Shown here in pieces: positions 1 through 64,000 of a stretch of 64,000 nucleotides of DNA. Source of the DNA: Dryococelus australis (lineage: Eukaryota; Arthropoda; Insecta; Phasmatodea; Phasmatidae). Under the pieces are notes generated by a model that did no database searches, had not been told where the DNA came from, and saw nothing but the letters and a program-made list of their open reading frames with translations. The position numbers and the translations under genes are program-made. Numbering within the stretch: position 1 is the stretch's first letter; every line of letters starts with the position of its first letter. The DNA is taken from positions 298,135,466 through 298,199,465 of the forward strand of contig CM057009.1 in NCBI GenBank assembly GCA_029891345.1. Direction: 5' to 3'.

Positions 1-735
1 ATCCAGCATGATTCCCACAAGCAAAAATTCGGGAGCAACCCAGCCAGGAATCAAAGTCTGATCACTACACCACTGCAACTCCTGGAGTGTTTTAGGGCAC
101 TGCAATATGACGGAAAGGTGCTGTTGGTAGTGAACCTAGCGGCCAGGTGGCATACTATAGCGTGGTGGGAAAATTTTAATTTTGCCAGTATAACTGTTGA
201 GTATTGTTTTGGAGCAATGATTATCTTATATTGAGGCCTGGAGGCTACCTGGATTTTATTATAAATTGGTGAGTTGATTTCCAGCAGCTGAGTTCTGAAT
301 GGTTGCTTGAAGGTGGTAAGGCTCCCACAACTCTGGTACTGTAGCAGGAGTCGAAATCTTTGTTGTGTGGTACTGCATGTACTGCAATGGGTTTGTCTTG
401 TAGGTTGTGGATGTGACCAGAAATGGCTTGTTTAGTGTCTACTCTGTGTCCATTCATTCTCTGCCTGAGTGTGTTGGTGGTGAGGCCAATGTATTCTGCA
501 TTACAATGTTGGCACTGTAACTCATAAAGTAAATTTTCTGTGGCACAGTAATAGTTACAGTTGCCTGGATCGGGTATGTATGGCGAGTGAGTCTGCTATT
601 GAAAGAAGTTGAGGGTTGGTTGGCAGCACAGGAGACAAAACGTGTGCTATTGCTGGGGTGGGATCCTCTGGGGGTGATAATTTGGTTGGAATTTGTAGTG
701 GGCTGCAGTTTTGGATGAACCAGTTTTCTTGCGGA
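1..735 (-). pseudogene. Penelope-like element 3' fragment (GIY-YIG endonuclease-like)
   Basis: Read on the minus strand, about 735 to 245 shows TSARKLVHPKL, then a frameshift, then CNYYCATENLLYELQCQHCN, AEYIGLTTNTLRQRMNGHR, and a downstream KPIAVHAVPHNKDFDS. The Y-I-G-L-T step followed by LRxRMNGHR is the GIY-YIG-type endonuclease domain that follows the reverse transcriptase in Penelope-like elements, with a preceding Cys-rich stretch. Stops and at least one frameshift make it non-functional, and it is cut by the window edge. An alternative is another retroelement carrying the same domain. It lies inside the SZT2 transcription unit, downstream of exon i. Confidence 0.7.
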
Positions 736-828
736 GGTTACATGGCATTTAGAAAACTAATATAGGCAGTTAGTTTGGAGATTACTTAAATGTTTATGTT
801 TTGAAATACTCAACAGGTGTTGCTGTAC

Positions 829-996
829 CTGAATAACATTGTCGGGAGGCTGGTGAGGTTTCTGGATGAAGTGCACATCTTCTGGTGTCAGCTTGCACAT
901 AGGATTTCTAGCAAGCATGATGGAAAATAACTTCAAGCACAGCATCATCAAGCCTGTTCTGCAAAACTTGCACTAGCTCCTCCTTTAGTTCTGGAC
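829..996 (-). CDS. SZT2: SZT2 exon i, with one-base frameshift
   Basis: The acceptor at 997-998 and the donor CAG|GTACAG at 828-827 bound 168 bp. The first frame reads PELKEELVQVLQNRLDDAVLEVI, then meets a TAG. The +1 frame continues SIMLARNPMCKLTPEDVHFIQ, the strongly conserved SZT2 continuation. The shift maps to the AAAA run at 924-927 (TTTT in the gene strand), where one base is in excess. With that base discounted, the exon has two bases plus 55 codons and leaves in phase 0. This could be a sequencing or assembly error in a homopolymer or a real lesion; all other exons are open, which favours an error. Further 3' exons lie outside the window. Confidence 0.85.
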
Positions 997-999
997 CTA

Positions 1000-1562
1000 A
1001 AATTAGAAAAAAAACATGATACACTGATTTGAACAAAGCATAATAATGCAGAACTTGTAAAAATGTTACCAAAATATTTTTCAAAAAAGGAATAGAAATT
1101 ACGATTGCTACAATAATAAGTATGAATTAGTTGATTACTTTTTATTCAGCAACTTATGTCACAAAATTTCTTCAGTACAGCAGTGTATGTATTGTAAAAT
1201 ATAAAAACTGTTGATATTGGGATGCCTGGATACCTACAATTAAATATAACATTGTGGGTGTTATTGCCATGAAAACAAAATACACTATAAAACTCAAATT
1301 TCTTCAGATGCAAAATAAACATCAATTGGAAGTGACAACTGACTCCTTTTGGCGGCCCAGTGTTGCCAACTCTGTGATCCAGTGCTGGATGTAGTTTTGC
1401 CAACTGCGAAAACCACGAGAGGTGGCAGCACGGGAAATTCAAATATTGAATGTGTTGAGCACATTGGAGGAAGTCAGTAGACCCATCAAATTTGTCCAGT
1501 ATACACACAGACAGTCACCAACACGTGAAAATGGCGTATTCACATATTCACAGAGCCAAACA
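1000..1562 (-). mobile_element. Probable LTR of the BEL/Pao remnant
   Basis: Just after the stop of the BEL polyprotein (1589), the minus strand has a purine-rich tract (AAGGTAGGTGGAA), then TGTTTGGCTC, the expected LTR start after a polypurine tract. An AATAAA is present near 1143 on the same strand. The lower boundary is not visible, and no second LTR was found. An ORF of 120 codons at 1146-1508 has no recognisable content. Confidence 0.4.
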
Positions 1563-1588
1563 TTCCACCTACCTTGAAATGTTCTATT

Positions 1589-3838
1589 TCAACAATTGAA
1601 TGGCAATGGGCAATGCTTCACCAAACGACGCTCAAGTTTCCCAGTAGCGGTGCGCACAGCTGCCACACTTGCCACACCACCTTTCCCTGGGTGGAGCTCC
1701 AGGACTCGCCTCAAATGCCACGATAGGGGCGGAAGCATTTCTTCCTTGAGTAGCATGAGTTGATTCGCAGCAAGCTCAGGTCCTTTCTCATGCCACTTCT
1801 GCCAATGTTGTAGATTATGCAGGTAATCACGGTGCCAGCGATGCCAAAATTCCTGTTGTAGTTGCTATATAAGCTGCCATCAGTGCAGGCAATGTAGGTT
1901 CAAGCAGAGTAACCAAGGGTTCAAGGGTCAGAAAATGGCCAGTTTTAAGGGCACCAAGATCGTTGGGATCACAACTCAAAGGGTACAAGGAACTAGAATT
2001 CAACATCGCTTCACCCTGAACTAGCACAGTATAAAATACTTCATATATTAACATCTTCTTCCCAATAACCTTGAGGAGATGGGACTTAAAGGATTTAACT
2101 ACAGCTTCCCAAAGGCCTCCAAAGAAAGGAGCAGCAGGGAGGTTGAAGGGCCAGTTGACACCAAGCTGGGACAATGTGTCCTTTACCATCTGTTGGTGAG
2201 AACAAGACGAAACCAGCTGCCTGAATTCCTGTGAAAGATTGTGAACCGCAACAAAATTAGTGCCGCATTCACAGTATATTACAGATGACCTATCTCGCCT
2301 AGCAAGAAAACATTTATACACTCCAAAGAACACTTCTGTGGACAGATGAGAAGCCAATTCAACATGAATTGCCTTGGTGACACAGCACACAAATATGCAG
2401 AGATAGGGTTTCACGATTGCTGCCCTGCACACTAGAGGAAGTTTGTTCATGAATGGACCAGCATAATCAACTCCTGCCCTTGCAAATGGTTTGATTTGTT
2501 GTACTCTCTTTGCTGGAAGATCTTCCATACGAGGTTGACTAGCAGAATACCTCTGTCTAAAACAGCGCAGACAATACCGTAAATGGCGGGTGATGGCATT
2601 TTTGTCTGATAAGATCCAGAACTGTTTTCGCAGCCCTAAAGAGTCTGCACCCCAGGATGATTGTTCTTTTCATGATAATGTCTTATGTGTAGGTCAGGCA
2701 TGGAGTGTAACTTAGGCAACAAAACAGGGTGTTTATGCTCAAAAGGAACTGTAGATTTAAAAAGTCGACAACCCAACATGATTAAGCCATACTTATCAAG
2801 AAATAGCACCAATTTCCTAATTTGAGGTGCAGTGCATCGATTTCTCTTAAGAGCAACAATATCATCACTAAATGCCTTGAGTTGAGCTCACAGAAGCCAA
2901 AACTTGAGGGTCTGTTCCAACTTGGAAGGAGTAAGGCATCCACTCAGACGTGTGTCATGCAAACTATGACAATTGTGTACAAAGAGTAGTAGGAAACCAG
3001 TGACTCTCAAAAGCTTAGTAAGATGACTGAACTGAGCCATCAGATTATCCAAATACTGGTGCTGGGTTAGTGTGTTCAGTGTCACAACTTTATGTTCAAG
3101 CAATGCAGGGTTCATATCAGCTGCAACTACACTTTATATATACTAAGGCAATTGCTCCAAGGTGTCTCTTAGCCATGATTGGCCTGTCAACCACAAATGA
3201 TGATTCAGCACCTGAGCCGGCAAAAGACCAAGTGAAACACACTCTACAGAACTGTCTTTGGAGTGTACATGCTTCTACCAGGTCGGTTTGGTAAGATCTT
3301 GGAGTTCACTCACCCTGTTGGCCACAAACGTTTTCATCTGGTGTTGAAACAAATTAATCTATGCCAGGACAACTTTGTAATCAGTCCAAGCAATGATGGA
3401 CAAAAAAAGGTCATCTTAAAAAGTCATACTGACATGGTTAAGCAGACATGCCAATAAGAGTGCACCACACAACTACAAATGCAGAAATGATTGCACCTTG
3501 ACAGGTGCTACCTTGGAATTTCCCACTAATAGTTGAATGTTGATTTTACTATGAGGATCCAAAATATGCAAGTAAACCACTGATGCGTAACCAATCTCAG
3601 AATTGTCTGAGAACCCATGGGTTTTATAAATACCTCCCGAACCCTTGATATACCTAGGAACTATGATTGATAACAGGTGAGGAAGGTCTTGATTAAAAAG
3701 TCTCCAGCAGGCTGCAAGGTCAGATGGGAGAGTTGCACCCCAATCGATACTCTTCAGCCACAAAATCTGCAGAAGATGCGTGGCAAAAGTCAGTTTCCTG
3801 CCTTTCCACGGTACAGTCCGTACTAGCAATGTACACAA
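1589..3838 (-). pseudogene. BEL/Pao retrotransposon remnant (RNase H, integrase, DUF5641)
   Basis: Minus strand. 3838-3473 carries the RT connection/RNase H region, with THGFSDNSEIGYASVVYL keeping the FSD aspartate. 3115-2888 matches the linker before integrase. 2528-1827 is integrase: PFARAGVDYAGPF (first Asp), YCECGTNF where the usual aspartate of the D-x-GTNF block is glutamate, and FFGGLWEAVVKS (final Glu). After a frameshift near 1860, FWHRWHRDYLHNLQHWQKW to a stop at 1589 is the DUF5641 C-terminal domain. Gag, protease and the catalytic RT palm are absent. It sits in the 4.85-kb SZT2 intron. The family assignment is firm and the copy is inactive. Confidence 0.9.
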
Positions 3839-4404
3839 ATGTTGATACCACGGTTTTCACTAAATAAGAAGCATGTACTTCCATTTTGGAATATGACCAA
3901 GTTTTATTATTGAAGGTCTAACACAGTCTTACACTCACACCAACATGACAGATCTTCGTTCACTGTACTACTTTACAGGTTCACAGCGCCACAGTAGCAT
4001 TTAAAACAAAGTTCCGATAAAAAGTTAGTCTAGCAAGAATAATTACGAAGACAAAGGGGGAGAAAACGTCTTCCCCTTGACGCCTATCGACCTCCCACAC
4101 CCGCGGAAAGGATTTTGTGGAAATTTGAAATCTAAAAGTACTTTAACGAAGGTTGCTGAAGAAAAAAAAAAGTTTAAGGCTGTCGGCGCTTGCGGGTGTG
4201 GGCAAAGTTGTCCTGACACGAGGTCTTCTCCTCAAAGGTAGTTGATGTTATGCGGATGAGCCCAGGGCTCGCAGCACCCAGCCCACCACGCGCAGCTCTT
4301 ACTACTCCTCGAAACAAATCTAAAAATAACTTTTGACCAGCGCTTGTGACCTCCTATTGGCTGAAACTTACATCACTATGCAGGCTTCAAAACAAAAACT
4401 GCTG

Positions 4405-4800
4405 ATAGCATGGGGGGGGGGGGGTAAGAGGGAGGGGGAGGGGGAGAGAGGGAGAAGGAGAAGAAGAAAGTGGCACGTAACACTAGCAGGCGATGAAGGA
4501 ACTATGTAGACTTTGGTGTCGAACGAATGTAAGAGACAAGAAAGAAAGCGATGGAGAGAACATATGGAATTAAAGAGACACAAGAGGGAAAGGGATGGAA
4601 TGAAAGAGACAAGACAGAAAGGAAAGAGAGAAAGCAAATGTGAGTAATTGGCAAACAAGAGATAAAGAGAAAAAGAGAAGAAGAGAGAAAGAGAAAGGAA
4701 AGAGAGAAAGAGATGAAATGAGAGAAAGGAAAAAGATAAAGAGATGGAATGAAAGACAACATGGAATTATAGAACATGATAAAATGAGACAGAATGATGG
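4405..4800. repeat. Poly-G run and GA-rich low-complexity tract
   Basis: A run of G is followed by about 370 bp that is nearly pure purine on the plus strand (GAGA, AAAGAG and AGGGAG variants). Several long frames on both strands are by-products of this composition. No gene is supported. Confidence 0.9.
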
Positions 4801-5846
4801 TATGACATCACAATTGTATGTACCTTGAAAATACTAGTCTGGTGATATATAACACTTAATACTTATGCCTATAAATGCTTTTATTATAAAATTATATTTA
4901 AATTTAAAAAATAATTTTTTAGATTTTCAGGGTAAAAGATCAATGGTCCTGAGTCCACACCAGTTCAGTTGCTCTAACCCTAAATTTGCCTGGGTCACAA
5001 GTCCACCTCATCTGTATGGGAAAAAATAGCTTTTTCTGGGGAGTCCTTTTTTTTTTTTTTTGCAGCTGGGAAAAATGGTAACATTGTGAGTGAAAAAAGT
5101 GATTTTTGGGTAAAACAAGAGATTTTGAGAGAAAAATGGGGAAATTTCTGAGATGGCACCCCTGGTTACCAACCTTGGACACGGGCCATGAAGGAACTAT
5201 GCCCTACTACTGAGCAGATATTGCCAACATAACTTTCTGTGTTAGAAACTTTGCAAGCAGTATTGTGCCACTGTAAATTACATGCTTCCTGCAACTGGAC
5301 TGAAGTAATAAATGGCAATTATGTCTTATAGATACCTGGAGAAGAGAAATGGTGAACATAAACTCATATATTAAAAAGGTATACAAACTAATAAGTTAAC
5401 TGGTTTTATCCTAGAACTCTCCAATTAAAATGTCCAGTCAGAGAAGTGACTGCTGCCACCCACCAATTAAAAAATTTGACAGTGTGTGCCTTTACATGAT
5501 AAATAGAATGTTGCTGCCCAAATTATTTCAAAATCAAGGTGTCAGAGATGTGAAGATTAATGCTAGTGGAAACATGGTTTAATTTTTTCATGTTTTTCTT
5601 TGTAATAATTTATTTGTGTAGACAGCTGGTCTGGACACACTTTATATTTATAAAATCCAGAATTACCACAGTTCACAAAACTGATCTGATGAGCCATAAT
5701 GGTTTCACCTTTATTATGCTTGCACTGAAACATGCATGGCTTGATCTTTGAGACAAGAACATGACTGGTGGGACAAGATGCAGGAGCTGGACAACCCACA
5801 GTATGGGGGACATGACTGCAGCATGTTTCTCAGCTTGTAAACTCAC

Positions 5847-6000
5847 CTACATCAGAAATGCCATGGACTTTGAGAACTATTGCATCATCTGATCTGACCG
5901 ACAATGGAGATGGCAATGCAGATGGTGTTAGCACTTCTCCAGGACTAGACACCCCTTCCTTGTCATCAAATGATCTCAACCGTGGCCTGATATCTCCAGC
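5847..6000 (-). CDS. SZT2: SZT2 exon h
   Basis: The exon is 154 bp (51 codons plus one base), acceptor GGTTGCAG|G, donor GTAG|GTGAGT. The product is a Ser/Pro-rich linker (GVSSPGEVLTPSALPSP) followed by AIVLKVHGISDV, a beta-type segment. It ends with a G that makes a glycine codon with the first two bases of the exon at 996. A 4.85-kb intron containing a BEL/Pao remnant and a GA-rich tract separates it from that exon. Confidence 0.9.
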
Positions 6001-6105
6001 CTGCAACCAAGGGAAACAACACAATAATTACATTCTTCCAAACCTAACAAAACACATGAAGAAATGTCTGCACCAAAAATTATTATATAAAAAAATATCA
6101 CACAC

Positions 6106-6533
6106 TTGTGCCACAAAGTCCTCGCTACTTTTCAAGGATGACATTGCTGACACAGGTTGATGCTTGCGTGCATTCAGAGATGAAATAGATGAACTGCGCG
6201 ATACTTGTCCTGGGGAGTAATCATCTGTGTCAGATCGGCCGACACTAGTAGGAGTCAGCTTGCTCTGCCACCGCAACTTTTCATGAAGCCTCAGGTAGAA
6301 AACATTGTTTGATTTATCCTGGTACACAAACATATTTTTGCGATTGTTCACGGAGAAGCGGTTCAAAACAGTACACAATGCTTGTATTCCTCGTGACAAG
6401 TTGGGTTTCCCAGCTCCAGACTTGAGGCGAGGGTGCAGAAGAAACTGTCCTTCCCATACTGCATTGCATGCAAAGCAGCCTGGAGGGAATTCTTGCACAC
6501 CTTCAATGCTTAGTGCACTCAGTGAGTGTTCAT
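6106..6533 (-). CDS. SZT2: SZT2 exon g
   Basis: This is the largest exon here: 428 bp, two bases plus 142 codons. The acceptor is TTTGCAG|AT after a T-rich tract, and the donor is CAA|GTGTGT. It encodes EHSLSALSIEGVQEFPPGCFACNAVWEGQFLLHPRL, followed by NMFVYQDKSNNVFYLRLHEK and a Ser-rich tail (SRSSSISSLNARK). The VWxxxFxLHPRL and VYQDxxxNVFYLRL segments are the clearest SZT2 signatures in the window. The 105-bp intron after it is short and clean. Confidence 0.93.
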
Positions 6534-6627
6534 CTGCAAACAAAAAAAAAATAAACCAATCTATTACATTCACAGAACAGATCCTTTGCAAACTCAATTG
6601 AAAAATACATAATGACATTAAACTTAC

Positions 6628-6863
6628 CATCTAACATTTTTGAAGATGTCACCACGTTATTAGACACGGTGATTGGGTTTCCTGCAACCCAAATAAACTC
6701 GCTTGATTCTGCTTCAAGCAATGGATCACATGTGCGCGTATCATGAAGTTCTTGCAGCAGACGTGTTTGGTTAACTAATTTGCATAAGCCTCTAATGCAT
6801 GACACCACAGTCCTTTGAACCTCCAAATAGCTGACCACCAATATTGGCTGCAAAGCCTGCAAC
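6628..6863 (-). CDS. SZT2: SZT2 exon f
   Basis: The exon is 236 bp (1 + 78 codons + 1). The acceptor is ACTTGCAG|G and the donor ATG|GTAAGT. It encodes LQALQPILVVSYLEVQRTVV, a Cys-containing helix, LLQELHDTRTCDPLL and ESSEFIW. The LHDTR-C-LL and ESSE-x-W pattern is characteristic of conserved SZT2 core regions. The phase matches exons on both sides. The next exon follows after a 94-bp intron, one of only two short introns seen here. Confidence 0.9.
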
Positions 6864-7489
6864 CTGCAAGTATCAAACAATGATGTTAGGTATGAATTCA
6901 TTACTGAAAATAACCATATAGCATATATAATCTACCAAAGCATTAGATATGTGGCAAATTTTTATTAAGTATTTTTTGATAATGGAAAATGTTGATGTGT
7001 GATGGTCTAGGGACATGTAAACGTCAGTGCCTCAATAAAAGTTGTTTTTAGTACTGCACTAGATCAGGCGTACAGGTACAAAAGGGGTACAGACCATAAT
7101 GTGGTGGGGTGTGTAAGATTTGGTACTTCACTTCTATGGTGCCTTTATACAGCGTCGTATCGGTAAGCCGCCGGCTGGGCACAATGTTGAGTTGTGCTAA
7201 GATAGGTTTACGAGTGTGGGGTGTTGGCGGAGCTGCTGGCTTATCTCCCACTGCTGGTCAATAGGTGCTTGACGGTGTTGTTCCAAAGTCGGGTCTCCTG
7301 ACATGACTGGTTGTTGGCGACGTCTGCTGGATGGCTCAGTGGACAGGCATATTCGGCTGGTGGGATTCCGGCCCACTGGTGCTGGTTGGTGCAGCTGGAA
7401 CTTCATTGTCATTTATGATCTCGATGCCTTCTTAAAGTGGTAGACTTAGGTGAAGAATCTTGATGACTGGATGTACAGCAATGAAAAGC

Positions 7490-8805
7490 TTTACCAGAGG
7501 ACCAAACAGATGTCTGGGGGAAACTGTGAGGTGAGGCCTTGACAGTTGGCAGGCAGCATGAAATCATTCCCGGGGGGGTCAAAAAGCTGAAGGCAGGGGC
7601 TGACTGTTTAATTGGGGCTGGTTTACCAGACAGGTTAGCAGCTGCCCTCCTGTTACTCCACTTACTACCTCTCCAGTGGTGAATGGCATTTATCAGGTAA
7701 TACGGTGCTACGGTTCACTTCCGCAACAGGGTGGCAAGCAACAATAACCCTAGCTAGAGTGTGATTCAGAAGAGGTATTCCTTCCTTGCCAGGCCTGGCA
7801 CTTCCTCTGGCGAGTATATGCACTGTGGAGTTAGTGGGTTAACTGACAAGGGGAATCCGACCTCTTTGTCGGTGTCTTACTAGTGGTTGTGGCTCTACTG
7901 TACGTATGCACCAAGTAGCTTCACATACCTGGTCCACAGTATGGTTTGCCATCTAATGGTTTGTGTCTTTATGACATATATCGAACCCTTTTAGGGGACA
8001 AGCTGCAGTCCTACACTGATTGGCACACAAGTTCAATTCCGCGGTTCCCTGCCTCTCCGATGTGGGGTGACTCTTACAGGGGATGACTAAGCACAATTCA
8101 CACTAAGAAAGAGCAAACAGCGGTTAAAATAGAAACGTGTCTTATTCTCTCGAGAATAAGACACGGTGACCCGTAATCTCCTACTGTAACCAAGGCTCTG
8201 AATAACTCTCGGAATGAAAGCAAAGACAGGTACAGGTGCCTGTCGACGTGAAGAGCCTGGCCCGAAGGGCGAAGAAAAAAAAAAGAGCACAGAGCAACAA
8301 ATAGGTAGCCGTGATAACAACTAAACCTTAACTGAAGCTGGTGGCATCCTTAAAAGGGACTTAATGGAGGTTATGGGGTGTGGGTTTGATGTCAAGTGTT
8401 AAGGGGAGGAATGACGACTCTTCTGGGGCTGCAGCAGGTGCTGAAGAAGTCCGGCGTTGGTAGTTAAAGATCAACTGTTGGTCTCTCATGAGGAAAGTGG
8501 AAGAGATTAGACTGAGCAGAGAGCCCTGATACAACTTGTGCGAGGCGAGCTGCTGAAATCCAACTGCTGTTTTACGGCGGTGCAGGGACATATATTATTC
8601 TGCACTGGGGGTCGTCTTGGGTGCTCTCGGGCTTTGGGTAGCTCTGGTGGGGGTTGCTCCTCCCTCATAAGCAGAGCCAAACTCTATTGCCATCTCTCAG
8701 AACAGCTGGAAGAGGCCTACCTGCTATGCAGTGTTGCGTAAGCTGCAGAGGCTTAGGTTCAGTTTCTCTGGCGGGGTTTACTAGTATTTTCCCATTTCAC
8801 TGTGT
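7490..8805 (+). mobile_element. Diverged LTR-like copy D of the 1.4-kb family
   Basis: Three anchors occur in the same order as in the copy at 12547-14001: TAGTGGTTGTGGCTCT near 7880, a poly(A)-type hairpin at 8136-8165, and GGTTCAGTTTCTCTGG near 8759, which matches the GGTTCGACTCTC block near the LTR end. Boundaries are approximate. The stretch just before it (7197-7412) resembles the pre-LTR region of the other copies only weakly. Confidence 0.5.
8136..8165. repeat. Perfect hairpin in LTR copy D
   Basis: Arms CGTGTCTTATTCTC and GAGAATAAGACACG are 14 bp and perfectly complementary, with a 2-nt spacer. The position corresponds to the AATAAA hairpin of the other LTR copies, but the sequence is different. 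Confidence 0.85.
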
Positions 8806-9466
8806 TTTAGTTACATCAGGGGTAATTTAATATATTCTTCCTTCAGGTTCATTATGGTCTTCAGGCAATCACCTTATATAGGAGACGTAATGTGGGCTTG
8901 CATTGCTGCAGTTCAGGGTTGTATCACTGTAGGGCATGTGGTGTACATGTGATGATACACAGTTGCAGCAAAAAGAGTAGTCTATATAAGCATCACACGT
9001 CAATGGCAAACTGGAGAAGTAACTACGGTGATTTGTCAGGGGAGGTAATTAGTTTGCACAAGGTTGGCAGCCATGCAGCTAGAGGTAGAGACAATATTGC
9101 CAAGGACAGGCAGCCCATTGCATGCTAATGGGTCTTTGAATAAACAATCAGGAGGAATGTGCAGAGTAATGTAACTGAAATTCTGAGTTCTACTAAAAAT
9201 AACAGATTACATATGTCACATTATCTTACTGAAGGCAAATATTTTAAAACAAACTTTGTCAGGTAAAAAATTTAATTGTAATAAAACGCTCATGTTGCAT
9301 AGGGAATTCTAACTGTATGTAGATATTCACATTAAACATCTTGCAAATCATTACTAGTCATGAAAACTATTTTAATTCTGCTTTGTTGTTCCATGACTCT
9401 TGTCATTGTCTTCATTTAATAACACAAGTTATAATGAATAAAAAATATATTTTCCCTTAATAATGA

Positions 9467-9575
9467 GCCATAGTAGTGTAGTGGTCAGACTACTCGCCAA
9501 CCACCAAAGTGATATGTGTTTTGATTCTTGGTGGATTGGTGGAATAATCTAGACTTTTGCATTAGGGGAGTTTCG
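9467..9575 (+). repeat. tRNA-derived SINE, degenerate
   Basis: The start GCCATAGTAGTGTAGTGGTC resembles a pol III A box, and TTTTGATTCTTGG at the right distance is a worn B box. The head resembles the better-preserved copy at 25848. No tail or target duplication could be defined. Confidence 0.45.
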
Positions 9576-10159
9576 AGGCTAAATTACTACAAGGGATAGT
9601 TGGCATAATAGCTGTAGTTCTGTAACATGATACTTGATTGTGCCACCAGTATTACAGAAGTTATCTATACAGACCATCTTGTCTCTCCATTGTTGCTAGT
9701 GAGAATGGTGATGTTGAGTTGTCATTGGATAAGGGCAGTTTTTCTATTTATTAAACTCATGAGCCAAGGTTTACTTTCATATATAATCCTTTGTATAAGT
9801 GTATTCAGGATGATTCAAAAGTCACTACACATAGGGGTTAACAAAAATGTGCCATTCATAGCATACAAGGAAAGTATGTTATGATGCCATTACAAAACAT
9901 GATTAATGTACCTCCCATTGATGCGACTGTACATGTCAATGCATACCCATTCAACTTGCATGTCATATGTAACACCTTCAAATGTACATCTTGCGTACAT
10001 GTAATTAACATCTGGTTTTTTTTTTCACACTTCTATCCAGATATGTTTTATGTACTGATGCATGATGTACCAGGTATATATACTCACTTGTCTAGATCAG
10101 TAGGCTGTGTCCACCTCTTTTGGCTAGGATCTACGCCAAGCGCTCATATAAAACTGAAG

Positions 10160-12546
10160 ACTTAGTCCTGATGGGGTATGGGAGATTTATCGTTATACTG
10201 GACAGGCCTGGTAGCTATTCGGCAGGGCACAAAGTCTGGTAAAAGTAAGATGATCTTGCATCGTGGTGCCACCGGCTTTGCAACGACACCTTGGCAACGT
10301 GTCACAGTAGTTGCAATAGTAGGGTGAGTAGTAGGTGAAGGTGCAGTTGCGAAGGAAGGTGTGAATGACAGTGATGAGCAAGGTGTAGGGTGGCTGGAAC
10401 CAAATATACGATGACTTGTGTAGGAGGCTGTTCAGGTTGGTTCAGATGCTCTACCAACCACCAAGGGTATTCCTTCGGACCTTGCTTCTCTGGGGCAGTG
10501 AACTGATATCTGAGGATTTCATTCTCGACTGGGTCTTGCAGATGTCAAAGTACCTGGTCCTGTGCTCATGGTTCTAAGCTAGCTAGGGAGGCTACCAGAC
10601 CAGGCTTCAACTCGTGCTGAAGGCCAGAAGCCAGGAGAATCTGCACACCCTTTTCCTTGAGACCCCTCCTTTTGGAATAGGGCATCAGGAAGTGGACTTA
10701 CACTTCTGCTACTGCAGCAATACAGCTTTTTCTGTATGCTCAACTTACATGTAAGCACAATGTGCGGGCTGGAGACTGGCGGACACCTTAATTCCTGCAT
10801 CTGGCACAACGGTGCAGTACATGCCAGATGTTCAGGCCTCACCTGTCCAAGGTCGCACACAGGTGCGAGAGCTCTCAGACAGGGAATGTCTGACTCTCTT
10901 GGCGGAGCTCCGCAATGGAGAGGCCAACGGACACCGCGCTGACAAGTTGGCTCAAATTAGTACATGTAAGTAAAACTTTGTGTTCCTGGCTCATTTGAAT
11001 AAGTTTCCCGGGATCACCTGTAGTATTGTTACATGAAGGTAACTACTGAAAGGTGCTACGTCTAAAGGAAAGAACTCAAAGTGAAAGCCAATCCACGTAT
11101 ATTTTCCGTAATAGAAAGACACATGATGAATGCACTCTTAACTCCTGGTCAACAGCGTGAGTCTCGTCTGGAAAGCTACCGTACAGTTCAATATAGGCCA
11201 GTAGAGGTAACCAGTGATAAACTGGGGAATGCTGAGTATTATGCGTTGTGTTACTGAGCAATATTTTCTTGCATTGTCAAGATATGTGGTATGTGTACGA
11301 AGACATTGCGCTCTGGGCCGACATGAAACTAGGTTTACTAAGCAAGGTGTGTTTAGAATTAGTCCTAAAAAGGACTTAACGGAAGGTCAATGTGCAGACA
11401 CGTCTGTGTACTACAGTGGTGTGAGGGTATTCGAGGTAAAAAACTTGGGAGAGTCCCTGACTAATGTAACTTTAACTTTACGAGCGGCTAGCGCTGGAAA
11501 CAAATCCTATCATAAGTGATGCTTAAACGATGGTCAAATGGTCAGAACCCAAGCGGCTTGCACTGGAAATGAAGGCTGAGCAATCTGGTCTGGTCAATTC
11601 TGAGTGAATGGCACTAGAAGTGAAGACTGGCAGTTCAAGCTGGTCAAAACTCCGTGGGGGAGAACTGAAGAGTGGCCAAAAGATACGGGATGTATCTTCT
11701 TCTATACTAATTACGACCACTGCCCACTACTGATTGGCTGGTGTTACTAAGGTGAGGGAGTGGTTGTAGAGCGAGGAGGTAGTGAATGCATGACTCATGG
11801 ATGTTACATCACCGGCCAGTTTGAAGGGAAGTAAAGCAAAGACAAACAATATTCTTACTACTAGAGCTAGCTAGCGGGAAGTAAGAGAACTTGTTGCATC
11901 TAATCATTGTTACGGTGGGTTGTTAGGCCATTGAAAGTGGTTTGTGTGGGAGGTTTTTCAAGTTGACGTGTGCTGGGTTAAGAAGTAGCTGGTATGGTTG
12001 TCGTGGCTTTGTGTTGTACGAGACCAAGCATGCGGCAGTAAGGATTTATGGGCTTAGCTTGCGTTTACGGCCCGGTACCTTGACTGGGCACGTGGGTGGT
12101 TGTTCGGTACAAAGATATCTATAGTCTGTTTGACTAGTGGCTTGCGGATGAGTAACTGGCTTACTTGGTTTCCCACTGTGGGTTTACTAGTTGAGGTGCT
12201 CAACTGGCGGGAAGTGTCAGGGTTACCTGGCTTACTTATATTTGCTTCGGCCATTGGTAGTACTGTTGATGACTGCTGGCTGGAACAGGCAGTGCCATCT
12301 GCTGGCTGCAAGTCGGTGATACCATGTCGGCCAACATAGTAACATTGATTCCAAGCTGTGGCGTCTGGGTTCCAGAACATGGGACTGGTATCCCTGTGTT
12401 GTACTTCAGTCTCATATATCAGACCGTTCAGGATGGGATGATATTCTTGGTACTCCCGTGTGTGTGGTGGAAAGCTAATATACTTGTATATGGGAGAGGT
12501 TGGTCTCTCTAATAGTCTGGCTAAAGAACTGCAGTCTCGTTCTGCT
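10160..12546. other. Unassigned stretch before LTR copy B, with internal-region homology near its end
   Basis: No recognisable protein. 11470-11660 holds imperfect repeats of a CTGGAAATGAAGGCTG/GTCAGAACC kind. 12054-12380 contains a 108-codon minus-strand frame starting WNQCYYVGRHG whose nucleotide sequence is related to 59997-60100 (WNQRYRVGRHS). Both lie next to copies of the same LTR family, so this is probably the internal region next to the LTR. Confidence 0.5.
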
Positions 12547-14001
12547 TGTCTACCAAAAGTAGGAGGGCCAATGCAGACCGCTGCTTGGCAGCAAGATGAG
12601 CTGTCCTTTGCTCTTCTTTCTTTGAGCCGTTCCTTACCTTAAATGGCATAGATGTGAGACTGTCGCTGAAAGGTACAGCCATGGACACGTAACAATCCCT
12701 ATATTTATGTTTTGCCAGCAGTGGCTGCTGGTATGAGCTTGGTGCTCCAGAAGGCCCCCTGCCACCGCCAGGCAGACCAGAAGTGTTGAGCCATATGGGC
12801 CGTCTTCCTGCCACTACTGGGTATGGGTCACAACCAAGGCCAGGCCGTACCACTCGAGCAAATACTCCAGCCAGCTCCTACGTGCTTCAGTAGGAATACA
12901 ACCCAAGCGTACTCTCTCTTCCTGGTTGGATGAGTTGTTAGTGGTTGGGGCTCTGCTGTTCTACACCTGGAGAATTAAAACAGGTGGTCCTCAAATGGTG
13001 AATGTATATGGGTGGTGGATTCCTGAAGGGAATCCCCATTCGGATCTAATTAGTATTCAATTGCCCGGTCTCGGTTGGCAGTGCACAATATGTACGGTTC
13101 ATAGCAGACATAGTGAATGACTCTTTATAAAGAATAACTCTCGGCTGAAAGAACAAAGCTGTATTTATTAAGATCATAATAAATACAGTGACATCTACTA
13201 TCTCCAAACCAAGCAGACAGTATGCCGGATGTAACCTAGCTGAACAGGTGTAGGTGACCTGGTTCTAAGCTAGTCAAGAACATATAAGAAGTCGATGGCT
13301 AAATATACTTAAGGTGATTAACTAACTTTGGGATGTCTAGACAAGACAATTAAATAAAGGGATCCTCTGCTCTAGTAGCAGGGAGTGTAATAGCTCCTAC
13401 CAGTAGCCGCCCCGGCTACTGTTCAAGAAGAAATCAGTAGCGAAGGATGTTGATGATGATAGCTGAAGCAGCTTCTGGTAGAAGAAGGCTATCTGCAATG
13501 AAGAGCCTCTGGTAAGTAGTAGTAGTTCACGTCAATGAAGCCTCTGGTCACTGCTGCAGCAGAAGAGCTTCTAGTGACTGCAATGGCTGTAGCCTCTGGT
13601 AAGCTGGTGAAGACTTGGGGTTCATCGAAGGTCCCAGCACAAGAAGTGGTGGAGTGAGCTTGAGGATCAGAAAGAACAACTCGCGAGCCCTGTCGCACAT
13701 GAACTCATATAGTCTGAAGGACAGGTGCGATGGCGGCCCACAAGGGGAGGTTTGACGTCCCTCTAGCGCGAGGCCGGAGTGGGGGTAACTACCCTCCGTC
13801 TCTCGCTCGGTTTTGTGCATGTTCGGTGGCGCTCGGCTGTGCCCTGAGGTGGCTGATGGCTTAAAGGCTCTCAGCGCAGGGGAGGGCAGCGTGTTCGCTC
13901 GTTTGCGCAACATCAGTTTCCACATGTACGGAAGCGCTGTCCAGGATACTACATTGCCAGGGTTCGACTCTCACTTGGGTGTAGTAGGTATACTGGCATC
14001 A
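12547..14001 (+). mobile_element. LTR-like direct repeat B (about 1.45 kb)
   Basis: It aligns along its whole length to 15237-16648. Both repeats begin TGTCTACC and end GGCATCA or GGCGTCA, so TG...CA ends are present. It contains an AATAAA hairpin at 13159-13188, a block rich in CTCTGGT/ACCAGAGGCT repeats (13440-13620), and GGTTCGACTCTC near the end. Plus orientation is chosen because leader and gag-like sequence follow on the plus strand, and the same LTR-end/leader/gag order recurs at 53.6-51.8 kb on the minus strand. An LTR of a Gypsy-type element is the simplest reading. Confidence 0.7.
13159..13188. repeat. AATAAA hairpin in LTR B
   Basis: Arms CTGTATTTATTA and TAATAAATACAG are 12 bp, with loop AGATCA. 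The AATAAA poly(A) signal is present on both strands. See the matching hairpins at 15859, 59198, 8136 and 37445. Confidence 0.85.
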
Positions 14002-15236
14002 TAAGAGATGATAGTAAGTAATAATACAATAGAGCGGCACGCATCAATTCACCCCCCTCAGTGGCATATTTACATGTGTACCTACACATCAAGTCATAAA
14101 TACAAAAATCTAAGTTATCTAATTCCCTTACGGGAGTCCATCTTATGCGTAGTTCTAATTCAAATGTGTGCAATCATTAAAGTTTCTGCCTTCATGTATA
14201 CACTGGCACTGTGGAAAGCATCTGTAAGTGATACTGCACGTACGTGTGCGCTGTTGGCCATTAACTTCTGGAACCTTATCACTGGTGAGATATAAAACAT
14301 CTGTTCTCACTGGTCTAGATTACTTACAGAATAATAACTGCTGATTTTATGAGTTCATTTACGAGTTCAATTATTTTACGTGCACTTAGTCGAGTGTCTA
14401 AATAATTCCTATCACATTTACCTCACCGGTTCCTATGCTTCCCCTGTTTGATGACAGCTGGGTAGGCTAACTGTTGTTGTTTTTCAATATTAGATAAGCA
14501 TAATGTGAGTGTTTATTACCAATGTCTCACTGTCTGTGACTGGGCAGATAATTATCACTAGTTACAGGTCTGTAATGAGTCCTATTTCACTGTTTAGTAG
14601 TAAATTATAAATACTGGTTGATTTCTCATTTTGCTGAGCACTGCACTTACTTCTGTTCAGTGGGTCGGGGTTTGGCCGGTCTTCCTCCCTGCCTAAGTGT
14701 GGCATGTGTCGGATATGGCCACGTAATCCTCAATGTGGGTCTCCGCAGTGATTCCGGGTACCGGCCAGTCATCAAATTGGCCTTTGGCCGCATGCAGGGG
14801 CATCAGGCGTCGTGGTTCAGCATGACGTATTGTGGCTTTTGCTTCTGCAGTTACTGATGGGGAGGACACAGGAACAAGGGACGCTGAGGCAGTGCCGGGG
14901 AGTGACACAGGAAGGTCCTGCATCCTGACTGCATGAGTTCCTACCCGTAGGGCAGGATATTTCTGTGAAGTGGCAGTGCGAGGGAGTGGCAGTCGACCGC
15001 CCTCCACCTCGATTGCTGATGCTCCTGCCTGAGGTCCGGGTAGTTGGAGGAATCAACGTTGTCAATATCCAGGTCCTTCATCAAGGTAGTTGCATGAGGT
15101 GTAAGGTAGTGGGAGGCATCTGCGGTCTCGATGCGTGAAGTGGAAGTGAAAGGGAGTAGCGGACGACCGCTCTCCACCTTGCCTGCTGATGCTCCTCGTT
15201 GAAGGTCCGGGTAGTTGGAGGCATTGACTGTCTCAA
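14002..15236 (+). mobile_element. Internal segment (leader and start of gag) between LTRs B and A
   Basis: From about 14180, the plus strand is clearly homologous to the minus strand of 53360 down to 52380, including CATAATGTGAGTGTT/CCTAATGTGAGTGTG, a shared CTGTAATGAGTCC/CTATAATGAGTCC and the CCGGCCAG block. Those bases in the 53-kb copy lead into gag. Here almost all of gag and pol is missing, so the unit LTR-internal-LTR is a deleted, non-autonomous copy of about 4.1 kb. No intact reading frame is seen. Confidence 0.6.
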
Positions 15237-15240
15237 TGTC
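14967..15240. repeat. Tandem duplication of about 170 bp
   Basis: 14967-15070 and 15137-15240 are about 80% alike by eye, sharing GATGCTCCT and GGTCCGGGTAGTTGGAGG blocks. The duplication abuts LTR A and is not seen in the 52-kb relative. Confidence 0.7.
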
Positions 15241-16648
15241 TACCGGAAGTAGGTGGGGCCAATGCAGACCGCAGCTCTGCAGCAAGATGAGCTGCACTTT
15301 GCTCTTCTCTCATTGAGCCGTGCCTTACCTTAAATTGCATAGATGTGAAACCGCCACTGAACGGTATAGATTATGAACCGCGGACGTGAAACAATCCCTA
15401 TATTAGTGTTCTGCCAGCAGTGGCTGCCGGTACAGATCGGTGCTCCAGAAGGCCCCCTGCCACCGGCAGGCAGACCAGAAGCGTTGAACGGTATGGGATG
15501 CCTTACTGCCACTACTGGGTACGGGTTGCAACCAAGGCCAGGCCGTAACACTCAAGCAAATACTCCCGCCAGCACCTACGTGCTCCAGTAGAAATACAAC
15601 CCAAGTGTACTGTCTTTCCCCGGTTGGATAAATTGCTAGTGGTTGGGGCTCTGCTGTTCTATCCCCGGAGGTATAGAACAGGTGGCCATCGAATGGTGTA
15701 TGTATATGGCTGGTGGATTCCTATAGGGGATCCCCAGTCCAGGTCTAATTTGTATTCAACTGCCCGGTCTCTGTCGGCAGTGCACAACGTATACGGATCC
15801 TAGTAGACGTATTGGATGACTCTCTAGAAAGAATAATTCTCAGCTAAAAGAACACAGTTGTATTTATTAAGAACGTAATAAATACAGTGACATCTACTAT
15901 CTCCTAACCAAGCAGAAGGTATGCTGGAAGTAACCTACACTGAACAAATGTAAGTGACCTGGTTCTAAGCTAGTCAAGAATGTATAAGAATTCAATGGCT
16001 TAATATACTTAACGTGATTAACTAACTTTGAGATGTGTAGACGAGACGATTAAATAAAATGATCCACTGCTCTAGTAGCAGGGAGTATAACTGCCTCTAC
16101 CAGCAAGTAGGAGTGGCTACTGTTCAAGAAGGAATCAGTAGTGAAGGGTGTTGATAATGGTAGTAGAAGAAGCTTCTGGTAGAAGAAGGCTATCTGCAGT
16201 GAAGAGCCTCTGGTAAGTGGTAGTAGTTGATGTCAATGAAGCCTCTGGTCAATGCTGCTGCAGAAGAGCTTCTGGTGACAGAAATGGTTGCAGCCTCTGG
16301 TAAGCTGCTCAAGACATGGACGTCGTCGAAGGTCCCAACACAAGAAGTGGTGGAGCAAACTCGAGGGCTCAGAAAGAATAACTCGTGAGCCCTGCCGCAC
16401 ACGGACTTATGTAGGCCGAAGTGGGCATAGCTACCCTCCATCTGTCTCTCACGGCTGTGCCCTGAGGTGGCTGACGGCTTGTTGGCTCTCAGCGCGGGGG
16501 AGGGGAGGGCAGCGTGCTCGCTGGCTTGCGAATCATCAGTTTCCACGCGTTCGGAAGCGCTGTCCAGGGTTGTGGCGATCAGCAACGTCCTTGTACTACG
16601 TTGTCAGGGTTTTACTTTCACTTGGGTGTACTAGGTATACTGGCGTCA
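15237..16648 (+). mobile_element. LTR-like direct repeat A (about 1.41 kb)
   Basis: Second copy of the repeat at 12547-14001, offset about 2.65-2.69 kb, with the same order of landmarks: TGTCTACC start, hairpin 15859-15886, CTCTGGT block (16170-16320), GGGTTTTACTTTCACTTGGGTG end. The two copies differ at many sites, so the insertion is old. A 10-bp stretch (TAAGAGATGA) after the end is shared by both copies, so the true border may extend slightly further. No target-site duplication was found. Confidence 0.7.
15859..15886. repeat. AATAAA hairpin in LTR A
   Basis: Arms TGTATTTATTA and TAATAAATACA are 11 bp, with loop AGAACG. It is the same structure as at 13159-13188, with a different loop. 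Confidence 0.85.
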
Positions 16649-16659
16649 TAAGAGATGAG

Positions 16660-18100
16660 TCGTAATTGTTTTAGTCCCCATTGGCCCACAGGTTCAAATC
16701 CTGACTGTTGATTGGCTTACAGGTTAGACCCCATTAAGATAGCATCTGCCGATAGACCTTAACATTCTTTCCATACCCGGCTTCCAACAAGACCAGGCGT
16801 AGGGTAGGACCCTCGCCCACACATGGGTTGAGTGAAGGGCATTTAACTAAAATTAAGGGTGTTAGATACTTCCCCAGACATCTTTTAATGTCATTTTGTT
16901 ACCAGCAATAAGTGAACGCTGATATTCGCCCCTTTTGCTAAAGCTTGTTCATGATAAAGTGAGAACTTTTGAAATGAACCTTAAAAAAAGTCACTGGTCC
17001 TGCCTGCATATATTTTAACTGGCACACTGAGTGACATACGCCCTGTAACGTTGGTAATGAAGGATGGAAAGTAGTTCCATATCTTAACGTCAAATAGAAA
17101 GTGTTAGGTAACCATTTCTAATAACTTAAATTATTCCAATCCCTTTCTGCTTTTTTAATGCATAGAAGTGTAAAAATGAGCAGAGTTTTAAAATATTTAC
17201 TTTCATAATTATTTTACAGTTTCACTTGACTGACACATGAATAAGATGCTGAGGCCCATGGCAATGTTAATATTACATAGGCAGAATAAGACACAACGTG
17301 CATACAAGTAGATTTTAAGCAAGGCTTTCAAAAGTGCTTATTTTACCATGAACAGCCTATAGGTATTTAGATGTTCAGGAGGTAGAAGTATTTGGTACAT
17401 CATACAGGAGGTAGAAGTATTCGGTACATCATACATGTAAAAGAAGATATTATTACAAGTATAAGCACCCAGCCCTGTCCATCATTTCTACGAGAGCAAC
17501 CTACGTCGAGTCCTGTCCCAATATTAAAGCTGGTATCCTATTATGAGAGATGTCTACGTCACTAGATAAGATGCTTAATTACCATCCACATTTAGTGGTG
17601 TTTTTCAATCTAGAAAAGTTTGCCATATTGGTTTTTCAGTGCATAACAACCCAGCTTAATTTTATTGTGACAAATCTAGAGAAAGATTTGACTGCTTCAC
17701 TGAGCTCGTCTATTGAATTAAAAGCATAAAATTTGGTATTGAACATTGTTAATTGTGGAACAGTAATATTTTACTATAAGAGTGTTATACAATTGAGACA
17801 TTGGCAGCTTACATGTACACTATGGTAGCGGGAAAGCAAATTAGGTACGACCACATTCAGAGATTTTAGGTTGTTATCCCTGTCTTATAGAATTTGAATA
17901 TTGCCATCAGGATTTTTAACCTAATTTACGTACTAAAGTTTTGACGCGTGTTGCATACACTAGTCACAGTTACTTTGGTGAGCACTGGTCAGATTTGCTC
18001 TGGTACACGGTTACTTAGGCTGAGTAGTTTGTCTAATGGAGACTAACAATGGTCAAGTTGGCTGTCGATTAGGTACAAAATCAGTTACGGTCGGCACTGC
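16660..18100. other. No gene seen
   Basis: AT-rich intronic sequence. A B-box-like GGTTCAAATCCTG occurs near 16691 without a convincing A box. A short direct repeat (GGAGGTAGAAGTATT-GGTACATCATAC) is present twice at 17378-17436. Nothing else is recognised. Confidence 0.6.
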
Positions 18101-18459
18101 TATATGCCTGGGTACCACCTTAGCCCTCGAAGGTATTGCGGACTAACCCGGGTATTCACTCACCAATTTCCTGGGTTCTGGCGTAGTTGCTGGTCAGCAG
18201 TTGCCTGGGTGCTGCGGTCTGATGAAGTGCTGTATGGTGAGATGAGATATCTCTGGCTCCAGGCTGCGGCTGCACAGCTTTCAAAGTACGAGTTGGCTAT
18301 GCCCAACCTACTGTCACTCTCAGTGACTAGGGCACGGACTGCAGGGTGTGACTCAGTGCCACGTCTTGTGTGCGGAGGGAAATATAGTGCGGTGCTAACT
18401 GAAGAGGCCTGCTTCTCCAGGTGATGGGCAGACTGAGCACGTTTACATGGGGTGTCTCT

Positions 18460-18968
18460 ACCAAGTGTGAATGGGTTACTGGTGCACACTCTCTTAGCAG
18501 CAAAGAAGTCCTCCCTTTGAGTACCATGCCTTATCCCAAATGGCCTAGAGGCGGTATTGACACTGAACATACAATCCATCAGTCCAAGCAATAGACAGTT
18601 TCCCTACTAAGTGTAAAGCCCAACAGCATTTGACGGCGCAAACCTTGTGCTCCTATGGTTCCGCGCCTTGGCGCAAAAACCTACAGCGATATGTGGTGTG
18701 GGCCATCTTCCTACTACTGTCAGGGTGAGTTCCAGCAACAGTCGAGCACTCCAGTCCGAGACAAATACCTTGTCAGCTCCCTTGGTGCTCCGGTCAGTGA
18801 TACAACCTGAGGTAGCTGTCCTGCTTCTGATGGAGGTGTTCCTAGCGGTTGGGGCTACACCTTTCTGTACACCTGGGTGCACAGAACGGGTGGCCATCGG
18901 AAGTGGTGTGAGTGTTAACATAGAGATACCTGACGGGTATCTGTAGTCCTGCACTATGGTTCGTAATT
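18460..18968 (+). mobile_element. 5' part of a further LTR copy (E), truncated
   Basis: AGCAGCAAAGAAGTCCTCCCTTTGAG, then CCTTATCCCAAATGGCCTAGAGG, matches the start of LTR B near 12588. TAGCGGTTGGGGCTACACC at 18843 matches 12939. The copy stops at an A-run at 18968, where a CA microsatellite starts. 18100-18460 appears to be the pre-LTR internal region. Confidence 0.55.
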
Positions 18969-19075
18969 AAAAAAAACATACACACCCACACGTGCACACA
19001 CACATGCACGCATGCACGCACTCACATGCACAGACACACATGCACACACACATGTACACACACACTACCTGCACA
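18969..19075. repeat. CA/GCAC microsatellite
   Basis: Imperfect (CA)n with GCACGC and CATGCA interruptions. Frames read through it are meaningless. Confidence 0.95.
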
Positions 19076-20550
19076 GTTTCACCACTAACAGTTCCAAAAT
19101 GTAATGGCCAAATTTTTTCTAAAGTGGAAAAAAGGTACAAAATTAACATAATATTAACTTTTGGTTTTTATAGATTTGATTGATATGATAATTTATAATA
19201 ACACTGAGAAATATATCTTTACAGTAATTTTAGATGTATGCAAAAACCGCAAATTAGCAACACAAAAAAAATGTTAATAGAAAATTTCATTTTTCAAAAA
19301 CTGAAGCAAATCACTTATTTTGTATACAATCATTTAAGTAATGAATAGCAACTAGCTTTACACATTATAGAGTTAAAGATATAATGCTGTCATCACTGCT
19401 AAAAAACAATAATCAAATATGACTTATTTGGTAATTTTTGTTGTGTTGCGTTGTTATTTTTCAACTTCTTTGAAATGAAGCACAGTATTTACTTGTGTAT
19501 AATGCGCACCATGATGTTTTCAACAAATTCCACGCAAAAACATTTTCTTTACTAAAAGGTCTTCTTAGTAAGTGTGTAACAAATTATTATTTTATTTTAA
19601 ATTAATTTGTGGTGATTGCAATATATTTGGAAAATATTTATTTAAATAACTCCAGGGGGATGGGGGGGGGGGGGGGGGGGGGCTTAAAGCGAAAACATTG
19701 TGGCATTCTATAAGGTCGCGGTAACCTTATGGTGGTTAAAAGAAGAATGTTAAAGACTGAGGTGGGCGGCTGGCTTTCTTTTTTTTTTTTTGCTTCTTTT
19801 ATGCAGTGCCAGTCATTAAAAGAGAAACGTCACCTGCCATGGGTGGCCTGCTTTCTTTCTTTGCTTCTTTTAGGCAGTGACATGCTGGTCTTTTCTTGTT
19901 GTGTTGATTTTTTTTTTTTTTGCCGGGCTGGTCCTTTTCTTTGCCGTTGTGGAATGTGACATTACCCTTCTCTAAAAAAAAAACATGTTGTCTCTTCCCT
20001 TCTCCCCCCAGGTAGCAATCTTCTAAGATTCTTCCACTACATTTCCCTTTAAACATCACTGGACAGTTTAAGACTAGATAGCTTATAACTGGGCAGTTTA
20101 CGCCTACCACTCTACCATTCCGCACCCCAGAAAGGTTTTCATTTATTTTGGGGGAAAAAGGAAATACTTAAGTTTGTTTCAAAGTTCGTTAATGATGTTA
20201 CTTTCTAGCACATTTTTGAACCAAACACGAACTCGTGTAAATTTTTTGAACCGAACTAGAACTGATATTTTTACATGGCAATAAATTTTGAACCAAACCC
20301 AAACTATAAAGTGAAGTTCGGGTTCGGTTCGAAATTTGTACGTTCAACCTTATATCTAATATTTATTAATACAATTTACTCACTATAATGGGGGGGAGGA
20401 CAGAAACTAATAAAATATCACTGTTCAGTATCAGTTTACAGAAAGTTTGATTTGGGTGGTTCCAATATTTAGAATAGTGGCTGGTTTTTAATATTGGGTA
20501 TCGATACCAGCTCATCACTAACATAAATTTACTTAGAACATATAGAAGGA
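19075..20550. other. AT-rich intron with homopolymers and hAT-like fragments
   Basis: It includes a poly-G run at 19661-19682 and a short duplicated T-rich module at 19770-19875 (CTTTCTTT-TTGCTTCTTTT-GCAGTG twice). GAACCGAAC/GTTCGGTTC inverted words at 20225-20340 and GGTATCGATACC at 20505 are typical of hAT-derived MITE ends. No coding sequence is supported. Confidence 0.5.
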
Positions 20551-20638
20551 TATCAATTCAAGTACTCACAGTGTAGTAGTTGTGGAAAGACACACACACA
20601 CAAAGATGGACAACATATTTTTTATGCAGTTACACAAT

Positions 20639-20672
20639 TGCAATGTTTCGCTAGCTACGCCAGCTCCATCAG
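20639..20672 (-). ncRNA. Candidate hammerhead ribozyme, minus strand (mutated core)
   Basis: The reverse complement reads CTGATGG, A, GCTGGC-GTA-GCTAGC, GAAA, then CATTGCAATTG. Stem II keeps pairing through one G-U. The last core base is G instead of A, expected to weaken or abolish cleavage. It is the inverted partner of the motif at 20684. Confidence 0.45.
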
Positions 20673-20683
20673 GTGATCACCGC

Positions 20684-20720
20684 CTGATGAAGCTGGCATA
20701 GCCAGCGAAATATTGCAATC
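20684..20720 (+). ncRNA. Candidate hammerhead ribozyme, plus strand
   Basis: CTGATGA (20684-20690) is followed by a single A, then GCTGGC-ATA-GCCAGC as a perfect 6-bp stem II, then GAAA (20707-20710). A self-complementary ATTGCAAT lies where stem III should be. Hammerhead motifs with short stem III are known in Penelope-like elements and often act as dimers. The extra A between the core and stem II departs from the classical consensus, so activity is uncertain. Confidence 0.5.
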
Positions 20721-20804
20721 ACGCAACCATGTAAAAAATGTGTCGACCTTCTTTGTGTGGGTGTGTGCCTGTCAACAAGTATTCCACTGTGAGTACTTGA
20801 ATTC

Positions 20805-21690
20805 CTACCCTTTTATATATTTTTTGTAGCCTAGTGGCCTACTTGCAATTTCATCTAATAAATTTACTTAGCATACACTTATCTTTCTTTATTTAACCCA
20901 CAATCTTATACCAATTAATATTCGTACCAGCACTATATTATGCATAAATTCAAGTTTATGTGACATTATTGATGTTTATATGTACTAGGTAAAATTAACC
21001 AATTTAATGAGTGCGTAAAATATTGAACATACCTGTTCAAAACCTTCATACATAATCTCCCTTATAACAAAATAACCATATTTTGGTCCCATGATATTTT
21101 CTATATAAAGGTTTTATAGTACTAAACTCCATATTTATATTAAATTTTGTTAAGTAGTGGTCAAACACTTAAACACATTGTCATCAAGAGCAACATAGCA
21201 TTTTAAATTATACTTACTACATTCAAGTAATTTCTTCCAATTAAAGTAAGTATAAGCTAGCATTTTTGGTTTCTATGTGTTTTCATAGTTACAAATTTAT
21301 GTTATTTTGTGGTGTAATTGTACTGTGTCAACTGAAAATGGAAAGGTATTGCATAGCCTTGAATTATCACACATCATTACAGTGAAGTGCTTTCTGGTTT
21401 GTATTCCACTTTATTTACAGTCGCATTCCATGTAATGCATAATTTTGTATGTAGGAATTGTTATTTCCAATACAAAATTATGATTTTTGGACCAAATTAT
21501 GAGCTCCCAAAATTTATTAGTATTTCTGTTGCTCTGCTAATAACATTCACAATGTGTAGCAAATAATGAACCATTGCATAAGCTGTACAACAATATGTCT
21601 TTATGTTTAACAATTTGCTGCATGGCCATGAAGATACTATTTTCACTATAACATTGAAAAATGTACATCACAGAAAATTTCAAGGGCAAT
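20805..21690. other. AT-rich intron, no gene seen
   Basis: Contains the Penelope-like tail TAGCCTAGTGGCCTACTTGCA at about 20828, also seen at 46330. The rest is unremarkable. Confidence 0.5.
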
Positions 21691-22484
21691 AGGAAAAAAT
21701 TACACAAAAATTCTACAAATCCCAGGAGTGGATTTATACAGGTATATGCTTATGAGCAGTTGAATTAGAGATACTTGTTTAGTAGCATGTAGCATCCCCT
21801 TTTTCTCTAATAGTGGTGATGTGTCAACACGTGGACTGCACAAGGTACCCGAAGTGGTTGGGAGCCATACTGATCCATGACCACTGCACAGCCTCCCAAA
21901 TGCACAAAGATCAGTTAGAGCAGTATTCACAGCACACACATCCCTCTCAGCAGCATCCCAGATGTGTTCAATAGGTTTGAGGTTGGGTGACCTTGGAGGC
22001 CAGGCAAGCAACCTTAAATCCATGGAGTGTTCATCCAACCACAATTCAAGAACAGTGAGTCTGTGCATTTTCTTGTTTTAGATACAGGTCTCCTGCAGGA
22101 TGTTGTAGGTACAGAAATGGGTGCACATGGATGTGCCAGCAGGTCCCTCTATCATTTACCAGTGAGGGGCAGTGGCACATGTACCAGGGGACCTATTGCC
22201 AACATGTACCTTGCCTCATCTGTCCATGCAACCTTTTTCCACATGCCAAGGGTATAATGATGACTGTCCAGTGCATATGTTAATAGTTGAACCTTGTGAC
22301 AGGTGGTAAGCCCTAGTGGGGCAGTGGCTTTTGTACCCCATAGTGAGAAGATGGTTGTGGATGGTATAGCTGCTCAGAGGTTGTTGTGGTACAGCATTAC
22401 ATTGGTGAATGATCTGCTGCACTATGGCCTTTCTATCTGCTGTTACCAACCAAGCTAGCCTATGTCAACTTTTGTCATCAATAC

Positions 22485-24470
22485 TCGGGATGGGTTGATA
22501 CCACATTTTATTGATACTCGATACCAGTTACGATAACAAAACATTCTTATGATACTTGATACTGATACTTTTCTCGATACCAAATTAAAATTGTTATGAA
22601 TCCAAAACGACTTGGCCAATAAAATTGCTAATTTAACTAGTGTTGGTGACACACACTGAAACTATACAAAAACCGACATCAAAATTGAAACAAACGGTGG
22701 ACAGCCTTTAACTCGAATGTCCTTAACCGACAATAAACCAACAACACAGTCTGTTTTGATTTTATAAAATCTCGTTTACACAGTGAAAGCTGTAATAAAA
22801 CTTTGAGGAACATGATGGCTCAGTACACACTTATTTTGTGATTCTGTAGTTTTTTAAAATTTAGTTTTAGTGCTGAGATGATACCAACACCAGTAGGAAC
22901 CTATATTTCCTTGCCGATACAACCAATATCCAATACCAATTCAATGGATATATGAGTAATGGACTGAAAGACTTCTACTACCACTAAAAGTATTTTGGGA
23001 AACTGAAGAAAATCTATGTTAAGTCAGTGCCACATAATGTACTATTTGATGCTTTAAGTAAACCTACAAAACTTTAGGAAAATTAATTTCACATTAATTC
23101 CTCTAAATTAGAGAGTAAAAGCAGCATTCAAAATATTTTTTAGTAATTATTTTTTAATTTAGGTCATGGCAACATAAGCACTTTATGTTTTAAACTTATC
23201 AAATAAAAATATATATTTTTTTCGGCATAATTTAACTTTGTTCATAGTCAGAAAATTAAAAATTATTAATATGTGTAGTTTTTAAATTCAGCACTCCCTT
23301 ATTTTACTGAGAGTAAAATTGAAGCACTGCCAGTTCCCGGGTTATGAATGTCAGACTCATTGCTTTTAAAAGATTTTAAGTACTGAAATGACAAGGTGGA
23401 ACTGAAGTGTGACGACTGCAAAGCTGGTAATTCAGCAACCCACAATATAAACTATAGATGATTATCTCTTACAGCACCTGTCACAGCACGCCACAGTGCT
23501 GTGGCGTGCTGTGGCTGCTATAGCAGGGTAGAATCTCCCTTCCACCCTTTCTCTTCCTGGAGTGACAATCAGTCAGTTTAGTACTTGGAATGAAAAAGGC
23601 AACTGCTGTCTCAAAATGCCAGCAGTTGAGCCTATTTTACATTAACATTATCACCCAATCATCCTCTGGTTTAATGGTAACACATACAAGAAAATATTGG
23701 CTCTTATTATCGGCTGATATTTAATATCGGGTATCGGTATCAGCTCAGATCAACTTTATTTTGTGACTTCAAGGAAATTACGGTAACATTTGTTAACTAA
23801 AGCTTTGGATAACCAAGAGTGAATTGAGTGACAAGCACTGCAACTTTTTGTCTGTCCAATTCTTGGCGCAAGGTTCCTGGCTACAGGGCAAGTAGTTGCA
23901 TAGCAACTAGAGAGCCATCCACACATTCTCTCTTTTGATCAGCGGATGTCAGCTACCCTCGGGTATTCTCTGCTGTAGTTATCATGGCCTGCCTCAATGA
24001 TGCTTCCTCCCCTTGTACACCTGGCAAGAGGGGTAATGGTTGCCTAGCAATCACCTTGGCACCCTTCCCACTTTCATTTCTCCTTGTGGAGTGTAACTAC
24101 AACTTTTCATGGTACTTCCAGCTTCGGTTCTTCACCTCCCATCCCAGCTGTTCCTTGTGTTATGATGCGGCTGGAGTTACAAACGAATCATACGCGGTTT
24201 TCCTTTTTTCAGTATTTAAAAATGATTGTGTGACTTTTATGTGGCAGCAATAATTATGCGATAAAACACAGTATGCAAATATTATGGGAAATTTGTGATT
24301 TGGTGCTTCATGGGGGGAAAAAAAAAAAAAAAAAAAAAAAAAAACGTGCATGGTAAATACCATTAGCACAATGTTAAAAATTCAACACTTTTGTATATTC
24401 TCATGCAATACTTGATACTGTAAAGTACCAATGGTATCGCGGTACCGTGGCATCTAGGATCCCATCCCTA
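22485..24470. mobile_element. hAT-like non-autonomous element nested in the Tc1 element
   Basis: The ends are TCGGGATGGGTTGATACC and, in complement, TAGGGATGGGATCC, flanked on both sides by the identical 8-bp ATCAATAC (22477-22484 and 24471-24478). An 8-bp duplication with a (T/C)-GGGATGGG terminus is the hAT pattern. GATACC/GGTATC words recur inside near both ends. No transposase is recognised. Confidence 0.75.
24312..24345. repeat. Poly-A run
   Basis: About 30 consecutive A after GGGG, inside the nested hAT-like element. Confidence 0.95.
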
Positions 24471-24871
24471 ATCAATACAATGTATGCAATGCAGTTGTAC
24501 CTGGCAGTGGTGGTTTACCAAAATACACGAATTCATGGTACATTCTTGAAATGGTGGTCCTAGGAATCGCAGTGGATGCATGATGTCAGAGATGAAGCAC
24601 TCCTTATATCTGGCCCCAAACAAATGCACTGAAATCTTGTTTCATACTCATTTTGTGATCCATTGTTACTCAGATGGTCAGTATAAGGTCCGATGACATC
24701 CCCGCCATGTGTGGCTGAGAACTATTCAATTTGATGGGGTGACCACAACACTATTTTGTCAATGTGCTATGTGTGTCTAATTCAACTGCTCATGAGTGCA
24801 CATTACTTAGGGTAATGGTACCCTTAAAACAGTTGAACTTTTCAAAAATGAGAAATGAAACAGTGACACAC

Positions 24872-25010
24872 CTGCAGTGAAAGTAAAGTGTAACAACATC
24901 CTTGTCCACAGACATGATCAGCCAGAACTTGGGCAGTGATGGCAAGCGTGGTTCCAGGTCTTGAATCCAATCACACTCGTCTGCGGAGTCGCTGCTGTCC
25001 CCTTCATAGC
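24872..25010 (-). CDS. SZT2: SZT2 exon e
   Basis: The exon is 139 bp (2 + 45 codons + 2). It starts after a GTGTGTGCAG acceptor and ends at CAG|GTGTGT. The product begins with a GYEGDSSDSADE acidic stretch and then has LPKFWLIMSVDKDVVTLYFHCR, a hydrophobic beta-type segment similar in pattern to the W-L-x-x-x-H/D-x-V-x-x-x-F-H-x-R motif of SZT2. The AG left at its end pairs with the first G of the exon at 6863 to give arginine, even though the two exons are 18 kb apart. A Tc1 element end lies about 75 bp beyond the donor. Confidence 0.88.
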
Positions 25011-25450
25011 CTGCACACACAACTTTGCCATAGAAAACTTTCCTATGAGCATGTTGATTAAACAATATTTATATTTAAATACTGTACATCTATTAAATCA
25101 CAGGATGAGAGTATTTAATATTTATATTAAAATTACAGACATCTTTAAAACCACAGAACAGTGTAGAAAACAGCATTTACCCAGATATCTTATGCACTTT
25201 TTATTAACATTTTTAAGGTTTACTAGATATGATGAATAGGATATGTGGGGTAGCGTGTTTGTGCATATTTTTATGAACTTCTACATCTATACCAACATTG
25301 AAAGCATGGCATGAGAGATGCTATAGGATGAAAGTAGCTTAGTCATGTTTGTTTTGCAAATAAATACAGCTACTGGCTAAAGGGAGAAGGTTAAGAGTCA
25401 GAGGTAGCCCAACGGAGATATAGACAACAGAAACAGGATGCCCTCTCAGA

Positions 25451-25562
25451 AAAAAAAAAAAAGTGAGTGAGTGAGTGAGTGTGAGAGTGAGTGTGAGAGA
25501 GAGTGTGTGTGCGTGAGTGCACGCATGCGCATGTGCATGTGTGTGTGCATGTGCGTGTGTGG
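25451..25562. repeat. GAGT/GTGT microsatellite
   Basis: Twelve or so A, then (GTGA)n, (GAGA) and (GTGTGC)n runs. Confidence 0.95.
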
Positions 25563-25847
25563 AAACAGGTCATCCTCTCAAACTGTTTATTTTTAGATGT
25601 ACCATATCTAGCTTAAGGAGATGGGGGCACCTGACAACCCTCAACAGTTAAAAATCACTGGTTGGCATGCTCAAGTTGTGCTCAATATGCAGTTTGCATG
25701 TTGCATTAGCATTTCATACTGCAATATTTTTAAACATCTGATAAAGATTTATTTATAAGAAAACTAACATAGGCAATAAATAATTAAGTTACAGAAAATA
25801 TAGTTGGCCCACCATGCAATACTGTTTTTCTGTGCAAAGGCCGGGGC

Positions 25848-26110
25848 CATAGTGACTGAGCGGTTAGACTGCTCATCTCCCACAATGGCAAATCGGGCTC
25901 AATCCTCAGCCGGGTCACTCCCGGATTTTCACAAGTAGGAATCATGCAGGACTATGCTACTGGTAGGTGGGTTTTCTCTGAGATCTACCATTTCCCTGCC
26001 CTTACATTGTGGTGTTGCTCCATTCTCACCTCATGCCACCCTTATTAGCCCTCAAGACATTGTTGTTAACAGCCGCCCAAATCTCTCAACTTAACTCTCC
26101 AAAAAATCTA
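25848..26110 (+). repeat. tRNA-derived SINE
   Basis: The head GGGGCCATAGTGACTGAGCGG looks like a tRNA 5' end with an A box, followed by GGTTAGACTGCTCATCTCCC, and GGGCTCAATCCTC is a B box about 45 bp further on. A tRNA-unrelated body follows. The degenerate copy at 9467 has the same head. Confidence 0.65.
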
Positions 26111-26480
26111 TCTATCTGCTGTATAACTGCTCAACTTTTCAATTTTATGTAATGCAATGAACCAATATAAAAAAAAACTCATAAAAATAAATATTCAATC
26201 AACTTTTAGCTTCTCTAGTCTCTTCTCTTTTCTACACAAAATAAAACCTAACTGCCCATTCCCTCACCTTCCCACCTAAAAATTTGGCCCACCCTGCCCT
26301 AATGGCCAACCCCCCCTTATAGCCTGCCCTCCCGTTCATACACAAACAACCTCATACTGATGGGCCACTTTCTTTCTTCCCTCTGCTTTTCATGCCAAAG
26401 CTTGAAAGTGAAAAATTACTGTCTCTCACTGTTGGTGCCATGGAGAGGGAGGAATGCTGTGATGTCTTTGGAAGATCGTA

Positions 26481-28722
26481 CAGTAGAACCCTGATTTAAT
26501 GAGGCCTCATGGTGACAGAAAAACCTTACAAAATTGTTGACTTTGCAAAATCATTTCCAACCGATTTTGAACCCCCAAAACCCTGAAAATTGCATTAAAA
26601 TATCATTTTTTTTGGTGTAAAGACAGCTTTAATTGTCTATAATCACAAAAATAACATGTTTTTAAAAGGAAATATTAATTTATTTTAATAGGCAGACGTC
26701 TTCCGAATAATGTATACCCCAAAAGGCATATATAACTCTTCGTATCCACAAAAAAAATGTAAACTTCGGGTGCCAAGTCACTTTAACAAGTGCAAAGTGC
26801 ATTTCCTGTATGTTCTTGAAGGAAAATAAGACAATATATTAATGAAATATTATTGTAATTCAACAGCCTGATATAATGCGGGTGTTGGGGGACATAATTC
26901 AGACCTGCGTAATCGCTTTCTGCACTATTCCGGGAGAAACAGTAAATCTCTGGGTGAGGAAGAGGGGCCAGCATCAAAGCAAGAACTACTCAAATACAGT
27001 ATGTTCCAGGCAAAGGATAAATTTTTGCTACCAAGGACTGTGTTATTCACTGCATGTTTGTGTTTGTCACAAGCGTTGGAGGAGGTTTCCCCTCTCCCTT
27101 CGTTTGGAAGAACGTGAGAAAGGAAAGGGCACAAACTAAACACAAGGAATGCTATATGGTGGCAGGAGCGAGGCTGGGTAAGTGGGTCTAGGATACGACA
27201 GTCATAAAGAAAGAGGGGCGAATGAGGCAGTGTGTTCCAATTTTCCCTTGTTAACAAAATGATAATGTGACCCGCTTGTCTACAAAATCTATGATGTAAT
27301 TTTGTAATTTGCATTTTGTATGCTTTGAAGCTGACAAATTACAAAATACAAATTACCAAATCGCCACCACATTAGTTTCGCCTGTTTGAAATGTTTAAAT
27401 ACACATATAAGCTATGTTAATGGAATAAACCAATGTGTATTGTACATACACCAATCACTTCACAAAACAAGTTGCTGAAATATTCTTGAAATAGGAATTT
27501 TCTTATGAAACAATGTTTTGGCAATTAACAATTTTACATCATAATTTTTAAATTAAAATTTTTAATGACTCTCTTAACAACTTGCAGCAATGATTTATTT
27601 ATTTTAAGACTTTGTGGACTTTTAATTTTGGAATCATGAAAACACCAAAACAATAGCAGCATGGCGTGCTAGACAGTTCAATTTTGTGGTGTTACAAACA
27701 AACCTTACTAAATGCTAAATACAAATTACAAAAAACTAAACTCCAAAGGAATTAACACATGACCTGAGGAAGGGAATGTTTATTTTCCGGCACCTTGTCT
27801 AGTTTCTCCTTAGTACATCACTGTATGACACTTTCAGGATTGACATATTTTCTCGTGGCAACTTGTTTTCCATTTTATCCTATGTAATTAATTACTTTTG
27901 ACTTAAACTCGAATGCGTAACTTAACTTTTTTTTCCATCCACTATATACTTTCTTTCATATACTAATGTATCATGCTCATGCAAGAAAATCGATGAGCAG
28001 TGCAGAAACAGTGCAGCTAGCTATGCTGTACGACAGGTTTCCCTTGTTGGTCACCTCCTTTTTTTATTTCACGCATGTCAAATGCATGGCGACAAGCAAA
28101 CAAAGTGCTCACTCACATCCATTTATCCCCCTCCCATTCCTGAGCACGTTTATCCCTTCCCCTTCTCGCCACAGTTGAAATGTCAATCACCACACCCTTA
28201 CCCTGGGTAAAATACATTTTCTTTTCACAAGTATGTGTGGATCACAGCTGCTTGATACCATATGGTGTACACTGCACGTAAGTAAAGATATTGATTGCAA
28301 ACATTTATTCACATAAAAATTGGATTACGAGGGATTCTTTCATCAAAGATTAACTGCATAAATACCATGTTGATAAATTGGTTAAGTATAAGAGAAGGCA
28401 ATCTAAGCCTTAGTTTAGCACCTACAGAATTTGCCTTTCTTTGCAGCAGCATTGCACCAGGCACACAGAACTGACTCTGGAAGAACAAACAATATCAGCT
28501 GTAAAATTAATTCGGTGAACAACTGCAAACTCTGCGTTTGTCCTCTCTCAAATAGATAAAATATGTCAATGCCCACTCCTTCCATCCCCTCCTCTGACTT
28601 CTCTACATCCTACCATCCACTGGTCTTAAAGACCTCATGCTTTTCACTCATTTAATTATTCAGGCTGAGGGACATAAATTCACCTGCAGTAATATGAGCC
28701 CCAGTATTCCGGGCTTCTACTG
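26481..28722. mobile_element. Possible pogo/Tigger-like non-autonomous element
   Basis: CAGTAGAACCCTGATTTAATG at 26481 matches the pogo-type terminus. The complement at 28722 reads CAGTAGAAGCCCGGAATACT. A TA flanks the left side only. Related AT-rich modules (26650-26900 and 28750-28880) occur inside and outside, so the borders are uncertain. No transposase is present. Confidence 0.3.
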
Positions 28723-28879
28723 TTCCTCAAAATGACATGACCACCCCTAGTTACAAATATAAAATGTGCGAAGTTTGTTTCCAGTAGCTTATTGAGAACA
28801 AATAAGGCAATGTATTAATGAAAATTGTTTCAATTCAATAGACAAACATCTTGTGAATAAAAGATACTCCAGATTGGTT

Positions 28880-29760
28880 TAGACTGTTTATGGTAAAGTG
28901 AGCACTTTTAAGGCCCTGGTTACTTTTTTTCTCTCCCCATTCTCTGGCAGCCACATTTTGAACTCTGTACATGGAAGATAAGTGGTGAAATATTTTTTCT
29001 TAAATTAGGAAGTGAATATAGAGGATGTATAAGATATGCAAGTAAATATGGTAATTACTGACTGCAATAATGATACCATGTAAAAATACTAAATTATTCT
29101 CTTTCATCAACATAGTCTGAGGATGTTTTAAGTTACAGCTGACAAGCTCTGACTTCACTGGTAGTTAATCAGTGTCAGTCAGCAGTAAAGTGACAGTTAT
29201 TAGTAACCAACAAATATTTATACCTGGAAGTGACTGGGTAGTTTTGGAACACTCAGTAGTGATATACATTTCAATAAAAGAAAAAGACTAAATTATGAAT
29301 TCCACAGCTGATTTAGACATGATACTTATTTGAAAGACTGTTTTACATATAGAAAACTTGGTTTAATGCACATTTGCAGGGTATACTGTTGTAACGTTTT
29401 GACATGAATAAAATTTTAAGCTTAGTCTTTCACTGCTCTTACACGTAAATTTCATAATAAGTATTTAATATTTAAATCTTTATCTGCATGCCTGTAAATA
29501 TCTTTAGAGAACACATGTCTTAGATCATAAGCCAATGGCTGATTTTATTGGCAATGCATTCCCTCCAGAATTACGATAAATCCAGTGTTATACTCATTCT
29601 AGGCTAACACACGGTGCTACCCAGCAACTTGCGAATGACTGCCAGTGACCATCAGTGCTCATCAGCTGTACCACAAACACAGTTGACCTTACTGTAACTA
29701 CTGAGCAATGAAATCTCTGTATATCAGAATAGGACATTAGGATGATTTTTGCAATCTAAC
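28880..29760. other. Intronic AT-rich sequence, no gene seen
   Basis: No repeats, splice-bounded open frames or familiar protein words were recognised. Confidence 0.5.
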
Positions 29761-29877
29761 AAATTATTATGAACCACAGTGATGCTAAATATCTTGAACA
29801 TGTAGAGTTATAGCACCTTTTGTATCCCTCACTTGAAACAGACTGTCGCTGAAACAATAAAATAACAAACAAATTAC

Positions 29878-30050
29878 CATCCTCTGTTCCATGAGTACTC
29901 TCCACAATGCTAGATACTTCACTGCGGTAGCCAATTGCCTGGTGCCGTTTCTGCCACAGCACCGCACACAAGCGTGATGGTGACATCTTCTGCTCCATGC
30001 TGTAGCTGTGGCTTCGTTTTAGTTCCAACATTCCGTCATCCAGCGTTGTC
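29878..30050 (-). CDS. SZT2: SZT2 exon d
   Basis: The exon is 173 bp (1 + 57 codons + 1). It completes an AGG arginine codon with exon c and ends in G, which completes a glycine codon with exon e. The acceptor is TTGTGCAG|G and the donor ATG|GTAATT. The encoded segment (TLDDGMLELKRSHSYSMEQ, then LCAVLWQKRHQ and SSIVESTHGTED) is Ser-rich and partly helical. No catalytic residues are expected, because SZT2 is a scaffold. Both junction phases fit, which supports a continuous transcript. Confidence 0.82.
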
Positions 30051-30589
30051 CTGCACAATCCACTCAATCACACCTATTATGCTTGGAAACTGCTTAGCAT
30101 AACAAAAACTGCAGTTACCATACTAAAATGCAGAGTTTTCACATTCTGAATGCTGTCATTAGGATAGTTAAAGCATCAACATGAACTGAAAATTAACCAA
30201 TCTAACCAATTATATAGTGATAGTTTGCTATTTTTGACTGAGAATAGAATAAAACTTAAGCTGTAAAATGAATTACCCTTGAGAAACAGATAAGTAGCAA
30301 TATAGCATTCTGCAATGAAGCAGTAATTAGTGACGGTGCCCCTCTACTAGGTAAAAATACTTCTAATTCTCTAAGTTTTCCTGAGACTATGTATGTAGGT
30401 GGTTGAACATGGGATCATATTCCAATTACCAAAAACATTGCACCTGTAATCAAAGGCAGTCTGTTGCAGTCATTTTCATTGTCCCTGTGTTTGTGTATGC
30501 ATTTGTTCTAGCCATTGTGTTTGCCTGTGTTGCCTTTTTTTTTTTGGCATATTATTAACAGAGAAGAGGCATGTACTGGTCAAGACTGT

Positions 30590-31522
30590 TGTTCATGGGA
30601 AAAATGAAGCAGTAAAGGTTTCTTTTAACACTTCTTGCAAGAGAATTTTGACATACATCGCTGGGCAATATGGAGGGGTTTAAAGCAATTAAAACACAAA
30701 GACTGGTCGTTAACAAGCTTAATTCTATCATCAACTGGTGTTGACAGAAACTATCACATTTATGGCGAGCATGATTTCCCTTGCTCAATGTAAGCGTTAT
30801 TTCAGGATAGGTAAATTATCTGCCCTTAGTGCGCTTAAATTTTCCTGCACTGTACTGACAGCATGACAATGATTCTGTGTAGTTGCTATCCACAGCTGGT
30901 AAATGCAGATTTTTCTGAATATGAATAGTGGCAGTAAACCTCAAGTTTTTATATTTTTTCTTGAATGAAGACCAAACCAAATCATAATTATCATTTGTTA
31001 GTGGTAGCTTACTTACTAGTTCTCGCAACTTGTCCTTCAGACAACCAATGATGTATTGGAGCTTCTGTATGTTACTGAGAGAAGATTCTTGATGCACAAT
31101 GTATTTGAAAAGCTCTGCAAAGGAAGCCCACTCAGCCCTATTGCATGAGAAAGTAGGTAGCTGCAATGGCTGTAAAACTGCATGAAGACATGTCTCATGT
31201 GAAACTAACCGAGATTCTCTGACCATGCATCTATTATGTGCTATCCGAAGTTGCCTAAAAGCTTTTCAAAATTTACAAAAGCCTCCTTCAATTCCTTAAC
31301 TGTTTGTATTTCGGCTTTTGGTGAGACTGCACATAAAGCAAAGCAGTTTGCTAAGAATTCGTCCTTTTTCTCTGCAATTTCCTGAAATGCTACTGAAAAC
31401 ACTTCTAGCTTATCAGGGTTGCTTTTGACTTTGTTTAGAATAGCACTAACTTCATTAATTTTATCCATGCCACAATTGAAAATGAGTTGCATGTCTGTTG
31501 TTGATGCTGCCATTGCGACCAT
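30590..31522 (-). pseudogene. BEL/Pao gag fragment
   Basis: The minus strand starts at 31522 with a helical N-terminal gag piece (MVAMAASTTDMQLIFN..., 93 aa). 31226-30816 follows with LQLPTFSCNRAEWASFAELF, IQKLQYIIGCLKDKLRELV and LPLTNDNYDLVWSSFKKKY, the DUF1759 gag core. Frameshifts follow, and a CCHC knuckle (CFNCFKPLHIAQRC) near 30690-30650. No pol is present. It sits in the intron between SZT2 exons c and d. It is distinct from, but related to, the plus-strand copy at 39.4 kb. Confidence 0.85.
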
Positions 31523-31689
31523 TACAAGCGCGGACTCTTGTTGTTTACATTTACACCTGCCGTAATTCCACTTTCACAAGAATGTAATTATGCGTCTGGT
31601 TGCTAGCATCTCGATCTGGCCCAGAGGACCACAAAATGTTCAATGATTGTGATGGGCAGTGCCACGTCACTGCACGTCTTGGAATAATT

Positions 31690-31815
31690 ATCAACTTGAA
31701 ACTAATAAAAACACTTTTAAAAATTAATGGGGTGGACCATGTCGTGCACACCCTTGAACAAGTAAAACCACTCTTAAAATTAATGGGGTGGGCCACGCCG
31801 CACACACACTTGAAT
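31690..31815. repeat. Two-copy tandem repeat of about 60 bp
   Basis: The unit has ACTTTTAAAAATTAATGGGGTGG, then CCATGTCGTGCACACCCTTGAA. The second copy differs at several sites. It lies in the leader or LTR of the BEL gag fragment. Confidence 0.7.
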
Positions 31816-31822
31816 AATTAAA

Positions 31823-34000
31823 ATAATTACGTACTAGCAGGCGGACCTTGTCAATATTCACCATTTCCAAAAAAAAAAAAAACTCACTGTGTTTGGTTGT
31901 GGTTTGTGTGGCGTACTGTCCGATACACGTTGATTTTGAGGTATAGAAACCTCCCATGCGACTTGAAACTCTAATATAACTCACTTGTAATGTTCTCGCC
32001 GACTTCACATCACTTTAAAAAGACTTTGAAAACCCTGGGTTGCCGAGAAAATAACTGTTAATGTCCTCGCATATTTTCACGTGCGGTAGCAACCAGACCT
32101 GTGTTGTGGACTGGTGTTTCAGTGATTTGTTACTGGAGTGCAGCACCGTTGACGGCAAGCACAGAGAGCTGCCTGCCATGGTGTGTGGACTGCCCAAAAC
32201 AATGACGTCTGGTTATGCCGTTTCCGGCAACTTGGTCAAGAGGCCGGAAGTTTGATGACATACTGTAATATTATTGGTGTTTGACATTTCAATTAGTTAA
32301 AACCCCCTGAGGGAAATAAGTGTCCGTTGTGTCTGTTCACCACATTTGGTAACATCAACTGCCATTCGTTGTGATTAGCTTGATCCCTCCTAGGAGTAAT
32401 TGAAAGCCCAATGATTTCTTGGAAACTCGGGGTTTTTGAAGGGAAATTAATTTGATTGGTAGCGCAGAAGGGCGGACTTGTGTATTTAATGCCTGTGCAC
32501 GCTGCCATCGGGGTCAGTTCAGTGGCCTCGAGGGGGCAAGCTTCTACCAGAGATAAGTTGCATTCTTATTTGATACGAACACGTAGGCTCCTCAAGTGAA
32601 CAGGTCCCTTATGTCACTTTGACATTAGGCGAGGGCCATGCTGGCCGGAATTTATAAGTATTTTTAAAGTTTTGTGAAATGTTGGCTTTTAGCCAAAAAT
32701 TTGATAGTGTTACCTTGTGTAACCTGAGGTTTTGTAAACTTATAAGGACAATAGTGAATATGTCGTAACCAAGATGTTACGTAGTTGTAACCACTTGTAA
32801 CTAAAACCACTTGTAACCAAGACCATTTGAAACCAAAGGCAATAAAAATCTTAGCTTTTTGCAACCCAGTAGGCGATATGCGAGACTCTATGTATGTACG
32901 TATGACTGGTGAATGTTTTTAAGAGAAAACTTTATGAAATTTAGGGCTTTTGTAAAAATCACATTTACTTGCGGGAGTTACGGCTGGCATTGCAGGGCAG
33001 TTACTCCCATCCACTTGGGATTGCAAGTAGATATGCAGCAAAGAGTGAGGTTACCAGGTTCAGTTAGTGATGACCAGAACTGTGTTACCAAATTGGTTAG
33101 TTCCTGGCGTAGGAACTAAAAATTATTTAGTAATATCAAGAGTAAATGTAGGTGCGACAGAAATAAAGCTGCCATTTTGTAATAATGGTAATTTAGGGTC
33201 ACTCACCCAGTATATTTTGTGAAGCCCTTTTGTTTTTTTACTCACTGAAATGGCCAGTAAAGGGCATAAACATAAACTGTATGAAAAATTTGCTGAATAA
33301 CAGCAAATGTATTTGGTACCTTAAGTATCTGGTTGCATTTTACTCTATATTTTGGCAACCTGTCTTTTTATGTAAATGTTTTAGTAAATTTGTTATATAT
33401 GGGAGAGGAAAATAATGTTCACTTTTACATTCCACGTAGATGTTGAAAACTGGATGATTATTGAATATATGGTTGTGGAGCTATACTTTGTATCTTCAGG
33501 TATTGATACATGTCAACTACCTGCAACACACTGCAATTTTAGTGAGTTCTGAGATTTGTACAATCTACCAATTAGCTCTTCAGTAACCATGGGTGTGAAG
33601 CGAGCTATAATGGAGACAAAAACCAAGGTGGTGGGGAAACAGAATTTTGTGTATTGAGATGAATGTGTTAAATCTTTGAAAATGGTAACATGCACGAGTT
33701 ATTAACAGAAACTGAACGCTGCAATGGGAGAGTTTTCCATGTTAGAATGCCATAAAATAGCCTGCACTACGGTGTGTACTAAAACGAATATACATGCAAA
33801 AGCCGAACTTTATCATTGCTATTCAGTAACTGTAAGTATTACTTCAGGTATAAACTTTTTTTTACATTTAACAAGGAAAATTTATCAACTGCATCAGTTT
33901 GTTGCACCAATATATTTCCAGAATAAGATACACCACATGACATACTACGTAACAAACTGGCAAATTAAAATGTTTGATTAAATAACCACATCAGGAACAC
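31823..34000. other. Intron c/d remainder, no gene seen
   Basis: Includes short ACCACTTGTAAC-type repeats at 32765-32840. ORFs here are short and unrelated to known proteins. Confidence 0.5.
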
Positions 34001-34022
34001 AATTAGTTAAAAAACAACATAC

Positions 34023-34326
34023 CTGGCTTGATTTTCATATGCTGTTAAGCTCAATGATGGGGACACTGTCATTGAAAAGAGCTCCTGTGTTGGACTGTTA
34101 GTCTTCATGCTAGTGAGCTGAAAGTTCTGCCTGTCAGTTGGGGGTGCAGGGGCATCTTCGGACTTTGGTTTGCCCAGATCACTTACTTCAGGGTGCATGT
34201 CATCATTAGCATCTGTTTCTTCTGCGGTACTCAAGGATTTGAAAGCAATCTCTTGCAAAAGTGTGCTGTTTTTAAACTCTTCTGCATTTGAAAATATGCC
34301 AGTCAGTGTGTGAATATTTTCATCAC
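34023..34326 (-). CDS. SZT2: SZT2 exon c
   Basis: The exon is 304 bp, entered after one base and left after two. The acceptor is TTATTTCAG|GT and the donor AG|GTATGTT. It encodes about 101 residues of low-complexity acidic, Ser/Thr/Pro-rich sequence (for example EETDANDDMHPEVSD and APAPPTDRQ), probably a disordered linker. It ends in a more ordered SLSLTAYENQ. Assignment rests mainly on phase and on the strong exons on both sides, because linker regions of SZT2 are poorly conserved. The end of a hAT transposon lies only about 330 bp upstream, at 34655. Confidence 0.8.
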
Positions 34327-34654
34327 CTGAAATAAATTTAATTACTATTGTTAGTGTCTTGCATTATGCTTAAATAAAACTAATGACATAAGGAAATTTA
34401 TGCCTGTAATCCTACCGCATATACAAGTAGTACAAGTTCATGTATAATTGATCAGTCTCTGTTGTTTTCTTTATATATAAAAATAATTACCTAAGCCTGC
34501 TTTTTACACACACAAATATAACCTAACTATTATCATCAAATATGATTGAACTAGTCTGCAGTAAAATGTGGTTGAAATTACATTTATTATGAAACAAAAA
34601 AAACTCAATAAATGTCAGTATTTATATTCTAAAATAAGTAGGGCTGGGTTGAGT

Positions 34655-36500
34655 CAGGGCCGAATTTAACAACTGGCGGACCTCTGGGCCCAAGGAAATA
34701 TTTAACCCCCCCCCCCCCCCCCTTTTCACAAAATATCACATAACTGACACAACACATATTTATTCACAGTTTGTCAAACAATAAAACACTTTTAACCAAC
34801 AGGTAAGTGGTTTACATCTTGCTATTTCATTTGTAATTTTTTTTTATAACATCATCATAGTCCAGTTTCACAGTTAAATCATTTTCATTTACAAGCACAG
34901 AGAGTTGCACCAAGTGTTGTTGAGTTTGTGATGAACGCAAATAATTTCTAACTCTTGCAAGTGCTGAGAAAGACTTTTCGGCTGAACAGTTTGTATCATG
35001 AGTACATAAATAAATCTTCAAAGCAATTTGAACATTTGGATACAAGCCATAAAGATTTTTAAAGATCAGAAGTTTGTTTAAGTTTTGTAAAGAAATGCTA
35101 CATGTTCCCTCCTCTACGAGAAAACTCTTGAGATGTATACACACTGCTCCGAATGTTTCTTCTACGTCAGAAGGATACATCTGTTGCAATATGTCAGCTG
35201 ATTTGTAAATCTGACCAGGATTAGTGTCTGTGAGATGAGATAAAAATGAGAATCTTTCTAAAAATTCTTTGTAAACAGACATTCGAGTAGTCAATTCTGT
35301 TGTAAATTTGCCTAATATTATCACATAACTGAGCTGCAGGACAGAACTTACATGATTTTACTTTTTTTAGAGCGCATTCACTTTCAGATCCTGATTCATC
35401 AAAAAATCTCTTAGGCTTCTTAATTCGTTTAGGCTTAAATTTTTTTATTTCTTCATCTCATTGACTGCTTTAAAATTTTCTGTTCCCAATACTTTCATAA
35501 ACATCAAATGATGCTTTCATTTCATTCACAAATGTAATGAAGGAATTATACAAGTAAACAACAGTACCAACATCCATTTCTTCTGACTAATTTTTCACTA
35601 ACAGAATTAATTATTTCCAGAATAGCTCCCCACACTGCAGCCATGAAAGTCATTTCAGAACAAACCAACTTTATCAAAATTCCCTTTGCCTCTTGCCTAG
35701 TGACCGACTTTTCATTTTTAGCTTCTTTTAATAATTTCAGTGCTCTGATAATTGCTTCAAAATCAGTATTGAGATTTTTGCAAAGCTTCTTCTTGTGCAG
35801 ACCACCTTGTTCCAAAGTGTTTTGAGTGAAAGGTTTCCTTGTTTGAAAAAAGACTAAAATTTTCTAGTGATGGGTTGATGGAGAAAAAAAATTATATAAA
35901 TTTTGTAGAAAATTAAAAAAATTAATGGCTAGCCTATAAGAAGTTGCAGAGCTTGACCCAACTAAAGTAAGTGAGTGAGCTGAACATGGTAATGCTGCCT
36001 TTTTAAATAGGCACGATGATATGAAGTAATGTCTCACAATTATTAGTCGTAAATGTGTTCGTTTAGAAATTTAATTTAATTTCATAACCTAAACAGAGCT
36101 TAATGACACTGACATGTTGCGCCAGCATATTGCAAATTGTTATTGTTTTGGAGTGAAACAAATATGAATACAAGAGTAATGTTTGCATACATCTTTTGTT
36201 ATTGTTTAAATCACATAAAATTTTTATGTCTCGTTTTGAGTACAAACAGTACTAGAACTGTTTCTCGCAAAGTTTTAAAGACTCAGTACAAATTTTGCAT
36301 GTGTTGACATCAATATTTTTGTAAAAAAATTTGCATTTAACATTTATAATTTCCCAACAATTTTTTTTTCCCCATTATTTTTACAACAGCTGAGCTAGTG
36401 TACAATTTATTCTATTGCAAATTATCACATTTTTTGCCGCCTCCATAAATTTGCCGAGCTGGTCCTGGGCCCATAAAACCCATGCCTAAATATGGCCCTG
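34655..36500 (-). mobile_element. hAT transposon with perfect 8-bp target duplication
   Basis: It begins CAGGGCCGAATTTAAC and ends (complement) CAGGGCCATATTTAGG, flanked by identical GGTTGAGT at 34647-34654 and 36501-36508. The CAGGGCC-ATTTA terminus is typical of hAT elements encoding ZMYM1/TTF-type transposases. At 1846 bp it is shorter than autonomous members (usually above 3 kb). A poly-C run lies at 34707-34722. Confidence 0.92.
34827..35815 (-). pseudogene. hAT transposase remnant (C-terminal dimerisation region)
   Basis: 34827-35324 encodes LYPNVQIALKIYLCTHDTNCSAEKSFSALARVRNYLRS and VQLSVLVNEND, the hAT dimerisation domain (AE-x-SFS-x-L-x-x-x-x-x-x-LR pattern). 35546-35815 gives an upstream helical part (EAIIRALKLLKEAK). 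The zinc finger and the N-terminal half are missing and the frames are broken near 35350-35540. Confidence 0.85.
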
Positions 36501-36689
36501 GGTTGAGTATGCATTTTCACAGATTCCGATTCCAGGTTCAATTCCTCATTTTTGATTCTTGATTCTAAGTATTTAGATTATTAAAATTATTTCACAGGAA
36601 AACATTCGTTTTTGGTAAATTCTGAGTACAGTGATATTATTGGTTGACGTATGTCCCTTTCTACCATATAATGACTATGCCTCATCCAG

Positions 36690-38070
36690 TCAGGTATTTT
36701 TACATCACCTAAGGGAGGGTCAAACCAGAGATGGTCACTCATGAGAGCCTACAATATAACCCTTGTTGGGGAGGGTGTTTACAGACACGTGAAATGTTAT
36801 GTTGCACCAGCCACCCCAAAGTGCCACGAAGGGTTCCAAAGATCTCTGAAGCAGCCACCTGCCACCAAGCAGCTCAAAGCCGAGCGAGGGTGGCTACCCC
36901 CACCCAGCCTGACTCACGAGAGACGTCACTAGTGCGACGTCACACCTCCCACTCCAGCCAGGTGTGGACAGGACCAGCACATTATAAATACCGGCGCATA
37001 GCACCTTAAATGTCAGTCTGTACCTTCACCACACTCTTGGTGCCAAAGGAACCATCAACAGCAGTTCGCTCCACCAGCTGGAGTGCTGGTGCCCTCTACT
37101 GCCACCCAGGTCTTCCAGATCTACCAGAAGCTCAGCAATACATTCGCGGACATCTTCAGCACTCTCCAGGAATCCTCTGGAGCTAACCCCCGAAGAAGTC
37201 GTCAACAACATGTAAATGTCTTTGTTCCTTCAGGAATGCCAACACTTACCACTGCCCTTCTGGTTAGTGGTACTTCACTTATGTTCCTTCTGGACACCAT
37301 GTCTAGATAGTTGAGTCAAGTTGTTTTTATAGCGCTTTAGCAGTATATCTTGTGCAGTTTAGAAACAAGTCACCTTCACCTGTCAACCGTAGTTTAACTT
37401 CCATTCAACCCTTGTTTGATAGGAGATAGTACGTACCACCGAGGTTATTCCTCCTGGGAATAAACATGTTTTTATCCAACTGCAAAGTATTATTCCAAGT
37501 GTGTTATTATGTTTCCTAATTAGACATCGGTTCCGTCAAGGATAAAGCAGGAGACCATGGAATATATACTTAACCTCAATTTTCCGAAACTTGGTGAGAG
37601 ACTGCGAGCTCCCCTTCCCCATATAGGCTAGTCAAACAGGCTAGGTTATACTACGTCCACCGTGCTTCTGGTGCCGGAGGGAGTATCTGCCTAGTTCTGA
37701 AGGCCTGACATCTTAAGGAACCCACATCCAAGGATTGTAGTCATCAGCCACATTTAACCCAACACTCTGTGTCCCACACACTCCTGGTGCTGGGCATGAA
37801 GGGAGTACAGGGTACAACCTTGGTCTGTCAACCTCATTTTGCAGAAGTACACCTAGCTAGGGACAAACGTCGCCTGCTTAAAACTTCTCGGGAGCTGGTA
37901 GTAGTCCTCTTCTTCATGCCCTACTCCTCTTGGAGTGGTAATCCAAAGAGGGATAAAAAGGCAACTACCACCTGCAAGTACAAACAAGGGCATAACCCAA
38001 CCCCGATTGTACTTAGCAATCCTAGTCCCCGGGAATGAGCTCAGGCCAACATAAATTCCATTACGTCTGC
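36690..38070 (-). mobile_element. LTR-like copy F of the 1.4-kb family
   Basis: On the minus strand the LTR-end block is GGTTTGACCCTCCCTTAGG (complement of 36700-36727). The CCAGAAGCT-type block lies at 37060-37140, and the poly(A) hairpin at 37445-37463, in the same order as in B and C. The 5' boundary is estimated from the distances in copy B. Strongly diverged. Confidence 0.55.
37445..37463. repeat. AATAAA hairpin in LTR copy F
   Basis: TTATTCC-TCCTG-GGAATAA forms a 7-bp stem, followed directly by AAC. It has different arm sequence from copies A-C but the same position. Confidence 0.75.
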
Positions 38071-38481
38071 CTGGGGTGGGCTGATCAAATACGGTACATT
38101 GAAGGGGTAGAGTTAAAATGTGAAGAATGCAGTACCAGACCAACAACCTTCTGCAATTGGGTAACATGCCCTGGACATGGGATTGATCTAGTCCATTACA
38201 TCATATGTTCAGAACCATTCCAACACAGTTGCATAGCGTGGCACGAAGGAAGAGTGATGAGGTCTGGTCTCGTTTATCATTGCGAGGTATGTCGGCCAGC
38301 AGCCGAATATTGTCCAAGCAACCCAGGACCTACCATTAACACTGTTACCACCCAATGCACAGGGGAACCCCAATTCCAAGAATTTGCAGCACGTCCACAC
38401 GAGGACCCGCTCCTCATTTTCACAGACAGGATGACCGAGAATACTATTGGGATATGCTCAATGCTTTCCTTCAATCACTGA
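38035..38481 (+). CDS. Cys/His-rich 148-aa ORF, PHD-like
   Basis: Unrecognised protein. An N-terminal stretch is followed by LKCEECS, CNWVTCPGHG, ICSEPFQHSCIAWHEG and YHCEVCRP, giving a C-x2-C ... C ... C ... H-x2-C ... C-x2-C series that resembles a PHD or related zinc finger. The tail is not conserved to my eye. It lies at the edge of a diverged LTR copy and on the opposite strand to it, so it may be an antisense or captured ORF, or chance. It has no introns and no obvious promoter. Confidence 0.4.
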   Translation: MSSGQHKFHYVCLGWADQIRYIEGVELKCEECSTRPTTFCNWVTCPGHGIDLVHYIICSEPFQHSCIAWHEGRVMRSGLVYHCEVCRPAAEYCPSNPGPTINTVTTQCTGEPQFQEFAARPHEDPLLIFTDRMTENTIGICSMLSFNH

Positions 38482-39384
38482 TCATAAATACAATGAAAGT
38501 GGATTACGTTTTTGTGTTGTGCTGCCTAAGAAATACGTAAAGCTGGCTTATATATATGTCTGTTTTCCTCGTTCACTGTTAATTTTTTTTTATATTTCGC
38601 AAATTGCCAGTCTTTAAAAATGTATAAATTCTATAAAATGCTTTACAACCTAAAATAAATGCTTATAGTATACTATTTTCCATCATCTCTAGTCATTCAA
38701 CATTGTTCAAAACTGTTTCAATATAGTGGTAAGTCTAAGTCTTCTCAGAACATGTTTACCTATCCTGTTGACATATCTCACATTTTGCTTACCCATGACC
38801 CTTCGTCCCATCAACTGCCAATGCGCCTGTCAGATCATGAGTGTTTTACCATTGTGCTGCTTGAGTGCAGTATATGAAATAATGTGCTGTGCAAAGTGGT
38901 AGTAAAATTGTAAGTAATTATTCACAGTGCTTCTGGTTTATTAAATTCACAGTGCTTCATGTTTCTTAAAAGCATAACACATCATGTGTGCGTGCAGTTA
39001 TTTTCCACTGCCACCATCTGTTTTTTTTATTGCATGTGCCATAATTTTGCTTAATGGAAAACTGTAGTGTTTGAAGTGAAACTCAAGTTCTGTTTTAAAT
39101 TCCATTCGGCCGGACGTCATGAGGCCAAACTCAGTCAAAAAAAGTTAACATTTTTGTCCTCCGGATTGGACTAGTGATTTAGATATTAAATACTGTCTGC
39201 AGTCACACATTTTTAATGTGGTTTTGCTGGTACATTGGTATATGTCCATGTATTTACGACAGTAAATGTACTTGCAGATCAGGCTACATTATGACGCCTT
39301 TGTGCTGCGACCACGTTCATGGTATTGTTTATTTGTCATATTCCTTCATTTTGTATGTCATAATAATGTAAAACATGTTCGATA

Positions 39385-40650
39385 ATGGCTCAAAAACAAG
39401 TTCAAATTCGGTTGCGCATAGTAAAGAGCAGAATAAACAGACTTCTTCCGCTAGCCGAGCAAGTTGAAGTGGATTCAAGTTGTGCAGGTTTATTCCAGGC
39501 TCACTGCAGAGACTTGTAACAACTGAAAGGTGAATTTGAAGATAATCTTCTATTAGCAGCACAAGTATCTAAAACTTATTCGGTTGTAGAATCAGACTCC
39601 AGTGAGCAGGAATTGGAAGAATATGATGTGGCATATTACAGGATACAGGAAGTTTTTTCTAAGCTTTCTGTCACTCGAACAGAGTGACATGATGTGTCCA
39701 ACCATGAAAAATCTTCCAATTCAAAGCTTCCAAACTTACAGCTACCAACATTTAAGAGCATAGTCACTGAGTGGACAAGTTTCTATGATCTTTGTACACC
39801 ACTCGTTCACAACAGCTCGCTGTTGAAGGTTGAGAAACACCAGTATGTGCTCACGTTATCAAGGACACCCTTCAATTTAATAAAATCACTTCCACTTTCT
39901 GCTGAAAATTATGAACTGGCTTGGGAAACTCTAATCGAGCGATATCAAGATGTGTGAAACATTGCCACAATGCACTGGGATAACATTATGAAGCTTTCAA
40001 AACCCAATGTCAGTGCACCTGAGAAACTACGTAACATGATAGATGTGATCAAGGAGAATCTGGATGCTTTTACAATTCTCAAATTTCCAGTAGGTGAGTA
40101 GAGCTTTGTTTGTTAAATATAGTATTACCAAAATTGGATGACGAAAAACGTAACCAATTCGAGCTGGCTCATAATAATGTCACTTTGCCTACCTTTGATC
40201 AGTTACTACAGTTTCTTGAGTCACATTACAAGACTCTACTGTTTGCCAGCAGTGGCACATCAGCAGTCTCTGGGTTACGTTCTGTCACCAAGTGTACTGT
40301 GTCTGGGTCTGGTTCAAGTGCTAAGAGTGCATTAATGGCCACCTCTGGCAAAGATGTATGTGCTGCATGTCAAGGAACCCATTCCATTGATAAATGTCCT
40401 GAAGTTCATGCATGATCACTAGAAGGAATGGTGAGAGGTGCAGTGAGGAAACAATCTGTTTCAACTGCTTAGGTTCACATCATGTAAATGATTGTACCTC
40501 ACAAAAGAAATGCATGCATCGCCACAGAAGCCATCATAGTCTCCTCCATAGCCCTACACCTATAGTTGGTCCAGAAGATGAAACTTACCCTCCAGTGTTG
40601 CCAACCGTGACAGAGGAGCAAGTTGTACATCAACCATGGTGTCAGTGACC
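39385..40650 (+). pseudogene. BEL/Pao gag with CCHC knuckle
   Basis: It starts MAQKQVQIRLRIVKSRINR. A stop TAA interrupts after about 44 codons and further stops follow. DUF1759 core: LPNLQLPTFKSIVTEWTSFY, LVHNSSLLKVEKHQYVL, LPLSAENYELAWETLIERY. The zinc knuckle is CFNCLGSHHVNDC at about 40457-40495. The same domains appear in the minus-strand fragment at 31 kb. Confidence 0.85.
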
Positions 40651-40795
40651 TCTCGCAGTGACTATTCAAGTACTGTTGTGTTAGGAACAGTCTTGGTTCA
40701 CATTAAGGATGCTAATGGTGCTTTAGTTCAAGTTCGTGCTCTTTTAGATCCAGGGTCACAATCACCCTTCATTTCAGAAAGGTGTATCCAGACGT
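40638..40795 (+). pseudogene. BEL/Pao protease remnant
   Basis: The frame reads VSVTSRSDYSSTVVLGTVLVH and ALLDPGSQSPFISERC. The active-site LLDSGSQ of the family is here LLDPGSQ; the aspartate is kept. The frame breaks after it. Confidence 0.75.
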
Positions 40796-40999
40796 AGGGA
40801 TTGCGTTGATGCAGTGTTCAGGTTCTGGTAGTCGGGTTTGTCCACTCAGTTGTTAATGCCAACAGGGGTAAGGTGACACTTTCCTTGTTGCGTTTGCTGA
40901 GGACTGAACCCAGTATTATAAAAGAAGAATATTAATTTTAAAGGGCACTGCACCAGAGTTGCCTGCTGTACAGTTGCCCTATTAGGGCGGCAAGAATAT

Positions 41000-42255
41000 G
41001 AGGGTTTGGAACTGGCCGACACTACTTTAGACATTCCTGGGCCAATTTACATTTTGTTGGGAGCAGTTGTTTACCCAGACTTTTTTGATGGTGGGCGGCA
41101 TTAAGACCCACAGGGATTTCCTACTGCTCTGCATTCTGTGTTTGGCTGGGTTCTTATGGGGAGTATTGACCATGGATCCGTTGCTGCCACCAATAGTGTT
41201 GCCTCTTTTTTCACCACGACACAGCCAAGTCTCATATAAACCCTACAAAGATTTTGGGAGTGTAAGGAATTGCATGCAGAAAAGCATGGTAATCCAGAGA
41301 ATGATGAGTGGATACACCACTTCGTTCAGACTCACAGACATACTCTTGAAGGACGATATATGGTTCGACTCCCCTTCAAGCATCCCCAAGACCTTGATGA
41401 CTCATATCCTCAGACAGTAACCAGACTACACCATTTAGAATGTTACCTCAGAAGCCAACCAGAAATCGAAAGAGAATATAATGCATTCCTGAAGAAATAC
41501 AAGGCATTGGGGCACATGCACTGCTTGGAGGCAGTTCCTGAGTCACAGACAGTCTATTACGTTCCTCATCATCGTATTATTAAGGAAAGAACCTCCACAA
41601 CAAAGTTACGGGTTGTATTTGATGCCTCTACCCCTTCTACTTCTGGAAACTCACTCAATGATGTGCTAATGGCCGAGAAGCCTTTGCATTGCAGAGAGCA
41701 TAATTGAACTATGTAAGAAGGGAGGTTTTGAGTTAAGGAAATGGGCAAGCAACTGTAAGTCCGTAATGGAGGCCGTACCCGAGTATCACAGAGAAGGTCC
41801 AGTTAGTCTTCAGGAAGATAAGAAAATGATCAAGGTGCTAGGCCTTGAGTGGGATGCAAACACTAATGCATACTTGTACCGCATTCACCAAGCAACTGCA
41901 ATCATAACCAAGCGTGCCATCCTTTCTGAAATAGCAAAAATTTACGACCTTTTAGGCTGGATTACACCAGTTGTGTTCTGTGCAAATTTATTCCTTCAGA
42001 AGCTATGGCTCCTGGGCTTTGACTAGGATGCAGTTCCACCTGATGAGGTGAAGGAGGATTGGCAACAATTCATTACCCAGATTCCAGTTCTCAGCCAGAT
42101 CTGCATTCCCCACCTTGTATCTCCAGCAAACATAATAGCCTATCAGATTCATGGATCCAGTGCTGCCTCAAACCATGGCTATGCAGCAGTCATATATCTA
42201 AGAAGATTGGACAGCAGTGAGACAAGGGTACATGTTTTACTTAGAAAGTTTTGAG
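41000..42255 (+). pseudogene. BEL/Pao RT and RNase H, catalytic palm missing
   Basis: HRDFLLLCILCLAG is the degraded start. 41270-41700 holds the RT fingers (RHTLEGRYMVRLPFK, YYVPHHRIIKERTST, KLRVVFDAS). From about 41700 the sequence jumps straight to the thumb (FELRKWASNCKSV, KVLGLEWDANTNAY, SEIAKIYDLLGWITPVV), so the palm with the YVDD-type box is deleted. RNase H starts ELHGFSDAS in the family; here IHGSSAASNHGYAAVIYL lacks the catalytic Asp. Confidence 0.85.
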
Positions 42256-42543
42256 TAGCACCACTGAAATCTGTCACTCTTCCTCGTCTAGCGTTTCTCG
42301 GAGCACATCTCCTTTTGAATTGATTGAAACAGCAGAAAACATATTCTCTTAAAGCACATTGCAGTTGAAAGTATTACAGCATGGTGTGACTCAACTGTTA
42401 CTTTAGCATGGATCAGGACGGCTCCGCACACACTGAAGACCTTTGTGGCAAACAGGATAGCACACATTCAGGAAAGCAAAGTTGCAATTCTCTGGTGATA
42501 TATTCAATTGTGACACAATCCGGCTGACTGTACTTCTAGGGGC

Positions 42544-44160
42544 TTGACACCTAGTGATCTTGTTGGGCATTTGCAGTGGCGGCAAGGACCCGAATGGCTG
42601 ACATCAGAAGAGAGTTACTGGCCGAATGAGGATCTTGCACCGTACCAACAAAAACGTGAAGTAGAAATGAAGGTTACGAGTGTCATTTCATTAGTATGTC
42701 AATCTCAAGACCTCAATATTCAGGATTGTATAGAGAAGTTCTCCTCCTGGTCCAAGGTTTAGAGAGTCATGGCCTATGTAGTTACATTTATTAAGAATTT
42801 GAACATGTCTGCTGATAAGCAATGCGTTCAACCACTAAGCACAGCAGAGTTGGAGCATTCACGAGTGCTTTGTTTGATACAAGTTCAGCAAGACTCATTC
42901 GAGGATGACATAGAACTCTTAAGCCAAGGGAAGGTGGGGCTCACCCAGCCTTAGAAGACTATGCCCATTCCTCGATTCAGAGGGAATTGTGATGCGGGAG
43001 GGCCTTTACAGAGCTCCAATGTCAGTTTCAGTACAAAACATCCAGTGCTGCTGCCCAAGAAAAGTCATGTTACAAACCTGGTGACTGACTTCTATCATAC
43101 CTCATCCTTATATGCTGGCACCAATGCTACTCTGTCTGCAATTCACAAGGTGTATTGGACTTTGTCAGGAAAAGGTGCTGTGAAAGCAAGAGTGTTCAAA
43201 CCATGTTTCTAATTCAGTGCTACTCCAACTCAGCCTGTTATGAGGAATCTTCCCACCAGAAGAGTATGGTCAGCTAGACCTTTTCTTGCAGTCTGTATTA
43301 ATTTTAGAGGTTCATTAGCAACCAAGGCATATAACCATCATAATGCTAAGGTGACAAAGGCCTATTTGTGTTTGTCTGTCTGAGTGCCAATGCAGTTCAC
43401 CTAGAAGTTGTGACTGCTCTCAGTGCAAATGCCTTTCGCAATGATTTCTACAGGTTCACATCCAGACGAGGATTATGCAAGGATGTCTACACCGATTATG
43501 GCACCAACTTTGTGAGTGCAAGTCGCTATCTATCTGAGTTGCATAAACACATCATGACTTCACCAAAAATCCAAATTGTGGACAGCTTGGCTGAAAAGGG
43601 AACATAATGGCATTTCAACCCTTCATTTGCACCACATTTTGAGGGATTATGGGAAGCTGGTATAAGTCAACAAAATATAACTTGAAACAAGTTGTTGGCC
43701 AGCAGGTCCTCACATTTGAAGAGCTGACTACTATCTGTAGTCAGATTGAAGCAGTGTTAAACAAACAACCATTGTGCGTACTTGCCAAAGACCCAAATCA
43801 TCTAGAAACCCTTACCCTTGCACACTTTCTTATTGGTTCATCACTGACTTCTCCTCCAAGTGATAATTTTACACATCTCCTAATGAAGCAACTGGTCAGT
43901 TCGCAGCTGGTGCAGCAAGCAGCACAGTACTTCTGGCATCTGTGATACAAGGAGTACCTACACACTCTGTAGCCAAGTGGAAGGTGGGCCCACAACCGTG
44001 GTGAGCTCGAGGTGGACGACATGATGCTAATGAAGTAGGATATCCTTCCTCCCACTCAAGTGGCAGCTGGGACAGGTCAGTATGCTGCACCCTGGCAGCG
44101 ATGGTGTGCCTAGGGTAATGAATATCAACATGTGCCAGGGTCAGGTTGCAAGACCAGCGA
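42544..44160 (+). pseudogene. BEL/Pao integrase and DUF5641 remnant
   Basis: Pieces in order: LTPSDLVGHLQWRQGPEWL linker, a zinc-binding region, FVCLSANAVHLEVVTALSA, VYTDYGTNFVSASRYL (second catalytic Asp kept), HFEGLWEAG (final Glu), LNKQPLCVLAKDPNHLETLT. Around 43990-44040, GELEVDDMMLMK is the DUF5641 end. At least four frame breaks. Confidence 0.85.
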
Positions 44161-44249
44161 TCAAGCTGTGTTGCCTTCCCAATAATTGAAATTTTTGTAC
44201 AGCGATGAAAACTTAGTAATGTGGAAAATTATAAATTTTGGTGGGCGGT

Positions 44250-46180
44250 ATATTAGGTTATGAGTCAGGGCCTACAGTTATTTTGCAAACAGTTTTCTCC
44301 TTTTTAGTTTTTTTTTGTTGGGTTAACTTTGTGTGCGAGCGGTTATTTTTCACTTGTCACTTTTACAATCTTGCCTTTGCAATATTCAACAAAGTTAGTG
44401 GCGGCTACACCTCCCTCCATAGTATGCACACCATATTTAAACTACAACTGCCTATCACAGCACTATAGTCAATAATGTACAGGTTACAGCACTGGATCCG
44501 GAAAATACAAAAACTTTGAACTAAAACCTGCTAAATGTCAACAAACACAACACACATAATACTTACTAAGATTTTCTTGTTTGAAAGTTGGTTGTAGTGT
44601 CTTGCTTTAGATGTCAAGATGGCGGTGCTGTAAGTGGCAAACATTTTTTAATTGCGATAAATATGTTTTATGTAGCATTTGGCTTTAAGACTGTTATCAT
44701 GTTTTGTTCCTTGTTAACTACTTTGCAGAATTTATCAATGCCTATATGGTCAAAACTCAATAACACAAATTGGAAGGAATCATAATTTTTGGCACTTCGT
44801 AATAATAAATATTATACTAGAAATTTAAAGCAAAAAAAGAGTGAAATACGTACTTACTAACAGATTAGTATATTTGCTGTATGCTTTTTACTGTTTACCC
44901 AGCACAATACCAGAGATAACGTCCGTAGTTTGTAAAATGCAGTGATTTTGATGAAACTTTTTATACAAATTTACGTAATTTACTATAGGTGCATACATAA
45001 AAATTGAAAGCACACAAGTTTGTATGTTGCTACGTTGTGGTTTTTTTATCCAAGGTCAGGAAATTTAATACACAATATATTTATTTCCGTAGGATATCCA
45101 ATTTTTTGCAGTTTAATTTCATTTAAGTTCATAGTTTTCGTGGCAATTTAATTTAATTTTTCGATGCTTCTTGATGTAAATTTTATTTCACTTCCTGGTT
45201 CTTGTATAACGTAACTTTGAATTCTCGTGCAATATAGCAATTTCATATTCCATTTCTTGTGTAACATAGTCTAGTTTCGCATGTCAATTCTTATTTAATA
45301 TAATTTTATAAAACTTTTTTACTATCATAGTAAGTACAGTGTTGTGTTTGTATTTCCAAATAACTGCTGTAAATATCAACTTGATCACAGATTAACTGGT
45401 AACATTATCAGATATCTCTACTCACAAAAATTCTCACTTTGGTATAACACAATGGCATCGTAATTGATTATAGTCACAAGTGTGACCATTAAAGCACTCA
45501 CATGTCCACTATTCATACAGTTTTGTTCTGAAACCTATTCATTTTTGCTCTGACAGTTCGCTTACATTTCGGTGATAACTATTATTCGTCTGGTGAATTT
45601 CATATCAATTGACTAAAAATACATTTATTTGAAGCCCTGTGTGATTACATAATAACTGTATTTTGTGTGAAACAAACAGTTTAACATTATAAAGCCTATT
45701 TAATTTCACAGGACCATAAACAGGAGCAGTGTGTTAAACGGGATTATATTAATAAGGTTTGACTGTAATGTTAAAATTATGTTTCACCATTTCTAGTGAT
45801 GGAGATCACGCTCGCGCAGCACTTGTAGCTACATCAGTAGAACGTGAAGGTACCAGCTGTGAATTATCATACAAGGAAATGGTAATTACTGTTTTAGAGA
45901 GCAAAGTATGTGAGCAAACACTTCAAAGTATTGGTTATAAAGAACAAATATTATTTACACTTTTGTGATCATTCTTCAAATATCGTTTTTTGTTACAATG
46001 TATTACATAAGAACACATAAAGACTCAAAAATTTACTTCAAAAACAAGAACTGATGTAACCACTTCTTAGGCATGTGTTTGTAATAATGATCTTGATAAA
46101 CACTTAATTTCATTAAGTATTTATTATGTATGAAATGTAAAAATGCAGTTGTAATTAAAGTCGAATAAAATATACAAATG
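44250..46180. other. 3' flank of the BEL element and AT-rich intron
   Basis: 44250-44470 may be part of a 3' LTR but no copy was found 5' of gag. From 44.5 kb onward the sequence is AT-rich with no supported gene. Confidence 0.4.
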
Positions 46181-46190
46181 GACAGAACTA

Positions 46191-46355
46191 AAGTACTCAC
46201 AGTGTAGTCTTGTCAACAAGCACACACAGACAAAGAAGAATGACACATTTTTCATGTGGATGTGGAATCGCAATGTTTCGCTGGTTTCACCAGGCGGAAA
46301 GTAGTGGGGCACTTTGACATATTTTTGGTAGCCTAGCAGCCTACTTGTAACCTAA
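46191..46355 (-). repeat. Half-copy of the hammerhead-bearing repeat, core deleted
   Basis: AAGTACTCACAGTGTAGTCTTGTCAACAAGCACACACAGAC through GCAATGTTTCGCTGG matches half of the fold-back at 20555. The complement has CTGGTGAAACCAGCGAAACATTGC: the GAAA side is kept, but CTGATGA and most of stem II are collapsed. The tail TAGCCTAGCAGCCTACTTG is shared with 20828. Confidence 0.7.
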
Positions 46356-46749
46356 ATTAAAGTTGAATAAGCTATAAATGTAAATAAATTAACTACAGAG
46401 ACTCTTGTTTTGAGCTGCAATTAGAATTTTATAACTCCAAAAGTATTGCAAAACTATGGTTATTTAATAAATAGCTGTATTACTTGTGAGTCTATGGAGA
46501 GTACTTCTGTTATATTAATTACTCTTCGTGTAGAATGGTATCCATGGAGAGATATTTTAAGATATCATGAGTTTACCAACCTTAATTAAATGACAAAGGC
46601 AGTTATGTACAACAAAAAGTATTAATATTATGATATAATAAATATTTATATAATTACATTACTTTCTATAATAAGATAATTTTTTAAAATTTAAAATCAG
46701 ACAATGTAATTAAAATACAAACCAAAAAAACTTAATTATCACTTGTTTA

Positions 46750-46915
46750 CAAACACAAAACTAACAGGAAAAAGCACACAAAATACTAATAAGACACACA
46801 CGAACACATGCAAAAAATATGGGGATAACAAATATGAAACACAAATACACAACATAAAACACAAATAAAATACACAAAGAAACATACAGCTAACATAAAA
46901 AAAAAAAAAAGCAGA
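46750..46915. repeat. ACACAAA-rich low-complexity tract
   Basis: Imperfect ACACAAA/AACACA repeats ending in a 14-A run. The long frame through it is compositional. Confidence 0.85.
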
Positions 46916-47398
46916 CACAAGACCCAGACCACCATTACAGACACCCGGAAAGTGACCACACCAATAAGTCTTCTGTAGGGAAGTAGACCAAACTTGCATA
47001 AGTGTAGAAGTGGCCTGGCCAGTGACTTAGAATTAAATTTAAAAAACTACTGGTATATAAGACCTAAGTTGTATTACTGGGTCTGTTTCAAAAAATCAAA
47101 ACAATGTCAGGTATTTGTTCGCAGATATATTTGTTGAAACATTATATGAAACCAATGAAATACGTATGCATACCGTGTGTTCAAAATTTGTACCATCACC
47201 AACAGAAATTACACAGCAATAAATGGATGACTGTATTACAATTAAAATATGATCTAAATATAATTTGGAACTCGAGTTAAATCAAATTATAACCAAACAA
47301 ATGTGGGTTAACATATTAATACTGGTATGGAAAAAGGATAAATGCATAGAGTTATTATGAACAATACTATATCTCATAGCATAAATAAAAGCTGTTAC

Positions 47399-47606
47399 TT
47401 GAAGCAAAGTGGTGGTGTGAAGAGTAGATCTCCTTCCAGAACTCCATGCCATCATCAAGATGTGGCTGAGAGATATTCATTAAGCTCAGTTGGTGCATGA
47501 CAATCTCTCTCTTTCTACGACTTCCACAGTTCTCATCTTTTACTAAGTAATAAAATTGACCCTCTTGGCGAACAAGGTACCCACTGATGTGAAGCCTCTG
47601 GAACTC
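47399..47606 (-). CDS. SZT2: SZT2 exon b
   Basis: This exon has 69 codons plus one base. The frame opens EFQRLHISGYLVRQEG and continues through an aromatic FYYLVKDE segment, a basic RRKRE patch, and ends near FWKEIYSSHHH. The acceptor is CTCTCACTAG|G and the donor is A|GTAACA. It enters in phase 0, matching exon a, and leaves with one base. That base completes an AGT serine codon with the first two bases of the exon at 34326. No ATG-initiated ORF covers it, so a simple ORF scan misses it. The LHxxGYL and FYYL pattern resembles the segment after the FVFGPE block in vertebrate SZT2. Confidence 0.88.
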
Positions 47607-47619
47607 CTAGTGAGAGAAG

Positions 47620-50080
47620 TATCTTAGATTTAATTTCATAACACTACCAAAAAAATGCCATCAGCCAGAATATTTCCGCATAATTATTCATTGATAGCCA
47701 TAAAATACCAGAAAATCTAAACAGACCAACAAAAAAAAACAAAGAACCACAACACAACCCTTTATTATTTTGTTGCCCGACTGTTTTCTACGGAAATTAG
47801 CAAGTAGGATGACTCTTCACAAAATATTATGGCTGCAGACACAAAATTGTTATAGTGGTTCAATAAAATAAATTTTTTTATACTAATTTCTTTTCTTCTT
47901 TTTCTTGTTAAATCACAGTCGTGTTAATAGATATTTGTTCAGTGAGCTTTTCTAGACTGAAGAATCCTCTGGGATCCCAACCAAAACTTTTATAGTCAAG
48001 GATATTTTAATTGTTGTTTAGTAGTGTCCTTGCTTTATGTGAGTAGACTAGTAAGAAAAAAAGCGAGAAAGATAAGATTTCATCTGAAAATGGCATGATA
48101 TCTATGGCCATTTACTAACTTCCAAGAATTTGTCACAGGATGTAAGAATTAAAATTTACTTCTGCCTTTGTTTTATTATTGTTATTACTCACGATATTGG
48201 TGCTTGAAATGTTGATTGAGCATGCTCCGCATGGAAGATAAAGTGTGTGTTGTTTGAACAATACTTGCTATGAGGATAATTGAACAAATTAAACATTACT
48301 TTGGACATACCTATTGAAGAGCTATGTCACCAAGGGAAACATATGGAGGATGGGACAAAAAACATGCACCAGAATAATCCAAGACTAGCTGTTGTCAACA
48401 CGTATTTAAAACATTACAATAATCCCACAAGGAATTCTGTCATGTGTTCTACCAAACTAAAGAAAACAATACAAGTAACAAACAAACAAGCAACGAAGAC
48501 AAAATATTATATATAAATACACACAAAACTCCAGAGGACCCACTGAGGAGAACACAGATAAACACTGAGGCAAAGACTGTGTGTGTACTTCTGTAATGTT
48601 TTCATTGTGTCGTCAGGATTTGAGCTTAGGATACATACTTGTCTTTCTCTCAGTGTTTGTCTATGTTGTCCTTGTTGGGTCATTTGGAATTTTCTGTGTG
48701 TATTTGTATATACTGTACTGTCATTATCGCTCATTCATTTGTTACTCACCCTCTTTGTTTCATTTGGTTTGGTAGAACTCTTTGATTGAATCCTTTGTGG
48801 GATTTTTAAAAATGTTTTAAACTATCTGTCAACAGCCATCAGTCTTGGCTTGTTCTTGTTTATGTTTTTAATGCCATACTTTGCATTTTCCTTGGCAACA
48901 TAGCTCTGCAATGGCATATGTATTATGCAATTTTTCGTTTGATAACATGTGGGTAATAAAAGCCAGCTCTTGGAAAACCACTGTGATTAAAAATGTTTCT
49001 CTTATGTTGTTTTAAATTTAATACGTCCCCAAAGTTAATCATTACATATAACAAAAAATTGCATGGAAACTGTGGGCTTCATTATTATGATGAAGGTAAC
49101 CATATAACACTTTTTAACCTGACAAAGTTTTGGACCATATTGTGGAATGATTTGCACCTTCAGGTAACAGACACAACTTGCAGCCTGAGAAACATTATCT
49201 GATGGTACTTCCTTAGCAGACCTTAGATGGATATCAATGAAACCTTAATTTAGAACCTGTGAATACACTCAGAAAATTTAAACATTAAGATGATGTGACA
49301 TCACATTTGACATTCTAATACCTCATCTGAAGACACTGTAGCTCTGCCATCTGCCATGCTCTGTGTTTTTGTATGTCTGCTGAAAAACCTGCAGCCTAGG
49401 GACAAAATTACGAATTTCTGTGTTTTCTAATATGTTTTACTATGTGGATACATCTTTCTACTCTATGTTACTCATTATATAACAAAATATTTTATCACCT
49501 TCCATTGTTTCATTATACATTTTCTTCATAACAATACAAACTAACTGACACATTTTTAAGTCAAATGTGGAACACATCTAGATGTGAAGCAGCGCAGCAC
49601 TGTGGCAGGATTACTGTCAGCACACTGGACCACTACAATATTTTCAAATTTACAGACTAATAGTGAGAGATGATACAAGCATTCTGAGGAGGTGGTAATG
49701 AACCACATTCAACACATATAATAAGCAAAACCACCTGCAGAGATTTACTGCTCACCCTCATTACAGTCACCATCTTCATCTTCCTAAACCCAACTTCCTT
49801 TCCCACTGTTTCAGAAAACTGTGCGTATGTAATTGATTTATGACCAGCTAGAGAAAACATGCAACCAGTAATCATAATCACAAATTTACTAGCTGTGGAA
49901 AAAACCTGAGCAGAGGAACGAACCTTTGAAACATTATGAACACACACGTACACAATTGTACAGCAACTGCAAAAAATAATAATTATTATTATGGTACAAG
50001 CCTTTCACTTATTTAACCAAAGATGATACATTCACTTTTTTATTGCACAAGACAGTAATAGTGTATGGACCATATCAAGT
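47620..50080. other. SZT2 intron a/b, no gene seen
   Basis: AT-rich. ORFs at 48280-48790 and 49657-49953 have no recognisable content. The intron has GT at 50213-50212 and AG at 47608-47607, length 2607 bp. Confidence 0.5.
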
Positions 50081-50213
50081 ATACTTGTTAGGTTATACTT
50101 CTCTTCAGACAAAAGAAGATAAAGATCATGCAGGTGCAATGTGGCAAAGATGAGTTCCAAAGCAGAAACACACAGTGTAGTGACATGAGCAACACCAGGG
50201 AATACTCACTCAC

Positions 50214-50399
50214 CTGTATGAACTTCTCTATGCACTGGTTCGCATCAAACACAAACTGCAGTGGCACTTTCTCCAGCAAGCAGCTGGGACGGCCAGGTGA
50301 TGTGGCCACATGGTCCGCGACAAACTTGAGCATATCCTCTTGCACTGGAGCCACATCCAGCAAAAAAGCAGATATTTCATCTCTCATCAGCCACTCCGT
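50214..50399 (-). CDS. SZT2: SZT2 exon a (most upstream exon in window)
   Basis: SZT2 is the large scaffold subunit of KICSTOR (with KPTN, ITFG2, C12orf66), which anchors GATOR1 on lysosomes and makes mTORC1 nutrient-sensitive. The exon encodes 62 residues in phase 0, with an AG acceptor at 50400-50401 and a CAG|GTGAG donor. Recognisable blocks are an acidic/hydrophobic start (EWLMRDE), the SPGRPSCL motif, and the FVFDANQCIEKF segment. These line up, as I recall it, with the vertebrate SZT2 stretch that has SSPGR, then PLSFVFGPE, then a phenylalanine-rich end. It joins in phase with the next exon at 47606, whose EFQRLH start continues the same vertebrate motif. No upstream SZT2 exon was found between 50.4 and 64 kb. 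Confidence 0.9.
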
Positions 50400-50409
50400 C
50401 TGCAAAGCA

Positions 50410-51780
50410 TTAACTCATAAGTCATTAATGATGTTCACTTTAGCATTCAGCCACAAAATGTACTCTAAGTTATACAATTAATGGCCACAAATACTACCAA
50501 AGTGATGCTATAATGTACTGTTACAACTTCTCTCAGAGTCAGTGGGCTTAGCCAGATTCTCTAAGGATGCAGGTCTTGATTAAATAAAAGATTTAATTGT
50601 AATTTCTTAATTTATTTACAATAACTAGAAATAAAATACTCTCAACTCTGTATCTCACAATAAATTGCTAATGATTAAATTGCTATTGATTGCTATTTGC
50701 AATTAATAATTTAAATCAATACAATTTACAGAAAATAAATTCAAAGAAATTAATGTATTCAAACAACTAAAATCAGTCCCAATAAACAGTGTATCAAAAC
50801 TTATTGAATTATATTATAAATTATATGTCCATATTTGACAGTGCAAATGTTTACAATAGAATCTGCATCACATGTTCGTACAGTACCACATTAGTTCAGT
50901 GCAGATTCCAATAGTCTGTAACTTGGCTTGGATTTCCGCACTGAAGAAACACTCTTCAGTCATCATCTCATAACCTCCATTGTCGTCCATCCTGTTTGCT
51001 GATGTCCCCCACTGCACTAAACTTTGCCTTATTACCACACTTCAGCTACAAAAGACTACAAAAGACTACAAAAGACTCAGATCCTCTGGCCATGGCGGTA
51101 ATTATAGTGTCGTCGACCAAAGCCAAAAAACTTGTCCAAATGCCTTGTTGCATCGAGGGTCCTAGTTCCCAGAACATATTTGTGCATATCTTAAAGTCAT
51201 TTGCTCCTCTGGCAGGGGGGAGGGGCTATGATGCCAAACAGTTCAGGTGCCAATCATTACCCTGGCTGTCAGGCAATGACCTTCTGAGGGGAGAGGAGGG
51301 TCAAAGTCGGTCAGTCCCCCCCCCCACAGCACCTGGCCATGCATAAAAGGAGCCCACGCCCAATGTGAGAGTCATCGCGTGTAACACTGCCCCTTCATTA
51401 AGTATCTGGAACTTTGTAGAGCGTATCGGTCAATTTGAACATTCTTAGGTTTTCCTCCAGGGAGTCTCGATGATAGATCTGTAAGGAGGTATCACTTACT
51501 TTCTTCAAAATTGGCTAAGGGCTTTCCCAACATTCTTGGCACTGAGAAATTTTTTTTGCATCAAGGTGTTTCCTTTTGTACATGCACACTAACCGCTCTT
51601 CCTCGAATGCATCATCTGCAACACTCGGATCACGTCAATTGTACCTTCTTGATGCCAGTAGACACCGGGATATGCTCATCTTTTGTTCCCTGGCTGTCTC
51701 TTCCCCTGAAGATGTATAATTGCAGCATTTCTGTTCACTCGACTTCCCTCATTGCCTCACCTGCATTAACAGCGAGGTGA
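50410..51780. other. Upstream flank, no exon seen
   Basis: Holds a triplicated ACAAAAGACT (about 51045-51078) and a poly-C tract at 51328. A TATA-like CATAAAAGG occurs at 51342. The part from 51.4 kb is probably the pol side of the gag element that follows. No SZT2 exon was recognised. Confidence 0.4.
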
Positions 51781-51792
51781 CTTTTAAGGGGG

Positions 51793-52812
51793 TTAAACTC
51801 CAGTATCCTTGTTCTTCTTACTACCATATGAGAGATCTTTCTTCATTCCCTTAGATAGGATGTTGTTAATAGTTTTGATGGGGCTGTGATTTGGGTAGGC
51901 ATTACTGTGGCTGCCAGATTTCATTGTTGGTGCAGCTGTCCTTCTGCCTGTTACTCGATGACTAATCTCAGGTGGCTTCCCTGAACACTGGGCTCGTAAG
52001 TGTCCCTCCTTCCCACAATTCCAGCAATCTCGGTGCCTCCATCGCAAAGGGACAGGTGTTGCTGCCTATATTGAGTTCAAAAGTTCCCATGCCACCATCT
52101 CCAGTCTTCTCACAACAAGCTCTCTGTCATACTTGCGTCTGGCTGCCGGGTCCTGCAGTTCCTTTGCAGGCACTGAACTCTCAAGTGTCCCATTCAGAAA
52201 CACTACTAACATTCCCAATGCATAGGTGGACAAAAACTGGATTTCCTAGCACAGACTCTGGTCGCAATATCTTTCATTGTGGCCTTCAACATCCTCAAGA
52301 TGTCACGGATGTTATCTCCATCCTCGTTATGACATGGGGTGGCTGCCTGTACTACATGCGAGGGCAACTGTTTCGCTTCACAGATTCTACCTACAATGCT
52401 CAGGCCAGGGCATACTGTATGCTGTGTGGCAATGCCAGACGTAAGGCTTGGTGCACATTTGCATCTACAAGTGCATCTACAAACAAGTTGACTGCAATGA
52501 TGTTGCATGCCTCCTCGGGCACCCCTCCAGAGGTGGAGGGCAGTACTCTGCCACGCCCTCGCACTGCCTCAGCGGAGAAACTTCGATCCCCATGGGTAGG
52601 AACCCGAGCAGTCGAGGTGGAGGACTCTACTTTGCAGCTCCCTCGCACAGCCTAATTGTCCCTTGCACAACTGTCCTCCCCAACGATTGCAGCTGAAGAC
52701 GATGCCCAGCACATTCTGAACCCTGTCGACTAATGCCCCTTTGTAACGCCAAAGCAGAGTCAGTGCCTGGCCGGTATAAGGAGTCACCATGGAGACCCAT
52801 GTCTAAGTTCAT
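51793..52812 (-). pseudogene. Gypsy-like gag with zinc knuckle
   Basis: Minus strand, from about 52800. GVPEEACNIIAVNLFVDALVD and VHQALRLALPHSIQYALA are typical capsid-region helices. IRDILRMLKATMKDIATRV follows, then after a frameshift QFLSTYALG..., LESSVPAKELQDPAARRKYD and WNCGKEGHLRAQC, a CCHC knuckle at about 52030-51990. Several frame breaks make it dead. Its leader (53360-52810) and gag start are homologous to 14180-15236 plus, linking it to the LTR family of copies A and B. The long plus-strand frame over the same DNA is a shadow. Confidence 0.8.
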
Positions 52813-53660
52813 GTGGCCCTATCCGGCCCATGCTGCACTAAGGCAGAAGAGAAAACTGGCAAAGAACAAGACCGAGGAAAGTAAGTGAAGTGCTCAATAA
52901 CTTAAGAACTCGAGCAGATAGTTGTAAAAAACTACCACCCCAGTGGCAATCAGGACTCATTATAGAACTGACGTAATAGTCAAACAACTAGCCGATAAGA
53001 CAAAGACAGTGAGATTAGCTTCTACACACTCACATTAGGTTAGTTTCAACCAGTGCTACATCAGTAGATAACCTACACAGGCGTAATCAAGCTGAGATAG
53101 GATAGGAACTGGTGAGGAATATGTGATAATTATTCAAACAATCGCCATAGTGATAAAAGAATAATCAAACTTGTTTTAACAGCCATTATTAAGCTGTAGG
53201 CAAGCCCAGTGAAAAGACGGACATTTTATCCTCACCAGCATAAGGTTGCATAGTGGCCGACAGCCCACTCGTAATCATGTATCACCTATACACACACCAC
53301 ACAGCACCAGTGAATACACGGAAACAGAGACTTCACCATGTACTTAGTAGGAATAATAATAATAAAAAATGGACGCCCTCCAAGGCGATAGTCAGCTAAG
53401 ATTTTTTTAGTTTCAATTATTTGATGTGCAGGTACATAATTTAAATATGCCTTTGAGTTTTTACAGTGTCCATGTGAAGATAACAGCCACGGAGACTCTT
53501 AACAGTTTCTTTCTTGATAATGTCATGTAGGGTTTGTGTCTCATAACATTGTAATTTTCATTTGTTTGAGTGTGTGTGCCTATTCTCAATATGTTTTACG
53601 TACTTTGTTTACCAACCGAGAGTCGAACCAGAACTCTGAGCCAAAGAGCTCCCATAAACT
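52813..53660 (-). mobile_element. Leader and LTR-end of the gag element
   Basis: 53360-52813 matches the leader 14180-14750. The complement of 53620-53650 contains GGTTCGACTCTCGG, matching the LTR-end block of copy B (GGTTCGACTCTCACTTGGG) in the right place and orientation. This order (LTR end, leader, gag) sets the orientation of the whole family. Confidence 0.55.
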
Positions 53661-54739
53661 CACCACAAGGAGCCAAGGTACAAGGATGATATAATTAGTA
53701 TTAGTTATTTGATTCAGTGTTTGCTTATTAGTATTTTAAGTGACCAATGTGTGCATTATTACTGCGTTTCAATTCATTCTTAAAGTGTACTCTTTTTTTC
53801 GTTAGCCAACCAGCCCAGCTGACGGAGGGCTGATGTTGGCGAACTCCCGTCTTGTCACACGTAACTGTTTTACTTGCTGTGAAACCCACAGGTTGCCCAA
53901 GAAAAGAGTACTAAGTTTTATTTAACTAATATACCACAGCATGCCCTGTGATAGTTTGTATTTTCACCCCACCTTCTACGAGTATGGCTTGTACATATTT
54001 TTATTCCCAACGTCTTTCTACATGTTGTTGCTTTTATGTAATTTCTTTATACAGGTTCTTGTTGTATATATAATTGAAGACACGAATGGATGAAGGTGCT
54101 ATGTTTTAAAATCAAAGTTCTGAGTAAATGAAGGTCATTTTTTTGTCATGTAATTTCTTTCTCTTTAGGCCTATCCAATCAATAGTGCATGTAAGTGGTT
54201 ACTAAAGGTCATACAATTTTCTGTCACTAAATATGCAATAAAAAAATTAATTATGCCTTTTTTACAAAAAAAACATGTACATAATACCTTCATCCCCTAA
54301 AGGAAATTACAAAAGAGAAACATATGATACGTAGAAGAAAGCTTTATTGAACAAAATATGTGTGAATAATTGATTATATTAATTCAATAATAATAATAAT
54401 AAATAATTATTAATTAAACCATTTCATTCGTTTGGAAAATCAGTATTCTACAGCACTACTTTCTCAGGATTGGTTTGTGGAAATAGTGGTACTATGGTTT
54501 GACAAACTTCAGCAGCTCCAGGAGATTACTTCTCTTTCATCTGAGATGGTTCCATACTTCTATCAAAATCTCTCTATGTGAATATCTTTAGGTGTGTATG
54601 TAATCTTGTTTTAAGTATATTAACATTTTTGAATGGCACTGTTTCATCAAAGGACTCTTTGTAGTGGTATACTCTTTGAACCGAATCCATTTAATTCCAT
54701 CCCTAAACCTTACTATTCCATTTAGTTAATCCTTTTTTT

Positions 54740-56557
54740 CTGTTAACCAGTCGGAGTTTGTCGGGTAAACTGGTGATTTTTCTGAAATATTTGCGCATAT
54801 TGATCACCTGATTTTTCCTAATAGCCATTGAGATGATTTCCCAGTACTTGTTTGGTATGTACACTGTGTCATGTCTTCAGAATACCTTCTCAATTCTCCC
54901 CAAGTCTCTGTCAGAATCTAGGTAGGTATGACCAACCTCAGGGAATTTATGGTTGATATGATGAAAATAACCTCTGCAGATAAGGTATTGGTATAGGCAG
55001 ATCATAATAAAATTCTTGTTTTGGCCTGCACAAGAGTCGGACCAGATGATTAAGTTGTCTTTATCTTTGATGCTTTTGTCGACTTCAATATACCATAGTA
55101 GGGAGCTGCATGTTTCTGATCTTCCCCTAGCTGCTATGTCTTCCGTCCACGTACAAAAGCAGGCTTTTTCTATGCTTCCTGTGACAATCTGTGTCTTGAA
55201 GTTATAAAACCACATTTGCCTACGATAGAATGCTTTTGATGTTGGTATTTTTGGAAGTGGCATCGTCTGCTACAGGTCCATTGAAATGTACACTATGTTT
55301 TCAGATGCCTTTGCTCTCTCTTTATCTTTATCAGCTTTAAGTGCTTCAAATGCTGCAATGCCATTTTCTTTATGTTCATCATTTGATTCACCGGCATCGA
55401 AAGTGCTGCACGTGTCACTTTTTGGGCGGCCAAATGACAAATTGAACTCAGTACGAAAAATGTTCAAGTATGAAGTCTTCTTTATTTTGAACTTTTCAGG
55501 AAGATTCATATGATTACATTCCTCAAAGTATAGCTCATGCATTTTACTTAGACTCAATAGGGGAGAGGTATTTTTTATGATGATTCGTATTCCTAGAGTA
55601 GTGAGACTCCTCTACTGGGAACTTCCTTATGTGGTCCATGATACATTGCTTAACGTCTTGGTCCATCTTACTTGGCCTGTTAGTGTGCTTCCCCCTGCAA
55701 TCAGGGGGAGGAGCTGACACAACACTCTGTACATGACTTTTTATTATATAAAGTTTTTTTTTACCTATTTGATACAGATCACACAAAGCTTCTTTGCATA
55801 CTTGTTCAGTGTGACCATTTATTGTTACATTGTATGTGTACGATGCATTTTTATGTTTTAAAGAACCTTTCCATTCTCTTGCCACAGGTTTCTGGACAAT
55901 GCATTTAAATAGTAAAATATTCTTTGCAATTACATCTAGTTTGTAAAATTCCTCTATGAATTCTACTCTATTTTCTTTTCCATAGCGAGAGCTAAACTGA
56001 AGCCTACAGTTTTCTTGACAGAGACGACCTTCTTTTGGTTTTCTTTTGGAATAAGTGTATTTTTGTACGACAAATACTCTTCGCCTCCCTAGAAAGAGTT
56101 GCCTTACGTTTCTTCCACGTATCCGGGTCACATTTTCTCTTTTTAGCATTACTTACTGTGGGAATAAGTACTTTTGTTTCCTTTTTTGTGTAATAGCTTC
56201 ATTAATCTGATCTAATCCATTATCAACAATATTAGAAAGGTCTGCTTCTCGATTTTCAAGAGAATCATAATTTGAAATGTCAGTTGAAAGTGGTGCTTTA
56301 AACTGAACAGTAGATTCTCCAGAGTCCCCACAATGTTCATTCACACCTATTCCAATATGACCTCCCTGTTCTCTTCCTTCTGAAAAGGTGCTTCGTTCAG
56401 GAATGGATTCTGCATCACTTTTGCTGCTTAGTTCATCAATGTTTGGAATATATTTCGCATCACTGTCATTGCCAGACAAGTCTTTTTTCTGACGAGTCAA
56501 TTTCCCCACAAAATATTGAATCATCAACCCCCCACGCCCATTTCCATGATAGTCCAA
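54740..56557 (-). pseudogene. Sola-like transposase, disabled
   Basis: It reads from MDYHGNGRGGLMIQYFVGKL (56557) with an acidic N-terminal region, a Lys/Arg block and RLCQENCRLQFSS, then RGKHTNRPSKMDQD, IRKFPVEESHYSRN, KKYLS, after a frame change SLSKMHELYFEECN, FGRPKSDTCSTFD, YISMDL (candidate first Asp), an in-frame TAG, MPLPKIPTSKAFYRRQMWFYNF, then IIWSDSCAGQNKN (second Asp), HKFPEVGHTYLDSDRDLGRIE (third acidic), an in-frame TGA, and RHDTVYIPNKYWEII to about 54740. The stops, the frame break and the palindrome upstream show it is inactive. Confidence 0.8.
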
Positions 56558-56580
56558 AAATAAAAATGGTTGTTATCTAT

Positions 56581-56792
56581 AGTCCGTTCACGACTGGAAC
56601 AGACTTATGAAAATCAATCATTGAAAAAACCCCTTAGCCATTAGCTGCATGCATAGCTAGTAAAAAAAGTGGCAGGTGCGGGAACTGTACCCGCACCTGC
56701 CACTTTTTTTACTAGCTATGCATGCAGCTAATGGCTAGGGTGTTTTTTTCAAAGATTGATTTTCATAAGTCTGTTCCAGTCGTGAATGGACT
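56581..56792. repeat. 212-bp near-perfect palindrome
   Basis: Arms of about 102 bp meet at a 7-nt loop (56683-56689, AACTGTA). Ends are AGTCCGTTCACGACTGG and the complement of AGTCCATTCACGACTGG, with only about five differences by eye. It lies between the start of the transposase ORF and an upstream open frame. It may be an inserted fold-back MITE; no clear target duplication was found. Confidence 0.92.
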
Positions 56793-57056
56793 TTATTTTC
56801 AATCATACCCTTCCCACTCTCAACTTTTGGCACTTCCCCGTTGTTGAGCACAGTAATCTCACGTTGTTGTAGCATGTTGCAGCTGATGTGTCCGAGATTG
56901 GAACTATCAAGTAATCAATGCGAAATATCAAGTGGGAATTGCAGTGTCAATGAGTTGTTGTCTGATGACATCTTCGAAGACGATAGTTGAAAACCTACGA
57001 GAAGAAAAAGGGCAATAGAACGAAAGTAACCCCAGATATATGGTAAACAACTGCAT

Positions 57057-57395
57057 TTAAAGTATGCAATGTGCAATATGTAATAATGTAAAGAGTAGCA
57101 GTATCACACTTGATAAACATATAAGTAATAATACAACATTTATACGAATGGTATAATTAAGTAGATATTCAATGATTTTATCAAACCCTAATATGGCTAT
57201 TATAATGGATAAGATAACTGTTGGATGTACCTTATGTAGACTGGAAATATCGACATCCAACCGTTTGAGGTTAGGGTTCTCAGCTACCTCATCTATTTCG
57301 TTTACAGGTATCAATTTTTTATACGTTGTTTCCTCCAGCACTAATTCCAACATTTGTTTACCTCTAGAGAACAGTTTGTTGTATATTTTAAACAA
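57057..57395 (-). CDS. Small hydrophobic ORF (112 aa) inside the Sola-like element
   Basis: It starts MFKIYNKLFSRGKQMLE, has a polar, acidic middle (VNEIDEVAENPNLKRLD), then two hydrophobic segments, about residues 58-70 (PTVILSIIIAILG) and 86-110 (NVVLLLICLSSVILLLFTLL), near the C-terminus. It is on the transposase strand and upstream of it, within the terminal repeats. I do not recognise a family. It could be an accessory membrane protein of the element or a chance open frame in AT-rich sequence. Confidence 0.4.
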   Translation of the reverse strand: MFKIYNKLFSRGKQMLELVLEETTYKKLIPVNEIDEVAENPNLKRLDVDISSLHKVHPTVILSIIIAILGFDKIIEYLLNYTIRINVVLLLICLSSVILLLFTLLHIAHCIL

Positions 57396-57489
57396 TAGTC
57401 AGAAAACACAACAAAAAGTATCCGTTGTTTACACTACAACCAGAAATGCATAGGTATCGCTATTAACTCACAGCTGGCATGAAGGAAGG

Positions 57490-57769
57490 GCTATGTTCCC
57501 TACATAACACCTTCATCCATCCAACCAAAAGTACAAATTCAATTCTTATTATGGATGAATGTGTTGGTAGCCCATGACACCTTCTTCCATCTTCAAATGT
57601 AACTTAATGTAACATAACCCCTTCATCCATTGTTGAATCTCAAGTTTCATTGCATTTCTGAGATGCTCGATGGTGCTATGAGACAGATTGGAATATACCA
57701 CCTTCATCAATGCCAAGAAAACCATTTTAAAAAAATTTTAACATAACACCTTCATCCACTCGTGCCTTC
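57490..57769. repeat. Array of subterminal transposase-site-like motifs
   Basis: ACACCTTCATCCA-type words at 57508, 57577 (CTTCTTCC variant), 57617, 57699 and 57748, and two at the left end (54087 inverted, 54286). Spacing is irregular, 50-80 bp. Such arrays are usual binding sites for transposases. Confidence 0.75.
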
Positions 57770-58229
57770 AATTGTAATTAACCACAGTGCTCTGCTGAGT
57801 TTTGTCAATGGCACAGGTAATAAAAAAGGCCGGTGGGACATTCAATACACTAGCGTCACTCTGACAATAATCCACACCACAAGGGGGGAATATATTAGCA
57901 GTCTGTCACTCCAGCTTTGGGGGAGGGAGAGATAGAGAGAGAGAGAGCGAGCCAACACTGCAAGAGTGAGACAGTGCTACAGCCAGCGTGCCACAGATGC
58001 CAGCACATAGAGTGAGCCCAATTACAGAGGTCAAGAAGCCCAGAGTGAAGGGTCCCCAAATTTTTCCCTCGCCTTTATATACGATGTGATCTTCCAGAAG
58101 AGGGGAAACCTCTTCTTCATTCCCTACTCTGCTAAATTCGCCCGGTGAGTCATCATCACAAGGAGGTAGAGGGGCGAATTGACGTGTGCCACTTTTCTGT
58201 TATAATACTACGACGACTACCATCCATCT

Positions 58230-59835
58230 GCCTAACGTGTTGCTGTCACCTGAGGGAGAGTCAAACCCGGCAATAAATTGCAGGAGTGTTTTTAGAACGA
58301 CACAACCCTGGAGTGCTATTCTAAACATGTTGAAAATAAGGTTGCAAAAGCCATCAAGAACCATGCCCCCCTTCCCTTCTCCATGCTGGTAGCACACTAG
58401 CAGCAACGCATGAAACCACATCACACCTCTCACACCAGCCTTCTCGAAGTGTGATGATTCACCAGTGAAAAACTATCACGAAGTGCCCAGAAATCTGTCA
58501 CGAGCCACCACATCTTCCACGAAGCGCCCAGCAAACTGTCACAAGGTTCCCAGAATAATAGAAAACGCAAGCGGGGGTTTTACTCCCGCCCGACAGACGT
58601 CATTAGTACGAGGCAGGGAGCACTATATAAATCAGTGGACACCCCAGGCTTGGGAGTGATTCTTTCTCCAGTAGCTCGCTCTAACACTTCATGTGCTGGG
58701 GCCTTCTACTGCTCTACAGTTTTCGGCAGCCACCAGAGGCTGCTCACATTGATGTTACCAGAGGCTCCTGCAGCCTTTACCAGAAGTTCCTGCTGCAGCC
58801 ACATGTAGTTACCAGAGGCTTCATTGTCGACGACAACCACCAGCTACCAGAAACTTCCATTGTTGACAACCACCACAATCTACCAGAAACCCTTCTTCTT
58901 CTTCTTCTTCTTCACGAGTCAACACCACACCATCCACAACTGCTCCTCCAGGATCAGCAGCTGCCTCTACTAGCTGGCAGAGGCAACTAGAGTCACTGTT
59001 CTTAAAGTAGTGATCCCCTTTTCCTATTGTCTCTTGTAGATGCCCCTTGTATAAAGTAGCTGCAACTGAGTTGTTATCATAGCAATCAATGCCACTAGAT
59101 AACTTGGGTAGTTTAAGAACAGGTCACATACAACTGTCTAGAGTAGGTTACTTCCATATTCACTCTTTGCTGGGTTAGGAGGTAGTATGCATCGGTCGTA
59201 TTTATTACGTATAATAAATACAGTTTGTTCCTTTTCTTATGAGTAGCTGTTCTAGAAGTATTTCTCTTGACCATTACAAACATATCTACTGTATGTTGCC
59301 AACCAAGACCAGGTTTTCATATAACAGTAAGAACCTTAGAGTAGGACTGCAGAATCCCTTCAGGAGTACGTACGTCTTATACATATACCATTCAACGGCT
59401 ACCCGTCCTGGACTCCAGGAGATAGGACGGTAGAGCCCTGACCACTAAAAACTCATCCAACAGAGGCACGAGTCAGCCCAAGTTGTATTCTAACCAGAGC
59501 GCCTAAGGTGCCGACGGGGATATTTGCTTGAGACTGAAAGCCTAAGCCCTATTGCGACCTACACACAATAGTACTAGGAAGGTGGCCCACACGGTTCATC
59601 ACTCTAGGTCTGCGCATCAAGGCGGGAGACTGAATAGAACACCAAACTCGTGCCATCAACCACTATTGGAAATACACTTAGATAGGGATCTGTTTTGTGT
59701 TCACGATGATTAGCATATATCTGTAAGTGTCAATCCAAACTCTATGCCTTTTGGCCTATACCACCGCCAAGCGAGAGTATGTATTAGAAACGCCTACTCC
59801 TAGTAGGCAAGCCTAGCGGGACAGAGCGTCACTCA
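58230..59835 (-). mobile_element. LTR-like copy C of the 1.4-kb family
   Basis: On the minus strand, the ACCAGAGGCT-type block (58730-58880), hairpin 59198-59221 and LTR-end GGGTTTGACTCTCCCTCAGG (complement of 58250-58269) match B and A. A (TTC)n run at 58888 and a TATATAAAT at 58624 in the reverse sense are also present. Borders come from anchor distances. Confidence 0.6.
59198..59221. repeat. AATAAA hairpin in LTR C
   Basis: GTATTTATTA-CGTA-TAATAAATAC, a 10-bp perfect stem. AATAAA is on both strands. Confidence 0.85.
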
Positions 59836-61580
59836 CCCACCCTTTGGAGAAGCCTTCTTCTCCAGTGTTTGAATATATTTATTTCCCTGCTCACACTCAT
59901 ATCGCCAGGGAGTATCGTCCTGTAGTATGAGGTCTGGTACAGGATACTGAGTTAAGGTACGGAGCAGCTAACCCCAGGTTCTGGAGTCAGGAATCAGTGG
60001 AGTGGAATCAACGATACCGTGTTGGTCGGCACAGTATCAATGCCCATCAACCATCACCCAGCTTCACCGGGTCCAGCCAGCTAGTATCAACTCCACTACC
60101 ACCGACCAAAGCAATACCTGGTAAGACAGGTGCTACGAAATCCACCGGCATCCCGAATAAGCCAGTTGCCGCTCCAGTAGTGGAAAACTACATTTCTAGT
60201 CACCAACACACTCATCCGGCGAGAGTTGTTAGTAATAAACGTAACCTAAACGTAACTAGTAAACAGCCAAGTGTGTATGGCCTTACGCTACAAAAACCAG
60301 TTTGACTGTGTATACAGTTTATAGCCTGGTGCGTGCCAACTGAAAAAAATGTAAAATAACTAATGACGCAAAGCAAAGTTACTCAACCCTATTCAATTTA
60401 AAATTACCATACTTTATATGACAACCCACCTGATGCTGCCCAATCAACCACCGTTGAACGCATTATGTCTGTCAGCTACACTGATGGCTATGGTAACAGC
60501 CTGCATGTATGATACGTCCCATGCCTGGGGACTGAGCAGAATATTTAGACTTGAAACCGGCGTGCTGGTCTGAGTAGTAGTGGTAGAGATCAAAATGAGC
60601 ACAAAAGCTCACTTCTCGGTATTACACTTCACCCAATCAGAGGAGAGCATGAATGTGCATGCTTGGAAGGTGGGGATTCCACAGAAATTAGCACCACTGC
60701 GGCAATCAGCTCCTCCAGTAACACCAGCAGCTGACAATAACAGCCTCAACCTGGTTTGCAGTCCGCCCAGACTTCCACGGAACAGGTAATCCCATGACAG
60801 TGTGTCACACAGTCTGCCAGACAGCCCAACCAGTAATAGACTTTGTTCCAAGCCACCAAGCTACATGTCCCACATTATATATTGGTCAGGCCCGGCCTGC
60901 CAGTAAGTGAGGACAACAGTTAAAAACCTGTGTGACTGACTAGCACACCCAAAACAGTTCATCACAGTGATGTTGCCTTCAGCTATTCCCAGCCCGTCAC
61001 GTGTCTTAAGAAGGAGTTTTTCATGGCACCCAATGTGGAGCCCACATGTTGTTACTGGTCCCACAGTAAGACAGAACTAGGCCAGCACAACCCTGAGGTT
61101 AAGAGAGACTAGTCGGATGTCAAGCTTGAGCCTACCGGACTTTAGGAGTCAGAAATAACCCAGTGGCCCCCAAGTACCCCAGTGATCATGTCCGACACTG
61201 AACTTAACCAGAATGAACCCCAAGAAGCCGCCATCGCCAAAGCCATACCAAATAGGTACCATATAGCCATAAGCCCTGTCACAGGGATACACTGAATTAT
61301 ATCTGTACACTGCCAAGAACATTTTCCATTACCAGTGTTTGGTATGGACAGACAAAGTGTGATACACTGATGGTTTCAAGTTCAGATGCAACGACTGGCG
61401 CACCCGCCAGTCGTTGCATCTGTCCCTACTTCTCCCATATTCGTCAATGCAAACAGGCCATATTACACCCTGAACAAGCCTATACAAGATATCGTCGGTT
61501 GAGTCACCGTTATGGTATGGCCTCCAATGCAGAATATATCTTTGCAGGTTAGAAGTCATCCCCAAAAACAAGCGAAGTTG
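59836..61580. other. Internal region next to LTR C
   Basis: 59997-60305 has a plus-strand 102-codon frame beginning MEWNQRYRVGRHS that is related to the minus-strand frame at 12054-12380. 61383-61422 is an 18-bp perfect hairpin. No recognised protein otherwise. Confidence 0.45.
61383..61422. repeat. Perfect 18-bp hairpin
   Basis: CAGATGCAACGACTGGCG, loop CACC, then the exact complement. No T-run follows, so it is not a terminator-like element. It lies close to the truncated end of the Gypsy pol fragment. Confidence 0.9.
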
Positions 61581-61587
61581 TTAAAGA

Positions 61588-62830
61588 TTAGAAGGGGAGG
61601 GGGGGAGACATATGTTCAATTGCTGCAGCTACTTTGTCGGGGTCGGTTGACATGCCTTGAGGTGTGATGATGTGACCTAAAACCTTAATTGTTTGTTGGG
61701 CGAATGAGCACTTTTGGGCATTGACCTTAACATTAAACTGGCACAAGAGTTGGAAGACATTATGAATATTGGTAACGTGTTCCTCGAATGTACTACCCAA
61801 TATAAAAATATTGTCAATGAAGGCGATTGCTGCTGTCCATCTCAGGGGGCATAAAGGTTTATTAATAAACATTTGAAACTATTGAGGGCTGATGCTTAGT
61901 ACCATTGACATTCTTCGGTACTCAATTAAACCAACGTAATTGATGTTAAAAGCCAATTTGTGATGATCCTGAGGTTGAGTGGGTATGCTATAGAAACCAG
62001 AAAATAAGTCAAGGCTAGTGATGAAAGGGGAATGTCGCAAGGCATTAAAAATATCCTCAGTACAAGGTAGCAGATATTGCACCCTAGTAAGATGTTGATT
62101 GAGCTTTCTGAAATTTATCAAAAATCGAATGCCGTCACTCTTTTAGGAAATAACAAGATTAAGGGCAGAATATGGGGAATAAGCTTCTTGTATAGTGCCT
62201 CATTAACCATGTCATTTATCTGAATTAAAAGATTGTCACACACCATGGGAATGATTTGGTACGGATGAGTAGCAATGGGTTTGTCTGTGTCTAAGTCCAG
62301 CTTAATTTCAAAGTTCCGTGCCTCTGTAAGCTCTAGTATTGAATTCGCAAAACGGTCATTATAGTGCTCTATAATATTGTGAATGGCTTATTTCTGGGCC
62401 AGAGCGAGGTTATCATTAACCGAAGGACCCTCAGGGGGTTGAGTTTCAAAGGCTTTGAGAGCATTACAAAAATGGGTAATAGACAAGTATTCGGGTGTGT
62501 GTGCGCCATCAGACACAATTAGAATTTCAGTGAATTTAATTTCATCATGGGCGTGGATAAAGAGAGTATTATACTTTAAAGTAGTGATTACGTCGTATTT
62601 ATTAAGGAAATCCACACCCTAAATGATATCTTGCTGGACGTTGGCCAGAATTAAAAAGTTCTATGGGTAAGTACGAACATGGATATTTAAGTGGATGGTA
62701 TTATAAAACATAGGAGGGGGCAAAATAGACGTGGCTGCTACTAGTGTAATAGTAGCCGTGAGAGGAGAAAGGGGCTGATCTGATAGAATGGTGCTGGCCA
62801 CACAGCTACAGGAACATCTTGTGTCTACTA
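61588..62830 (-). pseudogene. Gypsy-like protease and reverse transcriptase remnant
   Basis: Protease near 62830: LVDTRCSCSCVAS, where the usual D-T/S-G is D-T-R. Then GVDFLNKYDVITTLKYNTLF. RT: MINFRKLNQHLTRVQYLLPC, ITSLDLFSGFYSIPTQPQDHHKLAF (first Asp), and AFIDNIFILGSTFEEHVTNI, where the YxDD box is F-I-D-N. KVNAQKCSFAQQTIKVLGHII is the thumb start. The stops between 62380 and 61880 break the frame. RNase H and integrase are missing; the copy ends at about 61600 in a G-rich tract. Confidence 0.85.
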
Positions 62831-62839
62831 ATGCATAAT

Positions 62840-63970
62840 ATGATTTGCCCTTAATAGAGACAAGTATGCGAGAAGTAGCAGTGCTAATAATATTCGGCTG
62901 ACATGGGGAAGGGGAGTAGCGTGCACTGGTTTCTGTGTTCCAATTCTAGGCATGGCACCGCTCAGCATGTTTTCCAATGAACGCTCATCATTGTGGCCCC
63001 CGGTGTCCTTATTTTGAAAACAGTTAGCACGCACCACAGCGGGAGTGGGAGAGAGAGTGGGGTGGGGCAGAAAGACGGTACACGGTATCAGCTGGAATGT
63101 ATACTTGAACCGGCGAAAACAGTCACCAATGTCCGTGGGAAAAAAAAATTGTGACAGGAAATAGAGGCCACTAACGACTCTGGTGTCCTACGTAGAGGCA
63201 TAATACGCAGGTATCGCTAGCGAGGCGACGGGGACCATAAACTGCTGGCCGTTCAGAAGGGATTCGTAGCAAAGTGGCAACGCTGCAGTTTGGTTGGCGC
63301 GCGTGGCACAGAAGGTGTGGAAGAAACCTGGACCTGGATAGATTGGGGGGGGGGGGGGGGGGGGGGGAGGAGAATGCTGCGCTGGCGTGCATTGTTGTTG
63401 GTGGGCTTGGGATGTGATGGTTGATGTGTTGGCGCTTTGAGTGACCGCTTTACAGGCGGCTGCATGAGGAAGTGTCGAAAGCGTGGTTGCGGAATGTGAA
63501 CTTTATGTGACTGGGCAGAAAAACGTGGTTCACGGTGTGTTGCAAAACGGACATGAAATTGACGGTGTTGTGTTGCCAAATATCACCAATATGTCTGGGT
63601 GGAATGTTAGGCGGCAAAAGGGGACTTGGCTGAAATTCCATCCCGTTGAAATTAAAAAGCGCAATTTCTGCATACTATTGAATGAATATCACTTGGCTAA
63701 AAAGAGTATTACATGCGGTCCGAACACGGGCGCTTTCGTCATAGGGGGTGGCATGTCTTACCCCCTCGTGGGGAAGTTTTTTGACTGATACCGGGGGTGT
63801 TGAGTTCCATGGAATGGGCGTTACAGAGATGGGGGAGCAGGTGTCCAGGTAAAGTGAGGTGTATTGGCGGTATTGTGGGGAAAGTGGGTAGAATTAGGGT
63901 GGTACTGGGGAAAACAGTGAGCGTGATTATTGACACCATCGCGATAATTGCTGAAAGAGCGGGGAGTTTG
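62840..63970 (-). pseudogene. Probable gag region of the Gypsy-like element
   Basis: The minus strand between the protease and the window end has Pro/His/Gln-rich frames (PPPPPPP, NNNARQRS, TPSVPRAPTK) typical of low-complexity gag, but no clear knuckle or capsid motif. A poly-G run of about 20 lies at 63346-63367 and disrupts it. The assignment is from position only. Confidence 0.4.
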
Positions 63971-64000
63971 ATGAAAACCGTGCGAACTCTGGTTGTGGGG

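What the first reader, a model, noticed from the sequence alone, without database searches (positions are those of the whole stretch)
20555..20804. Two inverted hammerhead-like ribozyme cores in one fold-back repeat
Seen: CTGATGA, GCTGGC-ATA-GCCAGC and GAAA at 20684-20710, and a mirror copy on the minus strand (CTGATGG, G-U in stem II, GAAA). Both are followed by an ATTGCAAT that can pair with itself. Known: Penelope-like elements carry hammerhead motifs with short stem III that work as dimers. Inferred: the fold-back joins two such termini, and the plus copy could still cleave. The extra A before stem II is unusual.
Basis: partly seen in the sequence, partly recalled or inferred. Interest (0 to 1): 0.8.

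Follow-up and report, generated by a model that had tools for sequence, protein, structure and literature searches.

The report
Penelope retroelement fold-back carrying hammerhead ribozymes
The repeat is a short insertion of a Penelope-type jumping gene in which two copies of its hammerhead-ribozyme-bearing end were joined head to head; the kind is known, but its sister copies mostly show a one-tail pattern that hints at how these elements insert.

Summary
The fold-back (20537-20857, flanked by 14-bp repeats) is an insertion of a Penelope-like element (PLE): two head-to-head copies of the PLE terminal repeat (pLTR), one with a 31-bp tail. In longer copies from the same 3.4-Gb genome (L113, L115, L116) the arm directly follows PLE endonuclease sequence, and a fragment of that PLE lies at 89-781 of this window. 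The core is a PLE-type hammerhead. The extra A is the rule: 70 of 77 arms and an unrelated PLE (L041). Rfam finds no hammerhead, but scores L041's at only 16.7 bits, so that is weak evidence. The plus copy keeps the full core, stem II and palindromic stem III, as do 7 of 77 arms; its stem I is eroded and the fold-back hides it. Cleavage is unproven. In 34 of 36 two-arm loci exactly one arm bears the tail, suggesting two separate starts of reverse transcription. Some junctions recur between loci, so copying of a ready-made fold-back remains possible for part of the family.

The parts
20523..20536 (.). left target-site duplication ATAAATTTACTTAG
   Evidence: 14/14 identical to 20858-20871; 4 of 4000 random pairs as good
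20537..20673 (-). left arm: PLE pLTR copy without tail, sense on minus strand, 5' end about 1 nt before the hammerhead core
20646..20672 (-). minus-strand hammerhead core CTGATGG-A-stem II-GAAA (A9 changed to G)
   Evidence: CM R1 hit 20675-20625, 37.3 bits, E 2.8e-7
20674..20682 (.). head-to-head junction region (the right arm overlaps its right part)
   Evidence: its junction groups with no other among 26 anchorable fold-backs
20677..20826 (+). right arm: PLE pLTR copy, sense on plus strand, 5' end about 4-7 nt before the hammerhead core
20684..20714 (+). plus-strand hammerhead: CUGAUGA, extra A, 6-bp stem II, GAAA, palindromic AUAU (stem III), U17; predicted cleavage 20714/20715
   Evidence: CM R1 hit 20677-20731, 58.7 bits, E 7.4e-13
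20827..20857 (+). 31-bp tail, on the right arm only (motif GTAGCCTAGTGGCCTACTTG at 20826-20845)
20858..20871 (.). right target-site duplication
46169..46354 (-). second member: one arm on the minus strand (hammerhead degenerate, CTGGTGA) plus the tailed 3' end of a truncated second arm
   Evidence: (repeats 46153-46168/46355-46370, 15/16; 20 of 4000 random pairs as good)
89..781 (-). PLE fragment of the same family: GIY-YIG endonuclease (ORF 248-595) and 3' region, ending where the hammerhead arm starts in other copies
   Evidence: 75-78% identity over about 690 bp to L113/L115/L116; Pfam GIY-YIG E 2.7e-4, 21.6 bits against a cut-off of 22.6

Best explanation
The fold-back is a dead, very short PLE insertion. 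SHOWN by comparison: its two arms are copies of a PLE terminal repeat that, in longer copies, lies immediately 3' of GIY-YIG endonuclease sequence and carries a PLE-type hammerhead with an extra A after A9; the arms are head to head, one ends at the plain 3' end and the other runs on through a 31-bp tail, and the whole is flanked by an AT-rich target-site duplication. INFERRED: the PLE enzyme cut both strands of an AT-rich site and began reverse transcription twice on element RNA, once at each of its two start sites (with and without tail). Both cDNAs ran to near the hammerhead, where many templates seem to end, and the two ends were joined. The hammerhead is a passenger here. Its ancestral role would be processing of tandem PLE transcripts, as proposed for PLEs. 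The plus copy could in principle cleave as a dimer through its AUAU stem III, but it is probably weak because stem I has decayed and the left arm pairs with it.
For: Own-genome search: 80 matches among 40 scored of 2326 candidates. Of 39 loci fetched plus the two window copies, 36 of 41 have two inverted arms. L113, L115 and L116 run upstream into the PLE endonuclease/3' region that is also at window 89-781; an RT fragment with FIDDI lies upstream in L113. TSD score at least 9 in 16 of 33 fold-backs, against a 99th percentile of 8 and a maximum of 10 in 256 flank swaps. Tail on exactly one arm in 34 of 36, binomial p 9.7e-9 if loci are independent; in a second set, 14 of 15 new adjacent pairs. 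Hammerhead: independent PLE L041 with RVT_1 and GIY-YIG matches has the same core, extra A and ACGTT, with a 4-bp plus distal stem I. Stem II has double changes in 4 of 6 pairs when L041 is aligned with 8 hand-picked arms. A model built from these, without window sequences, hits both arms and the second copy (E 7.4e-13, 2.8e-7, 4.8e-7; rough calibration) and nothing else in 64 kb at E up to 10. PLE anatomy from PMC3846280 and PMC11167929.
Against: No intact PLE ORF of this family was found or sought beyond the fetched loci. GIY-YIG in the window is 21.6 bits, just under Pfam's cut-off of 22.6. 17 of 33 fold-backs show no clear TSD. Stem I of the family is only 2-3 proximal pairs, and 5 of 9 sequences lack the third pair. 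Double changes in stem II there come from L041 alone. In 45 of 440 stem II cells of the 77 arms the pair is broken, with 3 double changes, one of them an alignment artefact, so the genomic copies decay neutrally. By junction structure the 26 anchorable fold-backs fall into 17 groups; 14 of the 26 are in 5 shared groups, which an inherited fold-back would explain in part. Arms of one element are slightly more alike than arms of different elements (0.836 against 0.809, 0 of 2000 permutations), which self-copying or inheritance would also give.
Confidence: 0.87

Rival explanations
1. The fold-back arose by self-priming: one cDNA folded back and copied itself, as proposed for PLE inverted repeats, rather than by two separate starts of reverse transcription.
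For: Head-to-head arms with palindromic junctions were read this way in PMC3846280. Arms of one element are slightly more similar than arms of different elements.
Against: A copied arm should repeat the tail; 34 of 36 two-arm loci have it on one side only, and 14 of 15 in a second set.
Confidence: 0.2
2. Ready-made fold-backs (a PLE-derived master hairpin, SINE-like) are copied as units, at least in part of the family.
For: Recurrent junctions at loci with different flanking repeats: L109/L124/L129 share one 26-nt centre and have the tail on the same side; so do L106/L107 and L098/L112 with short centres. Many two-arm copies of similar size.
Against: The 26 anchorable fold-backs still make 17 groups, and in the second set the arm starts of a pair range widely, for example -142/-152, -355/-385, +21/-69, -131/+86. 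Short shared centres can recur by chance joining at CGCC/GGCG. ARAGORN finds no tRNA-like gene.
Confidence: 0.15
3. A DNA transposon remnant (MITE) with long terminal inverted repeats.
For: Long inverted arms, no ORF of 120 aa or more inside.
Against: Unequal ends (tail on one side), direct repeats of variable length, arms joined to PLE coding sequence in other loci.
Confidence: 0.02
4. The hammerhead resemblance is a chance match in a hairpin-rich repeat.
For: Rfam gives no hammerhead in the window; a half-core with stem II is expected 0.02 times per shuffled window, which many looks could produce.
Against: Same core, extra A and ACGT(T/C)G in an unrelated PLE with a different stem II; 37 matches of two such patterns in the own genome against 0 for the reversed patterns, nearly all of them this family; the model hits only this family's copies in the window.
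Confidence: 0.04

Closest known systems
Penelope-like elements with inverted pLTRs and tail (Adineta vaga Pen2a and others, PMC3846280; passages and Discussion read)
   Different: Here the arms of many copies meet within about 20 nt of the hammerhead with no coding sequence between them, and tails are counted over many copies. The main text of that paper does not mention hammerheads (0 occurrences)
PLE PAc (Poseidon of Anolis carolinensis, PMC11167929; main-text section read)
   Same: Hammerhead at the pLTR-ORF junction; reverse transcription starts at two sites that bound the tail, most often 111-118 bp into the ORF; AT-rich targets; both target strands cut and extended
   Different: PAc showed no difference in start site between the two strands in vitro; in the genomic copies here one arm mostly ends at one start and the other arm at the other
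Small PLE hammerhead variants that act as dimers (Lunse et al. 2017; seen only as reference-list entries and as described in PMC6466107 passages; rest recalled)
   Same: Diminished stem III with a palindromic sequence
   Different: Whether their consensus has the extra A after A9 could not be checked in print
Animal retrozymes (PMC7229834; passages read)
   Same: Type I hammerhead in small non-autonomous retroelements of about 170-400 nt
   Different: Retrozymes are direct tandem repeats with circular RNAs; here the units are inverted and joined head to head

Membership tests
Penelope-like element (terminal-repeat insertion) | Terminal repeat adjoins an RT plus GIY-YIG coding region | tested here: met
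   Arm directly follows EN/3' region in L113, L115, L116; RT match to L041 in L113, E 2e-4; window fragment 248-595 GIY-YIG E 2.7e-4, just below Pfam's cut-off. All decayed; the fold-back itself has no coding part
Penelope-like element (terminal-repeat insertion) | Inverted pLTRs with optional tail of 30-40 bp on one | tested here: met
   34 of 36 loci with exactly one tail
Penelope-like element (terminal-repeat insertion) | Short target-site duplication at AT-rich sites | tested here: met
   14/14 for this copy; 16 of 33 above null
Penelope-like element (terminal-repeat insertion) | Mobilised by PLE protein | not testable with these tools
   No expression or insertion data
Hammerhead ribozyme (PLE type I, diminished stem III) | CUGANGA, GAAA, A15.1-U16.1, H17 | tested here: met
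   All present in plus copy; 25 of 77 arms keep all four. Minus copy fails at A9
Hammerhead ribozyme (PLE type I, diminished stem III) | Stem II | tested here: met
   6 pairs in both window arms; double changes in 4 of 6 pairs with L041
Hammerhead ribozyme (PLE type I, diminished stem III) | Stem I | tested here: inconclusive
   Plus copy: 2 proximal pairs and an optional 5-bp distal pairing with the junction sequence; forced fold costs 1.9 kcal/mol
Hammerhead ribozyme (Rfam) | Score at or above gathering | tested here: not met
   No hit in window; control L041 hammerhead also only 16.7 against 52 bits
Hammerhead ribozyme (PLE type I, diminished stem III) | Self-cleavage | not testable with these tools
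   Needs in-vitro transcription
MITE / TIR DNA transposon | Fixed-length TSD and matching ends | tested here: not met
   Direct repeats of variable length; ends differ by the tail
SINE | RNA polymerase III promoter of tRNA type | tested here: not met
   ARAGORN finds no gene; an A-box-like TAGCCTAGTGG in the tail is at the wrong end (consensus recalled, not searched)

The most novel reading that the evidence does not exclude
The one-tail pattern reflects an obligate asymmetry in PLE integration: in each insertion one target strand primes reverse transcription at the outer start site and the other strand at the inner one, possibly by the two subunits of a PLE dimer. Head-to-head fold-backs would then be the regular product of double-ended priming on short templates that begin near the hammerhead, not accidents of self-priming.
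Probability: 0.4. Interest if true: 0.7.

Novelty: new member of a known kind. Interest (0 to 1): 0.52.

Why it matters
How PLEs integrate is an open question; PAc in vitro shows two start sites and use of both target strands. A genome with many short head-to-head insertions gives a natural record of the reaction: paired start sites, varied junctions, and template 5' ends near the hammerhead but not at its cut site. It also shows that this PLE hammerhead type, in this family and in L041, goes unseen by the Rfam models at their curated cut-offs.

Tried and rejected
Rfam at gathering and relaxed thresholds: no hammerhead; at the fold-back only miRNA-type hairpin models and one weak DUF3577 match. 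The L041 control later showed this to be weak evidence. A search for a stem I with stem III anywhere after GAAA found none for the plus copy; I then took the register of L041. MITE and SINE readings were rejected as in the rivals. Scans of viral contigs for family motifs found nothing; for the general core they gave 9 loci, none with more than one stem II pair. The search for related loci with the L041 protein: no relative. Idea that hammerhead cleavage makes the template 5' ends: of 63 arms in the second set 25 start at -31..+3 around C3 and 3 at +28..+38, none exactly at +31; one arm of the first set (L110) starts at +32; not supported.

Corrections of my own counts. The first tail threshold used a null that contained tails and gave only 23 of 36 with one tail; redone with a flank-only null and a cut in the gap between scores 7 and 10. 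A first count of 35 of 36 distinct centres was inflated, because it included 12 nt of decaying arm on each side; redone by junction it is 17 groups among 26 anchorable of 33 fold-backs, 5 groups shared (grouping threshold rough). I therefore raised the inherited-fold-back rival from 0.07 to 0.15 and lowered the novel case from 0.45 to 0.40 and the main reading from 0.88 to 0.87. The shared groups also mean that the 36 loci are not all independent. The parser mislabelled L135 (both tails false); I read it by hand as one-tail. The 14 of 15 count leaves out L094, L102, L111 and L117, already in the first set, and keeps L132 (both tails) as the exception; its query contained the tail, so only the partner arm is a test, and tails were called there by where the match ends. 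The 77-arm table includes a few arms that do not reach the hammerhead (for example the second arm of the window's second member), scored as lacking it.

Selection: the first set is the 40 best-scored of 2326 candidates for a query with short arms, so it favours short fold-backs; the second is the 40 best of 2915 for a query downstream of the cut. Some TSD calls lie some bases away from the mapped end; the null used the same rule.

Full report
WHAT IS THERE. The plus strand reads CTGATGA-A-GCTGGC-ATA-GCCAGC-GAAA at 20684-20710, and the minus strand carries the same with CTGATGG, GTA and one G-U pair at 20672-20646. The two lie in arms that are about 80% complementary and fold into one hairpin of -151.6 kcal/mol, z -18.4. 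A window-wide comparison gave a second member at 46169-46354 with a 15/16 flanking repeat.

RFAM. No hammerhead is found at gathering or at E up to 5 in the window, or at E up to 10 in 20400-20950. A control decided how much that is worth. I scanned genome contigs for the core with the extra A (CTGATGAAG, gap, CGAAACGTTG): 75 loci. Of the 84 matches there and in viral contigs, 4 have a stem II of five pairs counted from its base: L013 and L050, where I see no stem I, and L039 and L041. L039 and L041 are pieces of 3018 and 8000 bases of one 11018-base contig, LJHE01000041.1, filed under Epulopiscium, and each carries the same hammerhead: a 5-bp stem II of different sequence, a 4-bp stem I and a distal helix. 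In L041 it lies between two identical 765-aa frames with RVT_1 (29.2 bits, just under the cut-off of 29.6) and GIY-YIG (28.2, above 22.6): a tandem Penelope-like element, presumably from a eukaryote. Rfam scores this hammerhead at 16.7 bits against a gathering score of 52. So a negative Rfam result says little here.

THE FAMILY. When the own genome (3.4 Gb) could be searched, the fold-back gave 80 matches among 40 scored of 2326 candidates. I fetched the other 39 loci, 32 listed as fold-backs and 7 as single-arm hits. With the two window copies, 36 of 41 loci have two head-to-head arms, two of them (L116, L117) with longer centres. Upstream of the arm in L113, L115 and L116 comes the 3' region of a GIY-YIG endonuclease frame. 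The same region, at 75-78% identity over about 690 bp, is present at 89-781 of this window on the minus strand, and the match ends where the hammerhead begins in those loci. An RT fragment (FIDDI) lies upstream in L113. The arm is therefore the terminal repeat (pLTR) of a PLE, and the window holds another fragment of that PLE family.

THE HAMMERHEAD. The commonest sequence of 77 arms is CTGATGA-A-GCTGGC-TTA-GCCAGC-GAAACGTC-G, with T for the last C in others. The extra base is A in 70 of 77. The reference list of PMC6155905 names a study of an extra nucleotide in a viroid hammerhead core; I saw the title only. In the register of L041, A15.1 to U16.1 reads ACGT, which is self-complementary and so suits a dimer; H17 is U or C and the cut falls before G. 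In the window plus copy this is AUAU (20710-20713), U20714, then G20715; in the minus copy ACAU, not palindromic, and A9 is G. A complete set of core positions is kept in 25 of 77 arms, with at least 5 stem II pairs in 21, and with 6 pairs plus a palindromic stem III in 7, the window plus copy among them. In an alignment of 8 well-kept arms, picked by hand, with L041, stem II has a change on both sides in 4 of 6 pairs and 96.3% of cells paired; the covariation score is 0.386 against 0.203 in shuffles, 0 of 500 as high; L041 supplies the double changes in stem II. Two pattern searches of the own genome gave 19 and 18 matches, and 0 each for the reversed pattern. By eye nearly all are this family, but one (C17:290706238) has a different stem II, GGCAG/CTGCC, and one (L183) has a paired G-C to A-T change. 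A covariance model made without window letters finds exactly three places in the window: the plus arm (E 7.4e-13), the minus arm (2.8e-7) and the second copy (4.8e-7). E-values from that short calibration are rough.

COULD THE PLUS COPY CUT? Its core is intact. Stem I has only two proximal pairs plus a possible GUGAU/AUCAC pairing with the junction, and the forced hammerhead fold of 20672-20731 lies 1.9 kcal/mol above the local optimum (0.6 for L041, 3.3 for L115). A transcript of the whole element would pair this stretch with the left arm. I regard cleavage of the fold-back transcript as unlikely and cleavage of the isolated plus arm as open. In PAc the hammerhead cut only with protein present, and its mutants still inserted (PMC11167929).

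HOW THE FOLD-BACK FORMED. Three counts bear on this. (1) In 34 of 36 two-arm loci exactly one arm continues into the tail; L093 has two and L128 none; p 9.7e-9 if the loci are independent. In a second, differently sampled set 14 of 15 new adjacent pairs agree. (2) Junctions: 26 of 33 short fold-backs could be anchored at both cores and fall into 17 groups; 5 groups are shared by 2-3 loci, 14 loci in all. L109, L124 and L129 share a 26-nt centre and the side of the tail, although their flanking sequences differ. So most junctions differ, but some recur, either because the same join was made again or because a fold-back was copied whole. The p-value above is therefore too small, though the varied junctions of the second set are not touched by this. 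(3) In the second set 25 of 63 arm starts fall between -31 and +3 around the first core base, 21 of 63 are spread over -600 to -32, and none is exactly at the hammerhead cut. TSD scores exceed the 99th percentile of swapped flanks in 16 of 33 fold-backs. PMC11167929 reports two start sites of reverse transcription bounding the tail and extension of both target strands. PMC3846280 reports head-to-head inverted pLTRs with a 31-bp tail on one of them and explains inverted structures by self-priming. The one-tail count fits two separate starts better than a copied cDNA. The small excess of likeness between arms of one element (0.836 against 0.809, 0 of 2000 permutations) fits either.

NOVELTY. PLE hammerheads, inverted pLTRs and tails are known. 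I saw no paper that counts tails over many short head-to-head copies in the listings; the library is partial, and the two main papers on PLE hammerheads were not read: one is not held, the other was not looked up. Hence a new member of a known kind, with a mechanistic pattern worth testing.

Noticed in passing
window 56578-56795: 219-bp near-perfect palindrome (93%), flagged by Rfam MIR5048 at 76 bits, below its cut-off of 160; it gave no match to the PLE arms.
   Followed up: partly
window 48313-48912: 600-bp imperfect inverted repeat, 70%.
   Followed up: no
window 12547-13719 and 15237-16421: Direct repeat of about 1.2 kb, 84.6% identical, with diverged relatives between 58.6 and 59.7 kb.
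   Followed up: no
L039 and L041 / contig LJHE01000041.1: A contig filed as a bacterial single-cell genome (Epulopiscium) is a tandem Penelope-like element, presumably eukaryotic contamination.
   Followed up: yes
L109, L124, L129; L106, L107; L098, L112: Fold-backs at different sites that share a junction and the side of the tail: copied whole, or joined again at the same place.
   Followed up: partly
window 61591-62142, minus: Decayed reverse transcriptase in broken frames, Ty3/gypsy-like by eye.
   Followed up: no
window 6031-6931, minus: Open stretches that look by eye like exons of the conserved animal gene SZT2; not tested.
   Followed up: no
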